A stretch of 64,000 nt of DNA from Oceanobacillus timonensis (lineage in GTDB: Bacteria > Bacillota > Bacilli > Bacillales > Amphibacillaceae). The stretch's first letter is position 1, and every line of letters starts with the position of its first letter. Below the pieces are notes generated by a model, which was given only the letters and a program-made list of their open reading frames with translations, was not told the DNA's origin and made no database searches. The stretch is taken from NCBI RefSeq assembly GCF_900166635.1, contig NZ_LT800497.1, positions 2,714,344 to 2,778,343 on the forward strand. Reading direction: 5' to 3'. This document shows positions 1-64,000 of this stretch, piece by piece. The position numbers were made by a program, and so were the translations under genes.

Positions 1-1
1 G

Positions 2-343
2 AATATTTATTGGGATTCGCAGCGTTATCGTATTGGTCCCCGATTCCGTGATGTGCCGGTAAATGCGCAAAAGCATTGGCAGCCGGACGATTTACAAACC
101 AGCGGAGAAGGTACCTATGTAGAAGGGAAACTTGTGCGCACAGATATCACCATGCAAGATGATTTTACGCAGGCGGGAGAGTTCTATCAATCCTTATCAC
201 AGACTGGAAAATCGCATCTTGTATCGAATCTTGTTGGGGCATTAACAGGCGTGGAGCGGAATTTGCAGGTGCAGAGTCTTCACTATTTTTCCCTTGCTTC
301 CCGTGAACTTGGGGAACGTGTATCAGCCGGGTTGCGGCAATAA
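2..343 (+). CDS. Catalase, C-terminal part (5' end outside window)
   Basis: This is the last 113 codons of a heme catalase, which breaks down hydrogen peroxide in the cytoplasm. The frame is open to the left edge, so the start, the catalytic His/Asn and most of the barrel are outside. What is visible begins with Y-W-D-S-Q-R-Y-R-I-G-P-R-F and continues into PVNAQ, the usual exit of the catalase core. It then runs into the C-terminal catalase-related (immune-responsive) domain, recognisable by D-F-x-Q-A-G-x-F-Y-x-S-L-S and LVGALTGVERN. The tail is short, so this is a small-subunit catalase, probably KatA-like. A terminator follows the stop. The GTG at base 53 is only an internal codon and not a start. 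Family assignment is firm, the subtype is not. Confidence 0.9.
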   Translation, partial: NIYWDSQRYRIGPRFRDVPVNAQKHWQPDDLQTSGEGTYVEGKLVRTDITMQDDFTQAGEFYQSLSQTGKSHLVSNLVGALTGVERNLQVQSLHYFSLASRELGERVSAGLRQ

Positions 344-393
344 ATTACACACCTAATAACGAAACCGATTCAAATCAGGGAACGGCCTAAAAC

Positions 394-440
394 AAAAAGA
401 AGAAGGGTACATTAGCTTACGATGTCTACTTCTTCTTTTT
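394..440. terminator. Bidirectional rho-independent terminator
   Basis: A 12-base stem (AAAAAGAAGAAG with CTTCTTCTTTTT) encloses a 23-base loop and ends in T residues on the plus strand and the equivalent run on the minus strand. It lies between the convergent catalase and MFS genes and can serve both. Confidence 0.75.
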
Positions 441-472
441 AACGTTATCTTTAAACGGATTCACAGTGGTCT

Positions 473-1705
473 TTACGATGCTTTTGCCTCGTCTTTTTTA
501 ACAAGTGTAAAGAAAACAATAAAACCAATAAGCGTGGTCGTAAATATAATCGTTCCCATCGGAATGGCAGATTCCTCGCTTATGCCTGCGAGCGGTGAAA
601 AAACGGAACCAAGTAACAACGGAAGCATGCCCAAAATGGCGCTCGCACTTCCTGCGCGGTGATCCTGTTTAGCCATTCCCAATGTAAACGTACTTGTCAA
701 TATCATCCCCATCGTCGTCATATAGATAAAAATGAATAGAACGATTAGTGTTAAAGGGCCTTCGATGATTGTCATGATAAGCAATAAAAACGTAGCTGCG
801 AGAGCCGTAGTAACAGCTGTTTGCAGCATCTTTTTTTCAGGAATGATTCCGCTGAAACGGCCGATAATAAAACTGCCTGTTATAATCGCCAGACCATTGA
901 TCCCAAATAATACACTAAATACTTGTGGGGATACACCATAGATATCTTGATAGACAAACGGCGTCCCGGACACATAAGCAAAGCTGCCGCCATGGATAAA
1001 ACCAACGACCAGGGCATAGCCGATAAAGGAACGGTCTTTCATCAGACTGCCCATCGTTTTTATCGAGGCCCCTGCAGAACTCGGTATCCGCTTATGAGAG
1101 GGCAAGGTCTCTTTCAATTTCATCGCAACAATAATAACCATAAGCAGACCGACGATACTTAAAAAGTAAAAGATACTTTTCCAGCTAGTTGATTCAAATG
1201 CCAGAATAAAACCGCCAATCATCGGGGCAACCATCGGCGCAATGGCATTAATCACCATTAATAATGAAAAAAACTTCGTCAGTGCCTGCCCGCTGAATAC
1301 ATCCCGCACGACTGCACGAGAAAGGACCACGCCAGCTGAAGCTGTTAATCCCTGTAAAAACCGCATTGCAATCAACACGATAATATTCGGAGCTACTGCG
1401 CAAAGGATAGAAGCCAAAGCAAACAAAAACGTAGCAATCAATAACGGCTTCCTTCTGCCCTGCGCATCACTGATTGGACCGGCAAATAATTGCCCGATTG
1501 CAAGCCCCAGTAAACACGCAGTTAAACTTACCTGCACCAGAGATGCACTGGTGTCTAAATCTTGCGTAATCTCCGGAAAACTTGGCAAATACATATCAAT
1601 ATTAAGCGGCCCTAAAAAAGCAAGCAGCCCGAGAAGCAATGCAAGTCCTAACCGGGCTGCTCCTGTTGGATTATGTTGTATGTTTATATCTCTTTCACCA
1701 TTCAA
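473..1705 (-). CDS. Bcr/CflA-family MFS drug efflux transporter
   Basis: A 410-residue inner-membrane protein of the major facilitator superfamily, drug:H+ antiporter-1 (12-helix) type. The first helix carries G-P-L-N-I-D-M-Y-L-P-S-F-P, the hallmark of the Bcr/CflA group. Loop 2-3 has G-P-I-S-D-A-Q-G-R-R-K-P, and helix 5 has motif C-like sequence around residues 155-170 (AIAPMVAPMIGG). About twelve hydrophobic segments can be counted and the length is normal. Relatives export bicyclomycin, chloramphenicol or sulfonamides, and the substrate here cannot be read from sequence. The gene stands alone, convergent with the catalase, with no regulator next to it. Confidence 0.9.
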   Translation of the reverse strand: MNGERDINIQHNPTGAARLGLALLLGLLAFLGPLNIDMYLPSFPEITQDLDTSASLVQVSLTACLLGLAIGQLFAGPISDAQGRRKPLLIATFLFALASILCAVAPNIIVLIAMRFLQGLTASAGVVLSRAVVRDVFSGQALTKFFSLLMVINAIAPMVAPMIGGFILAFESTSWKSIFYFLSIVGLLMVIIVAMKLKETLPSHKRIPSSAGASIKTMGSLMKDRSFIGYALVVGFIHGGSFAYVSGTPFVYQDIYGVSPQVFSVLFGINGLAIITGSFIIGRFSGIIPEKKMLQTAVTTALAATFLLLIMTIIEGPLTLIVLFIFIYMTTMGMILTSTFTLGMAKQDHRAGSASAILGMLPLLLGSVFSPLAGISEESAIPMGTIIFTTTLIGFIVFFTLVKKDEAKAS

Positions 1706-1861
1706 ACATTATCACTCCTGTCACTGTTATTACCAATCATTTTAGGCAAAGAAATGGCATCCCCTTATTATGATTCAAAGCTTGATGGACGCTAAGGGGG
1801 TATATATGTACATAAGTTTGTTTCCCGTTTAGTATATAAGCTTTGTCCTCTGTTCACTAAA

Positions 1862-1901
1862 AGAAGGTAAAACAACCTCATTCCGGCTGCTTTTACCTTC
1901 T
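1862..1901 (-). terminator. Terminator after rsmE
   Basis: An 11-base stem (AGAAGGTAAAA with TTTTACCTTCT) sits directly after the rsmE stop. On the minus strand it is followed by T residues. It ends the hrcA-dnaK-prmA-rsmE transcription unit. Confidence 0.75.
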
Positions 1902-2667
1902 AATTTTTAAACATGAGCTCTTCCAAATGATAAGAAATACCAGTTAACGCATATAACGCTGCTGTTTCTGTACGCAAAATCCGCTTTCCAAGCCGGATTG
2001 CCTGAAACCCTGATGCTTTAAGCTGGTTAGCTTCTTGTTCAGAAATACCGCCTTCCGGACCGATAACAAGCAAGATACGGTCCCCATCAGATAAGCTGCT
2101 CAATACAAAAGCGAAAGCAGAAGTATTTCCAGCCTCTCCTTTTGCCTCTTCTTCATATGCAAAAAGCTTTACTGTATAAGATTCGCTTTCTTTGATTAAT
2201 GCTTTCAACTGCATGACAGGAGACAGATCAGGAATCCGATTGCGATGGCTCTGCTCACTAGCTTCTTTTAAAATCTTACGGAAACGATTTGCTTTTTTGG
2301 AAAACTTCTGGTCATTCCATTTGGCCACCGATCGATCTGCTGCAAATGGAATAAATTTTGCAGCTCCCAGCTCTGTCCCTTTTTGTAGAATCCATTCAAA
2401 CTTATCTCCTTTTGGAATTCCTTGTGCAACCGTTACTTTGACTGGTAATTCAGCAGATTCATCCAGCCAATTTTCAATTTCTACCTGCACCTCTGTTTCA
2501 TGTACTTCTACAATTTTACAACATGCTGCACGTCCGTCATCCGTATTACAAATAATTTCATCACCGGGTTTATTCCGCATCACCTTTGTTATATGATGCA
2601 CATCCTCGCCTATAATCTTGACAGTTTGATCTGTCACCTGTTCTTTCGAAATAAAATAACGCTGCAT
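1900..2667 (-). CDS. rsmE: 16S rRNA m3U1498 methyltransferase RsmE
   Basis: RsmE uses S-adenosylmethionine to methylate N3 of U1498 in 16S rRNA of the 30S subunit. The 255-residue product starts MQRYFIS. This start is preferred over an in-frame one 17 codons upstream because AGGTGAT lies seven bases before it and family members begin here. A PUA-like N-terminal domain is followed by a SPOUT methyltransferase domain with the knot motifs LLVIGPEGG (about 199-207) and I-R-L-G-K-R-I-L-R-T-E-T-A (about 224-236). It lies 17 bases after prmA, as in B. subtilis (yqeT-yqeU), so the two rRNA/ribosome modification genes are co-transcribed downstream of the chaperone genes. The next gene of that operon in B. 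subtilis, mtaB, is not present. Confidence 0.95.
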   Translation of the reverse strand: MQRYFISKEQVTDQTVKIIGEDVHHITKVMRNKPGDEIICNTDDGRAACCKIVEVHETEVQVEIENWLDESAELPVKVTVAQGIPKGDKFEWILQKGTELGAAKFIPFAADRSVAKWNDQKFSKKANRFRKILKEASEQSHRNRIPDLSPVMQLKALIKESESYTVKLFAYEEEAKGEAGNTSAFAFVLSSLSDGDRILLVIGPEGGISEQEANQLKASGFQAIRLGKRILRTETAALYALTGISYHLEELMFKN

Positions 2668-2684
2668 GTTTCGATCACCTGCTT

Positions 2685-3626
2685 TTAATCCGGTTTCTTG
2701 GCAATAATGGAAACCCAATCTTCCATTTCGCTGACAGACAGAATATCAAACCCTGCTTCTGTTAACCTGTCACGAACCAATTGTTTCTTCTTTTGAATAA
2801 TACCAGAAGTAATAAAATGGCCACCGGGACGAAGATTGCTGTAAGCATCTTCTACAAAACGGACAATAATCTCCGCAAGAATGTTGGAGACAATGACATC
2901 CGCCTGCTCTTCTACACCATCCAGCAAATTATTCTGTTTTGCCGTCACATAGTTTGAAAGATGATTTAATTTCACATTTAAATTGGTACTTTTTACAGCT
3001 ATATCATCTAAATCAAAAGCTTGTACAGATGCAGCACCTAATTTCACCGAAGCAATGCTTAAGACACCTGATCCACAGCCGACATCTATCACTTTATCAC
3101 CCGACTGCACATAAGCTTCCAGCCCTTGGACACTCAATACTGTTGTCGGATGGGTACCTGTTCCAAAAGCCATCCCTGGATCCAGCTCAATAATTAATTC
3201 ATCCGTTGATACCGGCTTGTAGTCCTCCCAAGTTGGCGTAATCGTCACACGATTGGATATTTTAACGGGTTTATAGTATTTTTTCCATGCGCTTGCCCAT
3301 TCCTCTTCATGGACTTCACTTAGGCTCACCTGGTTCTTCCCAATATCAATGTCATACAGCAATAACTGATTGATTGCTTGTTTAATCTCATCAACTGTTT
3401 CTCCTAAAAAACTGTTCATTGGCAAGTATGCCTTGACACGGACGCCTTCATCCGGATAATCATTGGGATCCAGTTCCACGACTTCTCCAAAACCTTCTCC
3501 CTCAAAATACTCCAAATCCAATGGATCTTCAATCACTAATCCACTCGCTCCGGTCTCATGTAAAATATTAGAAATAGGCTCTACTGCTTCGTTTGTTGTA
3601 AGAATGGTAATCTCTGACCACTTCAT
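2685..3626 (-). CDS. prmA: Ribosomal protein L11 methyltransferase
   Basis: PrmA trimethylates lysines and the N-terminus of ribosomal protein L11. The 313-residue form starts MKWSEI. GGCGGTG precedes this ATG at good spacing, while the longer reading (MAYRYIN) adds a non-conserved leader. The N-terminal substrate domain (about 1-120) is followed by a Rossmann methyltransferase domain with E-L-D-P-G-M-A-F-G-T-G-T-H-P-T-T (147-162), the SAM loop V-I-D-V-G-C-G-S-G-V-L (179-189) and an N-I-L-A-E-I motif near residue 250. The gene normally follows dnaJ closely. Here a 380-base gap with a structured repeat separates them, so it may depend on read-through or its own promoter. Confidence 0.95.
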   Translation of the reverse strand: MKWSEITILTTNEAVEPISNILHETGASGLVIEDPLDLEYFEGEGFGEVVELDPNDYPDEGVRVKAYLPMNSFLGETVDEIKQAINQLLLYDIDIGKNQVSLSEVHEEEWASAWKKYYKPVKISNRVTITPTWEDYKPVSTDELIIELDPGMAFGTGTHPTTVLSVQGLEAYVQSGDKVIDVGCGSGVLSIASVKLGAASVQAFDLDDIAVKSTNLNVKLNHLSNYVTAKQNNLLDGVEEQADVIVSNILAEIIVRFVEDAYSNLRPGGHFITSGIIQKKKQLVRDRLTEAGFDILSVSEMEDWVSIIAKKPD

Positions 3627-3659
3627 ATGGAACACCGCCGTTCTGTTGATATATCTATA

Positions 3660-3893
3660 AGCCAAAAGCGCAAAGCGCCCGTTTAAAAACGTAGAGATTG
3701 GAGCGGCGCAACTGAGATAAAGGAAACACGGTGAGGTAACGAACCGATGTTGACTTATACCCGCAGGGCATAAGTGCGACTACGGCTCTGACCGCGCCTG
3801 TCGGCTTGGCAATCACCTAGTCTTCTTTATCGTAGGGCGCGACGGGAAATCTCCTAGTTTTTGGCGCTTGGAGCTGGACGTGGCTTTTCCTGA
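3660..3893. repeat. Structured intergenic repeat element between dnaJ and prmA
   Basis: This GC-richer stretch of about 230 bases has no coding frame and fills most of the 3627-4006 gap. Its ends are partly complementary (AAGCCAAAAGCGC at the left, GGCGCTTGGAGCTGG and GTGGCTTTT at the right). Inside is a hairpin with CTTATACCC and GGGCATAAG arms near 3758-3780, and GAGATAAAG pairs with CTTTATC. The composition and compact fold differ from the AT-rich spacers around it. It resembles a class of intergenic repeats I know from Bacillaceae genomes, but no second full copy lies in this window, so the repeat status is inference. Confidence 0.5.
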
Positions 3894-4006
3894 ATAAAAA
3901 TAATTTCATCTAAAAATTTTATATTATATATCTATGTAAACAGAGATACCTCCAGTCTGCTTATCTTAACATATCATCAAAACTACAAACTGGAGGAACA
4001 CTCTGA

Positions 4007-5137
4007 TCAGTCACCTTTGAACGCTTTACGGAAGCGTTGGAAAATATTATCCTCTTGTTCATCTGTGGATTCATTTCCACCTAATTCATTAAATTGACGC
4101 AACAAATCTTTTTGTTTATCTGTTAAATTGGTTGGCGTCATTACTTTTACTTTAATATGCTGATCGCCTTGACCTCTACCATGAACGTTTGGTGCACCTT
4201 TTCCTTTCAAGCGGAATGTTTTCCCTGCTTGTGTACCAGCTGGAATTCTTAATTTAACCTTGCCGTGTACAGTAGGTACTTCCAATTCATCCCCTAACGC
4301 AGCTTGCGCAAAGGTAAGCGGCAATTCACAGAAAATATGGTCGCCTTCCCGCACATAGAAATCATGTCTGCGAACACGAATAACAACAAATAAATCACCT
4401 GGAGGGCCGCCATTTTTGCCTGCATCCCCTTTACCAGATACACGGATTTGTTGACCTTCGTCAATCCCAGCCGGAATAGAAATGTGAATTTTTTTCTTGG
4501 TATGAACGGTTCCAGTACCGCCACATGTTTCACATTTGTCCGGAATAATTTTACCTGTTCCGTTACAATAATGACAGACACGACGATTTACGACACGGCC
4601 GAATGGTGTGTTCTGTTCTTCATTTAACTGACCTGATCCATGACAATGCGAGCAGGTTTCCGGTTTTGTCCCCGGTTTTGCTCCTGAACCATGGCAAGTA
4701 TCACACTCTTCCTCCTGCGGTACTTCAATATCCGTTTCTTTCCCAAAAATGGCTTCTTCAAAATCGAGAATTAGCGTATATTGCAAATCGTCTCCTTGTT
4801 GCGGTGCGTTCGGATCACGTGTACGTCCGCCGCCGCCAAAGAACATATCGAAAATATCGCTGAATCCGCCGAAGTCTTGTGCGCCACCGCCGCCAAAACC
4901 TCCAAAACCTTGACTTTGTGGACCTGCATGACCAAATTGATCATATTGTGCCCGCTTCTGATCATCACTTAAAACTTCATAAGCTTCCTTTACTTCCTTA
5001 AATTTCTCTGCTGCACCCTCTTCCTGATTGACATCCGGATGGTATTTACGGGCCAGCTTCCGGTAACTCTTCTTTATTTCATCTTTTGAGGCGTCCTTAT
5101 CTACACCTAAAAGATCATAATAATCTTTTTTTGCCAA
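4007..5137 (-). CDS. dnaJ: Chaperone protein DnaJ (Hsp40)
   Basis: DnaJ is the co-chaperone that delivers unfolded clients to DnaK and stimulates its ATPase. The J domain occupies residues 1-70 with the HPD motif at 33-35. It is followed by a Gly/Phe-rich stretch, then four CxxCxGxG zinc repeats ([32 protein letters not shown]) and the C-terminal substrate domain. I choose the TTG at 5135-5137 because GGAGTG lies six bases upstream and the protein then begins [10 protein letters not shown] like its relatives, giving 376 residues. The GTG six codons upstream would place the ribosome site inside the gene. dnaK lies 208 bases upstream, beyond a terminator-like hairpin. Confidence 0.96.
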
Positions 5138-5273
5138 ATTACTCACTCCCGACACTCTGATTGCATAGGTTTAATCATATCATCATTCAATTGTCTATGG
5201 CAACAATGAATATCTGCTTTCATTCAAATCAACTATAAGCTTTTATCATTTCCAGTTTATCGTCCTCTGTAAA

Positions 5274-5308
5274 AAAGTCAAAGCCAAGAGAATCCTGACT
5301 TTGACTTT
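5274..5308 (-). terminator. Intrinsic terminator or attenuator between dnaK and dnaJ
   Basis: AAAGTCAAAG pairs with CTTTGACTTT around a 15-base loop. On the minus strand the hairpin is followed by a run of six T residues. It lies between two genes of one operon, so it probably acts as a partial terminator or a 3'-end stabiliser that makes more dnaK than dnaJ mRNA. Confidence 0.65.
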
Positions 5309-5345
5309 TATTCAGTAACTTTCAACAAATTGTTTATTTGTTCAT

Positions 5346-7199
<1,854 letters not shown>

Positions 7200-7235
7200 T
7201 TATTTCCTCCTTCATTCCTACTGTACACTATTTCA

Positions 7236-7799
7236 TTATTTATTGACTTTTACCATTGCAGGCCGGATAACCCTGTCTTTTAGAAGATAGCCTTTTTGCA
7301 GCTCTTCAACAACTTTATTTGTTTCTACAGAGTCATCTTCCACTTGCATGACAGCATGGTGTATATTCGGATCAAAATCTGCACCTTCTGTTTCAATAAC
7401 AGACACACCCTGCGAAGAAAATACGTCCTGTAATTGACGGTATACCATATCAATTCCTTCCAGTATACTTTCGTTTTCTCCGGACACTTCAACCTGCAGT
7501 GCGCGTTCAAAATTATCCATCACAGGAAGCAGTTCCTGAACCATATCCTGTGCTTTGTATTTACGTTCTGCTTCGCGCTCTTTTAATGTGCGGCGTTTGT
7601 AGTTGTCAAACTCTGCCTGCAAGCGAAGCAGACGGTTCTCAAGCTCTTCTTTTTCATTTTTCAAAGCTTCTGCCTGAGCTTCTACATCATTCGTTTCGTC
7701 TGCAGATTCAGTCTCTGTTTCTGTTTCGTCCGCTGCCGCATCAACAATTTCCTGTTCTTCTTGCAGCGATTCTTCTTCTTTTTTTTCATTCTCTGCCAT
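7236..7799 (-). CDS. grpE: Nucleotide exchange factor GrpE
   Basis: GrpE releases ADP from DnaK and acts as the thermosensor of the DnaK cycle. The 187 residues comprise a very acidic, low-complexity N-terminus (about 1-45, rich in Glu), a long coiled-coil helix (about 45-90, [26 protein letters not shown]) and the C-terminal beta domain with [10 protein letters not shown] and the terminal [16 protein letters not shown] signature. AGAGGTG lies nine bases before the ATG. It is placed between hrcA and dnaK as in other Bacilli. Confidence 0.97.
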
Positions 7800-7899
7800 T
7801 TACTCAAGCACCTCTTTTCTAAATTCCAATTAAAAACTATACCATAGAAGATATAGACAGAAAACCAAAATCCTTGTGGAAAGAACCGCGTCCTTTCAC

Positions 7900-8931
7900 T
7901 CAGGATTTATCACTATACCATTTCCGCATTGCGCCAGTCATTTCCTTGGAGATGCTTTCCATTAAGGATAATACCTTTTTGTACTCCATTCTCGTAGGAC
8001 CTATTAATGCAATGGTTCCCATCTGTCCGCCGCCGATATGGTAAGAAGCGGTAATCAAACTTAAGTCTTTAATCTCTTCCACTTCATTTTCATGTCCAAT
8101 AGATACTTTAATACCTTGATTGGAGTTTTTCAAGAGATTTACAATTTCATCTTCGCGTTCCATCAAGGAATAAAAAGAGCGGATGCGATCGACATCATTA
8201 AATTCCGGCTGCATCAATATATTTGCTTTGCCGCCAAAATAAAGTTTCACCGCTTGCTCTTGGGTAAATAGCGCGCGAATCCAATGAAGGGATGACCCTA
8301 CATCATCCATATATTTCATCATTAAAGAAGCTACCTCATTTTGGATAACCTCAGGCAGCCGATAAAGCGGCACTCCTTGAAGACGGTCATTCAAAATGTT
8401 TACAAGCTTTTCGATATCAGATGATGAAATACCTTTTGGCAAGGTAAATGAACGGTGCTCTACATGCCCGGTATTTGTGACTAAAATAGCTACTGCTGAT
8501 TGGTCGGACAGTGCCAGTACTTGAATATTTTTTACTGTCGTTTCAAACATCTCCGGTCCGAGAATAATGGACGTATAATTGGTTAATTGCGAAAGAGCCT
8601 CCGCTGCCGTTTGTACAATCTGTTCAAATTCATATACCCCGTTATTCGTTAATTTTTCAATGATTCCCAATCCATGTTGATGAATTTCCGGACCAATTAA
8701 ATGATCAACATAATAACGGTACCCTTTTTCTGATGGCACACGTCCAGAAGAGGTATGCGTTTTTTCCAAAAAACCGAATTCTTCTAAGTCCGCCATCTCA
8801 TTCCGGATTGTTGCGGCGCTAAATGGCAACGTATCTTTTTTAGATAGTGCCCTTGACCCTACCGGTTTAGCAGACTCTATAAAATCATCAATAATGACCT
8901 GCAATATCATAAGTTGCCTATCTGTTAACAT
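7900..8931 (-). CDS. hrcA: Heat-inducible transcription repressor HrcA
   Basis: HrcA binds CIRCE operators and represses class I heat-shock genes, and it needs GroEL to stay folded. The 343-residue form starts MLTDRQLMIL, seven codons into the longer frame, with AGAGGTGATC just upstream. A winged-helix DNA-binding domain (about 1-100, with L-P-F-S-A-A-T-I-R-N-E-M-A-D-L-E) precedes the GAF-like dimerisation domain with G-P-E-M and I-G-G-G-Q-M-G-T-I-A-L-I-G-P-T-R-M near the C-terminus. It is the first gene of the hrcA-grpE-dnaK-dnaJ cluster and is autoregulated by the CIRCE element 15 bases upstream. Confidence 0.96.
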   Translation of the reverse strand: MLTDRQLMILQVIIDDFIESAKPVGSRALSKKDTLPFSAATIRNEMADLEEFGFLEKTHTSSGRVPSEKGYRYYVDHLIGPEIHQHGLGIIEKLTNNGVYEFEQIVQTAAEALSQLTNYTSIILGPEMFETTVKNIQVLALSDQSAVAILVTNTGHVEHRSFTLPKGISSSDIEKLVNILNDRLQGVPLYRLPEVIQNEVASLMMKYMDDVGSSLHWIRALFTQEQAVKLYFGGKANILMQPEFNDVDRIRSFYSLMEREDEIVNLLKNSNQGIKVSIGHENEVEEIKDLSLITASYHIGGGQMGTIALIGPTRMEYKKVLSLMESISKEMTGAMRKWYSDKS

Positions 8932-8945
8932 GATGATCACCTCTG

Positions 8946-8972
8946 TTAGCACTCTCTTGTTATGAGTGCTAA
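8946..8972. promoter_or_regulatory. CIRCE operator of the hrcA-dnaK operon
   Basis: The perfect consensus TTAGCACTC - nine bases - GAGTGCTAA lies between hrcA and its upstream promoter region. It is the binding site of HrcA and lies in the 5' untranslated region. A TATAAT-like box (minus strand, 8977-8982) is immediately upstream. A TTGACA at 9006-9011 is 23 bases from it, too far for a standard sigma-A promoter, so the exact promoter is unsettled. Confidence 0.95.
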
Positions 8973-9109
8973 ATCTATTATAAAATTATCAAATTCATTT
9001 TCTTTTGTCAAACAGTTTGGTTTTTCCTTTCTATCATTTTTGCTTCTGCATGATAAAGAATGAAACACAACCTGTTCATTTATGAAGATACGAAAACCGG
9101 AAACGGTGT

Positions 9110-10282
9110 TTAAGAACGGGCAATTTCCAGTTTTTCCGAAAAATCCTCCAGTAATAAAAATTCCTGAAACACCCTGTCTCCCAGAAGCATACCCTGATTT
9201 GTCAATGCATAGTTTCCGTCTTGATACATTAGTAATTCATCTCGTATCAGCTGACTTAATTCTTCACGGTATAATTTTTCCAGCGACAAATGATATCTTT
9301 CCCTAAAAGCTTGTGTATTAATCCCTTCTGCTTTTCTGAGCTGCAGAAACAATTCTTCTTCAATCCGGTCCTGTAATGTTATTTCTTCCAGATGTTCGAC
9401 CGCTGACCCTGTACGGTCAATTTCTCTTATATACGTTCCTAACGGTTTGTAATTTGCCGTACGCTTCCCGGGCAAATAGCCGTGAGCACCAGCACCAAAA
9501 CCAAAATAATAATCATTATTCCAATAGGTTAAATTGTGTTTGCTCTCATACCCCGGTTTGGCAAAATTACTGATTTCATACTGATAAACACCTTGTTTTT
9601 TCATATGGTTCTGGAGCAACCGGTACATCTCCACTTCAGCATCTTCGGGCGGCTGATGAAGCATCCCTTTTCGCCGTTTATGGTAAAAAACCGTTTTGGG
9701 TTCAATTTGCAATGCATATGTGGAATAATGCGGAAGACCAAATTGAAGTGCTTCTTTTAATGTTTTTTCGAAGTGGGAAACGGTTTGATCAGGGAGCGCA
9801 TAAATCAAATCCAGACTAATGTTGGTAAACGCCGCCTGCGTAAGAATTTCCACGGTTGTATAAACATCTTTCACACGATGCATACGCCCGATTTTTTCAA
9901 GCATCGCATCATCCATTACCTGGACACCAAATGAAATCCGATTCACACCATAATGATACAAAAGTCTGGCCTTTTCAGCGTCGATGTCTCCCGGATTAAT
10001 TTCTATCGTAAATTCTTCACAAGCGGCAAGATCAAATTTTTCATGTAAAAACTGAAAGAGCTTTTGCAATTGTTCCATTGACAATGCTGTAGGTGTTCCG
10101 CCACCCATATAAATGGTCCGAAAAACATTTCCTTTACCAGGAATGGCTGTATCTATTTCTTTTATTAACGCATCTATAAATGCATCTGCCTTCTTCTCCA
10201 TGTAATAATACTTTACAAAATTGCAGTAGTGGCAAATTTGCTTACAAAAAGGGATATGAATATATACTGACTGAACGCGCAT
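9110..10282 (-). CDS. hemW: Heme chaperone HemW (radical SAM, HemN-like)
   Basis: HemW is a radical-SAM-fold protein that binds heme and inserts it into respiratory enzymes. It was long annotated as oxygen-independent coproporphyrinogen III oxidase. The 390-residue protein carries the cluster motif C13-x3-C17-x2-C20 within H-I-P-F-C-K-Q-I-C-H-Y-C and the SAM motif M-G-G-G-T-P-T. It also has the F-G-V-Q-V-M strand and the C-terminal HemN domain. The spacing of the cysteines and the absence of the extra N-terminal region of true HemN favour HemW. It lies between lepA and hrcA as in B. subtilis. Confidence 0.92.
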   Translation of the reverse strand: MRVQSVYIHIPFCKQICHYCNFVKYYYMEKKADAFIDALIKEIDTAIPGKGNVFRTIYMGGGTPTALSMEQLQKLFQFLHEKFDLAACEEFTIEINPGDIDAEKARLLYHYGVNRISFGVQVMDDAMLEKIGRMHRVKDVYTTVEILTQAAFTNISLDLIYALPDQTVSHFEKTLKEALQFGLPHYSTYALQIEPKTVFYHKRRKGMLHQPPEDAEVEMYRLLQNHMKKQGVYQYEISNFAKPGYESKHNLTYWNNDYYFGFGAGAHGYLPGKRTANYKPLGTYIREIDRTGSAVEHLEEITLQDRIEEELFLQLRKAEGINTQAFRERYHLSLEKLYREELSQLIRDELLMYQDGNYALTNQGMLLGDRVFQEFLLLEDFSEKLEIARS

Positions 10283-10414
10283 TGTATGAACTTCCTTTCT
10301 CTATAGAAAACAAAAACTCCGATACCCTTTCATGCAAAATGGATTACCCTAATAAAACATCCAAAATGCAGATTTTCTATATCGCTAAAATGAACACGGT
10401 GGCATATGGACGGC

Positions 10415-10452
10415 AAAATAGATACTTGCACTTTATCGCAAGTATCTATTTT
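10415..10452 (-). terminator. Terminator after lepA
   Basis: A perfect 15-base stem (AAAATAGATACTTGC with its complement) has an eight-base loop and T-rich flanks on both strands. It lies between the lepA stop and the hemW start, so hemW probably has its own promoter or depends on read-through. Confidence 0.85.
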
Positions 10453-10477
10453 CCTTTAACCCTTATGAAATCAATAC

Positions 10478-12286
10478 TTAATCATCATCCATCCTCAAAA
10501 CAGCCATAAACGCTTCTTGAGGGACTTCAACGGCGCCTACCATCTTCATCCGTTTCTTTCCTTCTTTCTGTTTTTCAAGAAGCTTTCTTTTTCGGGAAAT
10601 ATCTCCGCCATAAAGTTTGGCTGTCACATCTTTACGGACTGCTTTGATATTAGACCGCGCTACAATTTTATTGCCGATGGCTGCCTGGATCGGCACTTCA
10701 AATTGCTGTCTTGGGATTAAATTCTTCAGTTTCTCCACAATCTGCTTTCCACGTTCATACGCAAAATCACGGTGGACAACCAGCGACAACGCATCAATCG
10801 ATTCCCCATTAAGCAATATATCCATTTTCACAAGACGAGAAGGTTGATATCCAATTAATTCATAGTCAAAGGACGCATACCCTTTTGTCTGTGATTTTAA
10901 CTGATCAAAGAAATCATAAACAATTTCTGAAAGCGGGATATGATAGATGACGTTAACACGAATATCATCTAAATATTGCATATCTACAAAATTACCGCGT
11001 TTCTTTTGGGCAATTTCCATCACAGCACCGATATAATCATTCGGTACCATTATCGTAGCTTCTACAAACGGCTCGCGTACTTCTTCAATTACTTGCGGAT
11101 CCGGCATTTCTGACGGGTTATCCACAGAAAAAACATCTCCATTTGTCAATTCTACTTCAAAAATAACACTTGGAGCAGTTGTAATTAAACCAATGCCAAA
11201 TTCTCTTTCAATCCGTTCCTGAATAATCTCCATATGAAGTAATCCCAGGAATCCGCAACGGTAACCAAAACCAAGCGCCTGAGAAGTTTCCGGCTCATAC
11301 TGCAGGGAAGAATCATTCAGTTCCAAGCGCTCCAATGCTTCTCTTAAATCATTATAATCATTGGAGTCTACCGGAAAGAGTCCGCAGAATACCATCGGAT
11401 TCAGACGGCGGTAACCGGGCAGTGCTTCATCAGCCGGTCTGTCAGCTAATGTAATGGTATCCCCGACACGGGAATCACCGACATTTTTAATCGACGCTGT
11501 TAAATAGCCGACATCGCCGACAGTCAGTTCTTTTTTAGGAAGCTGTTTCGGGGTAAATACACCTACTTCGTTTACCTCGAATTCTTTGTCTGTAGCCATC
11601 ATTTTAATTTTATCTCCGACTTTAATAGAGCCTTCTTTCACACAGACATAAGCGATAACTCCGCGGTACGTATCATACAGCGAGTCAAAAATTAACGCTC
11701 TTAATGGATCTTCTGCTTCTCCAGGAGGCCCCGGAACGTCTTCTGCTATACGCTCCAGAATTTCTTCAATTCCTATATTCGCTTTTGCAGAAGCTAAAAT
11801 GGCTTCATCACCGTCAATCCCTAATACATCTTCTAATTCTTTTTTAACTTTTTCTGTATCGGCACTTGGCAAATCAATTTTATTAATGACCGGAATAATT
11901 TCTAAATCATTTTCCATTGCTAAATAGACGTTCGCCAATGTCTGTGCTTCAATTCCTTGTGCTGCATCCACTACAAGAATAGCTCCTTCACAGGCAGCCA
12001 GGCTTCTGGATACCTCATATGTGAAGTCGACATGGCCAGGTGTATCAATTAAGTGGAAAATAAATTCTTCTCCGGCTTTGTTTGTATATTTTAATTGCAC
12101 TGCATTCAATTTAATGGTTATACCGCGTTCACGTTCCAAGTCCATGCCATCTAACAGCTGGTCTTTCATTTCACGTTTTGTAACGGTTTCTGTATTTTCA
12201 AGAATTCGATCTGCTAATGTTGACTTTCCATGGTCAATATGGGCAATGATCGAAAAGTTTCTGACGTTTCTTTTTGTATTCGTCAT
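10478..12286 (-). CDS. lepA: Elongation factor 4 (LepA)
   Basis: This is a ribosome-associated translational GTPase that can back-translocate tRNAs and influences ribosome assembly and stress survival. The 602-residue form starts [11 protein letters not shown], with AGGAGTG seven bases upstream. The longer reading adds an unconserved 21-residue leader. GTPase motifs are A-H-I-D-H-G-K-S-T (about 14-22), D-T-P-G-H-V-D-F and N-K-I-D-L-P, followed by EF-G-like domains and the LepA C-terminal domain ([10 protein letters not shown]). It follows the spoIIP-yqxA pair. Confidence 0.97.
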
Positions 12287-12339
12287 TTCGCGCACACTCC
12301 TAATTTTTCCTGCACTACCTAAATTTCTTTTCATCTTAA

Positions 12340-12381
12340 AAGGCGTCAATTACTAGCTTTGATTATAGCAATTGATGCCTT
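12340..12381 (-). terminator. Terminator between yqxA and lepA
   Basis: AAGGCGTCAATT pairs with AATTGATGCCTT (one G-T pair) around an 18-base loop. The minus strand continues with TTTT. It separates the sporulation unit spoIIP-yqxA from lepA. Confidence 0.6.
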
Positions 12382-12405
12382 GAGATTCAATGATTAACTT
12401 AGTAA

Positions 12406-12446
12406 AGCGTCGTGTTTTTCCGGAGTGGTCGGCTTAACCTCACAAC
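12406..12446 (+). repeat. Dispersed repeat core, copy 1
   Basis: The 41 bases AGCGTCGTGTTTTTCCGGAG... to CCTCACAAC match the core at 58759-58799 with only a few differences, and match 46431-46471 in reverse. It stands alone here in the yqxA-lepA gap without the longer flanking repeat seen near 58.6 kb, so it looks like a decayed remnant. Confidence 0.6.
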
Positions 12447-12475
12447 ATTACAAAACGTTATTCTTTCTTATTCTT

Positions 12476-12784
12476 TTAAAAAAACAGCTCTCCGATTCCA
12501 TACATAATGGAGACGATTACTTCAAATAATTGCTTAACAATTCCTCCCATCGCAGCAGCCGCACGATTTGTTAAGGAGTAATTTCCTTCTTCAAGTACAT
12601 CTGTTTCCGCAATAATCATCTCTTCTTCATCCTTTGTCTCCACTGGTTCTTCTTCTATCACTTCACTCGTGGGATTGCTGGAGGGAGCAGTTTGTTCAGC
12701 TGTCTCATTCTTCTGCATCCCAAATACCAGTCCGCTAAGAAAAAAGATGACAAGTAACAACAATATAATGATATTTCGCATCAA
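12476..12784 (-). CDS. yqxA: YqxA-like protein (DUF3679 family)
   Basis: A 102-residue single-pass protein encoded just after spoIIP. It has an N-terminal hydrophobic segment (about 4-22, R-N-I-I-I-L-L-L-L-V-I-F-F-L-S-G), then an acidic spacer of about 45 residues and a more hydrophobic C-terminus. Position (spoIIP-yqxA-lepA), size and architecture match B. subtilis YqxA, which has no established function. Coupling to spoIIP suggests it is made in the sporangium. The assignment rests more on synteny than on sequence identity. Confidence 0.75.
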   Translation of the reverse strand: MMRNIIILLLLVIFFLSGLVFGMQKNETAEQTAPSSNPTSEVIEEEPVETKDEEEMIIAETDVLEEGNYSLTNRAAAAMGGIVKQLFEVIVSIMYGIGELFF

Positions 12785-12793
12785 AACTTCCCC

Positions 12794-13990
12794 CTATTCA
12801 TCAGACTGTACTGCTTCAGCATCCCAATAATAATCGCTGAACACTTCCCCTAACACATCCGCGGAACGATTCAGTTCTTCCATGGTATTATCGACACCGC
12901 CAAACTCAATCAGTAATGCATTGCCTTCCACATCCTGATTATATACGCCATTTCCACTGGAACCATCTTTCTGAAACACGCCTCGGCTTAACCCTGGATA
13001 TTCTTCTTCAAGCAATCCATGTAATTCTGTTGCAACTTTTAGGTTCTTTTCATAATCCGGATGTCCCGTACCAATAACAAATAGAATTTTTGCATATTCT
13101 TCTCCATCAATGGTTTGTGTTGTCTTGTCTTTCCTTAGAGAATCCCTATGAAGATCAAACACATATTGAATTTCCTGATTACCTGCTACTGCTTCCGTAA
13201 CAATATCGCGAGAGACTTCATAAGATTGATGGTATCCCATTCCCCGCTCATCCAAAAGGGCACCAAAATCCGTATCATCTACTTGTGTACCAATTCCCTG
13301 CCTTTCAAGTTCAGCCGCTAAGCGATCACTGACTTTTGTTATATTAATTTCTCCGTGCATGGCCCCGTCAGGATCTGTTTCATTCGGCAAATGCGGTAAA
13401 AAAGACTCTCTATTGTGCGTATTATAGATAAATACAACATCTCGGTCACCGGTTGTCTGTTCATTTTCAATTTCTTCTTCCGGCTCTTCAGACTCTTCTG
13501 TTTCCTCTGTTTCCTCTGTCTCCTCGGTTTCATCCTCTTCTGTCAGTACCGCTTCTCTCTCTCGTAACACTTCTTCTAAAGGCGGATTCGATTCTATTGG
13601 AAAATGAGTAAAATCATTATCGCTTGCCATTAATAATTGATTATCATATATTGAAAAACCCGGAATTTCATTGCCAAACAACGTTCTGGGATCAGTTGGT
13701 GTCACATTCGATGTCAGCTCAAAGAATACATCAGACATTTTTGGTATTTCTGCTTCCCCTTCAGGAAAACTTTGTTTATATGCCCGGTTTTCCATTGTAA
13801 TTAAATGATAAAAAACTGTACTGTCCATTTCTTTTGTCCAACTGTTAAGCATATCGGATGAAAATCGATAAGCAGGCTGTACTGCTGTTAATATACTGAT
13901 TAATAGAAATATACCCACAAAACATATCATATAAAGGCCGCTTCGCCGAGAAAAGGTCTGTACCATTTTACTCCAGTTATTTCGCTTCAT
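12794..13990 (-). CDS. spoIIP: Stage II sporulation protein P (SpoIIP)
   Basis: SpoIIP is the membrane-anchored amidase/endopeptidase that works with SpoIID and SpoIIM to remove septal peptidoglycan and drive engulfment. There is one N-terminal transmembrane segment (about 22-40). A variable region follows that includes a striking run of E-E-T-E repeats (about 150-180), then the amidase domain with V-F-I-Y-N-T-H-N-R-E-S-F, F-D-L-H-R-D-S-L and L-I-E-F-G-G-V-D-N-T, the usual zinc and catalytic positions. The ATG at 13988-13990 gives 398 residues. AAAGGTGG is about 14 bases away, rather far, and the GTG six codons upstream is the alternative. Expected control is mother-cell sigma-E. Confidence 0.93.
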   Translation of the reverse strand: MKRNNWSKMVQTFSRRSGLYMICFVGIFLLISILTAVQPAYRFSSDMLNSWTKEMDSTVFYHLITMENRAYKQSFPEGEAEIPKMSDVFFELTSNVTPTDPRTLFGNEIPGFSIYDNQLLMASDNDFTHFPIESNPPLEEVLREREAVLTEEDETEETEETEETEESEEPEEEIENEQTTGDRDVVFIYNTHNRESFLPHLPNETDPDGAMHGEINITKVSDRLAAELERQGIGTQVDDTDFGALLDERGMGYHQSYEVSRDIVTEAVAGNQEIQYVFDLHRDSLRKDKTTQTIDGEEYAKILFVIGTGHPDYEKNLKVATELHGLLEEEYPGLSRGVFQKDGSSGNGVYNQDVEGNALLIEFGGVDNTMEELNRSADVLGEVFSDYYWDAEAVQSDE

Positions 13991-14111
13991 AAAAATACAC
14001 GATCCCACCTTTCTCTAATCACTCTATAGTTCAACCTATGAGTGAAGTAGAGAAAATAGAACCGTGTAAAACGAAAAAAATAGACTTGATAGAGGAAGTG
14101 GAGAAACGTAT

Positions 14112-15212
14112 TTACCTCGAATAACTTGAAAAATTATCAATTGTTACCGCTTCATGTAAAGCTGCATTTAAACCATTTGCTATTACTTCGGCCATATCAA
14201 GCATAAAACCATCGACTTCTTTCGGGGTGACCATTAAATTATGACCAATCGGCGTCAACACTTCCATAATCAACTGTCTCTTTTCTTCCTCTGACAGGCC
14301 GCCTATCATACCAAATAACTTTTCCCGCTGCGCTTTCTCCGGCAAATCTTCCTCAGTTAATTGTTTCGATCCAAAATTCATCCCGGCAGGCGTTAGCGAT
14401 TTGGACGGGTCATCTTTTTCTTTCCATTCTCTTCCAAAATGTTTCAATACATAATCGATGGTATCACTTGTAATGGTTACAGCATCTACCACTGTTGGTA
14501 CACCAATAGCAATCACCGGGATGCCCAGCGTCTGTTCACTTATTTCCTTGCGCTTATTGCCGACCCCGGAACCTGGATGAATACCTGTATCAGATAATTG
14601 GATTGTTTCATTGACTCTGCTGATGGATCTCGATGCAAGCGCATCAATAGCGATAACCATATCAGGCTGATACTTTTCTACAATACCAAAAATAAAATCA
14701 CTGGTTTCAATTCCTGTTACCCCCATTACCCCCGGTGACATAGCGGCCACTTCGGCATAACCTTCTGCGACTGATTCCGGCTGCAGACGAAATAGATGAC
14801 TGGTCACCAGCACTTTCTCCACGGTCATCGGCCCTAACGCATCAGGGGTTACATTCCAATTTCCTAAACCAACAATCAAGCATGATGCTTTATCTGGTAA
14901 ATCTTGTTTTCTGATTAAATCTTCCAGCTCTTTTGCCAGTATTTTTGCTGCCTGATGCTGTTTCTCTGTATCTTGTTTTTTGACACCATCCGCATGAATG
15001 GTGACATAGTTACCCGGCTTCTTTCCGATTTGTTCAGCACCTTTATCATCAATTGTCACATACGAAATTTGTATACCCTTTGTCGTCGTTTCTTTATATG
15101 TGACCCCTGTGATATCTTGCTTTTCTTGATTCTCCTGCTTTTCCGTATACATGTCTTTTGCTTCCACTGCTAAATCCGTTCTTACCTGGAACTGATTCTC
15201 TGCATTTTCCAT
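14112..15212 (-). CDS. gpr: Germination protease Gpr
   Basis: Gpr is the aspartate-type endopeptidase that degrades small acid-soluble spore proteins at germination. It is made as a zymogen in the forespore. The 366 residues are close to the B. subtilis length. The N-terminus R-T-D-L-A-V-E-A includes the propeptide region with a cleavage-like site. The core carries [19 protein letters not shown] and G-S-G-V-G-N-K-R, conserved in this family. It lies upstream of spoIIP and is divergent from rpsT. Forespore sigma-F/sigma-G control is expected, but I could not place a convincing promoter. Confidence 0.96.
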
Positions 15213-15365
15213 CCCATCACACCCCTTTTTTCAATACAAATATCGGCTGTCTGCATACAAGTTCTTCACAAAAATAATGCTTGCTTTACTCGCATCATGA
15301 AACATACTTAGCATGTGCTGCTTTTATTTTTTTCATACCAATTTTCAGGTGAAGCAATAATACTA

Positions 15366-15394
15366 TTGAAAAGATGGGACAGCTTTGGTAAAAT
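15366..15394 (+). promoter_or_regulatory. Sigma-A promoter of rpsT
   Basis: TTGAAA and TAAAAT are separated by exactly 17 bases, and lie about 90 bases before the rpsT start. No other good promoter is visible in the 15213-15486 gap. Confidence 0.7.
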
Positions 15395-15486
15395 ACATCT
15401 TGTCGTACGGATAAAACAGACAACAGATGAAACCATCATAAAACATGTTTTTTTAGAATCGTACACTTTTTAGGAGGTGAATAAAC

Positions 15487-15744
15487 ATGGCAAATATTAA
15501 ATCTGCAGTAAAACGCGTAGAAGTTAACCAAAAGAAACGAGCTAATAACAACGCTAAACTTTCTGCTATGCGCACAGAGATCAAACGTGTGGATAAACTT
15601 GTAGAAGCAAACGACATTGAAAATGCAAAAATTGTTTTCCAATCTGCTAATAAGTTGATTGATAAAGCAGCACAAAAAGGTGTTATCCACCAAAATAACG
15701 CTAATCGTCAAAAGGCTCGTTTAGCTAAAAAAATAAACGCATAA
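15487..15744 (+). CDS. rpsT: 30S ribosomal protein S20
   Basis: S20 binds 16S rRNA at the base of the 30S subunit and helps its assembly. The 85-residue, lysine-rich, all-helical protein begins MANIKSAVKRVEVNQKKR, typical of S20, and ends with A-N-R-Q-K-A-R-L-A-K-K. TAGGAGGTG precedes the ATG. It is the only plus-strand gene among minus-strand genes here apart from yqzM, as in B. subtilis, where it also sits between gpr and holA. It is followed by its own terminator. Confidence 0.98.
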   Translation: MANIKSAVKRVEVNQKKRANNNAKLSAMRTEIKRVDKLVEANDIENAKIVFQSANKLIDKAAQKGVIHQNNANRQKARLAKKINA

Positions 15745-15758
15745 GTATATTAATAAAT

Positions 15759-15810
15759 AAAGGTGAAGTAAGTATGGAAAAACAACCGTAGATACTTCAC
15801 CTTTTTTATT
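15759..15810. terminator. Terminator between rpsT and holA
   Basis: A 12-base stem (AAAGGTGAAGTA with TACTTCACCTTT) encloses a 22-base loop and is followed by TTT on the plus strand. The two genes are convergent, so it can stop both. Confidence 0.8.
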
Positions 15811-15839
15811 CCTCATTTTTACTACATACGCAATGAGTC

Positions 15840-16844
15840 CTACACCAAGTCCATTAACAGCAGCTCAAAAGCTAACCCTTTTTCCATCAGCCCCTGTTTC
15901 ATTTTTGCATCCGTTTCTGCAAGCTGACAAAGGATATAAGCCAGACGTTCTTCAGTTAATTTCGCTTCCCTTGCCATTGCTACCTTAATCACATATGGGT
16001 GCGCACCAATATTCTTCTGAATTTGAAATTGCGAATAGCCCTTCTTTTTCAGCTGCTTCACTCTTAAAATCATTCGAAATTGATAAGCAAGCAAACCAAT
16101 CATTGCAATTGGATCTTCATTCATTTTTTCCAAATCCTTATAAATTTCAATCGCTTCCTGAATACTCCCTTTCATAACAGCATCCACAAGTGCGATAGAG
16201 GTTGTAGTCGGTGTGTGTGATACCAGCTGCCGCGCAACTTCTTTTGTAACAACGCCATTTTCGCCAACATAAAGCGCCAGCTTCCCAATTTCACTTTGCA
16301 AGAGCTGGATATTACTCGATACTTCTGCCTCTAATATCTCCATTGCCTCTCGATCGATATCTATTCCGTATGACTTCATCAGGCTTTGAATCCATGTTTT
16401 TGCATCTTTTTCCTGCACTGCCTGGCAATCCACAGCATATGTCTGCTTTTTTAATTGTTTGGTTACTTTTTTACGTTCATCTAATTTCTCATATGGTGCT
16501 ATGATCAGTAAAATAGAATATTCCGGCGGGTTTTGCAGGTATTCCTGTAAGTATGCTATATCATGTTCAAATGGCGTTTTATCCGGTTTTGTTTTTACAA
16601 AAGATGCATTACTTGCAATTATTAACTTACGATCGCCAAAAAAAGGAAATGTCTCTGCATCTGCTAACACATCTTGAACAGGTGTCTCTTCCAAATCATA
16701 TAGGGACAAATTCGTCTTGTCCCCCTCTAAAACCGTATTTACCAGGCGCTTTTTTAATTGTTCCAGAAAAAAAGACTCTGTCCCGAAAGCAAAGTAAACA
16801 GGCTGGATTTGATTGCTTTTAATTTTTGTAATTTGATCCATCAT
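15840..16844 (-). CDS. holA: DNA polymerase III subunit delta
   Basis: This is the wrench subunit of the clamp loader, which opens the beta sliding clamp for DNA polymerase III. The protein has 334 residues. Family features seen are P-V-Y-F-A-F-G-T-E-S-F-F-L-E near residues 15-28, the D-A-E-T-F-P-F-F-G-D-R-K-L-I segment near 60-75 and the helical C-terminal collar domain ending in G-L-A-F-E-L-L-L. It corresponds to B. subtilis yqeN. It is convergent with rpsT, with a 330-base spacer to yqzM. Confidence 0.93.
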   Translation of the reverse strand: MMDQITKIKSNQIQPVYFAFGTESFFLEQLKKRLVNTVLEGDKTNLSLYDLEETPVQDVLADAETFPFFGDRKLIIASNASFVKTKPDKTPFEHDIAYLQEYLQNPPEYSILLIIAPYEKLDERKKVTKQLKKQTYAVDCQAVQEKDAKTWIQSLMKSYGIDIDREAMEILEAEVSSNIQLLQSEIGKLALYVGENGVVTKEVARQLVSHTPTTTSIALVDAVMKGSIQEAIEIYKDLEKMNEDPIAMIGLLAYQFRMILRVKQLKKKGYSQFQIQKNIGAHPYVIKVAMAREAKLTEERLAYILCQLAETDAKMKQGLMEKGLAFELLLMDLV

Positions 16845-17176
16845 GAATATGTCGCTTCCTATCCTCTCAAAATTTCATCTCTTTTTATCCTATACGGAAG
16901 CAGACATAAACGCAAGAACAAAAATAAAGGAAGAAACGCCATACTTTTACGTTTCTCCCTTATAAAGCATCTATAATAAACGTCTTAAAATAAGCCCTAG
17001 AAACAAATTTTAAGAACGATATTTGCCTATATATAATTTGTGCTTCCTGGCAAAAAGTATAGATGACAACTGTTGCTAAAAATGGCTGTATTCCTTATGA
17101 AAGAAACGCATAAAGAGTGTAGATTTTTTGATATGGATGATTTATACTATAGTTGTGAGTATAGGAGGGGTATATC
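16845..17176. other. Intergenic region holA-yqzM
   Basis: These 332 AT-rich bases hold no gene. They carry a hairpin at about 16925-16963 (AAGGAAGAAACG with CGTTTCTCCCTT), T-rich on the minus strand side, which could end minus-strand transcription before holA, and the promoters for holA and yqzM. No consensus promoter with correct spacing could be fixed. Confidence 0.5.
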
Positions 17177-17311
17177 TTGAACGAATTCGAAAAAGATCCG
17201 CAGTACAAAGGCAGCGATGTTGTAGACTCCATTAAAGGATTTACCTTTTCATTTCTCTTTTTCTTTATCATTTTTGCAATTGGCGTTGCCATCAGCGTAA
17301 TCGGCCGATAA
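17177..17311 (+). CDS. yqzM: YqzM-like small membrane protein
   Basis: A 44-residue reading frame starts at TTG with AGGAGGGG six bases upstream. The product, beginning M-N-E-F-E-K-D-P-Q, has a charged N-terminus of about 24 residues and one transmembrane segment (F-S-F-L-F-F-F-I-I-F-A-I-G-V-A). Position between comEC and holA on the opposite strand, length and the MNEFEK start match B. subtilis YqzM, whose function is unknown. The perfect ribosome site and following hairpin support a real gene. Confidence 0.8.
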   Translation: MNEFEKDPQYKGSDVVDSIKGFTFSFLFFFIIFAIGVAISVIGR

Positions 17312-17313
17312 TA

Positions 17314-17364
17314 AAAGAGATAAAAGGTCAAAAAGGAAGGGATTACATCTCTTCTTTTTTTGTT
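17314..17364 (+). terminator. Terminator after yqzM
   Basis: AAGAGAT and ATCTCTT arms are followed by CTTTTTTTG on the plus strand. The stem is short with a long loop, so it is moderate evidence. It also lies between the convergent yqzM and comEC. Confidence 0.5.
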
Positions 17365-17392
17365 TTCAAAAGAAGTACGTTCTCATTCTAGG

Positions 17393-19687
17393 TTATGGTA
17401 AAAACGTTGAAAATGTTCCTCCGCCATCTTTCGTATAATAAAATTGAATCGCACCTTGTTGATCTGTTCGGTACACTTGTACTTGATTGGCTTCCAGTAT
17501 TTCCAGCACTTCTTCGTTGGGGTGATGATAGTGGTTATTTCTCCCTACAGAAATCAGACCTGCACGCGGCTTGACAGCATCGATAAACACTTCACTTGTC
17601 GATGTGTTACTGCCATGGTGAGCAACCTTTAAAATATCGACTTGCAATCCCGGATAGTTACGTATAATCTGCTCTTCTATTTCCTTGCTAATATCCCCTG
17701 TAAACAGCCAATTCAGCCCCAGATTTGTATACAAAACCACCGAATTATCGTTTGGATTTCCTTTATCTGCATCAGGTGCCAATACTTGAAAAGTCATCAC
17801 ATCATTAAAATGCAGGGTATCTCCTGCTTGTGCGTAAGTCATATTTAAATCAGGTTGTATCTGCTGAAATTCTTCTAATAAAGCCCGATCAAAATAAGGG
17901 CTTACGATTAATTCTTTGACGTGAACCTCTTCTAAAATATAACGGATACTTCCAAAATGATCGATATCGTCATGTGACACAATAATCGCATCCAGCTCTT
18001 TTATCCCGCGCTGATGAAAATAAGCACGGATAATATTCTTATATACGCCTCTCGTCGGTTCCATATCTTCAAAATGAAAAGCAGATCCTGCATCAATCAT
18101 AACCACAGCTTCTCTTTTTTCGGATTCCACCAAAATAGCGTCTCCCTGCCCCATATCAAACATCGTTATAATACCTTCTTCCTGAAAATACGGCTTACTT
18201 GCAGTTATTAAAATCGGAAGTATAAAAATAATCCCTGCCAGCCATGCTAATTTCTCCTGTCTATGTTCCACAAATTTCATAAATAAGAAAAAACAAACGA
18301 AATAAACAACCACCCCGAAGACGGGCAACTGGTCTAAATAGATTGGTGAAGGAAAGGTCTCATCAATCCATTCCATAAATAGCAGTGCTCTCGAATGAAT
18401 GAAAAGAAAGCTATCATCAAAAATGGCTAAAATAGAAGCAGGCAAAAAATGAATCATTGTAAAGATATACAAAAGTGGAATGACAAAGAAAGTAAAGTAA
18501 GGAATAACTACTACATTCATAAAAATCGATAGCGGATGGAAGATGTTAAAATAATAAATCTGCAGCGGAAGAATGGCCATTTGTGCAATAAAACTTATTT
18601 GAAAAACTTTCCATACTGGTGATTTTGACCGGCTAATCCACTCTTGTGATAATAGGATGGCAAAGGTCACAGCAAATGAGAATTGAAAACCGACTTGATA
18701 AATCATATAAGGATCCCAAAGGATAAATACCATAAAAACAATACATAATAGATCAGAATAAGGGAGTTTCCATTGCAGTTTTTGAAAAACGAGGAGGACT
18801 GCCATCATCAAAGCAGCGCGGAGAACAGGCGGATTAGCACCGGCCAATATGGCATACACGGGAAGAAAGAAAATAAGCAACAGCTGTGTTTTCTCTTTCG
18901 TCATGATATTACCTTTGACTAAAATCAAATATAAAAAAGCAATAACCAGTATCACATGGGTACCGGAGATGGCGATAATATGTGATAATCCAAATCGCTG
19001 GAATAATTCTGTTACGGATTCTTCCATAGCTGAGGTATCTCCAAATACAATGGCATGAATCCATGGCGATGTATCATCACTCCAAGCGGTTTCCATCTGA
19101 TTCAGCAAATTTGTCCGTAGTTTATACAGAGAAGGCAGCACGCCTTTTTCTGTGACACATTGTATTTGATTAAAATCTTCTAACACAGCCTGGTGGGTAA
19201 TTTGGTTTTTAAGTAAAAATTGACGGAAATCGAACTGGGCGGGGTTTGTACTGGAAGGCGGTATTTCAATACTTTGCTGGATCGTACACTTGGAGCCATG
19301 AAACAGGGAATGGTTGAGAGGTATCTCTCGAACATTCTCATCTTTTTCAGGAAAATACGTAACGAGGAGTTTGGAGGAATTATCGGATGGAAGAAGCGTG
19401 AATTGGATTTGTTCCGAACTGATTTTCACTTCACCTTCAATCTCTCCGCTAATTTCTGCTTCTACTGCATGTTCCTCAAATGCTGTCTGGGGAACTTTTG
19501 GAATAATATAGATAAATGTGATGAAACTGAGCAGTGTCATCAGCCAGACCGCAATATTCATTTTTTTCAGAAACTTAAGCCACAGGAACCATAAGATAAA
19601 AAGAAGGAACAGCCATTTCATATCCAACAGATGATATAAAATGGCTAATACAGATGCAATAGCAGGAAAATGCCAGTATCCTCTCAC
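17393..19687 (-). CDS. comEC: DNA uptake channel ComEC
   Basis: ComEC is the polytopic membrane protein through which single-stranded DNA enters during transformation. The 764-residue protein has N-terminal membrane helices, an OB-like external domain (about 60-180) and a competence domain with about ten helices, including G-L-S-H-I-I-A-I-S-G-T-H near 230. The C-terminal metallo-beta-lactamase domain has I-V-S-H-D-D-I-D-H-F-G-S, G-D-I-S and V-A-H-H-G-S-N-T-S, consistent with the proposed strand-degrading nuclease. Its start overlaps the comEB stop by four bases (ATGA), implying translational coupling. The gene is intact, so the uptake machinery may work. Confidence 0.95.
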   Translation of the reverse strand: MRGYWHFPAIASVLAILYHLLDMKWLFLLFILWFLWLKFLKKMNIAVWLMTLLSFITFIYIIPKVPQTAFEEHAVEAEISGEIEGEVKISSEQIQFTLLPSDNSSKLLVTYFPEKDENVREIPLNHSLFHGSKCTIQQSIEIPPSSTNPAQFDFRQFLLKNQITHQAVLEDFNQIQCVTEKGVLPSLYKLRTNLLNQMETAWSDDTSPWIHAIVFGDTSAMEESVTELFQRFGLSHIIAISGTHVILVIAFLYLILVKGNIMTKEKTQLLLIFFLPVYAILAGANPPVLRAALMMAVLLVFQKLQWKLPYSDLLCIVFMVFILWDPYMIYQVGFQFSFAVTFAILLSQEWISRSKSPVWKVFQISFIAQMAILPLQIYYFNIFHPLSIFMNVVVIPYFTFFVIPLLYIFTMIHFLPASILAIFDDSFLFIHSRALLFMEWIDETFPSPIYLDQLPVFGVVVYFVCFFLFMKFVEHRQEKLAWLAGIIFILPILITASKPYFQEEGIITMFDMGQGDAILVESEKREAVVMIDAGSAFHFEDMEPTRGVYKNIIRAYFHQRGIKELDAIIVSHDDIDHFGSIRYILEEVHVKELIVSPYFDRALLEEFQQIQPDLNMTYAQAGDTLHFNDVMTFQVLAPDADKGNPNDNSVVLYTNLGLNWLFTGDISKEIEEQIIRNYPGLQVDILKVAHHGSNTSTSEVFIDAVKPRAGLISVGRNNHYHHPNEEVLEILEANQVQVYRTDQQGAIQFYYTKDGGGTFSTFLP

Positions 19688-20262
19688 TGTTTGTTCTCTT
19701 CATTAAAGAATAATCGCGTTGCATCTGCTTTTATTTTCTCCCTTTCATCAGGAGATAAATTTGCGGTTTCCAACTTTTCCATAAGTTCCTGGACAAACGC
19801 ATTCTTTTCCTCAAACTTCGTATCAACCACAGCATCAACCAATGGCACCTTTTGTGTACGTACCCCGGCTTGTTCAAATAACTCCACAGCATAAGGATGA
19901 TTCTTATAATCTTCTGCGTAATATAAATTTTTGATACCGCTTTGCACAAGCTGTTTGGAGCATTGCAGACAAGGAAAATGCGTAACATAAATATCTGCGC
20001 CTTCTGTTGGCACACCAAATTTAGCACATTGAAGCAGTGCATTTGCTTCTGCATGTACCGTTCGCACACAATGCCCATCAATGACATAACATCCCTCATC
20101 GATACAATGCACATCCCCGGAAACACTTCCATTATAACCGCCGGCAATAATACGTTTATCGCGGACGATTGTTGCACCAACCATTAAGCGTGTACATGTA
20201 CTACGCAAAGCTAAAAGATGACTTTGCGCCATAAAATACTGATTCCAAGCAATTCTCTCCAT
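19684..20262 (-). CDS. comEB: ComE operon protein 2, dCMP deaminase family
   Basis: This zinc-dependent cytidine/deoxycytidylate deaminase has 192 residues. It starts MERIAWNQYFM, with AGAGGTAATTAGC just before the ATG. The longer reading frame runs through comEA and is not credible. Zinc ligands and catalytic Glu are visible in T-V-H-A-E-A-N-A-L-L and P-C-L-Q-C-S-K-Q-L. In B. subtilis, ComEB is not needed for DNA transport as an enzyme but belongs to the competence operon. It lies between comEA and comEC with tight spacing. Confidence 0.94.
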   Translation of the reverse strand: MERIAWNQYFMAQSHLLALRSTCTRLMVGATIVRDKRIIAGGYNGSVSGDVHCIDEGCYVIDGHCVRTVHAEANALLQCAKFGVPTEGADIYVTHFPCLQCSKQLVQSGIKNLYYAEDYKNHPYAVELFEQAGVRTQKVPLVDAVVDTKFEEKNAFVQELMEKLETANLSPDEREKIKADATRLFFNEENKQ

Positions 20263-20287
20263 GCTAATTACCTCTTTCTCTTTTTTT

Positions 20288-20914
20288 CTACGGCACTTGG
20301 ATGTGCTCCATAAGCGTCTCCAGTGTTTTTTCGCCGATGCCGGAAATCTCCAGTAAATCCGCTTCCTTTTGAAACTGCCCATGTTCATCACGATGGGCAA
20401 TAATCGCTTCTGCTTTAGCAGGACCAATACCAGGCAGTTGTGTCAGTTCTTCACTGGAAGCAGTATTTATTTTTATTTTCCCGCTCTCCGACTGTTCTTC
20501 TGTGACATCATTTTCTGTATTCTCTTCTTCCTGACCGACAGCCGGTATGACAATAACCATTTCATCCTGAACAGCCTGCGCTAAGTTTACTTGAACAATG
20601 TCCGCGTCTCCAGTGAAACCGCCGGCACGTTCCACAATATCCTGGACGCGATCGCCTTCTTCCATTTCATATACTCCCGGTTCTGTCACTTCTCCTTTGA
20701 CATCGACCAATGCCGTTTGCGTTTGTGGCTGAGGTTGTGGCTGTTCTTCTTCGGTTTCTTCAACAAGCGGCGTTTCTGCCGGGTCTTCTTGATCAGGAGG
20801 GATTAATGAGGCTGACAACGGATCAGAGGCGTCTTTCTTACTAACAAAGATAACAAATACAATGACAGCAGCAATCATAATCAAAAGGAATTTATATTTC
20901 TTTAACCAATACAA
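20288..20914 (-). CDS. comEA: Competence DNA receptor ComEA
   Basis: ComEA is the membrane-anchored double-stranded DNA receptor. The 208 residues contain an N-terminal signal anchor (about 6-25), a Pro/Glu/Gln-rich linker, an SLBB-like domain (about 70-120, V-D-V-K-G-E-V-T-E-P-G-V-Y) and a C-terminal helix-hairpin-helix domain with I-N-T-A-S-S-E-E-L-T-Q-L-P-G-I-G-P-A-K-A. The start is TTG with AAGGAGG nine bases upstream. It is the first gene of the comE operon. The divergent comER gene found here in B. subtilis is absent, leaving only 111 bases to yqeM. Confidence 0.95.
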   Translation of the reverse strand: MYWLKKYKFLLIMIAAVIVFVIFVSKKDASDPLSASLIPPDQEDPAETPLVEETEEEQPQPQPQTQTALVDVKGEVTEPGVYEMEEGDRVQDIVERAGGFTGDADIVQVNLAQAVQDEMVIVIPAVGQEEENTENDVTEEQSESGKIKINTASSEELTQLPGIGPAKAEAIIAHRDEHGQFQKEADLLEISGIGEKTLETLMEHIQVP

Positions 20915-21025
20915 AAGATATTACCTCCTTCTTTGTCAAAATAGCATTCCATCATAATATTATTTCGACAAAGAAAGGTAATCTCCTTTTTTTAAGAAAA
21001 CAGCGTAAAATTGACTTTTATACGA

Positions 21026-21772
21026 TTACTTTTCAGCTAAAAAGAAAAATCTTTCTGATTGTTCATCCCAAATATCTTTTTCTAATGAAAAATCAGCGTA
21101 AATATGGATTTTTTTAAATCCAATTTTTTTTAACATATGTTGATAAGTAGCTATCGGAAATGTACGTTGATGATGCGTCTCTTGAAAACGGATAAAATGT
21201 TCTCCTTGTTCCTGCCGGAAAAAAGTAAGCTGATGATACATTTCCCCTGGCTCATCGCCAGGGATGCATTCCCAAATATAAGCTGCTTCATCCGTTACAT
21301 CGGAAAATGTCTGTCCAAGATAGATATCTTCCACAGTATGCATTGAATGGACATCGAAGAAAAATATACCATCCGGTTTTAACGATTGATGGATATTTTG
21401 AAACGCTTTTTCTACGTCTGTAACATCTGTGACATAATTGATGACATCGCAGCAGCTGATTACCATATCATAGTGCTGTTTCCAATCATCTAATTTTGTA
21501 ATATCAGCTTCCACCCAGTCTATGTTATCAGCAGAGACTGTCTCTTTTTGTGCTTGTCTCAGCATTTCACCAGACTGATCTACACCCGTCATTGTGTAAC
21601 CGCCCGCTGCCAACTTTCTCGTAATAATCCCCGTGCCGCAACCGACGTCCATAATCGATTGCACAGGACTTTTGGTTCGAGCTATCATCTGCTGAATCAT
21701 GACCATCCAATCATCGTAAGGAACGTGTTCCATCAGCTCGTCATAAACTTCAGCCATTTTGCTATATGCCAT
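21026..21772 (-). CDS. yqeM: SAM-dependent methyltransferase YqeM
   Basis: A class I methyltransferase of unknown substrate, 248 residues. The nucleotide loop is S-I-M-D-V-G-C-G-T-G-I-I-T (about 38-50), followed by G-V-D-Q-S-G-E-M-L and the D-M-V-I-S-C-C-D-V-I-N-Y strand. Of the close starts, the ATG at 21770-21772 (MAYSKMAEVYDELM) has AGAAGGG eight bases upstream. The ATG two codons earlier overlaps the rsfS stop as TAATG. It is the last gene of the yqeG-to-yqeM run, matching B. subtilis order. Confidence 0.9.
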   Translation of the reverse strand: MAYSKMAEVYDELMEHVPYDDWMVMIQQMIARTKSPVQSIMDVGCGTGIITRKLAAGGYTMTGVDQSGEMLRQAQKETVSADNIDWVEADITKLDDWKQHYDMVISCCDVINYVTDVTDVEKAFQNIHQSLKPDGIFFFDVHSMHTVEDIYLGQTFSDVTDEAAYIWECIPGDEPGEMYHQLTFFRQEQGEHFIRFQETHHQRTFPIATYQHMLKKIGFKKIHIYADFSLEKDIWDEQSERFFFLAEK

Positions 21773-21777
21773 TTTCA

Positions 21778-22134
21778 TTACCCTTCTTGCTTTATATTCA
21801 GTGCAACACGATCCGCATCGCCCCAAAGCTTTTCTAAATTATAATAGTACCTTTCGTCTTCATGAAAAACATGGCAAACGATATCGCCAATATCAACAAG
21901 TACCCAACGTGCTTCTTCAAAGCCTTCCATTCTTTTTATGTCATTTCCGTGTTTTTCCGCCGTTTCTTTTATTGCACGGGCAATTGCCTGAACCTGCCGC
22001 TCATTACTCCCGTGACAAATCACGAAATAATCAGAGACTAGAGATACATCATGCATATCTAAAGCAATAATATTTTTTGCTCTTTTATCGTCGCAGGCTT
22101 CTGCAACTACTTGAATTAATTCTTTATTATCCAT
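21778..22134 (-). CDS. rsfS: Ribosomal silencing factor RsfS
   Basis: RsfS binds L14 on the 50S subunit and blocks subunit joining when nutrients are scarce. The 118 residues contain the Iojap fold with K-N-I-I-A-L-D-M-H-D-V-S, D-Y-F-V-I-C-H-G-S-N-E-R-Q-V-Q-A-I-A and the end motif W-V-L-V-D-I-G-D-I-V-C-H-V-F-H-E-D-E-R-Y-Y-Y-N-L-E. It overlaps yqeK by eight bases. It is the yqeL gene of B. subtilis. Confidence 0.96.
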   Translation of the reverse strand: MDNKELIQVVAEACDDKRAKNIIALDMHDVSLVSDYFVICHGSNERQVQAIARAIKETAEKHGNDIKRMEGFEEARWVLVDIGDIVCHVFHEDERYYYNLEKLWGDADRVALNIKQEG

Positions 22135-22711
22135 TTTTTATTCCTCCAAAAACTTGTTGATTTAAGTCATTATAAGCATGAAAACTGTCAGGGTACACTG
22201 TATTATTCTTTTCCATTAAGAAACGGACGGTGTTCCTGGCAGCCTGATAGCATGCCTTTGTTAAATCCGATTCAGCTGTATCTCTCACTTCATCCAACCC
22301 GGGGAAACTTCTGCCCGGTTCTGTATAATCAGCAAGAAAGATAATTTTATCCAGCTTTGTCATCTTCGCTCTTCCGGTTGTATGAAAGAAAATCGCATCT
22401 TTTATTTCCTGATTTGTAACACCGTATTTTTCTTCTATCCGGACCGACGCAACCGGCCCATGCCATAATTCATGATGAAAGGAAAGCAGTGAATCCGGCA
22501 AATAGCTGTCTGTTTCAATGGTCTGCTTCATTTCCTCCAGGGAATCACATTTACAATAATCATGAAATAAGGCAGCTATCTCTGCATTTTCTACTGATTC
22601 ATGAAAGACTTTAGCCAACTTTATTGCTGTATCTGTTACTCGCAGCGTATGCTCATATCTTCCTTGGGTCAACCTTTCTTTCAAATCAACTTTGAGATTC
22701 TCTATATCCAT
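22127..22711 (-). CDS. yqeK: HD-domain Ap4A hydrolase YqeK
   Basis: A predicted symmetrical diadenosine tetraphosphate hydrolase that splits Ap4A to two ADP. The metal-binding HD-domain residues are R-Y-E-H-T-L-R-V (His about 21), A-A-L-F-H-D-Y-C-K (His-Asp about 49-50), H-G-P-V-A and D-Y-T-E-P-G-R, the last typical of YqeK. The protein has 194 residues and its start lies inside the 3' end of nadD (26-base overlap), so the two are coupled. AAGGAG is ten bases before the ATG. Confidence 0.93.
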   Translation of the reverse strand: MDIENLKVDLKERLTQGRYEHTLRVTDTAIKLAKVFHESVENAEIAALFHDYCKCDSLEEMKQTIETDSYLPDSLLSFHHELWHGPVASVRIEEKYGVTNQEIKDAIFFHTTGRAKMTKLDKIIFLADYTEPGRSFPGLDEVRDTAESDLTKACYQAARNTVRFLMEKNNTVYPDSFHAYNDLNQQVFGGIKNG

Positions 22712-23267
22712 AAATCCGATTCTCCTTAATATAATTCATCACATCATCAGGAAGCAAATAGCGGACTTTCTCGCCTTCTTCTAATCGATTTCTGATAAAG
22801 GTAGAGGAAATGTCCAGCGGATGTATTTCCAGACGCTCAACGGCATACGGTGTTTCTAATGTGTAACCCGGCCTTGACACGCCAATAAAATGAATCATCT
22901 GCACTAATTCATTTATCCGGTTCCATTTTGGCAAATACGCTACCATATCTCCACCGATAATAAAACGGAAATCAACTTCAGAATAGTTCGTTGTCAACTC
23001 CTGTACCGTATCGTATGTGTACGATTTTCCCTCTCTCTCCAGCTCTAATGCATTCACTTGAAAATGTGGATTATCCTGTATAGCCAAACGAAGCATTTCC
23101 AACCGGTGTGCTGCATCAAGAACTTCTGTCTCTTTATGAGGCGGTGTGCTTGTGGGAATAAACCAAATTTCATCTAATTGCTTTCTGATTCTAACTTCTT
23201 CAGCAATCCATAAATGACCTATATGAGGCGGGTTAAATGTCCCGCCCAGAATTCCAATCTTTTTCAA
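22686..23267 (-). CDS. nadD: Nicotinate-mononucleotide adenylyltransferase NadD
   Basis: NadD joins ATP and nicotinate mononucleotide to give deamido-NAD in NAD synthesis. The 193 residues show the nucleotidyltransferase motifs G-I-L-G-G-T-F-N-P-P-H-I-G-H (6-19) and I-S-S-T-F-I-R-N-R-L near residue 155, and F-I-I-G-G-D-M between them. It is preceded by a 130-base gap carrying a hairpin-forming sequence and overlaps yqeK downstream. Confidence 0.96.
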   Translation of the reverse strand: MKKIGILGGTFNPPHIGHLWIAEEVRIRKQLDEIWFIPTSTPPHKETEVLDAAHRLEMLRLAIQDNPHFQVNALELEREGKSYTYDTVQELTTNYSEVDFRFIIGGDMVAYLPKWNRINELVQMIHFIGVSRPGYTLETPYAVERLEIHPLDISSTFIRNRLEEGEKVRYLLPDDVMNYIKENRIYGYRESQS

Positions 23268-23289
23268 ATACTCACCTTCTGCAATGATA

Positions 23290-23398
23290 AATACCTATCC
23301 AAAAGCTGCCAACGGTTTACGCCGGGATGGGCAGTCGTAAGCAGACGCAGAGACCCGGCCCCTGCTCTATCAAGACTGTGGCGGCTTTTGAAATACGC
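23290..23398. repeat. Hairpin-forming GC-rich intergenic element
   Basis: The nadD-yhbY gap is unusually GC-rich and its ends form an imperfect inverted repeat (CAAAAGCTGCCAACGG against the reverse of GACTGTGGCGGCTTTTG). No reading frame of note crosses it. It may be a degenerate repeat element or an mRNA structure inside the operon. Confidence 0.4.
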
Positions 23399-23399
23399 T

Positions 23400-23693
23400 T
23401 TATTGTGGTAGTTTGATTTCTTTATGATCTTGTGATTCTCTATATAAAATAATTGTACTGCCGATTACCTGAACTACTTCTGCATCTGTGCCAGAAGAAA
23501 TTTGTTCTGCAACGACATGTTTATCTTCCAGACAATTTTGCAGAATGCTCACTTTAATTAATTCTCTTTTTTCTAATGCCTCACTAATTTGTGTGACCAT
23601 ATTTTCGTTCACACCATCTTTGCCAACCTGAAAAATCGGCTTAACGGCATGTGATTCTTTGCGTAAAAATTGTTTTTGTTTATTTGTTAACAT
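23400..23693 (-). CDS. yhbY: YhbY-type RNA-binding protein (YqeI)
   Basis: A 97-residue CRM-domain protein that associates with pre-50S ribosomal particles. It starts MLTNKQKQFLRKESHAVKPIFQVGKDG, and the conserved G-x-x-G-like loop (V-G-K-D-G-V-N-E-N) is visible at about residues 23-31. It corresponds to B. subtilis yqeI and lies one base after the aroE stop. Confidence 0.94.
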   Translation of the reverse strand: MLTNKQKQFLRKESHAVKPIFQVGKDGVNENMVTQISEALEKRELIKVSILQNCLEDKHVVAEQISSGTDAEVVQVIGSTIILYRESQDHKEIKLPQ

Positions 23694-23694
23694 T

Positions 23695-24525
23695 TTATTG
23701 ATCTCCTTTTATTTTTGCTATCATTTCTTCGTCCATTCCGTACACATCTACAGGTTGGTTTGTCCAAATTTCAAATGCTTTCTGTGCTTGATAAAGCAGC
23801 ATCGTATGCCCATAGTGCGTACGCCCGCCTTTTTCATTTGCCTGCTTTAAAAACTGCGTATCCAGCGGCTGATAAACAATATCACTGACAATAGTGTCTT
23901 TTCGTAAGTTCTTCAGGTCTATGATTTGTTTGGCTTCATTCATCCCCACTGAACTTGTTTGAATAATAACATCATATGCCGCCAAATTTTCTTCCGCTTC
24001 CGCCAATGTAATCACAGAACTTTGGTAACCTAAGATAATATCTTCACATTTAGATGTTGTCCGGTTCGCAAGTGTCAGGTTTGTATAACCGGCCTGAATA
24101 AGACCGTGAAAAATACCTCGTGCAGCACCGCCGGCACCCAGTAATAGAATAGAAACATCTTTATTACGATCCATATCGGAAAACTTATCGCGTAATGCCT
24201 GTACATAGCCAATACCGTCTGTGTTATATCCGACCCACTCATTTCCTTCTAAAGAAACGGTATTTACTGCCCCGACGCGCTCGGCTGTCACATCCATTCT
24301 GTCCAAATAAGGAATAATGGTCTGTTTATAAGGAGCTGTAATATTAAACCCGTTCACTTCTGCATCTCTCAACTTTTTGATTTCTTCCTCAAAAACTGCT
24401 TCACCCGGTATTTCATGTAACGTATAGGATCCTTCTAAACCGGTCCGTTCAAAAAAAGTTTGATGAATCCAGGGCGATAAAGAATGTTTGATTGGATAAC
24501 CGATTAATTTAAATGTTAAACGCAA
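23695..24525 (-). CDS. aroE: Shikimate dehydrogenase
   Basis: AroE reduces 3-dehydroshikimate to shikimate with NADPH in aromatic amino acid synthesis. I choose TTG at 24523-24525, since AGAGGAG lies seven bases upstream and the protein then begins MRLTFKLIGYPIKHSLSP, giving 276 residues. Motifs are the shikimate site K-H-S-L-S-P, N-I-T-A-P-Y-K with the catalytic Lys, G-A-V-N-T-V, Y-N-T-D-G and the NADP loop L-L-G-A-G-G-A-A-R-G. The A-P-Y-K form replaces the more usual I-P-H-K. It sits between yqeH and yhbY as in B. subtilis. Confidence 0.95.
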   Translation of the reverse strand: MRLTFKLIGYPIKHSLSPWIHQTFFERTGLEGSYTLHEIPGEAVFEEEIKKLRDAEVNGFNITAPYKQTIIPYLDRMDVTAERVGAVNTVSLEGNEWVGYNTDGIGYVQALRDKFSDMDRNKDVSILLLGAGGAARGIFHGLIQAGYTNLTLANRTTSKCEDIILGYQSSVITLAEAEENLAAYDVIIQTSSVGMNEAKQIIDLKNLRKDTIVSDIVYQPLDTQFLKQANEKGGRTHYGHTMLLYQAQKAFEIWTNQPVDVYGMDEEMIAKIKGDQ

Positions 24526-24581
24526 AAGAATGCTCCTCTCTCTATATAATAAATACATCTTTTTCTAAAGGTAATATCTTC

Positions 24582-25691
24582 TTATTGGCCTGCCAAAATA
24601 GATTTTCTTGTCGTAACAGCGACTCCTTTGGGACTATGGGCAGCTACTGTGGCACCGTCTCCTTGAATACTGATCCATCCCAGTCCAGGAAAGACAATAT
24701 CCACTTTTCCTTTTTCCACTTTAAAGCTGTGCGCCACCAGCGGCGGAAATTGCTGCAGCTGTTCTCCATAAGGCGGAGCTAACATTTCCCCAGCATGTTT
24801 TTCATACAATGCGTCCGCATTCTCCAATTTTGTCCGGTGGATAGTTAAGTCATTTGAGAAATAACATATAAAAGATTGTTTCTCTCCTTTTATAAAATCA
24901 AGCCTTACCAATCCGCCGATAAATAATGTTTGCTGTTCATTTAATTGGTACACTCGTGCCTTTACTTCTTTTTTCGGTGTAATCATTTTTAATTCCTTTT
25001 CGGAAACATAGTGTGCCATTTGCTGTTTATTCACAATTCCAGGGGTATCTACTAAAAAGGAATGGTCATCCAACGGGATTTCAATAAATCCTAAGGTGGT
25101 TCCTGGAAAATAAGACGTTGTTATGGCATTTTCTTCTCCTGTCGTTTCTTTAATTAAACGGTTAATAAAAGTTGATTTTCCGACATTGGTTACACCGACA
25201 ATAAAGACATCCTTATTGGCCCGGTGTATTTCTATTTTCTGCTTCAGCTCGTCCAGCCCTTTTTCTTTCACTGAAGAAATTAAAATAACATCTTTTATTT
25301 TAATCCCCAGCTGGCTTGCTTCATGACGTAACCATTGCTTTAATTTATTCTCATTTGTTGATTTTGGCAATAAATCAAGCTTATTCCCTACTAAAATAAT
25401 TGGATTATCTCCCGTAATTCGTGGCAAATTACTTAATAAAGTGCCGTCAACATCAAAAATATCAATAATATGGACAATTAATCCATCTCTGTCTCGTATG
25501 GAACTGACCATTTTTAAAAAGTCGGCGTCCGTTAATGATACATCTTGAATTTCATTATAATGCTTCAGGCGAAAACATCTTTTACATAAAATAACATCTT
25601 TTTCTAACGCACTGACAGGCGCATATCCTGGTTCATTGGGATGCTCTGTTTGAATAACAGCACCGCATCCCTGACAAATATGTTGCTCCAA
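24582..25691 (-). CDS. yqeH: Ribosome biogenesis GTPase YqeH
   Basis: This is a circularly permuted GTPase needed for 30S assembly, 369 residues. The N-terminal zinc finger has C-Q-G-C (about 5-8) and C-K-R-C (about 36-39). The G motifs then come in permuted order: N-K-L-D (G4), S-S-V-K (G5), G-V-T-N-V-G-K-S-T (G1), T-T-S-Y-F-P-G-T-T (G2) and D-T-P-G (G3). A C-terminal RNA-binding domain follows. It lies two bases from yqeG. Confidence 0.96.
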   Translation of the reverse strand: MEQHICQGCGAVIQTEHPNEPGYAPVSALEKDVILCKRCFRLKHYNEIQDVSLTDADFLKMVSSIRDRDGLIVHIIDIFDVDGTLLSNLPRITGDNPIILVGNKLDLLPKSTNENKLKQWLRHEASQLGIKIKDVILISSVKEKGLDELKQKIEIHRANKDVFIVGVTNVGKSTFINRLIKETTGEENAITTSYFPGTTLGFIEIPLDDHSFLVDTPGIVNKQQMAHYVSEKELKMITPKKEVKARVYQLNEQQTLFIGGLVRLDFIKGEKQSFICYFSNDLTIHRTKLENADALYEKHAGEMLAPPYGEQLQQFPPLVAHSFKVEKGKVDIVFPGLGWISIQGDGATVAAHSPKGVAVTTRKSILAGQ

Positions 25692-25693
25692 TC

Positions 25694-26209
25694 TTATTCC
25701 TCCTTATGGCGCTTATCTTTGAACGGCATTCTTTTTAAAATTTTTCGCTCAATCAAACGATTAATCTTTGTTTTTTTATCATCCGTTTGTACCACTGGAA
25801 CAACCAAAACCGTGTAAAAACCGGCAATGTTACCGCCAAGCACATCTGTCAACAGCTGATCACCGACTACTAAAATCTCTTCTTTCTCCAGTTCCATTTG
25901 CTTTGCTACTGTTTTAAAAGCTCTCCCCAAAGGTTTTTTGGCACTAAATACAAATGGCGTTCCGAGCGGTTCTGAAAAAACCGTAACACGTTCTTGATTA
26001 TTATTGGATATGATAGTCACTTTTATATCATTTTCTTCCATTATTTTAAACCATGCAATAACATCAGGTGTTGCATCTTTTACATCCCATGCAACCAGCG
26101 TATTATCCAAGTCTGTAATAATACCTTTTATTCCCTGATCCTTCAATTTTTCAGGTTTCAAGTCAAAAATTTGATCAATTTGCTCATCTGGCAAAAATTT
26201 AGAAAACAT
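25694..26209 (-). CDS. yqeG: HAD-superfamily phosphatase YqeG
   Basis: A 171-residue haloacid-dehalogenase-type phosphatase, class IIIA. Motif I is I-T-D-L-D-N-T-L-V-A-W-D (about 31-42), motif II I-S-N-N-N, and motif III/IV K-K-P-L-G-R-A and V-G-D-Q-L-L-T-D. Substrate is unknown, though a phosphatidylglycerophosphate phosphatase role has been proposed for relatives. It heads the yqeG-yqeM operon. The divergent neighbour is sda, as in B. subtilis. Confidence 0.93.
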   Translation of the reverse strand: MFSKFLPDEQIDQIFDLKPEKLKDQGIKGIITDLDNTLVAWDVKDATPDVIAWFKIMEENDIKVTIISNNNQERVTVFSEPLGTPFVFSAKKPLGRAFKTVAKQMELEKEEILVVGDQLLTDVLGGNIAGFYTVLVVPVVQTDDKKTKINRLIERKILKRMPFKDKRHKEE

Positions 26210-26656
26210 ACATACACCTCAAGATTTCCGATTAATTGATAGATATGTAAAGTCCTTTCCTTCATTCTATAGCAATAAGGACGGTAACTCTACGCTACAA
26301 CACATTATACCTAATCCTGCTACAGCTGACTAGCTTTTCGTAAAAACATCCTTCTATTTGTTGAACAAGGCATGGTGTATAGCTCCGCTCCGGCCAACCA
26401 CTACGCTTTCCGCCGCAGCGGTCGCCTTACACTTTACCATCTTTTCCTTGCCAAAAGCTGTATAAAAAACAATCAGCCCTGCTCCGATGAAATGGAAGTT
26501 ACTTTTTAAAGGGCAAAGTTGAGTTCATATAAAATGTATCCCCGGCCAACATGGCTTTCCAATATTTTCTTTACAGCAATAAATGCTACAAGTTGTTCAG
26601 CAAATATGCATATAATCCGTAAAAATCGTTCGACAAATTCCGATATTATTCGATTT
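26210..26656. other. Intergenic region yqeG-sda, with degenerate repeat
   Basis: No gene is visible. Bases 26370-26440 are GC-rich and include CCACTACGCTTTCCGC next to GCAGCGGTCGCC, resembling in reverse the GCGGAAAGCGTAGTG part of the repeat at 58.6-58.8 kb. The rest is AT-rich and should contain the yqeG promoter. Confidence 0.4.
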
Positions 26657-26740
26657 TGTGGATAACTTTATCAACATAAAAATGTACCAATAACAATATC
26701 AAGCGAGGTTACCCACCTTTTTATACACAACTTATATACA
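26657..26740. promoter_or_regulatory. DnaA-box cluster upstream of sda
   Basis: Four boxes fit or nearly fit TTATNCACA: TTATCCACA (minus strand, 26657-26665, perfect), TTATCAACA (26668-26676, one change), TTATACACA (26721-26729, perfect) and TTATATACA (26732-26740, one change). They end about 25 bases before the likely sda promoter. In B. subtilis, DnaA directly activates sda, so the same link between replication initiation and sporulation is expected. Confidence 0.8.
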
Positions 26741-26763
26741 ACTATATGTAGATAAGTTAGAGC

Positions 26764-26792
26764 TTGTTAACACAAGATACACGTGTTAAATT
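26764..26792 (+). promoter_or_regulatory. Probable sigma-A promoter of sda
   Basis: TTGTTA and TAAATT are separated by 17 bases and lie 46 bases before the sda start codon. The -10 box is a weak match, consistent with an activated promoter. Confidence 0.5.
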
Positions 26793-26837
26793 ATTATTAT
26801 CTTAAGAAGAATTGATGACGATTGAGGAGGTTGTATT

Positions 26838-26978
26838 GTGGAAACATTATCGGACGAATTATTACTAGAATCATATTATACGGCAATAGCCTTAAATCTA
26901 AGTCCTGATTTTCTTTCTTTGTTTGAGGAAGAAATCCATAAAAGATCTCTGACTCATAAAATCAAAGAATCTGTATAA
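26838..26978 (+). CDS. sda: Sporulation checkpoint inhibitor Sda
   Basis: Sda is a 46-residue helical hairpin that binds histidine kinase KinA and blocks the sporulation phosphorelay while DNA replication is starting or damaged. The product reads M-E-T-L-S-D-E-L-L-L-E-S-Y then I-A-L-N-L-S-P-D-F and ends K-R-S-L-T-H-K-I, closely matching the conserved S-D-E-L-L-x-E-S-Y and R-R-S-L pattern. The start is GTG with GAGGAGG seven bases upstream. Position next to yqeG, the DnaA boxes upstream and the strong terminator downstream all agree with B. subtilis sda. Confidence 0.93.
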   Translation: METLSDELLLESYYTAIALNLSPDFLSLFEEEIHKRSLTHKIKESV

Positions 26979-26993
26979 TTTTGTCTTTTAATA

Positions 26994-27025
26994 AAAAAAC
27001 TTCAATGGAAACATTGAAGTTTTTT
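26994..27025 (+). terminator. Terminator after sda
   Basis: A perfect 14-base stem (AAAAAACTTCAATG with its complement) has a GAAA tetraloop and runs into T residues. Confidence 0.92.
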
Positions 27026-27498
27026 TTATGCTTTTCCCCCTGTTTCTTCCTATTTAAAATATAATTTGCCGACCATTGCAGACAGCATTCTTTTAGTATG
27101 CATCCAGCTTTAGAATAGGTTATAATCGAATATAGCACTCTGATTTGTGTAAAAAATCGTAAAGAGATGGAATAATAATCAAGAAAAGCATGGTATTCCC
27201 CCTTTATTATCGCACCGAATAACCTTTATATTTTCTGTTAAAAGAGAACTTTCATTCTTATATCTTATGAATTTCTTTTGAATAATGATACAAGCTATTT
27301 AAGAAATGAAATCAACGCTTTCAACAACAGAAATATTTATAGAGGATGTTCAAAATGTCCGCAAACGATTCTGACGGTATAGCTAATCGTCATTCTGTAA
27401 AAGAAAAATGACGTCATTTACTTCCCGCTTTCAACCGGATTATTTTTTGAACACATACGAAAAGGAATTCGTAATTATTGTAAAAGGAGGAATTACTG
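27026..27498. other. Intergenic region upstream of the mrp operon
   Basis: This 470-base AT-rich gap has no credible gene. The notable part is 27372-27419, with several TGACG half-sites (described separately). A TATAAT at 27121-27126 lacks a good -35 box. The mrp promoter could not be fixed. Confidence 0.45.
27372..27419. promoter_or_regulatory. Possible operator: TGACG half-sites and a 14-base palindrome
   Basis: TGACG at 27372-27376 faces CGTCA at 27388-27392, and AAATGACGTCATTT at 27406-27419 is a perfect palindrome made from two overlapping half-sites. The set lies 80-130 bases before mrpA. A regulator binding here is inference. Confidence 0.35.
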
Positions 27499-29916
27499 TT
27501 GACGTTATTACATTGGGCTGTATTGTCACCATTTATCGCAGCCATATTCATTCCATTCTTGTATAAGTACTTAAAAAGAATACATACTGGCTGGTTTGTT
27601 TTAATTGTGCCCCTGGTACTATTCATTTATTTATTATCATTTATACCAAGAACATCATCAGGAGAAGTGATTTTAAATACATTGAACTGGGTGCCTTCCC
27701 TCGGTATAAACTTTGATGTGTATCTGGATGGGTTAAGCTTACTTTTCACATTATTGATTACCGGGATTGGGGCATTAGTAGTCCTCTACTCTATTTACTA
27801 CTTATCTAAACAAAAAGAAAAACTCAACAATTTCTATGTTTATCTACTAATGTTTATGGGTGCCATGCTGGGAGTTGTACTTTCTGATAACTTAATTGTT
27901 ATTTATGTTTTCTGGGAAGTAACAAGTATTGCTTCCTCATTATTAATCAGTTATTGGTATACGAGAGAAAAATCAATATATGGTGCGCAAAAATCAATGT
28001 ATATCACTGTTTTTGGCGGATTATCCATGCTTGGTGGTTTTTCATTACTTTACGTTATTGCAGGCACATTCAGTATCAGAGAGCTCATTGCCAACGCTGA
28101 CCTTGTGATGGCAAGCAGTTTATTTATTCCGGCAATGATTCTTGTCTTACTAGGAGCATTCACCAAGTCTGCGCAATTTCCATTTCATATTTGGCTGCCG
28201 GACGCGATGGAAGCTCCAACACCTGTGAGTGCTTATCTACATTCTGCCACCATGGTTAAGGCAGGTATTTATCTTGTTGCAAGATTAACAGGCGTTTTTG
28301 GCGGTGCGCCAGAGTGGTTCTGGATTATTACATCAGCAGGACTCATCACATTAACCTGGGGTTCTATCTCAGCAGTACGTCAAAAAGATTTAAAAGGTAT
28401 CTTGGCATATTCCACAGTCAGTCAGCTCGGTTTAATTATGAGCTTGCTGGGAGCAGGTTCTGCTGCATTTTATTTTCAGGACGGGGATAATGCATTATAC
28501 ATGACTGCTATTTTAGCAGCAGTATTTCATTTAATTAATCATGCTACCTTTAAAGGAAGCCTGTTTATGGCAGCTGGAATTATTGACCATGAAACAGGAA
28601 CAAGAGATGTTCGAAAACTGGGCGGTTTAATGACCATCATGCCTGTGACAGCAACGATTTCACTGATTGGTCTTGCCTCTATGGCAGGTCTGCCTCCATT
28701 TAATGGATTCTTAAGTAAGGAATTGTTTCTTACTGGGATGTTAAACGTCACAGAGTACGGCATTTTTAATTTGGAAACATTTGGTATCATCATTCCGATT
28801 ATTGCCTGGATTGCTAGTGTGTTGACCTTCCTATACTGTATTCTCATGTTTTACAGAACATTTATGGGTAAACTCGACATGAGCAAATTAAGTGTTAAAC
28901 ACGTGCATGAAGCACCAGTTGGTATGCTGATCAGTCCGATTATACTAGCCGCTCTCGTTATTGTATTCGGACTTTTCCCTAACTTGCTGGCCTATTCTAT
29001 TATTGAGCCTGCTATGGCAGCTATTGCACCGGGGATTCTTTCTCCAGGGGAGTTTTTTGATGTACACATCTCCCATTGGCATGGCTTTTCTGCCGAGCTC
29101 TTTATGACGATTGGTATTATTGTTTTAGGCCTTATTCTGTTTATGACATTTAAAAAATGGGAGAACTCTGCCTTTTACCGCGGAGAGCGCGATGTATTAA
29201 ACAGTGCCTATGATTGGGGATATGAAGGTTTAATCAAAGGTTCACAAAGCCTAACCCGTCTGCAAATGACCGGACGGTTACGGGATTACTTTATTTACAT
29301 GTGCACGTTTATTATCCTGATTCTGGCTTATACGATGTATCGCTTTAGTCTGCCGTCAATTCAGTCTCTGGACTTGTCACCGGTCCCAATTTATATGTGG
29401 ATCATTATGCTCGTTTTTGTCGGGTCTGTCTTGATTGTTCCATTTATTAATAATCGGGTAGCTTTGATTATTACGACTGGTGTCAGTGGATTTATTGTAG
29501 CTCTATTATTTGTCCTATTCAGAGCTCCTGATTTGGCATTAACGCAGCTGCTTATTGAATCCGTATCTGTTATCCTGTTTATGCTTGTCTTTTACCATTT
29601 ACCTAATTTGAAAAAGGTAAAGACACCATCGAAAACGAAAGCAATCAAATTAATTGTTTCCATCGGTTTCGGATTAATGATTACACTCGGTTCATTGTCA
29701 ACTTTCTCTATGGGACAGAATACGGGTTATGATTCTATTTCAGAGTTTTATACAGAAAACGCCAAAGAAGAAGCGGGAGGATATAATATTGTTAACGTCA
29801 TCTTAGTAGACTTCCGTGGCATGGATACGATGTTAGAAATACTTGTTCTTTCCATGGCTGCATTAGCTGTTGTCAGCTTAATTCGTTTGCGTTTTAAAGG
29901 GAGTGAGGATATATGA
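27499..29916 (+). CDS. mrpA: Na+/H+ antiporter subunit A (MrpA/MnhA)
   Basis: This is the largest subunit of the seven-subunit Mrp antiporter, which expels Na+ in exchange for protons and supports salt and alkali tolerance. The 805-residue membrane protein resembles complex I subunit NuoL: N-terminal helices, Y-V-F-W-E-V-T-S-I-A-S near 135, K-S-A-Q-F-P-F-H-I-W-L-P-D-A-M-E-A-P-T-P-V-S near 220 and L-I-N-H-A-T-F-K near 345. A C-terminal MrpB-like domain starts around 680. TTG start with AAAGGAGG eight bases upstream. First gene of a seven-gene operon with overlapping ends. Confidence 0.96.
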   Translation: MTLLHWAVLSPFIAAIFIPFLYKYLKRIHTGWFVLIVPLVLFIYLLSFIPRTSSGEVILNTLNWVPSLGINFDVYLDGLSLLFTLLITGIGALVVLYSIYYLSKQKEKLNNFYVYLLMFMGAMLGVVLSDNLIVIYVFWEVTSIASSLLISYWYTREKSIYGAQKSMYITVFGGLSMLGGFSLLYVIAGTFSIRELIANADLVMASSLFIPAMILVLLGAFTKSAQFPFHIWLPDAMEAPTPVSAYLHSATMVKAGIYLVARLTGVFGGAPEWFWIITSAGLITLTWGSISAVRQKDLKGILAYSTVSQLGLIMSLLGAGSAAFYFQDGDNALYMTAILAAVFHLINHATFKGSLFMAAGIIDHETGTRDVRKLGGLMTIMPVTATISLIGLASMAGLPPFNGFLSKELFLTGMLNVTEYGIFNLETFGIIIPIIAWIASVLTFLYCILMFYRTFMGKLDMSKLSVKHVHEAPVGMLISPIILAALVIVFGLFPNLLAYSIIEPAMAAIAPGILSPGEFFDVHISHWHGFSAELFMTIGIIVLGLILFMTFKKWENSAFYRGERDVLNSAYDWGYEGLIKGSQSLTRLQMTGRLRDYFIYMCTFIILILAYTMYRFSLPSIQSLDLSPVPIYMWIIMLVFVGSVLIVPFINNRVALIITTGVSGFIVALLFVLFRAPDLALTQLLIESVSVILFMLVFYHLPNLKKVKTPSKTKAIKLIVSIGFGLMITLGSLSTFSMGQNTGYDSISEFYTENAKEEAGGYNIVNVILVDFRGMDTMLEILVLSMAALAVVSLIRLRFKGSEDI

Positions 29917-30344
29917 TGCAAAAGCCCAATAATATGATGCTGCAGACATTAGCGAGATTAATTATTGTGATTGTCCTCTCCTTTTCCATCTATCTATTAC
30001 TGGCAGGACATAACAGTCCTGGGGGAGGATTTGTCGGCGGTCTGATGACAGCAAGCGCTATTCTGATTCTGTACCTTTCATTTGACATTAAATCAATCCA
30101 AGCTGTTATTCGATTTGATTATGTAAAAATAGTTGGTATCGGGTTACTTTTGGCTGCTTTGACAGGTGTCATATCCATGGTATTCGGTTTTCCTTTTATG
30201 AAGCAGTTCTTTGACTATTTCACGCTTCCTATTCTGGGAGAAGTCGAATTGACTACCGCTATGTTATTCGATTTAGGCGTTTACTTTGTTGTTCTGGCCA
30301 GTGCGCTGAAAATTATTCTAACGATTGCGGAGGATGATAAATAA
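29913..30344 (+). CDS. mrpB: Na+/H+ antiporter subunit B (MrpB)
   Basis: A 143-residue membrane subunit with four predicted helices. The conserved H-N-S-P-G-G-G-F-V-G-G-L motif lies at about residues 32-43. It overlaps mrpA by four bases and abuts mrpC. All seven subunits are needed for assembly of the antiporter in Bacillus. Confidence 0.94.
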   Translation: MMQKPNNMMLQTLARLIIVIVLSFSIYLLLAGHNSPGGGFVGGLMTASAILILYLSFDIKSIQAVIRFDYVKIVGIGLLLAALTGVISMVFGFPFMKQFFDYFTLPILGEVELTTAMLFDLGVYFVVLASALKIILTIAEDDK

Positions 30345-30682
30345 TGGAACTACTCATGTCAATTATAATAGGGATCGTTTTTAGCGTAACCGTCTACTTG
30401 CTTATGTCTAAAAAATTGCTCCGCGTGATTGCAGGAACATTATTACTTTCCCACGCTGTCCATCTGTTATTGTTAACAATGTCGGGACTGCAGCGCGGCG
30501 CTTCACCTATATTAAGTTTTGATGCGGAAACATATACGGATCCTTTACCACAGGCGTTAGTACTGACAGCAATTGTTATCAGCTTTGGTGTGACTTCCAT
30601 ATTGTTAGTAATGGCCTATCGCACCTATAAAGTCCATAAAACAGACGATTTAGAAGAATTAAGGGGTTCTGCAGATGAGTAA
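30344..30682 (+). CDS. mrpC: Na+/H+ antiporter subunit C (MrpC)
   Basis: A NuoK-like subunit of 112 residues and three membrane helices. Helix 2 has L-L-L-S-H-A-V-H-L-L-L and helix 3 D-P-L-P-Q-A-L-V-L-T-A-I-V-I-S, the family signature. Start shares a base with the mrpB stop and the end overlaps mrpD by eight bases. Confidence 0.95.
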   Translation: MELLMSIIIGIVFSVTVYLLMSKKLLRVIAGTLLLSHAVHLLLLTMSGLQRGASPILSFDAETYTDPLPQALVLTAIVISFGVTSILLVMAYRTYKVHKTDDLEELRGSADE

Positions 30683-32159
30683 TGTAATCATTTTGCCGAT
30701 TATTATACCTTTCATAATCGGCGCTATACTGATACTTCTATATAAAAGACACACGGTTCAGCGTGTGCTAAGCGGAATCACAATGCTGGCTCTGCTGGCA
30801 CTTTCCGTTTACTTAGCAGTTTATGTCTATCAACATGGAACAGTTGTATTGGACGTAGGAGATTGGGAAGCACCTTTCGGAATTGTCATTGTTGCAGATT
30901 TGCTTTCCACTCTGATGCTGGTTCTGTCTACGTTGATCGGGACAATTTGTATGTTTTTTGCATTTCAGACTGTTGCCCGGGATAGAGAAAAACAGTTTTT
31001 CTATCCGCTTTATCTTTTCTTGATGATTGGAGTAAATGGCTCTTTTCTAACTGGAGATTTATTTAACCTGTTTGTATTTTTTGAAGTGATGCTAATTGCC
31101 TCTTATGGATTAATTGTTCATGGCGGAACAGGCTATCAATTAAGAGAATCCTTTAAATACGTTGTGATTAACGTTTTTGCTTCTGCCCTTTTCATTGTCG
31201 GAATCGCTTGGATTTATTCCATTACCGGAACCATGAATATGGCGCACATAGCTGAGCGTGTTGCGGAGCTGGATCAGACTGGAGCATTAAATATTGTAGC
31301 AATTATGCTATTTATTGTTTTTGCGTCCAAGGGGGCATTATTCCCATTATATTTTTGGCTTCCGCACTCTTATTATGGACCGCCGGCAGCCATCGCCGCA
31401 TTATTTGGCGGCCTTTTAACCAAGGTAGGAATTTATGCCATTATCCGAACATTTACGCTGATTTTCAATCATGATATCAACTTCACTCATAAAGGGGTTA
31501 TCGTCACCATTGCAGGTATCACAATGATCATTGGTGCACTCGGAGCGATAGCACAAGTTGATTTCAAACGGATGCTTTCTTACCTGATTATCAGTCAAGT
31601 AAGTTTTATGGTAATGGGCTTAGGAATTTTCACTCCGCTTGCAGTCGCTGGAGCTGTTTTCTATATTATTCATCATATGATTGTGGAACCAGCACTATTT
31701 TTATTTGCAGGCGCCACCAAAAAGGTTACTGGAACAACGGATTTAAGAAAAATGGGAGGGCTTCTTGGTACGCATCCCTGGCTGAGCTGGCTATTCTTTA
31801 TCTCCGCAATTTCCTTGGCAGGTATTCCGCCGCTAAGTGGATTCTTTAGTAAATTTTCACTTATATTGGCAGGCTTTGAAGAGCACCAATATGTGATTGC
31901 CGCAGCAGCCTTGCTGGCAGGATTACTGACATTAATTTCTATGATGAAAGTTTTCAGCTTTGCCTTTTGGGGCAAGCAAAAACATAGTGCAGAACAAGCA
32001 AAAATCTCCGTAGGGAAACTTTTATTGCCTATCTTGCCTCTGGTTGCTCTGACCATTATTTTAGGTTTTGCAGCGGAACCAGTTTTCAATTATTCAATGG
32101 AAGTTGCGGAAGATATTTTAAACCCTACAAATTATATTGAATCTGTGCTGAAGGAGTAG
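30675..32159 (+). CDS. mrpD: Na+/H+ antiporter subunit D (MrpD)
   Basis: A 494-residue NuoM/NuoN-like proton-translocating subunit with about fourteen helices. Conserved features are F-F-E-V-M-L-I-A-S-Y-G near residue 135 (with the key Glu), K-G-A-L-F-P-L-Y-F-W-L-P-H-S-Y near 218 and Y-I-I-H-H-M-I-V-E-P-A-L-F near 330. Together with MrpA it forms the proton path. Confidence 0.95.
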   Translation: MSNVIILPIIIPFIIGAILILLYKRHTVQRVLSGITMLALLALSVYLAVYVYQHGTVVLDVGDWEAPFGIVIVADLLSTLMLVLSTLIGTICMFFAFQTVARDREKQFFYPLYLFLMIGVNGSFLTGDLFNLFVFFEVMLIASYGLIVHGGTGYQLRESFKYVVINVFASALFIVGIAWIYSITGTMNMAHIAERVAELDQTGALNIVAIMLFIVFASKGALFPLYFWLPHSYYGPPAAIAALFGGLLTKVGIYAIIRTFTLIFNHDINFTHKGVIVTIAGITMIIGALGAIAQVDFKRMLSYLIISQVSFMVMGLGIFTPLAVAGAVFYIIHHMIVEPALFLFAGATKKVTGTTDLRKMGGLLGTHPWLSWLFFISAISLAGIPPLSGFFSKFSLILAGFEEHQYVIAAAALLAGLLTLISMMKVFSFAFWGKQKHSAEQAKISVGKLLLPILPLVALTIILGFAAEPVFNYSMEVAEDILNPTNYIESVLKE

Positions 32160-32164
32160 TTGCT

Positions 32165-32641
32165 ATGCCTTTTCAAATATTAATAAATGTTTTGCTCGCG
32201 ATACTCTGGATGTTTTTACAAAATGAGTATACAGCCGTAAACTTTATTTCCGGTTATGTGATAGGAATCCTGATTTTATTTATCATACGTCGTTTCCTTA
32301 AGTTTGAGTTTTATTTAAAAAGAGTCTGGGCTATCATTAAATTAATTTATCTGTTTATTGTTGAATTAATTAAAGCAAATATTGATGTTGTGAAAGTAGT
32401 ACTTAAACCAAAACAAGATCACCAGCCTGGAATTGTTGCTGTAAGAACAAAATTAGAATCCCATTTTGAGATTTCTATTCTTGCTGCATTAATTACATTA
32501 ACTCCTGGAACCATTTCTATGGATTTTTCACAAGACAGCAAGACCATTTACATTCACTCTTTAGATGTTCCAGATAAAGAATCCATGATTAAAAATGTTC
32601 ATGATTCTTTTGAAAAAGCCATTATGGAGGTGACGAAATAA
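32165..32641 (+). CDS. mrpE: Na+/H+ antiporter subunit E (MrpE)
   Basis: A 158-residue subunit with N-terminal helices and a cytoplasmic C-terminal half. The family motif L-T-P-G-T-I-S-M-D-F is at about residues 116-125. AAGGAG within the end of mrpD supplies the ribosome site. Confidence 0.94.
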   Translation: MPFQILINVLLAILWMFLQNEYTAVNFISGYVIGILILFIIRRFLKFEFYLKRVWAIIKLIYLFIVELIKANIDVVKVVLKPKQDHQPGIVAVRTKLESHFEISILAALITLTPGTISMDFSQDSKTIYIHSLDVPDKESMIKNVHDSFEKAIMEVTK

Positions 32642-32919
32642 TGTTTGATACAGTTTTAATCGTGGCATTAAGCGCACTCTCCATCGCACTTCTATTGTTG
32701 TTTATCCGTGTTATTGCCGGTCCTTCTACACAGGATAGAATTTTGGCTTTGGATGCAATAGGTGTTCTGCTAGTCGGTGTTATCGGGATTTTAATGATTT
32801 TACAAGATACATCCGTATTCTCAGACATTGTTCTCGTACTGACTATTTTGGGTTTTGTTGGAACGTTGAGTCTCTCAAAATTCCTGGAAAGAGGTGTTAT
32901 TATTGAGCACGATGATTGA
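32641..32919 (+). CDS. mrpF: Na+/H+ antiporter subunit F (MrpF)
   Basis: A 92-residue subunit with three helices and the conserved R-V-I-A-G-P-S-T-Q-D-R-I-L-A-L-D loop after helix 1. Its start overlaps the mrpE stop by one base (TAATG). AGGTGA lies just upstream. Confidence 0.95.
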   Translation: MFDTVLIVALSALSIALLLLFIRVIAGPSTQDRILALDAIGVLLVGVIGILMILQDTSVFSDIVLVLTILGFVGTLSLSKFLERGVIIEHDD

Positions 32920-33262
32920 TATACTTGTAGCTATTTTTGTTGTCATTGGTGTATTTTTTGCTGTAGTTAGTGCAATTGGCATTGTCAGGTTAAAAGACGT
33001 CTATAGCCGTGCTCATGCTTCTGGTAAAAGTGCAACATTAGGTGTTATTTTCATCATGTTGGCTGTGTTCATTCACTTTTTATCCCAGGGTATCATGAAT
33101 GCAAAAGTACTATTAGCTATTGTCTTCTTATTCCTGACAGCTCCGGTAGCCAGCTTAATGATAACGAGATCTGCCTACCGTACTGGTGTGAAACTCGATA
33201 AGAATACAGGAATCGATGATTTAAAGGAAATGTATGAAACAAATCAGAACCAATCCAAATAA
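32903..33262 (+). CDS. mrpG: Na+/H+ antiporter subunit G (MrpG)
   Basis: The last subunit, about 119 residues, has three helices and the loop R-L-K-D-V-Y-S-R-A-H-A-S-G-K-S-A-T-L-G typical of MrpG. The start is uncertain: TTG at 32903 has GAGG eight bases upstream, ATG at 32912 is also possible, and a GTG at 32894 lies inside the ribosome site. The gene overlaps the end of mrpF in each case and is followed by a terminator. Confidence 0.92.
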   Translation: MSTMIDILVAIFVVIGVFFAVVSAIGIVRLKDVYSRAHASGKSATLGVIFIMLAVFIHFLSQGIMNAKVLLAIVFLFLTAPVASLMITRSAYRTGVKLDKNTGIDDLKEMYETNQNQSK

Positions 33263-33269
33263 ATAACAT

Positions 33270-33314
33270 AAAAGCTCCGATTTCTCTGGATAACTTGAGA
33301 TATCGGAGCTTTTT
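33270..33314 (+). terminator. Terminator of the mrp operon
   Basis: A 12-base stem (AAAAGCTCCGAT with ATCGGAGCTTTT) is followed by TTATA. It lies right after mrpG. Confidence 0.85.
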
Positions 33315-33490
33315 ATATTATATGTACTGCCGTAAAATTCCAAAGCAGCGCAAGTAAGATAAAATAATTTCTTTCTTGCGCTTTTCCATTCTTCATGGAC
33401 AGACACTTTTTCTGCCTTCTGCACATATGATGAAGCTATAGGCACTTACCTAGAAAGTTTAAAGATGCTTACTCTTGGAGGTGATGGGAT

Positions 33491-34198
33491 TTGTCTGTTG
33501 TATTATCTGCACTTGGACTATTTATTAAAGAAGCATTATTTTTTGTCTCTTATGTCAAGAACCAGTCTTTCCCCCAGCCACTATCCCCGAAGGAAGAAGC
33601 AAAATACATCCAATTGATGCAGGAAGGAGATGAAGATGCCAGAAACAAACTGATTGAACATAATCTCCGTCTCGTAGCCCATCTGGTCAAAAAATTTGAA
33701 AACACCGGCGAGGATATGGAGGACTTAATCTCTATCGGTACGATTGGTTTAATCAAAGGGGTGGAAAGTTTTTCTACCGGCAAAGGAACAAAACTGGCCA
33801 CCTACGCGGCACGTTGTGTGGAAAATGAAATACTGATGCACTTAAGAGCTCTTAAGAAAGTCAAAAAAGATGTCTCTCTACACGATCCGATTGGGCAGGA
33901 TAAAGAAGGAAATGAAATCAGCTTAATCGATATATTAGAAGCTGAAAATGAAAATGTGATTGAATATATTCAATTAAACATGGAAATTTCCAAGATTGAA
34001 CAGTATTTCTCCATCTTAGACAGCAGGGAACGGGAAGTAATCGTGTATCGTTACGGATTAAACGACCAGGAGGAAATGACGCAGCGGGAGATTGCCAAGA
34101 AACTGAATATCTCCAGAAGCTATGTATCGCGCATTGAGAAGCGTGCCCTAATGAAAGTATTCCATGAGTATTATCGGAACGAACACCCTTCCCATTAA
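33491..34198 (+). CDS. sigK: RNA polymerase sporulation sigma factor SigK, uninterrupted
   Basis: Sigma-K directs late mother-cell transcription, including coat genes. The 235-residue pro-protein begins with a hydrophobic pro-sequence (about 1-20, [18 protein letters not shown]) that protease SpoIVFB removes. Region 2 has [13 protein letters not shown] and [14 protein letters not shown]. Region 4 has [23 protein letters not shown]. The start is TTG after GGAGGTGAT. The frame is continuous, so there is no skin-type element splitting the gene here. Confidence 0.96.
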
Positions 34199-34213
34199 CC
34201 CAGAAGTGCATTT

Positions 34214-34254
34214 AAAAAGGCTCCAAGTGTTTAAAAGTCACTTGGAGCCTTTTT
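34214..34254. terminator. Terminator between sigK and hfq
   Basis: A perfect 16-base stem (AAAAAGGCTCCAAGTG with its complement) with a nine-base loop stands between the convergent sigK and hfq genes and has T/A runs on both sides. Confidence 0.9.
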
Positions 34255-34314
34255 GTATAGATACGTAAATTCAAAAAGAGAGAAGCCAATTTATGCCCCT
34301 CTCTCGTCCGCTCT

Positions 34315-34539
34315 CTATTCTTTTTCAATCTCCACATTTTTTGATGGAGAAAATGTAGAAATAGCATGTTTAAAAATAAGTTGTTGTTTGCCATCCGTTT
34401 CCAGCAATACGGTAAAATTATCAAATGCTTTTAATACCCCTCTTAACTGAAAACCATTGGTTAAAAAAACAGTTACAAAAACATGATTCTTTCGCAATTG
34501 GTTTAAATATTGATCTTGAATATTAACGGATTGGGCCAT
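34315..34539 (-). CDS. hfq: RNA chaperone Hfq
   Basis: Hfq is an Sm-like hexameric RNA-binding protein. The 74 residues show the N-terminal helix ([11 protein letters not shown]), Sm1 [13 protein letters not shown] and the Sm2 motif F-K-H-A-I-S-T-F. The position next to miaA is conserved across bacteria. The C-terminal tail is short, as usual in Firmicutes. Confidence 0.96.
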
Positions 34540-34582
34540 AAATAAGTTCCTCCTCTTTTCTATCTATACCTCTTTATTCTAT

Positions 34583-35515
34583 TTATTCCTGCAAAAATCC
34601 TGCTAAATCTTTTAAAATTAATTTCTTTTGTTGCGAACTTTCTTTTTCGGTAAGCTGATACCAATGGACATCCAATTTATTCCGGAACCATGTGAGCTGT
34701 CTCTTCGCATATTTGCGTGAATGTTGCTTTACAGCATGGACCGCATCTTCCAATGACAACCGATGATCCAGGTAAGCTACGATTTCTTTGTAGCCAATGG
34801 CATGCATAGACTGACAATTTTTATAACCTTTCTCGATAAGAGTTGCTACCTCTTCCAGCAAGCCCGCTTCTATCATGTTATCCACACGTTGGTTAATCCG
34901 ATTATACAGGATGGACCGTTCCATATCCAATCCGATAATAAACGGATCATACGGGGATTCCACCTGTTGTTCTTTTTGATACGCGGTCATCGTCAGTCCG
35001 GTCAACTCATGAACTTCCAATGCACGAACAAGACGACGGTGGTTGTTAGGATGAATTTTTTCAGCTTGTTCCGGATCAACCTGTTTCAAGCGCTCATATA
35101 ATTTTCCCGGTCCTTCTGTTTCTATTTGTTGAAACAGCTTTTTGGTTAATTCTTCATCACGGCGCTGGTCGGAAAAGTGATAATCAAACAACACAGATTG
35201 AATATACAACCCGCTCCCGCCAACGATAATAGGAAGATTTCCCCGTTCATGAATGGCTTCAATATGATACTTTACATGCGCTTGGAAATCGGCTGCCGAG
35301 AAAGGCTGGTCAGGTTTTATGATATCAATCATATGATGCGGGACGCCTTTTGTTTCTTCCGCCGTTACTTTTGCTGTTCCGATATCCATTCCAATATATA
35401 CTTGGGTGGAATCACCACTGATAATTTCTCCTTGAAACTGTTTGGCAGCAGCAATTCCTAACGATGTCTTTCCGACTGCTGTCGGCCCTACAATAGAAAT
35501 TACTTTTTTCTTCAT
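34583..35515 (-). CDS. miaA: tRNA dimethylallyltransferase MiaA
   Basis: MiaA adds the isopentenyl group to A37 of tRNAs reading codons that begin with U. MiaB, also encoded in this window, then adds a methylthio group. The start is the ATG at 35513-35515 (MKKKVISIVGPTAVGKTSL, 310 residues), with GAGGAA five bases upstream. The longer frame runs toward mutL. The P-loop is G-P-T-A-V-G-K-T-S (about 10-18), with D-S-T-Q-V-Y, P-H-H-M-I-D and G-G-S-G-L-Y-I following. Confidence 0.95.
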   Translation of the reverse strand: MKKKVISIVGPTAVGKTSLGIAAAKQFQGEIISGDSTQVYIGMDIGTAKVTAEETKGVPHHMIDIIKPDQPFSAADFQAHVKYHIEAIHERGNLPIIVGGSGLYIQSVLFDYHFSDQRRDEELTKKLFQQIETEGPGKLYERLKQVDPEQAEKIHPNNHRRLVRALEVHELTGLTMTAYQKEQQVESPYDPFIIGLDMERSILYNRINQRVDNMIEAGLLEEVATLIEKGYKNCQSMHAIGYKEIVAYLDHRLSLEDAVHAVKQHSRKYAKRQLTWFRNKLDVHWYQLTEKESSQQKKLILKDLAGFLQE

Positions 35516-35552
35516 GTGTGTGTTCCTCAACTTCTTCCATTTTATTTTCACA

Positions 35553-37430
35553 TTACATAATACGTTTAAACATTTTTTCCAGTTCATAGGTAGAAAAATG
35601 AACAATAATTGGTCTTCCGTGCGGACAAGTAAAGGGATCTGTTGTATTGCGTAAATCTTCCAGCAACTGGAACATTTCTTCCGTTGTTAAATAATGATTC
35701 GCTTTGATAGATCTTTTACAAGACATCAATATCGCTGCTTCTTCCCGTATTTTTTCTACATCGACTGCAGATTCCCGAATGAACTGATCCACCATTTCCC
35801 GGATGATTTCTTCTTCAAGACCCGCCGGGAACCAAGTAGGATGAGAACGGATAACATAGGTCTGATTACCAAATGGTTCGAAAAATAAACCTGCTTTTTC
35901 TAATGCATCTTTTGCTTCTTCAATAAAGATAGCTTCTTTTTTAGAAAAATCAAAGGTCATCGGGATTAAAAGCTCCTGTGACTCATTGATTGGCTTGCCG
36001 AGTTTGCGTTTAAAAAATTCATATTTGACCCGTTCTTGCGCAGCATGCTGGTCAACCATATACAATCCATTTTCATTTTGCGCCATAATATAGGTCCCTT
36101 GCAATTGACCGATTGGATACATCATCGGTACCCGCGGCTGCTGCTCTGTTTTTTCTTCTGTCTGAGAAGGGGGCGAAACATCATTTAAAGGCCTTTCAGG
36201 AACGATTTCTTCCTGCTGGATAGATGGTTCCGGTTCATTTGTTTCAGCTTCTATATACCTGTTCTCGTCACGAATAACAGCAGGTTCTTCATTTTGAACC
36301 GGATTATTTTCCTTGATAATCGGTTCTGCTTGTTTAAATACGCTGGCTTTCTCTTGAAATGGGTTAACAGCATCCGTCTCAAACTGAAAAGCATGCTGCT
36401 CCGATTTTTCTTTCGGCTCCGGCTTTTTCTTCACCTCCGGAATCAGCGTCATCTTCCGGAAATGGGTCTGAATCATATCTTTAACAGCTTCATAAAGCTC
36501 TTTTTCTTTACTGAAGCGGACCTCCAGTTTGGCAGGGTGCACATTCACATCAACAAGGATGGAATCCATCTCGATAGAAAGGATGACAATGGGAGAACGA
36601 CCAATCGGTAACAATGTATGGTATCCTTCTATAATGGCTTTATTTAATACCACGTTACGGATAAATCTGCCATTAATAATCGTTGACATATAATTTCTGG
36701 AAGCTCTTGTTACTTCCGGCTTTGCTACATAACCGGTAATCGTAAAATCGACTGTTTTATACGTTACAGGGGACATTTGTTTTGCAACACTCATCCCGTA
36801 CACTTGTGAAATGACTTGCAACATATCTTTATTTCCGGATGTTTTCAGCAGCCCTTTCCCATTATGCGTTGCTTCGATTCGGATTTCCGGGTGCGCCAGC
36901 GCCATCCGGTTCAATACGTCGGATATATGTCCCAATTCGGTATGCAGGCTTTTCATATATTTTAACCGTGCAGGCGTATTGTAGAATAAATCACGGACAA
37001 CGATTTCCGTACCTTGGCGGGCATCACTTTTCCCTCTTTTGACAACTTCTCCGCCTTCTAATTCCAGCGCTACTCCTGCCGAGTCCCCTTGTGATGAATG
37101 AATAGAGAGTCTGCTTACTGATGCAATACTTGCCAGCGCCTCCCCGCGGAAGCCGAGTGTTTTCACATGGAAAAGGTCCGTCTCTGTACTAATTTTACTG
37201 GTTGCATGGGGTAAAAAAGCTTTCTCCACATCCGTTGCAGCAATGCCGGAGCCATTATCGACAATACGTATTTCCGATAATCCGGCTTCATGTACATCGA
37301 TTCGTATCCAGGTAGCACCCGCATCAATACTATTTTCCATGATTTCTTTGACAACCGAAGCAGGGCGCTCTACCACTTCTCCGGCTGCTATTTTATTTGC
37401 CAGGCTATCCGGCATTTGTTCAATTGGCAT
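35553..37430 (-). CDS. mutL: DNA mismatch repair endonuclease MutL
   Basis: MutL couples mismatch recognition by MutS to repair. The 625-residue protein has a GHKL ATPase domain ([12 protein letters not shown] at about 12-23, [15 protein letters not shown]), a proline/glutamate-rich linker (about 335-440) and a C-terminal dimer domain. The metal-binding endonuclease motif [12 protein letters not shown] is present near residue 460, along with S-C-K-R-S-I-K-A and C-P-H-G-R-P. It is therefore a nicking MutL, as expected in an organism without MutH. It lies 22 bases from mutS. Confidence 0.96.
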
Positions 37431-37452
37431 GCTATCACCTTCCTCTTACATG

Positions 37453-40062
37453 TTACTTTAATTTCTTCTGCAGGCGATATAATTCATTCATAGCCTCTAA
37501 CGGATTCATTTCCAATATATTCAAATTTTGGAGCTCTTCTAATGTTTTGCTTTCTTTGTGATTGAACTTCTCCGGTTTACGCGGCTTATTATCCTCTTCT
37601 ACAAAAAAGGATAATTGGTCAGACTGTGCATCTTCCGGTTCAATCGTTACTGCTGTTTCTTTCGATTCTTCTTGTGTTCCTTCTTTTACGCCGTTGTTTT
37701 CAAAGCCCTCGAGAATAACAGAAGCGCGGCTGATTAATTCATCCGGCAAATCTGCTAATTTAGCTACATGAATCCCGTAACTCTGATCTGCTGCTCCTTC
37801 TTTAATCTGATGGAGGAATACAACATTTCCTTCATGTTCTTCTGCACGGACATGGATATTTTTTAAATGCTCTAAGGTATCTTCCAACGCTGTCAACTCA
37901 TGATAGTGGGTAGAAAACAGCGTTTTTGCATGAATATGATGATGAATATACTCTACAATCGCCTGCGCTAAAGCCATGCCGTCATACGTACTTGTACCGC
38001 GTCCAATTTCATCTAATAAAATCAGGCTGTCCGCTGTTGCATTCCGGAGGGCATGTCTTGCTTCCAGCATCTCTACCATAAAGGTGCTCTGTCCGGACAC
38101 CAAATCATCCGCCGCCCCGATTCTCGTAAAAATCTGATCAAAGACAGGGAGTACTCCTGATTCTGCCGGAATAAAGCAGCCTGTCTGCCCCATAATGGCA
38201 ATCAGAGCCACTTGACGCATATACGTACTCTTACCGGACATGTTTGGACCTGTAATAAGCAGCATCTGATCATGATGATCCAGATGTACATCATTCGGTA
38301 CAAAAGTACCGTTTTTCATCACCTGTTCAACTACCGGATGGCGCCCGCCCTCTACAGCGAAAACGCCTTTCTCAAACGTCGGCCGCTTATAATTATTTTC
38401 TTCACTAACCGTTGCAAATCCCTGCAGCACATCGATTTCACTGATAATCTGTGCAAGCTGTTGAATTAATGGAATCTCCTGCTTTATCTGCTCTCTAATT
38501 TCAATAAATAAATCGTACTCCAACTCCACACTTTTTTCATCTGCTTCTAAAATAAGCGTCTCTTTTTCTTTGAGCTCCGGCGTAATAAAACGCTCTGCAT
38601 TCGTAAGTGTCTGTTTACGCTCGTAGCGATCATCTTTTAACAGATGCAGGTTCGGCCTTGTTACTTCAATATAATAACCAAACACACGGTTATATCCTAT
38701 TTTAAGGGACTTAATCCCGGTTTGTTCCCGTTCTTTCTGCTCTAACGATGCTATCCATTGTTTGCCGTTCTTAGAAGCATCGCGATATTTATCCAACTCT
38801 TCATGGTAGCCTTCTTTGATTAAGGCCCCTTCTTTGACAGAAAGCGGAGGATCTTCTACCAAGCTATTTTCCAGTAATTCTACCGTATCTTCCGGGTAAA
38901 TTAAAGCATCTGCCAGTTTGTCAACTTCAGCAGTTTGCAATTCGCCGAGCGCTTCTTTTATTTCCGGGATTTTCTGCAAAGACTGTTTTAATTGGACGAG
39001 GTCTCTCGCATTCACATTTCCAAAAGCAATTCTTCCGGATAAACGCTCTAAATCATAGACGGATTTTAAATTTTCCCGTATATTTTCCCGCTCCATAAAA
39101 GCGTTCAGAAAAGTCTCGACAACCTCAAGGCGGCGGTTAATAGTAACTTGATTCAATAACGGGCGTTCCAGCCATTTTTTCAGCATTCTTGCTCCCATCG
39201 CTGTCACCGTCTTATCAAGCACCCACAGCAGACTGCCGCGCTTAGACTTTTTCATAATTGTCTCTGTCAGCTCTAAATTACGTTTGGAATACATATCCAG
39301 GCTCATATATTGTTTTAATTCAATCACTTCTGCCGGCTGCAGGTGGTCCAGAGAGCGTTTTTGTGTACTTTGGATATAATTTAATAATCTGCTGAAAGCT
39401 TTCATCAGACGTTCATCGTTTAAGTTATCGCTTAAATCACGAAATTCTGCATTAAAATTGACTTCATCCTGATAGGATACCGTCACCTGCAATCTGTCCT
39501 GCAGCTGTGTTTGCATTTCTTCAGGCAGCGTGGATGAAATAACAATTTCCTTTACCGGCTGGTGATAAAATTCATGAATCACACTGTCCCAGCCATCTTC
39601 CATTAACGCAAGGCGATTCTCCCCGGTAGATAAATCATTATACGCAATTACAAACGAGCCATCATCAAAATGGGATAAGCTGCCAATATAATTATTTTCC
39701 CCTTCTACAAGCATATTACTTTCCATCACTGTTCCCGGCGTGATCATTTGAACAACTTCCCGTTTGACGACCCCTTTAGCAGTCTTGGGATCTTCAACCT
39801 GCTCACAGATGGCTACCTTATAACCTTTTTCGATTAATGTTTTAATATAATTTTCCGCAGAATGATAAGGCACACCACACATGGGAATCGGGTCATCGCC
39901 GCCAGCCCGCTTCGTTAAAGTGATTTCTAATTCCTGCGCTGCCTTTATGGCATCATCATAAAACAACTCATAAAAATCTCCGAGCCTGTAAAATAAAAAA
40001 GCATCCTTGTATTGTGATTTTATGTCTATGTATTGCTGCATCATTGGTGTTATTTTACTCAT
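37453..40062 (-). CDS. mutS: DNA mismatch repair protein MutS
   Basis: MutS recognises mismatches and small loops. The 869 residues include the N-terminal mismatch-binding domain with G-D-F-Y-E-L-F (the intercalating Phe wedge at about 28-34), clamp and lever domains, the ATPase with G-P-N-M-S-G-K-S-T near residue 605, D-E-I-G-R-G-T-S and S-T-H-Y-H-E-L, and a C-terminal extension. A short tail motif, Q-L-S-F-F, resembles the beta-clamp binding site. cotE lies upstream, as in B. subtilis. Confidence 0.97.
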   Translation of the reverse strand: MSKITPMMQQYIDIKSQYKDAFLFYRLGDFYELFYDDAIKAAQELEITLTKRAGGDDPIPMCGVPYHSAENYIKTLIEKGYKVAICEQVEDPKTAKGVVKREVVQMITPGTVMESNMLVEGENNYIGSLSHFDDGSFVIAYNDLSTGENRLALMEDGWDSVIHEFYHQPVKEIVISSTLPEEMQTQLQDRLQVTVSYQDEVNFNAEFRDLSDNLNDERLMKAFSRLLNYIQSTQKRSLDHLQPAEVIELKQYMSLDMYSKRNLELTETIMKKSKRGSLLWVLDKTVTAMGARMLKKWLERPLLNQVTINRRLEVVETFLNAFMERENIRENLKSVYDLERLSGRIAFGNVNARDLVQLKQSLQKIPEIKEALGELQTAEVDKLADALIYPEDTVELLENSLVEDPPLSVKEGALIKEGYHEELDKYRDASKNGKQWIASLEQKEREQTGIKSLKIGYNRVFGYYIEVTRPNLHLLKDDRYERKQTLTNAERFITPELKEKETLILEADEKSVELEYDLFIEIREQIKQEIPLIQQLAQIISEIDVLQGFATVSEENNYKRPTFEKGVFAVEGGRHPVVEQVMKNGTFVPNDVHLDHHDQMLLITGPNMSGKSTYMRQVALIAIMGQTGCFIPAESGVLPVFDQIFTRIGAADDLVSGQSTFMVEMLEARHALRNATADSLILLDEIGRGTSTYDGMALAQAIVEYIHHHIHAKTLFSTHYHELTALEDTLEHLKNIHVRAEEHEGNVVFLHQIKEGAADQSYGIHVAKLADLPDELISRASVILEGFENNGVKEGTQEESKETAVTIEPEDAQSDQLSFFVEEDNKPRKPEKFNHKESKTLEELQNLNILEMNPLEAMNELYRLQKKLK

Positions 40063-40190
40063 GCATCTTTTCCTCCAGCTTGCTAAAATAGTCTATATAT
40101 CTTTTCATGTACTTTTATATTTCATCTTATACGAATCGAATTCCATTATAGCATATTCTAAAGTATCCTTGTCCTATCCTGTTCTTAGAA

Positions 40191-40285
40191 AAACGAAACA
40201 TTCGCTAAAGAGTATAGGAATGTTTCGTTTCAGCATTTCCTGCAGTGTGTAATAGAAAACGAGAGTATTAACTACCCTCGTTTCA
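40191..40285 (-). terminator. Tandem terminators after cotE
   Basis: Directly after the cotE stop, AAACGAGAGTA and TACCCTCGTTT form a hairpin (40258-40285). Further on, AAACGAAACATTC and GAATGTTTCGTTT form a 13-base perfect stem (40192-40231). On the minus strand both run into T residues. They insulate mutSL from sporulation-specific cotE transcription. Confidence 0.75.
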
Positions 40286-40287
40286 TG

Positions 40288-40860
40288 TTAATCTTTGTGA
40301 TTGTGATGGATAAAGTCCGGTTTGATATCTTCTGCTTCATCATCCGTCATTTCATAATCCCACATAAAATCATCTTCTTCATCGTCACTCTGCCAATTCG
40401 GCTTTACTTTCACACAAATTTTCGTTTCTCCAATGATTTGCACAACAAATTCACGCTCGATATCAACCGAAATACTTTTGCCCTTATCTGAAATCATACA
40501 CTCTAAGCAATTAGGCTGCTGAAGTACTTTTGCGATAATATCATATTCATCATTAATACAATTATCGTCTTTTACAGATAAAGGAACGACATCTGTATAC
40601 TCCACCCTTTCTGTGATAACCTCTGTCTTTGTATTATCGTTGTAAGAATACCATACGTTAATATCATAACTGCCACTGATAATGACAGTATCCTCAGACT
40701 TCTTCTTTGCGTGGTACAGATGATTAATTACCCAGCACCCAAGAATACTTGTCGGACGATGGCTCGGAGTTATCGTATGGGTGTCTTTTGTAAATTTTCT
40801 GCCTTTACCACATACTGCTTTCGTAATGATTTCTCTATATTCTTTATCAAGAAAAGTCAT
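40288..40860 (-). CDS. cotE: Outer spore coat morphogenetic protein CotE
   Basis: CotE organises assembly of the outer spore coat around the forespore. The 190-residue form starts [22 protein letters not shown] lies upstream at 11 bases, and relatives start at the same place. Diagnostic stretches are [28 protein letters not shown] and a very acidic C-terminus (D-D-E-E-D-D). The order ricA-cotE-mutS is that of B. subtilis. Expected control is sigma-E and sigma-K. Confidence 0.94.
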
Positions 40861-41059
40861 GATATATTTTACCTCCTCTTTTTTCATAGTCATTTTATGC
40901 ACGGCAAATACCTAAAGTGCATAACTCTTGCCAAGAAAAAAGAAAAGGCGTCGTTTTAAGAATAACCTAAAGGGTTTTTATTGCGAAAAATGGGCTGACA
41001 GCAGCCGTTCCATCCTAATAATAAGGGCGTGTAAAAGTTTTCGTTTTTCACTGGATAAT

Positions 41060-41092
41060 GAAAAGCCGGACAACTGAATTATCCGGCTTTTC
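41060..41092 (-). terminator. Terminator after ricA
   Basis: AAAAGCCGGA and TCCGGCTTTT form a 10-base perfect stem with an 11-base loop. It ends the miaB-ricA unit before cotE. Confidence 0.8.
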
Positions 41093-41123
41093 TTCTATCT
41101 ATTTTTATGACACGAATACAGGA

Positions 41124-41552
41124 TTAGTTCGCACAGCTGGAACTATTTTTTGTCTGCGATCCTGTTTCTCCTTTTAGCACATCGCCGCCTGTGGATTCAA
41201 TAATATCGTTTGTAACCGTACGGGATATGGTTTTGGAAACCAGCTGCAGAACATCATTCACCACAATTTGTGATTCTTTAAACTCCTGCACTACAGGAAT
41301 TTCATCGATTTCATTTTGTAATTTATCAATTTCTTGTTCAATACGCTGCAAAGCTTCCTTCTTTTCGTAGGCTTGAAAGTTAACTGCCTGTTTCTGCAAG
41401 GTTTTTATTTTTTGAATCAGATTCTGCACCTTTTGATTCGCATTTAATTTAGCTTCTACTTGTTTAAAACGTTCGATTTCTTCCGTGCTTCCAAGCATCG
41501 CCGCTAACTTTCTGGCTTCATCAAGTACTTCTTTTCGTTCATACATCGCCAT
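41124..41552 (-). CDS. ricA: RicA (YmcA), subunit of the RicAFT complex
   Basis: RicA is a helical Com_YlbF-family protein. With RicF and RicT it forms an Fe-S complex that assists RNase Y mRNA processing and promotes competence, biofilm and sporulation. The 142 residues are mostly helix and coiled coil (about 20-100) with the family stretch N-D-V-L-Q-L-V-S-K-T-I-S near 98-109 and S-T-G-G-D-V-L-K-G-E-T-G near the end. Only one cysteine is present (residue 140, in S-S-S-C-A-N). It abuts miaB. The partner nuclease rny is encoded 3 kb upstream. Confidence 0.93.
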   Translation of the reverse strand: MAMYERKEVLDEARKLAAMLGSTEEIERFKQVEAKLNANQKVQNLIQKIKTLQKQAVNFQAYEKKEALQRIEQEIDKLQNEIDEIPVVQEFKESQIVVNDVLQLVSKTISRTVTNDIIESTGGDVLKGETGSQTKNSSSCAN

Positions 41553-43112
41553 TTATTTCACCTCAACTTTATTTTCGACCATAACACCGTTTAGTGACCA
41601 TGTTTTTGTCTCTGTAATTTCTACTTCCACAATGTGGCCAATCGCCGATTTAGGTCCTTTAAAGTTTACTAATTTGTTTCTTTCCGTATAACCGGCAAGT
41701 ACATCCGGGTCTTTCTTACTTTCCCCTTCTACCAGAACCTTCACAGTTTCACCTTGATAAGTCTGCATTGACGCTGCAGATTGCTTATTAACCAGTTCAT
41801 TTAAACGATATAAGCGTTGTTTTTTCACTTCTTCAGGAACGTCATCCTGCTTTCTTGCAGCCGGTGTTCCTTCCCGCGGGGAATAAATAAAGGTGTAAGC
41901 AGCTTCAAAACCAACTTCTTCAACCAATGTCATTGTTTCTTCAAACTGCTCTTCTGTTTCGTTCGGGAAACCAACAATAATATCTGTTGTCAATGTTGCA
42001 TTTGGCATGGCTTTACGAATTTTTCTTACTAATTCTAAATAATCTTCCCGAGTATATTTACGGTTCATTTTCTTCAATATTTCACTGCTTCCAGACTGAA
42101 CCGGCAGATGAATATGATCAAGAAGATTTCCGCCTTGGGCCAGCACTTCAATCAGACGATCATCAAAGTCACGTGGATGGGATGTTGTAAACCGGACACG
42201 CGGGATATCAATTTTATGGACATCATCCATTAAATCACCTAAACCATATTCGATATCATCAAAGTCTTTTCCATAGGCATTTACATTTTGACCAAGGAAT
42301 GTGACTTCTTTGTACCCTTGTGCGACAAGATGACGGACTTCCTGAATAATATCCTGCGGACGTCGGCTGCGTTCTTTACCGCGCGTCATCGGCACTATAC
42401 AGTACGTACAGAATTTATCACAGCCGTACATAATGTTTACCCATGCTTTTGTTTTGCCTTTACGTGCTTTAGGCAGATTCTCAATAATGTCGCCTTCTTT
42501 AGACCACACTTCCACAATCATTTCTTTGCCAAACAATGCTTCTTTCACCAGGTGTGGCAAGCGATGGATATTATGCGTTCCAAATATCAAGTCAATGTGC
42601 TGATGCTTTTCCAGAATCCGGTTAACAACGGACTCCTCCTGTGACATACATCCGCATACACCAATAATCAGATCCGGATTTTCTAATTTTAACGGTTTTA
42701 AATGGCCGATTTCACCGAATACTTTATTCTCCGCATTTTCACGTATGGCACATGTATTCAACAGGATGATGTCCGCTTCTTCGGTCACATTCGTGGATTC
42801 ATAACCCATTTCTGATAAAATACCAGCCATGACTTCCGTATCGTGCTCATTCATCTGACATCCGTAAGTACGGATTAAATACTTTTTCCCCTCGCCGATT
42901 CGTTGCATATCTTCCGGGATAGAGAAATCATAATGAAATTGAATGTCTTCCTTACGGCGCTTTCTCGCTTTCTTTATATCAGGAGATTGCGGTTCATATT
43001 CCATTTGAAAATATTTAGCGATAAATTCCTCACTGGATGTATTTTTAATGCGTTCTATATTTGTTTCTTCGTTACGAATCTGGGCCTGTTGTTTTCGTTG
43101 TTCTTCATTCAT
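41553..43112 (-). CDS. miaB: tRNA methylthiotransferase MiaB
   Basis: MiaB is a radical-SAM enzyme that methylthiolates i6A37 in tRNA. The 519-residue protein has an N-terminal extension (about 1-65), then the UPF0004 domain with three cluster cysteines (Y-G-C-Q-M-N, N-T-C-A-I-R and G-C-M-S-Q-E). The radical-SAM motif C-D-K-F-C-T-Y-C follows near residue 230, and a C-terminal TRAM domain. It is co-transcribed with ricA. Confidence 0.96.
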
Positions 43113-43212
43113 CAGGTTAATCCCCTTTCTTTCATCGATTCATATGTATTAATGCACTAACCTATAGTATAAAGCCTATATATAAATTGTACAATATGCA
43201 AAGCTGGAAACA

Positions 43213-43253
43213 TCAAAAAATCTCTTTTTCCATTATTGAAAAAAGAGATTTTT
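43213..43253 (-). terminator. Terminator after spoVS
   Basis: AAAAATCTCTTTTTTC-like arms around CATTATT form a long A/T-rich stem (AAATCTCTTTTTC with GAAAAAAGAGATTT). It lies 70 bases after spoVS and before miaB. Confidence 0.7.
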
Positions 43254-43324
43254 CCATTTCCTGCATGAATCATTGCTTATACTTGGTCTATCTTTCCTTT
43301 TGAACAAACATTTGGCATGCTATC

Positions 43325-43585
43325 TTATCGGGGTTCAATAATTAGCTTAATTGCCGTACGTTCCTCATCATCAATTAAAATATCTGTAAATGCCGGTATA
43401 CAGATTAAATCGACTCCACTTGGTGCTACAAAACCGCGAGCGATAGCAACTGCTTTGACGGATTGATTCAGTGCTCCTGCACCGATTGCCTGAATTTCAG
43501 CCGTACCCCGCTCCCTAAGTACATTTGCCAAAGCTCCTGCCACTGAGTTTGGATTAGATTTTGCTGAAACTTTTAAAACTTCCAT
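43325..43585 (-). CDS. spoVS: Stage V sporulation protein S (SpoVS)
   Basis: SpoVS is a small Alba-like nucleic-acid-binding protein that affects sporulation stages II and V. The 86 residues, M-E-V-L-K-V-S-A-K-S through K-L-I-I-E-P-R, are nearly the canonical sequence, including E-I-Q-A-I-G-A-G-A-L-N-Q and R-G-F-V-A-P-S-G. The ATG is favoured over the adjacent GTG by GAGGAGG eight bases upstream. The neighbouring ymdB is upstream, as in B. subtilis. Confidence 0.97.
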   Translation of the reverse strand: MEVLKVSAKSNPNSVAGALANVLRERGTAEIQAIGAGALNQSVKAVAIARGFVAPSGVDLICIPAFTDILIDDEERTAIKLIIEPR

Positions 43586-43675
43586 CACTAGTACCTCCTC
43601 ATGTGCTATTTATACTTTTATTGCTACTATTTCTCCTGGAGATGTATACCGTGTCCGACTGTACAATAACAGATA

Positions 43676-44473
43676 TTACACAAAGAAGGGGTGATCATCA
43701 TTAATAAGAATCCTTTCAATGGCTACTGCTTTTCCAGTCGAATCGTCCGTACTAATGAATACTCCATTTAGTTGTGTTCTTCCCTTTTTTTCAATTTCAA
43801 AACGTACTGGAAGAGAAGTTTGGAATCTTTTAATAACGGACTCCTTCTCCACACCTAATATTGCATCATACGGTCCTGTCATCCCCACATCTGATATATA
43901 TGCAGTACCTTCAGGCAATATTCTTTCGTCTGCCGTTTGCGTATGTGTATGCGTTCCGACAACAGCTGTTACTCTTCCGTCTAAATACCAGCCGAGAGCT
44001 TGTTTCTCACTTGTTGCTTCCCCATGAAAATCAACAAAAATCGTATTGGTTCGTTTCTTCGCTTCCTCCAGTAATTGATCTGCTTTTCCAAATGGATCAT
44101 CAATCGGCGGAAGGAAGGTTCTCCCTTGCAGATTAATCACGGCTGCTTCTTTTCCATTAATATTTGTGTAGGTTATGCCTTTACCAGGATTATTCTCCGG
44201 GAAATTTGCCGGACGAATCATCGCAGGTGCCTGATCAATAAACTCAAAAATTTCTTTCTTATCCCAGGTATGATTGCCCATCGTAATAACCTGTGCTCCG
44301 GCTTGTAAAAATTGTTTATAAATTTTTTCCGTAATTCCTTTTCCGGCAGCTGCATTTTCTCCATTAATAATCGTTAGATTCGGCTTATATTTTTCTTTTA
44401 ATTTCGGCAGGTAATCTGAAACCATATCTCTTCCCGGAGAACCTACAACATCACCAATAAATAAAATTTTCAT
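43676..44473 (-). CDS. ymdB: Metallophosphoesterase YmdB
   Basis: YmdB is a calcineurin-like phosphodiesterase, reported to hydrolyse 2',3'-cyclic nucleotides and to affect biofilm and late-culture gene expression. The 265-residue form starts MKILFIGDVVGSPGR, with AAAGG nine bases upstream. Metal ligands appear in G-D-V-V-G-S, N-G-E-N-A-A, M-G-N-H-T-W-D, D-F-H-G-E and V-G-T-H-T-H-T-Q. It is 86 bases downstream of rny, beyond a strong hairpin. Confidence 0.95.
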   Translation of the reverse strand: MKILFIGDVVGSPGRDMVSDYLPKLKEKYKPNLTIINGENAAAGKGITEKIYKQFLQAGAQVITMGNHTWDKKEIFEFIDQAPAMIRPANFPENNPGKGITYTNINGKEAAVINLQGRTFLPPIDDPFGKADQLLEEAKKRTNTIFVDFHGEATSEKQALGWYLDGRVTAVVGTHTHTQTADERILPEGTAYISDVGMTGPYDAILGVEKESVIKRFQTSLPVRFEIEKKGRTQLNGVFISTDDSTGKAVAIERILINDDHPFFV

Positions 44474-44527
44474 TTCTTCCAACCTTTCTTCTCAGCGCAC
44501 GAAACAATATATATTTGTTTCTAATCT

Positions 44528-44561
44528 AAAAAGCAAAGGCGACATCTGTCGCCCTTGCTTT
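44528..44561 (-). terminator. Terminator overlapping the rny stop codon
   Basis: A 15-base stem (AAAGCAAAGGCGACA with TGTCGCCCTTGCTTT, one mismatch) with a two-base turn runs into TTTTT on the minus strand. It includes the rny stop codon, so rny mRNA ends in a tight hairpin and ymdB needs its own promoter or read-through. Confidence 0.85.
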
Positions 44562-46122
44562 ATTTCGCGTATTCAACTGCTCTTGTTTCCCGAATAACCG
44601 TAATTTTAATATGTCCAGGGTAGTCAAGCTCCCCTTCAATACGTTTTCTGATATCACGAGCAATTCTCGATGATTCCATGTCATCAATATCATCAGGACG
44701 AACCATGATACGGATTTCACGGCCGGCTTGAATGGCAAATGACTTCTCTACGCCTTCAAACGACTCAGATATCTCTTCCAGTTTTTCTAAACGCTTGATG
44801 TAATTTTCAAGGGTTTCACTTCGAGCTCCCGGTCTGGCGGCAGAAAGTGCATCTGCAGCTGCAACTAACACAGATATAACAGAGGTTGCCTCTTCATCTC
44901 CGTGGTGGGAAGCAATCGCATTAACAACAACTTCATGTTCATTGTATTTCATTGCCAGTTCTTTTCCGATTTCAACGTGACTTCCTTCTACTTCATGATC
45001 AATCGCTTTTCCGATATCATGGAGAAGGCCGGCTCTTCTGGCCAAATGAATATCTTCACCTAATTCTGCTGCCAGCAGTCCTGACAAGTAAGCAACTTCG
45101 GTTGAGTGCTTCAAGACATTTTGACCGTAACTTGTACGATATTTTAAACGACCCAGAATCTTTACAAGATCCGGATGTAACCCGTGGACTCCAACTTCAA
45201 ATGTTGTTTCCTCACCCACTTCACGTATATACTCGTCAACATCACGTCTGGATTTTTCAACCATCTCTTCAATACGTGCAGGGTGAATTCTGCCATCCTG
45301 TACAAGTCTTTCTAATGCCATGCGTGCGATTTCACGCCGTATCGGATCAAAACCGGATAATATAACCGCTTCCGGTGTATCATCAATAATTAAATCAATT
45401 CCCGTTAACGTTTCTAATGTGCGGATATTTCGTCCTTCTCTCCCGATAATACGGCCTTTCATCTCATCATTTGGCAAATTCACAACAGAGACCGTTGTTT
45501 CAGCAACGTGATCAGCTGCGCATCTTTGAAGTGCAAGCGACAAGATATCTTTCGCTTTCTTATCCGCTTCTTCATTTGCACGATTTTCAGCTTCTTTAAT
45601 CATAATAGCTGATTCATGCTGGACTTCTTTTTCAATGCGCTCTAAAATAACTTGTCTCGCCTGTTCGGTTGTATATCCTGAAATGCGCTCAAGCTCAGCT
45701 TGCTGCTCGTCTTTCATAGCTTCCACTTTGCTTTTCATTTCTTCAATTTGTTGTTGTTGTTCCACTATCGTTTGTTCCTTTTGTTCGAGCAGAACTTCAC
45801 GTTTGTCTAATGTTTCACCTTTTCTGTCCAGATTTTCTTCTTTTTGCATCAGACGATTTTCTTGTTTTTGAGCTTCCGCACGACGCTCACGAATCTCTTC
45901 TTCGGCTTGGGTCCGAAGTTTATGATTCTCATCTTTTGCTTCCAGAAGCGCCTCTTTCTTAGCAGTATCTGCATTTCTGTGTGCTTCGTCCACAATTTGT
46001 TTCGCTAATGTTTCCGCACTAGAAATTTTAGCTTCTGCAATAGATTTACGTACGAGATAACCAACAACAAATACGACGACTAAAGCAAGCAAAATGGAGA
46101 TGATAATAACCACAGTATTCAT
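44560..46122 (-). CDS. rny: Ribonuclease Y
   Basis: RNase Y is the membrane-anchored endoribonuclease that starts bulk mRNA decay in Bacilli. The 520 residues are an N-terminal transmembrane helix (about 4-25), a long coiled coil (about 30-200), a KH domain with [14 protein letters not shown] near 228-241 and an HD domain with H-S-T-E-V-A and L-L-H-D-I-G-K-A near 338-374. RicAFT proteins adjust its specificity. recA lies farther upstream, past the mobile-element region. Confidence 0.97.
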
Positions 46123-46240
46123 AACTTCACCTCCTATTGCCTATAAAATTGTAAATTGCGTATTTGTCGGCATATCACATTTTCAAATGCATCAAATAAA
46201 GGTAATTTCATAAAGTAAATTATAAAATTATACACTATTA

Positions 46241-46269
46241 ATATTAATTCTCACCCGCCGGAATGTCAA
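46241..46269 (-). promoter_or_regulatory. Sigma-A promoter of rny
   Basis: On the minus strand TTGACA and TAATAT are separated by exactly 17 bases. This predicts a leader of about 110 bases before rny. Confidence 0.7.
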
Positions 46270-46350
46270 GGAACTCCCGATATAAATTATAATATATTGG
46301 AAATAATATTCGTTATGAAATCGAAGGGTGATAAACCAGATTTTATTTGT

Positions 46351-46480
46351 TGAAGCAGGAATCTTACAAAAGCCCTTCGATGAAATGAGTTATCGCAATG
46401 ATTTTCGGCGGGGCGAGCAATCATAGCAATGTTGTCAGGTTAGTGTGACCGCTACGGAAAAACACTACGATATCAATGCG
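46351..46480. repeat. Degenerate intergenic repeat with core copy 2 (reverse)
   Basis: The segment begins TTGAAGCAGGAATCTTACAA, close to 49417-49436. It includes GTTGTCAGGTTA and GACCGCTACGGAAAAACACT (46431-46471), the reverse of the core at 58759-58799 with about three differences. It carries no reading frame of note. Confidence 0.65.
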
Positions 46481-46575
46481 GTACTTTTATATGTTACCAG
46501 AGGCGGAGGGTTGTTTAACATTAGATTCATTTTTGCTTCATGATTGGTTTTGATGAAAAACTATTTTTTTCATTA

Positions 46576-46605
46576 AAAAACCATAGTTCTCGAACTATGG
46601 TTTTT
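46576..46605 (-). terminator. Terminator of the oxidoreductase gene
   Basis: A perfect 13-base stem (AAAAACCATAGTT with AACTATGGTTTTT) has a CTCG loop. The first 12 stem bases are identical to the recA terminator at 49508-49537. Confidence 0.92.
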
Positions 46606-46608
46606 CGT

Positions 46609-47325
46609 TTAACTTGACAAGTCAAATGATAAAAATGCAGGTAATTGCTGTTCATGTTTATCGAGCATAATTTGTTCCGGCTTAACGCCCTGCTCACGCA
46701 ACACTTCAATATTCTGTGTGAGGAATTCGTCACTACCAACAATATAGAAGAGTCCATTTTTGTCTGCGGCAAAATTTTTCACTTCTTCATAGTAGTCTTT
46801 ACGGTTATCAACAAACTGTGATGTGAACTTTTTATCAGGTGCAGATTCAAAAATAGGCGTAAATAAGAAATCTCTGGATGAATCAATGTTCAGTGAATGA
46901 ATCTGATTGACGTTATCAGTACGTTCCAAATACTCAAGCACAAGTGGTCTGAACGTTGCCAGGCCAACTCCCGAGGACAGCAGATACACATTTCTGTCTT
47001 CTCTTTTAAGCGGCACATTCGAATGTGTTTTAAATATAGCCACTTCATGACCGACTTCCATATTTCTTAAAATAGATTTAAATTCCGAGCACTGCTCTCT
47101 AATCCGGGTTGTGATACCGATTGAATTTTCATGCGGCAAAGTGGAAATGGACATATGCCGAATCAGACTGCGGTTTGGTTTATCTCCGGCATTGAAACCT
47201 TCAAATGCAAAGTGAGTATGGGCACCTTCTTCCCATGTGAAGCCTTCCGGACAGTCGAGCAAGTATGTTTTCACCTCAGGGGCTTCCTCAATAATCTTAT
47301 TTATTTTAGTCCAGTATATTTTCAT
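46609..47325 (-). CDS. Ferredoxin/flavodoxin reductase-like FAD oxidoreductase
   Basis: A 238-residue flavoprotein of the ferredoxin-NADP reductase superfamily. The FAD-binding half has R-H-M-S-I-S-T-L (about 55-62), a variant of R-x-Y-S, and G-I-T-T-R-I. The nucleotide-binding half has L-L-S-S-G-V-G-L-A-T-F-R-P-L and Y-I-V-G-S-D-E-F-L. No Fe-S or ferredoxin domain is attached. It may supply electrons to a ferredoxin, flavodoxin or heme/siderophore reductase, and the exact partner is unknown. AAGGAG precedes the ATG. No promoter is evident in the 100 bases before the IS110 element, whose insertion may have displaced it. Confidence 0.8.
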   Translation of the reverse strand: MKIYWTKINKIIEEAPEVKTYLLDCPEGFTWEEGAHTHFAFEGFNAGDKPNRSLIRHMSISTLPHENSIGITTRIREQCSEFKSILRNMEVGHEVAIFKTHSNVPLKREDRNVYLLSSGVGLATFRPLVLEYLERTDNVNQIHSLNIDSSRDFLFTPIFESAPDKKFTSQFVDNRKDYYEEVKNFAADKNGLFYIVGSDEFLTQNIEVLREQGVKPEQIMLDKHEQQLPAFLSFDLSS

Positions 47326-47428
47326 AATGCATTCTCCTTGTATATTATGTTTAAGCCTAATAATTAATAGATTTTAGGCATCACTTGTACCTTGAAAATT
47401 AAATAATAATAGTTAGTCATTTTATTTA
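47326..47428. other. Leader of the oxidoreductase gene, left flank of the IS
   Basis: An AT-rich stretch with the ribosome site of the oxidoreductase gene and a small inverted repeat GCCTAA...TTAGGC (47356-47379). No sigma-A promoter with good boxes is seen on the minus strand. Confidence 0.4.
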
Positions 47429-47527
47429 TTGTTGGAGGGCGCAGCTTCGTAATGAGCGTATGCTTGCCTTGGCAAGCATACCGCGAATTAGAAAGAAGCA
47501 AGCGACAGTGCGGTAGCCCTCAAACAA
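47429..47527 (+). ncRNA. IS110 left-end structured domain 1
   Basis: Three nested helices can be drawn. TTGTTGGAGGGC (47429-47440) pairs with GCCCTCAAACAA (47516-47527) with one mismatch. GCTTC (47444-47448) pairs with GAAGC (47495-47499). GTATGCTTGCC (47458-47468) pairs perfectly with GGCAAGCATAC (47471-47481). It may be part of the guide RNA or a DNA structure at the element end. Confidence 0.55.
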
Positions 47528-47532
47528 AAGTG

Positions 47533-47813
47533 TTTACGATGCTGAGCTGTCTTTGGGAAAATAGCCATAGGTAGCGTTCCTACCAAGGGATTGTTCCGAT
47601 TTCTCCTGTTGCCCCAAGCTAACACTTGGGTGTCTTCCAATTAGAGAGTGTTGCCCTGGCCCTGTGTTATAGACCTACACGTTGACTGTTTCCCGGTCAG
47701 TTAGCCCTCCCGCAAAGCAGAAGGAGGCTCATGCACTGCTGACTCCCGGTGTATTCCAATAGCTCGCAAGGCTGTCGTTCATAGGTTTCCCAGGGACATC
47801 TCAGCATCGTAGG
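47533..47813 (+). ncRNA. Candidate IS110 bridge RNA, structured domain 2
   Basis: About 280 bases upstream of the transposase are closed by a long helix: TTTACGATGCTGAG (47533-47546) pairs with CTCAGCATCGTAGG (47800-47813), 12 Watson-Crick plus two G-U pairs. A second helix follows inside, TGTCTTTGGGAAA (47548-47560) with TTTCCCAGGGACA (47786-47798), 13 pairs including two G-U. AGCC (47563) can meet GGCT (47770). IS110 elements of the IS110 group encode a bridge RNA in exactly this place, whose internal loops pair with target and donor DNA. The transposase ribosome site follows 20 bases later. Confidence 0.65.
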
Positions 47814-47848
47814 CGCTACATCATCATAAACCAAAGGAGGTGATTCCT

Positions 47849-49105
47849 ATGACTTCTCCCTTGTTCGTCGGAATTGACGTAAGCAGTAAGCATAACGTCG
47901 TCTGTTGCTTAACCCGGGACGAAGTGAAACGGCCTCTGAGCCGATTTACCATTACCAACAATCGTCCCGGCATTCAAGAATTGAAAGACCGTATTTCCAA
48001 ACTCGTCAAAAAACATGGGTTTGAACAGGTTTTATTCGGTCTGGAACACACCGGAAGCTATTCGACGCACACGGCTATCTATTTGCAGCAGCACCTGGAC
48101 TTTGGCGTATCAGATAAATTGGTTTACGCATTGAATCCTAGCCTTATCAAAGAATTCAAAAAAGCGAATTTTCTCGATGCTCCCAAAAACGACCGGGTGG
48201 ATGCCTGGTATATTGCCGCAAAACTTCGTGCAGGTAATTTACCGCATCCTTATACGTGGAGCGAGCCACAAATGGCTCTACAGCGACTGACACGTGCACG
48301 ATATCATTTGATGCAGGATTTAACACGGGAGAGCAACTTTCTCCTGACAAACCTGTATTTAAAGTTCAGCGACTATACCATCGCTGGACCGTTTAAACAA
48401 AACACGCTCGGCGTAACGTCCATGGCCGTCATGGAAGAGTTTACTTCCGTTGAAGAACTCGTTGATATCTCATTGGACGAGCTCATTACCTTTTTGGTGC
48501 ACCATGGAAAAAATCGATTCGATGATCCCGAAGCCGTTGCCCGTTCCTTAAAAAAGGCAGCACGGTCTTCTTATCGGCTATCTGACTCCATGGCAGATTC
48601 GGTCAACTTAGCGATGGCATCCAGTATCCGGGTTATTCGCGCTATTCAGCAGGAATTAAAGGTCTTGAAAAAAGCCATTATGGATCATTTAGAAACCATC
48701 CCACAAACGCTGGATACAGTCCCGGGAATTGGTCCGATTTTCGCTTCTGGTATCCTGGCCGAAGTAGACATTCATCAATTCCAAAAACAGCAGCAGCTGG
48801 CTAAATTCGGCGGAATTGCCTGGAACCAGTCGCAATCCGGTGATTTTACTGCCAATCGAACCCGGCTGATTCAATCGGGGAACCGCTATCTCAAGTACTA
48901 CCTCTTTGAGGCCGCAAACAGTGTTCGGGTGCATGACCCTGTTTTTGCCCAGTACTATGCGAAAAAGCGGGAAGAACCAAAAGAATTTGCCAACAAACGT
49001 GCCCTTGCGCTTACAGCTCGAAAACTTGTGCGGTTGATCTTTTATCTGCTGAAGAACAACCAAATTTATCATCCAGAAGGAGGGATGCCACAAAATCATA
49101 AATAG
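47849..49105 (+). CDS. IS110-family transposase (DEDD recombinase)
   Basis: The 418-residue protein has an N-terminal RuvC-like DEDD domain: G-I-D-V-S with Asp10, L-E-H-T-G-S-Y with Glu66, and K-N-D-R-V-D-A with Asp115 and Asp118. The C-terminal Transposase_20 domain has the helix-hairpin-helix V-P-G-I-G-P-I-F-A-S and G-I-A-W-N-Q-S-Q-S-G, whose Ser330 matches the catalytic serine. The ATG is chosen because AAAGGAGG lies eight bases before it. A GTG three codons upstream falls in the ribosome site. AAAGGAGGTGAT (47833-47844) is fully complementary to the 16S rRNA 3' end, an unusually strong signal for a transposase. Confidence 0.93.
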   Translation: MTSPLFVGIDVSSKHNVVCCLTRDEVKRPLSRFTITNNRPGIQELKDRISKLVKKHGFEQVLFGLEHTGSYSTHTAIYLQQHLDFGVSDKLVYALNPSLIKEFKKANFLDAPKNDRVDAWYIAAKLRAGNLPHPYTWSEPQMALQRLTRARYHLMQDLTRESNFLLTNLYLKFSDYTIAGPFKQNTLGVTSMAVMEEFTSVEELVDISLDELITFLVHHGKNRFDDPEAVARSLKKAARSSYRLSDSMADSVNLAMASSIRVIRAIQQELKVLKKAIMDHLETIPQTLDTVPGIGPIFASGILAEVDIHQFQKQQQLAKFGGIAWNQSQSGDFTANRTRLIQSGNRYLKYYLFEAANSVRVHDPVFAQYYAKKREEPKEFANKRALALTARKLVRLIFYLLKNNQIYHPEGGMPQNHK

Positions 49106-49291
49106 ATTTTTATCGCCCTTTTTCTTTCACCTATTAATTTGTTTATATGGTATAAAATGTAAACAAATTAGGGTGGGTTTAGTTTCCTATTGCCTTTTTT
49201 AGCTGTATTGGCACGAATGAAGTAGGTTTTTAAAAATCAGTGCTTGACATTATACCGCTGCTCTCATCCATTAATGTTTCTGCTATCATTC

Positions 49292-49320
49292 AGTATACAA
49301 TAAATGATAACAATTCTCAA
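49292..49320 (-). promoter_or_regulatory. Minus-strand sigma-A promoter with overlapping Fur-like box
   Basis: TTGAGA and TATACT are exactly 17 bases apart on the minus strand. The bases 49305-49319 (TGATAACAATTCTCA) match the 7-1-7 Fur box at 12 of 14 positions and overlap the -35 and spacer. The next minus-strand gene is the oxidoreductase, on the other side of the IS110 element, so the promoter now reads into the back of the element. Confidence 0.55.
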
Positions 49321-49344
49321 TTAAATAGATGAATTATTTTAAAA

Positions 49345-49376
49345 AAACGAAACTTCCTTCAGTGGGAGTTTCGCTT
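49345..49376 (-). terminator. Hairpin with T-run on the minus strand
   Basis: ACGAAACT and AGTTTCGC-type arms pair around TCCTTCAGTGGG. On the minus strand the stem is followed by CGTTTTTTT. No gene ends nearby apart from recA, which has its own terminator, so this may be a leftover of a lost gene. Confidence 0.5.
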
Positions 49377-49415
49377 TATCCCCTACTAAATATGAAAAGA
49401 ATATGTTCGTGGCCC

Positions 49416-49492
49416 CTTGAAGCAGGAGGCTTACAAATGCTCTTCGCCGGGGCGAGTAAGCGCATTCCCCAGTCCCAGCCAATTACACTGCG
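49416..49492. repeat. Degenerate intergenic repeat, right copy
   Basis: It begins CTTGAAGCAGGAGGCTTACA and continues GGGGCGAGTAAGCGCATT. The first part matches 46351 onward and the second part matches GGGACGAGTAAGCGCAGT near 58667. It immediately precedes the recA terminator. Confidence 0.55.
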
Positions 49493-49507
49493 ATGAAACC
49501 ATATGTA

Positions 49508-49537
49508 AAAAACCATAGTGCAATGACTATGGTTTTT
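49508..49537 (-). terminator. recA terminator
   Basis: A 12-base stem (AAAAACCATAGT with ACTATGGTTTTT) has a GCAATG loop and lies six bases after recA. The stem is identical to that at 46576. Confidence 0.92.
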
Positions 49538-49543
49538 AAAACA

Positions 49544-50587
49544 TTAAAGATCCATGCTTTCCTGTTCTTCTTGAGATTTTTCTTCATTTTGTTCCGGTTC
49601 TTTGTCCAGTTCATAATGGTCGCGGATAGCTGTATTGATTTCTTTAAATGTTTCTATATTTTCTTTCAGGAATTGTTTTGCATTCTCTCTTCCCTGACCT
49701 AAGCGGTCTCCATTATAAGAATACCAGGCGCCGCTTTTTTGAACAATATCCAAATCTGTCCCGACATCCAGGACTTCCCCTTCTTTGGAAATACCCTTAC
49801 CATACATAATATCTACTTCCGCCTGTTTGAATGGAGGTGCTACTTTATTTTTTACAACCTTAATACGGGCTTTGTTTCCTACCATCTCATTGCCGACTTT
49901 AAGCGTTTCAGCACGGCGAACTTCCAAGCGCACAGAAGAATAGAATTTTAAAGCCCGGCCGCCAGGAGTTGTTTCCGGATTTCCGAACATTACGCCTACT
50001 TTTTCACGGATTTGGTTGATGAAAACAGCTGTTGTATTGGATTTATTGATAGCTCCTGACAATTTACGGAGCGCCTGTGACATTAATCTGGCCTGCAAGC
50101 CGACATGGGAATCCCCCATCTCTCCTTCAATCTCTGCTTTTGGCACAAGTGCTGCCACAGAATCGACAACAATAATATCTACTGCACCGCTTCGTACAAG
50201 TGCTTCAGCAATCTCTAAAGCCTGTTCTCCTGTATCCGGCTGTGATAATAAAAGTTCATCTATATTCACGCCAAGTGCGCGTGCATAAACAGGGTCAAGT
50301 GCATGCTCGGCATCAATAAAAGCAGCCTGCCCGCCCTGCTTCTGAGCTTCTGCAATCGCATGAAGCGCGACCGTAGTTTTACCGGAAGATTCCGGACCAT
50401 ATATCTCTACTACTCTTCCTCTTGGATAACCGCCAATTCCGAGCGAAACATCCAAAGCCAGTGAACCGCTTGGAATCGTGGCAATCTTTGGTATTTCATT
50501 CTCCCCCATTTTCATAATGGAACCTTTACCAAATTGCTTCTCTATTTGTCTTAAAGCCGTATCTAAAGCTTGTTGTTTATCACTCAC
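49544..50587 (-). CDS. recA: Recombinase RecA
   Basis: RecA forms filaments on single-stranded DNA, pairs homologous strands and triggers LexA self-cleavage. It is also needed for transformation. The 347 residues show Walker [10 protein letters not shown] (64-72), the loop [13 protein letters not shown] and [11 protein letters not shown]. The C-terminal tail is acidic. There is no intein. The start is GTG with AAGGAGG nine bases upstream. A promoter and SOS box lie just upstream. Confidence 0.98.
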
Positions 50588-50618
50588 CGAAAATTACCTC
50601 CTTTATCTATCTGTATCT

Positions 50619-50647
50619 ATCATACAATGATTTTTTAGATTTAACAA
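50619..50647 (-). promoter_or_regulatory. Sigma-A promoter of recA
   Basis: On the minus strand TTGTTA and TATGAT are 17 bases apart, about 30 bases before the start codon. Confidence 0.75.
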
Positions 50648-50656
50648 GTAAAAAGA

Positions 50657-50670
50657 CGAATAAATGTTCT
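50657..50670. promoter_or_regulatory. LexA (DinR) SOS box of recA
   Basis: CGAATAAATGTTCT matches CGAAC-N4-GTTCG with one change per half. It sits ten bases upstream of the -35 box, similar to the B. subtilis recA operator CGAATATGCGTTCG. Confidence 0.65.
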
Positions 50671-50781
50671 TGTATTTTCGAGAGGATTTTCTGCTCAAAA
50701 TTTAAAATTATATGCTCCATTACTCTGAAAAAGCAATTTTATGCACCGGGATAACATTGAATCATTAAAATGCATTACCAA

Positions 50782-52032
50782 TTATTTTTTTAAATAGTGA
50801 TATAATAATTCAAAGCCTTTTAAAGCAGCTCTCTCACGGATGTTATTGCGATTTCCTGATAAAAGAATAGCGTTTGATTCTACGATTTCACCCGCATCAC
50901 AAATAGCAATATAAACTTGTCCGACGGGTTTTCCCTCCTGTTTATCAGGTCCGGCCACTCCCGTAAAAGAAATAGCCATCGGCGTCTGCAGTTTCAAAGC
51001 AGTTTGTTCGGCCATCGCTTCTGCACATTCCTTACTCACAACACCATATTTCGAAATCCATTCCGCTGATAAATCCAATAAAGACGATTTCGCAGCTGTC
51101 TGATACGTAATGAAGCTTCCAGCAAATACATTCGAAGCTCCCGCGGCAGATACGAGATTACTAGAAAACAGTCCCCCCGTTAGACTTTCTGCAGCACCAA
51201 TTGTTTTGTTCTGTTCTGTTAATAGCTCAATCACTTTGTTTTCGATTGTCTGTTCATCTTCCCCAAAACAATACTCCCCAACACGTGCTAAAATTTCCTG
51301 CTTCTTATCAGCAACAAGCTTTTGAGCTTCTTCCTTGGATGAAGCACTTGCTGTAACCCGGATAACAACACCTTGATCTTGCGCAAGCGGAGCAATCGTC
51401 GGATTTGTTTGTTCATGAATCATATCGGTTAATTCATGCTCTAAATTTGATTCCCCAATCCCGATAAATTTCAACACCGTGGATTGAATGACCTGCTGCT
51501 TCCCGGTCAGACTTTCTAAAAATGGAAACAGCTCCTCAACAGAAATCTGCTTCATTTCCCGAGGAACACCCGGCAGAAAGAACCAATGTGTACCCTGATA
51601 ATCCACATACATTCCCGGCGCCATGCCAGCGTTATTTTTTAACACACGGGCTCCTTCAAAAACGCGGGCCTGCTTTCGATTATTCGGTGTCATCGTACGA
51701 TTACGCGCTTGGTAGTAACTTTCTATTTTATCCATGGTTATTTTATCTTCTACCAGGGGAAGGTCTGTTAATTGTACAAAGCCTTCCCGTGTCATGTCAT
51801 CTTCTGTCGGCCCTAATCCACCGGTGACAATCACAATATCTGAACGTGATTGCGCGAGACGGAAAGCCTCCTCTACACGATCCAGGTTATCTCCAACCAC
51901 CGTATGGTTATACACATTAATGCCATAAGCAGCTAATTGCTCTGACAGCCACTCTGCATTTGTATTTGCTATTTGTCCTAATAATAATTCTGTACCTACC
52001 GCAACGATTTCTGCTTGATAATTTTTTGTCAT
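50782..52032 (-). CDS. cinA: CinA: nicotinamide-nucleotide amidase / competence-damage protein
   Basis: The 416-residue protein combines an N-terminal MoCF-like domain (V-G-T-E-L-L-L-G-Q near 12-20, V-T-G-G-L-G-P-T-E-D-D near 69-79), known in relatives for ADP-ribose pyrophosphatase activity, with a C-terminal CinA domain (A-A-E-S-L-T-G-G-L near 283). The C-terminal domain removes the amide from nicotinamide mononucleotide. It is upstream of recA, as in many Firmicutes, where it is competence-induced. It overlaps pgsA by four bases. Confidence 0.95.
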   Translation of the reverse strand: MTKNYQAEIVAVGTELLLGQIANTNAEWLSEQLAAYGINVYNHTVVGDNLDRVEEAFRLAQSRSDIVIVTGGLGPTEDDMTREGFVQLTDLPLVEDKITMDKIESYYQARNRTMTPNNRKQARVFEGARVLKNNAGMAPGMYVDYQGTHWFFLPGVPREMKQISVEELFPFLESLTGKQQVIQSTVLKFIGIGESNLEHELTDMIHEQTNPTIAPLAQDQGVVIRVTASASSKEEAQKLVADKKQEILARVGEYCFGEDEQTIENKVIELLTEQNKTIGAAESLTGGLFSSNLVSAAGASNVFAGSFITYQTAAKSSLLDLSAEWISKYGVVSKECAEAMAEQTALKLQTPMAISFTGVAGPDKQEGKPVGQVYIAICDAGEIVESNAILLSGNRNNIRERAALKGFELLYHYLKK

Positions 52033-52607
52033 TTTGAATCCCTCATTATATGCCAGTTTTTAACAAAGTAATCCACTCCGGAAATAATGGTGAATACTAA
52101 AGAAATATATAACATGATTGTGCCAAACGGAAAGCTTATATAAGAAAATGGAAAATTATGAAGCAACAAAGAAGCAATGGCAACCATTTGTGTTGCTGTT
52201 TTCAATTTCCCCATACTTCCGGCAGCCATAACTGTTCCTTCTCCAGCTGCCACGAGTCTTAATCCGGTAACTGCCAGCTCCCTGCTGATAATAATAATGA
52301 CAACCCATGCCGGAGCAAGTTCAATTTCTACTAATAAAATCAAAGCAGCCGACACAAGCAGTTTATCTGCTAAAGGATCCATAAACTTCCCTAAATTGGT
52401 TACCAGATTATATTTTCTTGCATAGTAGCCGTCTACCCAGTCTGTGCCTGCAGCAATTATAAATAGAAGAGCTGCAGCAAAGTGGGCAACAGGTAATGTT
52501 GCATCGCCTATCTCCCAGCTTCCCCATGAAAATGGTACGCTCATCAGTATAATAAAAACAGGTATCATTAAAACACGGGTAAAAGTTAACTTATTTGGTA
52601 AATTCAT
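52029..52607 (-). CDS. pgsA: CDP-diacylglycerol-glycerol-3-phosphate phosphatidyltransferase
   Basis: PgsA makes phosphatidylglycerophosphate, the committed step to phosphatidylglycerol. The 192-residue membrane protein carries the full CDP-alcohol transferase motif D-G-x2-A-R-x8-G-x3-D-x3-D (V-D-G-Y-Y-A-R ... G-K-F-M-D-P-L-A-D, about 58-82) and about five helices. It is essential and sits between rodZ and cinA, as in B. subtilis. Confidence 0.96.
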   Translation of the reverse strand: MNLPNKLTFTRVLMIPVFIILMSVPFSWGSWEIGDATLPVAHFAAALLFIIAAGTDWVDGYYARKYNLVTNLGKFMDPLADKLLVSAALILLVEIELAPAWVVIIIISRELAVTGLRLVAAGEGTVMAAGSMGKLKTATQMVAIASLLLHNFPFSYISFPFGTIMLYISLVFTIISGVDYFVKNWHIMRDSK

Positions 52608-52693
52608 TTTACACCCTCCAATAATTTAAGAAAAACCCGCATAGGCAGTTTTTCCAATACGTTCGCATTTACATATGCTAATGTGCAAGAAGG

Positions 52694-52719
52694 AAACCCT
52701 CCCAGTAAAAGGAGGGTTT
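52694..52719 (-). terminator. Terminator after rodZ
   Basis: A nine-base stem (AAACCCTCC with GGAGGGTTT) with an eight-base loop lies between rodZ and pgsA. The T-tract is interrupted by C residues, so termination may be partial. Confidence 0.6.
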
Positions 52720-52733
52720 ATTTCTTACATCAT

Positions 52734-53642
52734 TTATGATTCATCACTCATCTGCAAATCGATGCGCTGATGAACCGCAGAAGTAGGATATTCTATGTCT
52801 GTTCCATCAATAGAAACAGTCACTGCGGATGAGTTGCCTATATTTAAAGAAATGGTATCTTCTTCCGCCAACTCAATCTCCACCGGGTCTGAATCTGCAT
52901 CAAAATTACCGTTGAATAAATATTCATCATCAGAACCAGTTACTTCCAACCAGCTGTTCTGTTCATCATCTGCAGATTCCAATGTCAATGTTGTGCTGTC
53001 ACTGATATTGGTTACTTCAAGCACAGACGTCGGGGAATTACCTGTTCCTTCTTCAACAACCTCAACGGAGACTTCTCCATTTTCTTCTGTTTCCCCGTCC
53101 GCTTCTTCCGCTCCATCTTCTGTTCCTTCTTCCGCATCTTCAGCAGTATCTGCATCATCGTTTCCGCCTTCTTCACCGGAATCATCAATAATCATACCGC
53201 CATCGTTACTATTGCTATCTTCCGCCGGTTCCCCGTCACTTGGCGATGATGAATTTTGACTCAGGAAAAATATAGCTACTGCAACGATAGCGATCATTAA
53301 TAACACGACTGTTACCGTCGGAATAAGAGATAACGACCGTGATTCTTTATCTGATCTGCTCTCTTTTCTGGTCCGCTGAATCCTGCTGTATTGGACATTC
53401 TCTTCTTCTGTTTCCGGAAGTTCTTCTTTATGATCAGTCATAATATCGTCCGGATCAATTCCTACAGCAGATGCATATTCTTTAATAAATGCACGCGTGT
53501 AGAACTTCCCTGGAAGAATATCAAAATTCCCTTCTTCAATTGCAACCAGGTACCTTTTTTGAATTTTTGTTTTCTCCTGCAGGCTGTCCAAAGAAATATC
53601 CTTCTCCAGCCGTGCTTCTTTTAGTTTTTCACCAACATCCAT
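52734..53642 (-). CDS. rodZ: RodZ-like cell shape protein (YmfM)
   Basis: RodZ links MreB to the membrane and cell-wall synthesis. The 302 residues include an N-terminal helix-turn-helix (about 1-75, L-K-E-A-R-L-E-K-D-I-S-L-D-S-L-Q-E-K-T), one transmembrane helix (about 107-130), an extremely acidic low-complexity linker (about 135-195, Glu/Asp/Gly/Ala) and a C-terminal beta domain (DUF4115-like). The linker's composition fits a halotolerant host. The order ymfK-ymfM-pgsA is conserved. Confidence 0.92.
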   Translation of the reverse strand: MDVGEKLKEARLEKDISLDSLQEKTKIQKRYLVAIEEGNFDILPGKFYTRAFIKEYASAVGIDPDDIMTDHKEELPETEEENVQYSRIQRTRKESRSDKESRSLSLIPTVTVVLLMIAIVAVAIFFLSQNSSSPSDGEPAEDSNSNDGGMIIDDSGEEGGNDDADTAEDAEEGTEDGAEEADGETEENGEVSVEVVEEGTGNSPTSVLEVTNISDSTTLTLESADDEQNSWLEVTGSDDEYLFNGNFDADSDPVEIELAEEDTISLNIGNSSAVTVSIDGTDIEYPTSAVHQRIDLQMSDES

Positions 53643-53666
53643 TTAAAACACCTTCCACCTTTTTGA

Positions 53667-54452
53667 TTAAAACATAGAGAATCCATCTTGAGGCAATCCT
53701 TCATTTTCCACTGTTTCGTAAGTGATTTCCTGACCTTCATGTGTTCTAAGTTCAATAATGTAATCAAAATCTTCCAAGCTGTATCCGGTAGATTGAACAA
53801 AAATATCCGGATGTTCAATCACTTTCACAGCCGGAAGCTGCATAATTTCTCTGATAAGCCGCCAATGCTCCTCTTCATCCATTTTTCTTTTAGAGACAAT
53901 CCCGTCGATAATGTAAATATTGTCCGAATCATATTCTCCTTCTATTAAGCTTTTGCGGACTGTCTGTTTAATCATGGTGCTGGATACAAACAGCCATCGC
54001 TTATTAGCACTGACGCTTGCTGCAACAACAGATTCCGTTTTTCCTACTCTGGGCATTCCCCGTATCCCAATAAGTTTATGCCCTTCCACTTTAAATAATT
54101 CAGCCATAAAGTCAACTAAAAGGCCAAGCTCATCCCGCACAAAACGGATGGTTTTCCGATTATCGTTATCATGGTGGATAAATTTCCCATGACGAACGGT
54201 AATTTTATCACGCAATTTAGGCTTGCGAAGCTTGTGTACTTTAATGGCATCCATTGTTTCTAAAATGTATTTCAGCCTTACGATATTCTCATCATGCTTA
54301 GATAGAATCAGCATTGCTCTGCGGGAATTTTCGACGCCATTAATCATAATAATATTAATTGTCAGCATCCCGAGCAAAGAAGAGATTTCACCCAATAAGC
54401 CCGGACGGTTTTTTAAATTTTCATATTCTAAGTACCATTCAGTTCTATCCAT
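53667..54452 (-). CDS. ymfK: YmfK family protein (DUF3388), ACT-like plus P-loop-like
   Basis: A 261-residue protein of unknown function, conserved in Bacilli between ymfJ and rodZ. The first 70 residues look like an ACT domain (E-N-L-K-N-R-P-G-L-L-G-E-I-S-S-L-L-G). Residues about 127-140 read I-G-I-R-G-M-P-R-V-G-K-T-E-S, a Walker A-like loop, followed by strands ending in L-F-V-S-S-T. No Walker B is obvious. A regulatory nucleotide- or amino-acid-sensing role is possible but not shown. Confidence 0.85.
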   Translation of the reverse strand: MDRTEWYLEYENLKNRPGLLGEISSLLGMLTINIIMINGVENSRRAMLILSKHDENIVRLKYILETMDAIKVHKLRKPKLRDKITVRHGKFIHHDNDNRKTIRFVRDELGLLVDFMAELFKVEGHKLIGIRGMPRVGKTESVVAASVSANKRWLFVSSTMIKQTVRKSLIEGEYDSDNIYIIDGIVSKRKMDEEEHWRLIREIMQLPAVKVIEHPDIFVQSTGYSLEDFDYIIELRTHEGQEITYETVENEGLPQDGFSMF

Positions 54453-54571
54453 AGTAAGCTCCTTTTAGAGAATGTTCAAACAGCTGCCGACACTTGGACA
54501 TCTTATTGAACACGTATTTTAGAAAGAATTATTCAAATCAGGCAACTTAACATGTCGTACTATGTACCATC

Positions 54572-54619
54572 ATATCGAAAAAATGAACCTTCTATTATAA
54601 TATACCATTTTTTCGATAT
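54572..54619. promoter_or_regulatory. Perfect 14-base inverted repeat around a TATAAT box
   Basis: ATATCGAAAAAATG (54572-54585) is mirrored by CATTTTTTCGATAT (54606-54619). The 20-base centre contains ATTATAAT, readable as a -10 box on either strand. It lies about 120 bases upstream of ymfK and could be an operator or a hairpin. The rest of the 54453-54729 gap shows nothing else. Confidence 0.45.
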
Positions 54620-54679
54620 TTCCTAAACTACTAATCCCTTTTTCACCATTCATTTTTTGAAGTTTTTTAAAATCAGAAA

Positions 54680-54711
54680 AGAAGCTATATAGAACATACT
54701 ATACAGCTTCT
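54680..54711 (-). terminator. Terminator after ymfJ
   Basis: AGAAGCTATATAG pairs with CTATACAGCTTCT (one mismatch). On the minus strand it is followed by TTTT. It separates ymfFHIJ from ymfK. Confidence 0.65.
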
Positions 54712-54729
54712 TTCCCTCTTATTCATTAT

Positions 54730-54981
54730 TTAATCATGTTTTTGGACAAGTTTTATCATGGTGCTGGCAAGCGCTTGTTGCTCTTCCTCCGAAGCTGTAC
54801 TCCATAAAGCTTTCAGTACTTCTTCTTCTGGTGTTTTCGCATCCACACTCTCAGCCAGATAATCGCCGACTTCCGCTGCCAAATTTGTCAGGGTATCGTG
54901 ATTAATACCATTTTCTTCAGCCTGCTGCAAACGTCCTTTTAAAAACCCTTTCCATGAATCAAAGTTATCTAATACTGACAT
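54730..54981 (-). CDS. ymfJ: YmfJ family protein (DUF3243)
   Basis: A small soluble helical protein of 83 residues that begins MSVLDNFDSWKGFLKGRLQQAE. This start has GAGGAGG nine bases upstream, whereas the longer frame adds a non-conserved leader. Typical stretch: V-G-D-Y-L-A-E-S-V-D and the end S-T-M-I-K-L-V-Q. Function is unknown. It keeps its place between ymfI and ymfK. Confidence 0.88.
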   Translation of the reverse strand: MSVLDNFDSWKGFLKGRLQQAEENGINHDTLTNLAAEVGDYLAESVDAKTPEEEVLKALWSTASEEEQQALASTMIKLVQKHD

Positions 54982-55126
54982 CAGGACATGCCTCCTCAAA
55001 CATATTCTTAGCAAATGAAGCATCATGATCACTTGCCTGCTGCTGTCCCAGGTAACCGAGATGCAACTATTTTAAAGCACCTATAGTATTTGAGGAATGA
55101 CAGAATTTATACATGTCCTTTCTCCA

Positions 55127-55843
55127 TTATAATCCGCCGTTAATATGAATAATTTCACCCTGGATATAACTGGATTCGTCACCCAATAAATAACTGACAG
55201 CATTGGCTACCTCTTCCGGACGGCCAGCGCGGTTTTCAGGGATTTCTTCAATAAAGACCGCTGCTTCTTCCGCAGATAAATGAGCATTCATTTTCGTATC
55301 GATGAAACCGGGACTTACTGCATTCACCTGAATATTTGATACAGCCACTTCTTTTGCCAAAGCCTTCACAAATATATTTTGGGCTCCTTTGACACTGGAG
55401 TAGACTACTTCATTACTTGCCCCGTAGTCTCCCCACATACTTGTAACAAATACAATACTCCCCTGCTGCCTGCGAATCATATCGGGTAAAAAATGATGTG
55501 TAATCAGCCAGGGTGACTTCACATGTACTTGTAATAAGGCATCCATTTCTTCTGGCTTCATATCCTGAAACAGACCATAATAAGCTTGACCACCTGCGAA
55601 GACAATTCCATCTACAGATATAGATACAGCTTGGATAAAAGCATGCACTTCTGTTTCATCTGCTACATTCACCTGATAAGCAGCTACAATAGCGTTATGA
55701 CGATCCGATTGCATCAACGCTTCAATTGGTGCCTGATTGGAATGATAATGCAGGATAAGCTGGTATCCGTCTGCCATCAATTTTTTGGCAATAGCGGATC
55801 CGATATCACCACTGGCCCCCATTAAAAGGATGGTTTTCTTCAT
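55127..55843 (-). CDS. ymfI: Short-chain dehydrogenase/reductase YmfI (FabG-like)
   Basis: A 238-residue SDR oxidoreductase. It starts MKKTILLMGASGDIGSAIA, with GGTGGAAG just upstream, and overlaps the ymfH stop by four bases. The NAD(P) loop is G-A-S-G-D-I-G (9-15), the catalytic Ser is in V-T-S-M-W, and the Y-x3-K pair is in Y-S-S-V-K. The C-terminal I-Q-G-E-I-I-H-I-N-G-G matches FabG-like proteins. Substrate is unknown. Confidence 0.92.
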   Translation of the reverse strand: MKKTILLMGASGDIGSAIAKKLMADGYQLILHYHSNQAPIEALMQSDRHNAIVAAYQVNVADETEVHAFIQAVSISVDGIVFAGGQAYYGLFQDMKPEEMDALLQVHVKSPWLITHHFLPDMIRRQQGSIVFVTSMWGDYGASNEVVYSSVKGAQNIFVKALAKEVAVSNIQVNAVSPGFIDTKMNAHLSAEEAAVFIEEIPENRAGRPEEVANAVSYLLGDESSYIQGEIIHINGGL

Positions 55844-57135
55844 TCTTCCACCGTTTCTTTTTGAATCGTACAAGTTGCCAGACGTTCTTCTTCAATCCAC
55901 GTACTTAAAAATGCATTGACATCCTGAACTGTCAGTTTTTGGATAAATGGCACGATATCCAGTAAATTCACATGCTTAAAAGCTAATGTAGCAAATTGAT
56001 TGGCAATAAATTCTAACGAGTTCATGGCACGGAGTATCTCCCCCATTTTTTTCTTTTTCATCCGTTCGAAAGCCGCTTCACTGATTTCCATATCCTTTGT
56101 TGACAACAGCATTTCCTGTACCCTGGAAGCAAATTGTTCCGGATGTTTGGTATTGGAACCAATGGCAACATACCCAAAGGACGATTGCAAATTACTTTCG
56201 AAAAAGAAACTGTTATCAATTAAATCAGCATCGTATAATTCTTGGTAAAAGTCGCCCCCGGTGGAAAAGAAATAATCGAGTACGATATCTGTTAATAAAT
56301 CACGTTTTAGATAAGCATCTCCTTGAAGCTGCTGTTTCGGCTCTTTAATACCTACTGAACATTTTGGTATCGACACCGGCATGTTTATTTTTAATTCTTT
56401 CTCTTTTACCTGATTCGGTTCTTCCGGGAATTCACGCTGTATATCCTCTAATTTATCAAATGATTTTTTTTCCTGGTTTTGGATAATGATATCCATCATC
56501 TGCTCCGGATCAACATTTCCCGTTACAAATAAAATCATATTTTCCGGATGGTAAAAAGTATGGTAACAGGTATACAGGTCATCTTTTGTAATCGTATAAA
56601 TCGAATCCACCGTACCGGCAATATCGATATTGACAGGATGATGATGGAACAATGCCTTATTCGTTCCCATGAACAGGCGCCAATCCGGCTGATCATCATA
56701 CATATTAATTTCCTGGGCGATAATACCTTTTTCCTTTTCAACCGACTGTTCCGAGAAATACGGATCCTGTACAAAATCAATCAATGTTAAAACATTTTTT
56801 TCAATATTACTTGTTGCTGAAAATAAATAAGCTGTCTCTGTAAACGAAGTAAATGCATTCGGAGAAGCTGCCTGTTTCGTAAAATCTGTAAAAACATCAC
56901 GGTCTTCTTTCTCAAATAATTTATGCTCCAAGAAATGTGCAATTCCATCCGGTACCGTAATTGGCTCATTTTGGCCAATAGGTACAAAGCTGCGATCAAC
57001 CGAGCCATAATTGGTCATAAAAACACCGTATGTTTTTGTCAGCTCTGGTTTTGGCAACAAACAAACCTGCAATCCATTATCCAGTTTTTTTTCATATAAT
57101 GTTTCGTCCACTGTTTCAAAATACTGCTTATTCAT
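55840..57135 (-). CDS. ymfH: M16-family zinc peptidase YmfH
   Basis: This is a processing-peptidase-like protein, 431 residues from the ATG preceded by AAGGAGGA. The inverted zinc motif H-x2-E-H is intact in G-I-A-H-F-L-E-H-K-L-F (about 70-74 of the shortened protein), and the distal Glu lies in E-K-G-I-I-A-Q-E-I-N-M. Together with YmfF it should form a two-chain protease resembling mitochondrial processing peptidase. The overlap with both neighbours implies coupled translation. Confidence 0.93.
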   Translation of the reverse strand: MNKQYFETVDETLYEKKLDNGLQVCLLPKPELTKTYGVFMTNYGSVDRSFVPIGQNEPITVPDGIAHFLEHKLFEKEDRDVFTDFTKQAASPNAFTSFTETAYLFSATSNIEKNVLTLIDFVQDPYFSEQSVEKEKGIIAQEINMYDDQPDWRLFMGTNKALFHHHPVNIDIAGTVDSIYTITKDDLYTCYHTFYHPENMILFVTGNVDPEQMMDIIIQNQEKKSFDKLEDIQREFPEEPNQVKEKELKINMPVSIPKCSVGIKEPKQQLQGDAYLKRDLLTDIVLDYFFSTGGDFYQELYDADLIDNSFFFESNLQSSFGYVAIGSNTKHPEQFASRVQEMLLSTKDMEISEAAFERMKKKKMGEILRAMNSLEFIANQFATLAFKHVNLLDIVPFIQKLTVQDVNAFLSTWIEEERLATCTIQKETVEE

Positions 57136-58417
57136 GAGCTGCTCCTCCTTCACTTGTTAATAGATAAACCATGTCTTCCTGCACTTGCTCCGCTACATCA
57201 ATAACCTGCTCTTTGGTTACCTGCTGGATGCCTGCAAACAGTTCATCCATGGTCATTTCTTTCTGCCCGACCACTTGCTGATACATTAATTCAATGATTC
57301 CCTGTGCATGATCCAGCGTCTCTTGTAACTGGTTAATGATAAGCTGCTTCGTTTCCTCTAATTCTTCTTCTGTAAAATCCCCGTTTTTCATGGCTTCCAT
57401 CTGCTCGCGAATAATCGACAGTGCTTTCTCATAGTCTGCCGGTGCAATACCGCTCATCACAAATAACAAACCTTTATGGCTTTCTATACGGGATGCCACT
57501 GTATAAGCAAGGCTATTTTTCTCTCTTACATTAATAAATAATTTTGAACTTGGAAAACCGCCAAAGAGGGCATTAAAAACCTGCAAAGCCGGGTATTTTT
57601 CATCCCGGTAAAGAATATTGGTCCGATAGCCAATATTTAATTTTGCCTGTTGAATCTGGTCTTTCTCAACGACTTCTTTTCCGTTTTCTACCTGCTTCGA
57701 TATATCTTCATCAGCAGGTGCTATGTCCTTTTGGTTTCCAGAACGTTTAAACTGTTGGGTTAATAGGTTCAACATCTGTTCTGCTTCGAAATCACCGCTC
57801 ACATAAACATCCATGGCATCTTCTGTACGGACATTTTCAAAATATGTGAACAATGCGTCATTTGAGAGTGTGGACAGGTCTTCTTCATAGCCCTGTGCAT
57901 GAATGCTGTATGCCTCATCACCACACATTTCATCAATTAATCGCATATTGGCATAGCTGGCCTTATTATCCTTAATGGAATGTATATTTTGACGCAGCGT
58001 CTCTTTTTCTCTCTCAAACACCTTCTGGGAAAAGCCATTACCTTCCTGATGCGGTTGATAAATCATTTCATGCAGTAACCCAGCAGCCCGTTCCATTAGA
58101 GAATCACTTTCCGGGAGAAACTTTGCATTCGGCACTTCTAAGTAAAACGTCAATATATGACTTTCTCCTTTTTTAGATCCGCCGATAGATATGACTGAAC
58201 CATACAGTTCTGCTAATTCTTCCTGCAGTTCTTTACGTGTTGGAAACGAAGCAGTTCCTTGTTTTAAAATATAAGGAAGTAACGCCCGTTTCGTGATAGT
58301 CTCCCTTTCTAACGGAGCACGGAATTTCACTGCAAAGGTAATTGTTTTATGCTTTTTATTTGGAAGTATGTGAAATTGGATATTGTTTTCCATCTTCTTG
58401 ATTTCTTTAACGCTCAT
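57128..58417 (-). CDS. ymfF: M16-like peptidase partner YmfF
   Basis: A 429-residue M16-fold protein. The region equivalent to the zinc site reads K-R-A-L-L-P-Y-I-L-K-Q-G-T, without H-x2-E-H, so it is the non-catalytic half. The second domain keeps the family pattern Y-P-A-L-Q-V-F-N-A-L-F-G-G-F-P-S-S-K-L-F. It overlaps ymfH by eight bases. The pair is conserved across Bacilli. Confidence 0.92.
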   Translation of the reverse strand: MSVKEIKKMENNIQFHILPNKKHKTITFAVKFRAPLERETITKRALLPYILKQGTASFPTRKELQEELAELYGSVISIGGSKKGESHILTFYLEVPNAKFLPESDSLMERAAGLLHEMIYQPHQEGNGFSQKVFEREKETLRQNIHSIKDNKASYANMRLIDEMCGDEAYSIHAQGYEEDLSTLSNDALFTYFENVRTEDAMDVYVSGDFEAEQMLNLLTQQFKRSGNQKDIAPADEDISKQVENGKEVVEKDQIQQAKLNIGYRTNILYRDEKYPALQVFNALFGGFPSSKLFINVREKNSLAYTVASRIESHKGLLFVMSGIAPADYEKALSIIREQMEAMKNGDFTEEELEETKQLIINQLQETLDHAQGIIELMYQQVVGQKEMTMDELFAGIQQVTKEQVIDVAEQVQEDMVYLLTSEGGAAHE

Positions 58418-58886
58418 AATTATCCTCCATTCTTAACGATCTACTATTTATTTTACGCCTTTCTCTTCCTTATCATCCATCATCCTGAAAGAAAACAAAA
58501 AATAATTTATCGCAGTGCAACAGACTGGGGCTGGGACTGGGACTACCAATGCTGTCAGGTTAATCAATTTTATAAAAATTATATTCGATACAGGTAGATA
58601 GTAATAAAACTATCTAGCGGAGGAAAAACACGGAGACTCCTGCGGGAAAGCGCAAATGTCTTCGGTGGGACGAGTAAGCGCAGTCCCAGTGGGAAGACCC
58701 CGCAGGAAAAAAGCGAACTTCTTTTTTCCGAGGAGGAGTGAGCTCGGGGCCCGCGGAAAGCGTAGTGTTTTTCCGTAGCGGTCATATTAACCTGACAACC
58801 TTGCTGCGATTACTCGTCCCATCGAAAACCATTGCGCTTACCATTGTTGTCAGGTTACCGCGACCGCTACGAAATAAAGTTTCACT
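58418..58886. repeat. Repeat-rich intergenic region ymfF-ymfC
   Basis: Bases 58540-58880 are built from repeats. GACTCCTGCGGGAAAGCGC (58632 on) faces CCCCGCAGG. The palindromic middle continues GAGGAGTGAGCTCGGGGCCC, then GCGGAAAGCGTAGTG. The 41-base core (58759-58799) is followed by a partial reverse core (58846-58872, GTTGTCAGGTTACCGCGACC). A further CTGTCAGGTTA lies at 58551. No gene is seen. This architecture resembles intergenic repeats common in Bacillaceae, and copies of the core occur at 12406 and 46431. Confidence 0.7.
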
Positions 58887-59612
58887 TTATATTCTTTTCC
58901 GCACAACCTGAAAGCGAAACATATCTGCCCGAAAATAATTCATGGAATATAAAACAGCCTCATCATCACTGGTATAATGCATCTGTTTTAACAAAAGCAG
59001 CGGATCATCCGGCGTACATTGCAAAATACTGTAGATTCGTTCATGATATGTAAATGGTTCTATATCCGCTATGGCATAAGCAATTTGTTTTTCCGAAGCT
59101 GCTTCAATCGTGCTGATAATAGACGCTTTTTCCCGCAGTTTTGCTAACGATAGATAAGGTGCCGGTGCTTTATCCATACAAAACACAACAGGAACATCAT
59201 CCGCCGTACGGATTCTTTCTATTGTTGTGACAGATTCCAGATCAAATTTACCGAAATCACGCTGTTCCTGTACGGTAGCGTCTAATACATCGGTGCTAAT
59301 ATATTGTGTTCCCGGCTTTTTTCCAGACTGTTTAATCATATACGTTACGCTGCTCAGCTCTTCAATACCAGCTTGAAATAACGGGGTCGCATTGACAAAT
59401 GTGCCGACGCCATGTTTGCGGGTGACAATTTGGTCTTCTTCCAGCATCCTCAACGCTTCCCTTAACGTTGCCCGGGAAACTCCTAATTGTTTGGAAAGCG
59501 TATATTCTGATGGCAATTTTTCTTCCTCTGTATACGTTCCGTCTGCAATACCTGCTTTTATTTTATCCATTACCTGTAAATATAAATGTCTCTCATCATC
59601 ACGTAAAGTCAT
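58887..59612 (-). CDS. ymfC: GntR/HutC-family transcription regulator YmfC
   Basis: A 241-residue repressor-type regulator. The N-terminal winged helix (about 10-75) has K-L-P-S-E-Y-T-L-S-K-Q-L-G-V-S-R-A-T-L-R-E-A-L. The C-terminal UTRA ligand domain (about 90-235) has the D-x-P-V-V-F-C and L-Y-S-M-N-Y-F-R-A-D motifs. Ligand and targets are unknown. Place between spoIIIE and ymfF matches B. subtilis. Confidence 0.9.
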   Translation of the reverse strand: MTLRDDERHLYLQVMDKIKAGIADGTYTEEEKLPSEYTLSKQLGVSRATLREALRMLEEDQIVTRKHGVGTFVNATPLFQAGIEELSSVTYMIKQSGKKPGTQYISTDVLDATVQEQRDFGKFDLESVTTIERIRTADDVPVVFCMDKAPAPYLSLAKLREKASIISTIEAASEKQIAYAIADIEPFTYHERIYSILQCTPDDPLLLLKQMHYTSDDEAVLYSMNYFRADMFRFQVVRKRI

Positions 59613-59716
59613 TTTTCCACCTCTTTCCTATTATATACTTGATAATAACCTTTTATATCTGCTTCTAATCGTATCATTTCTTCAATGAATTTTGAACTTT
59701 TGACTTGCCGCATGGA

Positions 59717-59752
59717 AAAAGCGGCTTACCTCCCAGAGATAAACCGCGTTTC
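59717..59752 (-). terminator. Terminator after spoIIIE
   Basis: AAACGCGGTTTA and TAAGCCGCTTTT (minus-strand sense) pair with one mismatch and a G-U, followed by TTTTT. It lies directly after the stop codon. Confidence 0.75.
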
Positions 59753-59753
59753 T

Positions 59754-62099
59754 TTAAGATGTACCAGAGTGCTCTTCTGCCTGGTCAGATACCAGTACGG
59801 TACGGGGTTTGCTTCCTTCATAAGGCCCGACAATACCACGTTCTTCCATGGCGTCGATTAACCGGGCAGCCCTTGTATAACCAATCCGGAAGCGGCGCTG
59901 CAACTTAGAGACGCTGGCACTTTGCATTTCAATAATCAATTGCACGGCCTCATCATAGAGTTCGTCATCTACTTCCTCTACAACTTCATTCGTCTCTTCC
60001 GGTATCATTTCTTCCTGATAACTTGCCTGTTGTTGTTCCACACAGTGTTCAACAATGCGTTCCACCTCTTCATCCGATAAAAATGCACCTTGCACACGGG
60101 TGGTCTTAGAACTGCCGGCCGGAACATACAGCATATCGCCGCGTCCCAGTAATTTCTCTGCTCCACCTGAATCCAGAATCGTACGTGAATCAGTTGTCGA
60201 TGAAACACTAAACGCTATTCTGGATGGAATATTTGCTTTAATTACACCGGTAATAACGTCTACAGATGGACGTTGTGTCGCAATAATCAAATGAATCCCA
60301 GCTGCCCTTGCCATTTGTGCAAGCCGGGTAATCGCATCTTCCACGTCATTGGAAGCTACCATCATTAAATCCGCCAGCTCATCTACCAGTACCACAATAT
60401 ATGGCAAGTAAGGCTGCTGATCCTCTTCAGCTGCCGTTTCATTAAACTTCCGGATATAAGCGTTATATGCCTCCATATTTCTTGTACCGCTGTCTGAAAA
60501 CAGATCATATCTCCGTTCCATCTCGTCAACAATCTTTTTTAAAGCCCTGGAAGCTTTTTTCGGGTCAGTAACCACAGGTGTTAATAGATGCGGAATTCCG
60601 TTGTATACATTCAACTCTACTTTTTTCGGGTCAATCATCATCATCTTCACTTCATGCGGTTTGGCACGCATTAAAATACTGGTAATAATGCCATTGACAC
60701 AGACACTTTTCCCGCTTCCTGTCGCACCTGCAATCAGTAAATGCGGCATTTTATTTAGTTCACCGGCTATTGCTTCCCCGGAAATATCCCGGCCTAAAGC
60801 AAACATCAATTTATTCGTTTTAGACGATTGTTTATCCAGCACTTCCCGAAGCGAAACCATCGCGATTTCTTTGTTGGGAACTTCAATGCCGACTGCTGAT
60901 TTACCTGGTATAGGCGCTTCGATACGAATATCTTTGGCTGCCAGTGCCAGCGCAATATCATCATGCAGACCAACGATTTTACTGACCTTCACACCAGACT
61001 CCGGATAAACTTCATATTTGGTCACTGCCGGTCCGACATGTACTTTGGCTATCTTCGCTTTCACACCGAAACTTTGAAAAGTCCGGTCGAGTTTGCGGAC
61101 CGTTGCCTGGATATGGGATTTTTCCTGCTGTTGCGAATGATGTGCCGGATTAGCTAATAATTCCATTGATGGCAGCTGATAATCATGATTTTCTGTTGCT
61201 GTCATCGGCATTCCTTCATGCGCTTCTTCCTCGTGGTCTATGTTTGCTGTTTTTTCTTTCGTATTCTCTGTTTTTCCTTTATTGGCTTCTGTTCCAGGCT
61301 GTTCCTGGTAGGCGACATCTGTAAAATCATTGATAAGAAGCTCTTCCGCACTGTATTCTTGTTCTTCCGGGGCAGCATTATCTGCCTCTGCCCGGCTTTT
61401 CGTTACAGTATCGGGAACGTCTTTTTGATTCTTATTTTCTTCTTCCTTACGCTCAGCCCGGTTCTCTTTAGACCTTTCGATACGTTCTCCAAGATAAGCA
61501 AAAGTCGCTTTTATTCCCGCTGTCAGTTTTTTTATAAAATCACCAATGGATAAGTTTGTCATAAAGATAATCCCGATGAGAAAACAGAAAAACACAACTA
61601 TCCGAGAACCTGCAATAGAAAACAGGAAGTAGGAAATCGTGAATAAAAGTGCGCCAAACATACCGCCGCCGGTCTGTACCAATGTACCTGTTCCGTCTAA
61701 ATATTGAAAGTAAAGCTGCCAGGTCAACCCCAGAATCGAAACATCCTCCGCATTTGTCAGCAGACTTTCCATCACCTGTACATGGGTCAGTAATAACATA
61801 CCAGCCATAAAGATATAAAATCCGATTAATCTTCTGGTCAGAAAATCAGGGGCTTTTCTTTTAAAAATAAGGTAAAAGCCAATGATAAATAAGGCCACAG
61901 GAATAATAAAATGCCATATTCCCATGAAAAATTGGAATATGTTCCCAAGCCAGTCCGGTATAGCACCACCGCTTAATATAGCTGCCCCGCTTCCAAATAT
62001 AGCAATAAAGATTAATAATAGTCCTGTTAACTCCATTTGCAGTCCTTTAGCCTGCTTGGTTGTCCGTTTTTTTCTTTTCTTTCTTTTTTTGGCAGCCAT
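59754..62099 (-). CDS. spoIIIE: DNA translocase SpoIIIE (FtsK family)
   Basis: SpoIIIE pumps the chromosome into the forespore across the septum. The 781 residues comprise a basic N-terminus, four membrane helices (about 25-190), a variable acidic linker (about 215-320) and the RecA-like motor with Walker A G-A-T-G-S-G-K-S near 456 and [10 protein letters not shown] near 575. The C-terminal gamma winged-helix domain ([21 protein letters not shown]) reads the SRS orientation sequences. ymfC lies downstream, as in B. subtilis. Confidence 0.96.
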
Positions 62100-62187
62100 T
62101 TTCTCACCCCCGTATGTATAACAAATAAAGATTGCCAGAATAGTAGATTCGAAATACTAAAAATCAAACTTCCCAGCGTAACAAGGA

Positions 62188-62265
62188 AACTGGAATCAGT
62201 TCTCTTTATGCAGACAGAGAGACTTCATCAGGTGTCTTCTCTATAAAGAGGCCACTGTTCCAGTT
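62188..62265 (-). other. Long hairpin in the spoIIIE leader
   Basis: AACTGGAATCAGTTCTCTTT (62188 on) pairs with 62243-62265 over about 20 of 22 positions. A second inner stem, AGAGAGAC with GTCTTCTCT, lies inside. It falls within the untranslated leader expected from the extended -10 promoter at 62316. It could be a cis-acting RNA structure or a weak terminator of the tepA-ylzJ unit, as its T-tract is poor. Confidence 0.5.
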
Positions 62266-62315
62266 ATCATATCATCCCATATTCTTTCTTGCATTTATCT
62301 TTTTACCATTTCTTT

Positions 62316-62324
62316 ATTATAGCA
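62316..62324 (-). promoter_or_regulatory. Extended -10 promoter of spoIIIE
   Basis: TGCTATAAT on the minus strand is a full extended -10 box. The -35 position (TATCAG) is poor. It predicts a leader of about 210 bases. Confidence 0.55.
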
Positions 62325-62334
62325 CAGATTTCCA

Positions 62335-62541
62335 TCAGCTGATAATTCTTCCTGGTAAAAAATCCGGATTCAAATAATCATTCGGATTACTCGAAATCAA
62401 CTGATTAATTTGATAGTTGCCATCCTCGTTTTTCGAGACAAATACCGTTCTGCCCTGCCATTCCACTGCTTGTATCTCGTTTCCTGTCCCTTGTGCTTCC
62501 GGGAAAATTTCCTGATAGGACAAAGGAGTATAGAGTATCAT
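62335..62541 (-). CDS. ylzJ: YlzJ-like protein
   Basis: A 68-residue protein of unknown function. It begins [14 protein letters not shown] and ends N-P-D-F-L-P-G-R, both typical of the YlzJ-like family. It overlaps the tepA stop by four bases. Synteny (tepA-ylzJ-spoIIIE) supports the call. Confidence 0.85.
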
Positions 62542-63278
62542 GAAGCGTCACCTTCTTTTTCCGGATGCGTTTGCTGTATCATCTGATTTAAATTTTGAAT
62601 TGCTTCTTTAACACCGCCGACTTCATCAATAATCCCAAAGTCCACAGCTTCCTTGCCAACCACATTTGTGCCAATATCGCGTGTCAGATTCCCTTTTGCA
62701 AACATCAGCTCTTTCAGCTTTTCGGAATCAATATTGGAATGGTCGACAATAAACTGAATCACCCGTTCCTGCATTTTGTCCAGATATTCAAAAGTTTGCG
62801 GCACGCCAATAACCATTCCTGTTAACCGGACTGGATGGATGGTCATCGTTGCTGTTGGAACAATAAAGGAATAATCCGTCGCCACGGCAATGGGTGCGCC
62901 GATGGAATGACCGCCTCCCAATACAATCGAAGTAGTCGGCTTCGACATCGAAGCAATCATTTCCGCCAGAGCAAGCCCGGCCTCTACATCCCCGCCAACT
63001 GTATTTAACAAAATAATTAAACCTTCAATTTTAGGATTTTGTTCTACGGCAATCAGCTGCGGCAGCAAATGTTCATATTTTGTAGTTTTATTTTGCGGCG
63101 GCAGCTGAAGATGTCCTTCCACCTGTCCGATAATCGATAAAACATGGATGTTTGAATCAGGCGCCTGCGGAACATTTGCTTGCCCAAGCTGCTGTATTTT
63201 TTCTACCAGAGAGGATGCGTTCTGCTGATTTTCCTCTTCTCCTTGATTTTCATTATTATCATCCGTATCCATACGCAT
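62538..63278 (-). CDS. tepA: TepA, ClpP-like serine protease
   Basis: A 246-residue ClpP/crotonase-fold peptidase, once proposed to help protein translocation and later reported to act in degradation of spore proteins during outgrowth. The nucleophile is in G-G-G-H-S-I-G-A-P (Ser about 125) and the His in M-T-I-H-P-V-R-L. The N-terminal 40 residues are acidic and Asn-rich. AAGGAG lies seven bases before the first ATG. In B. subtilis, dapA and rnjB lie between dapG and this gene; both are missing here. Confidence 0.92.
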
Positions 63279-63392
63279 ATGAAAACTCCTTCCAGCTGTG
63301 TTTATATGATTAGTATAAACAATCCGTTAAAAATCATGCGGAAGAAGGCATATAGAAACTGCATTCCTTTTTTTCAAATATTATTCCATGTA

Positions 63393-63439
63393 AAAAAAAG
63401 GGCATAAAGCAGATGGAAAAGCTGCTTCATGCCCTTTTT
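63393..63439 (-). terminator. dapG terminator
   Basis: AAAAAGGGCAT and AAGCAG pair with CTGCTT and ATGCCCTTTTT across a bulge, giving a stem of about 18 pairs just after the dapG stop. Confidence 0.88.
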
Positions 63440-63443
63440 CTAT

Positions 63444-64000
63444 TTATAATGGTACTTCCTGTTTACTTAATCCAAATACTTCATGTAATGCATTTACTGC
63501 AGTTACTAACTCATGATCGTGGACTAAAACCCAAATGGTCGTATGGCTGTCTGCTGACTGCAATATTTGTACACCAACATCTGTTAATGCCTTTACGATT
63601 TTAGAAGCAACACCTGGAACACCGGTCATTCCTGCGCCCACAGCTGAAACCTTGGCACAATTCTCTTTCATTTCCGGCTGAAAACCAAGCACCTCTAAAA
63701 TCTCAATCGCTTTTGCCGTCAGTTCGGATGGAACAGTATACGCCACGCCGGTTGGGGAAATATTAATAAAGTCTACAGAAATACCCGCTTCTGCCATTGC
63801 CTTAAATACTTCGGACTGCATGCGATAAGCCGACTCTTTCGTCTGCACTTTAATTTGCGTTACGTTCGCAATATGAGCAATCCCTGTAATCATCCGCTCG
63901 GAAATATCCGCACTTTCCTCTTCAACCCGCGAAGAAGTCACAAGCGTTCCCATTCGTTCGGAATAGGTGGAGCGGATTCGCATCGGGATTTTTCCCTGCA
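63444..64000 (-). CDS. dapG: Aspartokinase 1 (DapG), C-terminal part
   Basis: The frame is open to the right edge, and the visible 185 codons are the regulatory half of an aspartate kinase. G-K-I-P-M-R-I-R-S-T-Y and G-T-L-V-T-S begin the region. Two ACT domains follow (I-T-G-I-A-H-I-A-N-V-T-Q-I-K-V and K-V-S-A-V-G-A-G-M-T-G-V-P-G-V-A). DapG is the diaminopimelate-inhibited isozyme in B. subtilis, serving cell wall, lysine and dipicolinate synthesis. Synteny with tepA and spoIIIE supports DapG over other isozymes. The ATG at 63981-63983 is internal. Confidence 0.9.
   Translation of the reverse strand, partial: QGKIPMRIRSTYSERMGTLVTSSRVEEESADISERMITGIAHIANVTQIKVQTKESAYRMQSEVFKAMAEAGISVDFINISPTGVAYTVPSELTAKAIEILEVLGFQPEMKENCAKVSAVGAGMTGVPGVASKIVKALTDVGVQILQSADSHTTIWVLVHDHELVTAVNALHEVFGLSKQEVPL

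Follow-up and report, generated by a model that had tools for sequence, protein, structure and literature searches.

In the 64,000-nucleotide stretch of Oceanobacillus timonensis DNA analysed here (the window), the 420 bases that precede an IS110 transposase gene raise the question of whether a non-coding leader can serve as the guide of a mobile element and, if so, what it guides the element to. A preliminary description had taken this leader to be a candidate bridge RNA. With a probability of about 0.93, positions 47532-47814 together with a variable 5′ extension do constitute the bridge (guide) RNA of an IS110-group element. The three contrary outcomes named in that description, i.e., helices without covariation, loops without complementarity to target or donor, and a guide RNA downstream of the transposase, were not found; the helices covary, the loops match and the RNA is upstream. 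Two features read from the sequence go beyond it: the helix that encloses the RNA domain departs from the IS621 RNA as published, and the left target guide (LTG) is complementary to a Shine-Dalgarno sequence.

The element (Table 1) is found in four copies in its own genome, identical over positions 47336-49265, and the flanks of the copies are not alike. A search of this genome with PF01548 returned exactly these four copies. The preliminary description had proposed that the ends be mapped from multiple insertions, and the four copies together with empty sites in congeners place them at 47339 and 49264. The element starts 90 nt to the left of 47429, where the leader span given there begins. 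Relatives were gathered by transposase alignment and genome searches: 3763 homologous proteins scored at E<=0.001 among 8000 scored, with the best 120 of these used and 20 aligned, and the best 80 of 228 places on genome contigs were kept. No relative was found in one scan of viral contigs.

For the empty sites, flanks of the window copy were joined at the core and compared with 28 genomes of the genus, including the window's own. Some match to the joined flanks was present in 21 of the 28, and matches that span the junction occur in 19 congener genomes. Nine of these 19 junctions were aligned, and insertion is considered precise since all nine read CTCCT and lack the element, one being a base off in the alignment. 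The core is placed as in Table 1 because CT at these positions fits both ends as well as the empty sites; the 119 left and 120 right ends counted there were located by patterns that do not require CT. A first placement of the core at 47334-47335 was dropped, as some relatives have CC at that position. In the close clade CT is followed by TGTAT at the left end and in a clade of ∼45% identity by CGTAT, and the right end of relatives reads ...ACCNNNNNN followed by CT. By the copies, the empty sites and the end counts, insertion is scarless, with a core dinucleotide and no target-site duplication beyond it. A lone remnant of the right end, with 89% identity over ∼157 bp and a decayed terminus, is also found in the same genome (L005). 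The right flank at 49416-49498, equivalent to bases 390-472 of the joined-flank query, is found repeatedly in this genome and in those of congeners, and is apparently a dispersed short repeat.

The non-coding left end is long (47339-47848, 510 nt) and carries the guide RNA, and the right end is short (49106-49264, 159 nt), which is the layout of the IS110 group. Membership of the IS1111 group, with a long right end and a guide RNA downstream of the transposase, was considered and is ruled out by this short right end and by the conserved structured RNA upstream. The encoded protein has the domains of the IS110 family, a DEDD RuvC-like PF01548 and a Transposase_20 PF02371. Among proteins of solved structure, IS621 comes nearest in both sequence and fold, followed by ISCro4 (PDB 9t56); both are distant (phmmer E=2.3e-6 and E=8e-6, respectively). 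The AlphaFold model has a mean pLDDT of 57.5, with residues 282-418 below 50, and because of this weak second half only family-level claims on the fold are drawn.

Table 1. Coordinates of the features of the element and its surroundings, in positions of the window.
Feature	Position	Strand	Sequence or basis
Neighbour gene supplying the target Shine-Dalgarno sequence	46609..47325	-	start codon 11 nt from core
Left CT core	47337..47338	+	CT precedes [TC]GTAT in 113/119 left ends; empty-site junctions CTCCT
IS110-group element	47339..49264	+	1926 bp including one core; four identical copies and congener empty sites
-10 half of junction promoter	47341..47346	+	TATATT; sequence
5′ hairpin domain	47429..47528	+	fold; variable in relatives, not seen in some (e.g. 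L030)
P1, 5′ arm	47532..47560	+	27 pairs; 6 with compensatory change, 13 sequences
Target-binding stem-loop	47587..47655	+	consensus fold; closing stem 47587-47596 with 47646-47655
LTG	47598..47605	+	GATTTCTC, then core match CT 47606-47607
RTG	47639..47644	+	AATTAG, then core match AG 47645-47646
Donor-binding multiloop and apical hairpin	47661..47785	+	closing stem 47661-47666 with 47780-47785; 4/6 closing pairs compensatory
LDG	47680..47685	+	CGTTGA against LD CGCTGC (-7 to -2); 4/6 identical, 5/6 with wobble
RDG	47767..47770	+	CAAG, complement of core plus RD, CTTG
P1, 3′ arm	47786..47814	+	pairs with 47532..47560; same basis as 5′ arm
IS110 transposase/recombinase	47849..49105	+	418 aa; PF01548 E=3.9e-23, PF02371 E=9e-20
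-35 half of junction promoter	49244..49249	+	TTGACA; 17 nt from TATATT over the RE-LE junction
Right CT core	49263..49264	+	CT in 115/120 right ends; L013, L014 depart from query straight after
Predicted recombination sequences of the window element			donor TACCGCTGCTCTTGTATATT; target TTCTCCT-C

The leader was said to lack a coding frame, and among open reading frames of at least 80 amino acids none lies in it; the transposase frame opens at 47840. The two pairs of complementary arms first pointed out, 47533-47546 with 47800-47813 and 47548-47560 with 47786-47798, are real and merge into a single interrupted helix of 27 pairs, termed P1. Its main part is an inverted repeat (47535-47560 with 47786-47811) of 26 nt, 88% complementary, with 225 nt between the arms. 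Such arms had been held to be hard to obtain by chance; the best ungapped stem within 47429-47848 scores 17, a score reached by 0 of 500 dinucleotide-preserving shuffles (maximum 14). The folding energy of the 420-nt strand is -158.9 kcal/mol (z = -4.87 against 100 shuffles). P1 surrounds both a target stem-loop and a donor multiloop and delimits a domain of 283 nt, close to the 280 bases estimated earlier and longer than the IS621 RNA, and the divergent architecture then suspected is borne out by this helix around both loops.

Copies of ∼85-100 bp of the 5′ hairpin domain (47430-47521), with 79-85% identity, are present in four other genomes of the family (L016, L017, L018 and L019), and no IS110 transposase match was found in the 1.8-3.1 kb that surround each. 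No Rfam family matches the leader at gathering scores; three weak matches in a permissive scan are all on the minus strand and were judged to be due to chance.

A test of the helices for covariation had also been proposed, and compensatory changes in P1 are found in three alignments of relatives. The close-clade alignment comprises 13 of 14 sequences (the window and 12 close relatives, with L013 omitted on account of a deletion). Its consensus has 69 pairs, 20 of which are changed on both sides, and 97.2% of cells are paired; the covariation score is 0.271, versus 0.144 in shuffled alignments and no more than 0.081 with slid partners. For the 45% clade, 25 sequences were picked by hand, one per kind, and divided into 15 of Bacilli type and 10 of Clostridia type (labels assigned here). 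A helix of 23 and 24 pairs, respectively, is found in the same place with a different sequence, and 5 and 9 of its pairs are compensatory. Taken by itself, P1 exceeds both shuffles and slides in covariation score in the alignments of 13, 15 and 10 sequences. Of five measures, two are weak for the 15 sequences: the number of pairs changed on both sides is matched by 20 of 500 shuffles and that of further pair types by 452 of 500. The closing stem of the target loop hardly varies and carries no compensatory change; because of this near invariance it has no covariation support of its own.

The guides in the target loop (LTG and RTG) were read by the rule given for IS621 in the consulted sections of PMC11208160. 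Pairs of guides and insertion sites were extracted by script from parsable relatives (116 entries), each element type being weighted once. The guide counts omit 17 RNA hits without a parsable LTG, the misparsed locus L050, repeats of the same target, and entries with a left flank shorter than 8 nt (guide test) or 20 nt (start-codon test); L191 and the second copy in L194 share one left flank, which is counted twice. For the left target (LT; 45 element types, 110 sites), the mean number of matching bases out of 8 is 5.44 with the element's own LTG and 4.37 (sd 0.13) after guides are swapped; for the right target (RT; 38 types, 99 sites), it is 3.31 of 6 with the own RTG and 1.97 (sd 0.15) after swapping. 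Because the LTG parser favours C/T-rich candidates, matches are inflated for own and for swapped guides. The own-guide score is reached in 0 of 20000 permutations for LT and in 0 of 20000 for RT, and the same is seen within each clade alone; these permutations take no account of phylogeny, a point partly answered by the within-genome and RT1 comparisons below. The strongest signal between guide and target lies at LT -5, -4, -2 and -1 and at RT +1 and +2, and a fainter one extends up to RT +4. Position -8 shows no covariation and -7 and -6 little, position -3 is hardly variable, and -1 rests mainly on the single locus L103. This locus has an atypical guide and a similarly atypical insertion site.

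In Paenibacillus sp. 2.1, ∼30 parsed copies of a 45%-identical relative (L063 to L106) carry two guide variants and represent a natural experiment on guide drift. The variants have A or C at LTG -4, and A is found at target -4 in 4/4 and 4/26 of their sites, respectively (p=0.0026). Without one ambiguous site, at which L065 and L101 have identical flanks and different guides, the contrast is 4/4 versus 3/25 (p=0.0015). In the window, the RTG calls for C at RT1, and C is present there in all four of the element's own insertions versus 2 of 31 other Shine-Dalgarno-positioned sites within the window (p=0.0003). The window LTG matches the left targets of the four own copies at 6, 7, 4 and 6 of 8 bases (4 at L003). 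A match at 6 or 7 of 8 bases is also found for 6 of the 31 other sites, and because these fit equally well the LTG alone does not single out the element's own sites. In four of five plasmid relatives the LTG matches at 7, 7, 5 and 7 of 8 bases; at the fifth, L210, the match is 1 of 8 in frame and fits only after a slip of one base.

These pairings bear on an alternative in which the Shine-Dalgarno motif is read by the protein alone and the leader is a structural or regulatory 5′ untranslated region without a guide role. The C/T-rich half of the target is common to the elements, so that part of the specificity is clade-wide, and the transposase start follows immediately after the leader. The bases of the loop nevertheless vary with those of the target, including the first two bases of the right target, the LTG base at -4 tracks its target within one genome, and the left donor guide changes in step with the end of its own element; such an explanation is considered very improbable.

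The donor guides (LDG and RDG) supply the last of these observations. The LDG matches its own left donor (LD) at 5.21 of 6 bases versus 3.91 (sd 0.23) with swapped guides, in 14 distinct pairs that include five entries from the plasmid set added by hand, and none of 20000 permutations reaches this. The two hexamers are identical in 6 of the 14 pairs (CATTAG, CATTGG, CGCAGG, CACAGG, CACATG and CGCTGG) and one or two bases apart in the remaining 8; in relatives the LDG hexamer thus changes along with the element's own right end. In the tabulated rows of the window's clade the LD is CGCTGC throughout and the LDG is CGCTGA or CGTTGA, with a constant mismatch at -2. The window LDG shares this mismatch, and position -1 appears to be skipped. 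Close relatives combine an RDG of CAAG with CTTG, and in the 45% clade CGAG goes with CTCG; this amounts to one difference between the two clades. The preliminary description had asked whether internal loops match the target and donor flanks; they match both, and the LTG, RTG and LDG vary along with the sites.

The tracking of both target and donor DNA by the loops is also not predicted by regulation alone. It was considered that the leader might mainly be an attenuator or an antisense-regulated control of transposase translation, with the guide role secondary. Small RNAs are reported to regulate the transposase of ISPpu9 (PMC8450116, available parts), and the leader RNA and the transposase mRNA could be a single transcript. 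The Shine-Dalgarno stretch of the transposase (47833-47843) lies, however, outside the folded domain, and a mainly regulatory leader is considered very improbable.

The complementarity of the LTG to the Shine-Dalgarno sequence has a direct consequence, namely that the elements land at ribosome-binding sites. Of the 108 insertions parsed, which come from Bacilli and Clostridia, 102 have a start codon at a distance of 10-13 nt from the core, and in 97 this distance is 11 or 12 nt. In control sets, any start codon occurs at 10-13 nt in 32 of 95 CTCCT-like sites of the window and in 933 of 5000 random positions. For ATG only, the counts are 85/108 insertions, 21/95 CTCCT-like window sites and 390/5000 random positions. 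When an open reading frame is also required (at least 50 codons, or 30 if it runs off the contig) and the distance range is wider, 86 of 106 sites qualify versus 107 of 277 CTCCT-like left-flank sites. Six sites lack a start codon within 10-13 nt: L033, L054, L102, L171, L173 and L187. Plasmids yielded 25 matching records; five relatives, with 38-44% identity, were examined, and four of the five have an annotated gene on the minus strand whose start is 11 or 12 nt away from the core. In the remaining one (L207) no annotated gene start is found beside the left end.

The elements point away from the left-hand gene, and on the strand of that neighbour the core AG is followed by GAG at 81 of 108 sites. 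In the close clade the junction after insertion mostly reads ...CA-AG-GAG.... Because AG-GAG is usually kept at the left junction, the ribosome-binding sequence survives while the native promoter is displaced. The neighbour gene in the window has no Pfam match at E<=0.001. Two genomes carry elements with different guides and near-identical flanks (GGGAATTCC.. at the left and AATAGCTTTGAT at the right; L030 and L195), which suggests separate insertions at the ribosome-binding site of one gene. Two further relatives (L033:1852-4344 and L041:1-2060) are inserted in CRISPR-like repeats, at the same repeat position, with sites reading GTTTCAGTCCC-CT-ATTTTTCGGGG... and TTTCAGTCCC-CT-ATTAAACGGG... 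and downstream repeats 72-75 nt apart; the call is based on the repeat-spacer pattern. At L033 all 6 RTG bases match the repeat, and the LTG fits it only with a slip.

An excess of Shine-Dalgarno sites might also reflect selection that removes insertions elsewhere, and not seeking by a guide. Insertion between a promoter and a start codon spares the coding sequence, and, as noted, the LTG fits several further Shine-Dalgarno sites of the window no worse than its own targets. On the other hand, the guides are themselves Shine-Dalgarno complements and fit their own sites better than swapped guides, and the start codons are concentrated at two distances, 11 and 12 nt, in 97 of 108 cases; selection as the source of the excess is thus regarded as unlikely. 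It is very likely that these elements form a widespread Shine-Dalgarno-targeting lineage, i.e., an IS110 lineage of Bacilli and Clostridia that has fixed an anti-Shine-Dalgarno bridge RNA, for which the ribosome-binding site of every gene is a potential landing pad that is rebuilt at the junction. The guides drift, and the two relatives in CRISPR-like repeats have targets that resemble this theme. Selection may have fixed this guide.

When the right end of the window element is joined to its left end, a putative promoter is created, TTGACA-17-TATATT. The pattern TTGAC[N]-17-TATNNT is found in 103 of 106 junctions, many of them copies of one element, and since the patterns used to find the ends contain TTGAC and GTAT this count is largely built in and mainly the spacing is informative. 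No convincing outward promoter was found in the left end. A leftward promoter there that might drive the neighbour gene was sought; one weak minus-strand match (47398-47371, 9/12) was seen, and none is claimed.

For transcription, binding of the RNA to the protein, strand exchange and the effect on the neighbour gene, we infer the following course. The element would excise as a circle, the junction of which would rebuild the promoter and allow transcription of the leader. The recombinase would bind the leader RNA; the donor loop (LDG, RDG) would then pair with the RE-core-LE junction of the circle itself, the target loop (LTG, RTG) with a chromosomal site, and strand exchange at the CT core would insert the element. 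Insertion would take place at a ribosome-binding site, usually 11-12 nt from the start codon, and would shift the gene's native promoter ∼1.9 kb away.

The findings suggest a universal translation signal as the target on which natural bridge RNAs have settled; such a target is portable, independent of the host and present near almost every gene. They provide a testable account in which insertions uncouple genes from their promoters yet leave the ribosome-binding site. Also useful for learning the rules of targeting is this large and distant recombinase family, whose RNA has a different architecture and which supplies natural guide-target pairs by the dozen. Prior notice of Shine-Dalgarno targeting by an IS110 element is possible; no report of it was found among the titles and abstracts returned by a search of mostly open-access literature. 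Such targeting is not reported in the parts examined of PMC11187229, PMC8024623, PMC3196728 and PMC9208149, and in the first of these the sole mention of a ribosome-binding site in the text at hand concerns part of a cargo construct.

Among known systems, ISPpu9 of Pseudomonas putida, which PMC11208160 names as an IS110-family element in the text available, resembles the window element in having small RNAs around its transposase (PMC8450116, available parts). It differs in being located in REP sequences and in that its RNAs are there described as regulators. The seekRNAs of IS1111 and IS110 elements (Siddiquee et al., 2024, PMC11187229, parts examined) are likewise RNAs of a non-coding region that pick the target, and those of the IS110 type are usually upstream, as here. 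In the IS1111 types they are usually downstream, with the order of the guides reversed. ISCro4 ranks second to IS621 among solved relatives, in sequence as well as in fold, and is distant in sequence; its target was not discussed in the literature searched.

The closest comparison is with IS621, known here from a text description (PMC11208160, consulted in part). Its RNA of ∼177 nt consists of a 5′ stem-loop followed by two stem-loops. Shared by the two systems are a guide RNA in the left non-coding end with the target loop ahead of the donor loop, a left guide of 8-9 nt, a short right guide and a CT core, a promoter rebuilt at the circle junction, and a recombinase with PF01548 and PF02371. 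A similar enclosing helix may be present among the six other bridge RNAs drawn in the same paper. Unlike IS621, the window element has a domain of 283 nt inside a 27-pair helix and a variable 5′ domain, its recombinase is larger (418 aa) and distant, and its targets are Shine-Dalgarno sequences.
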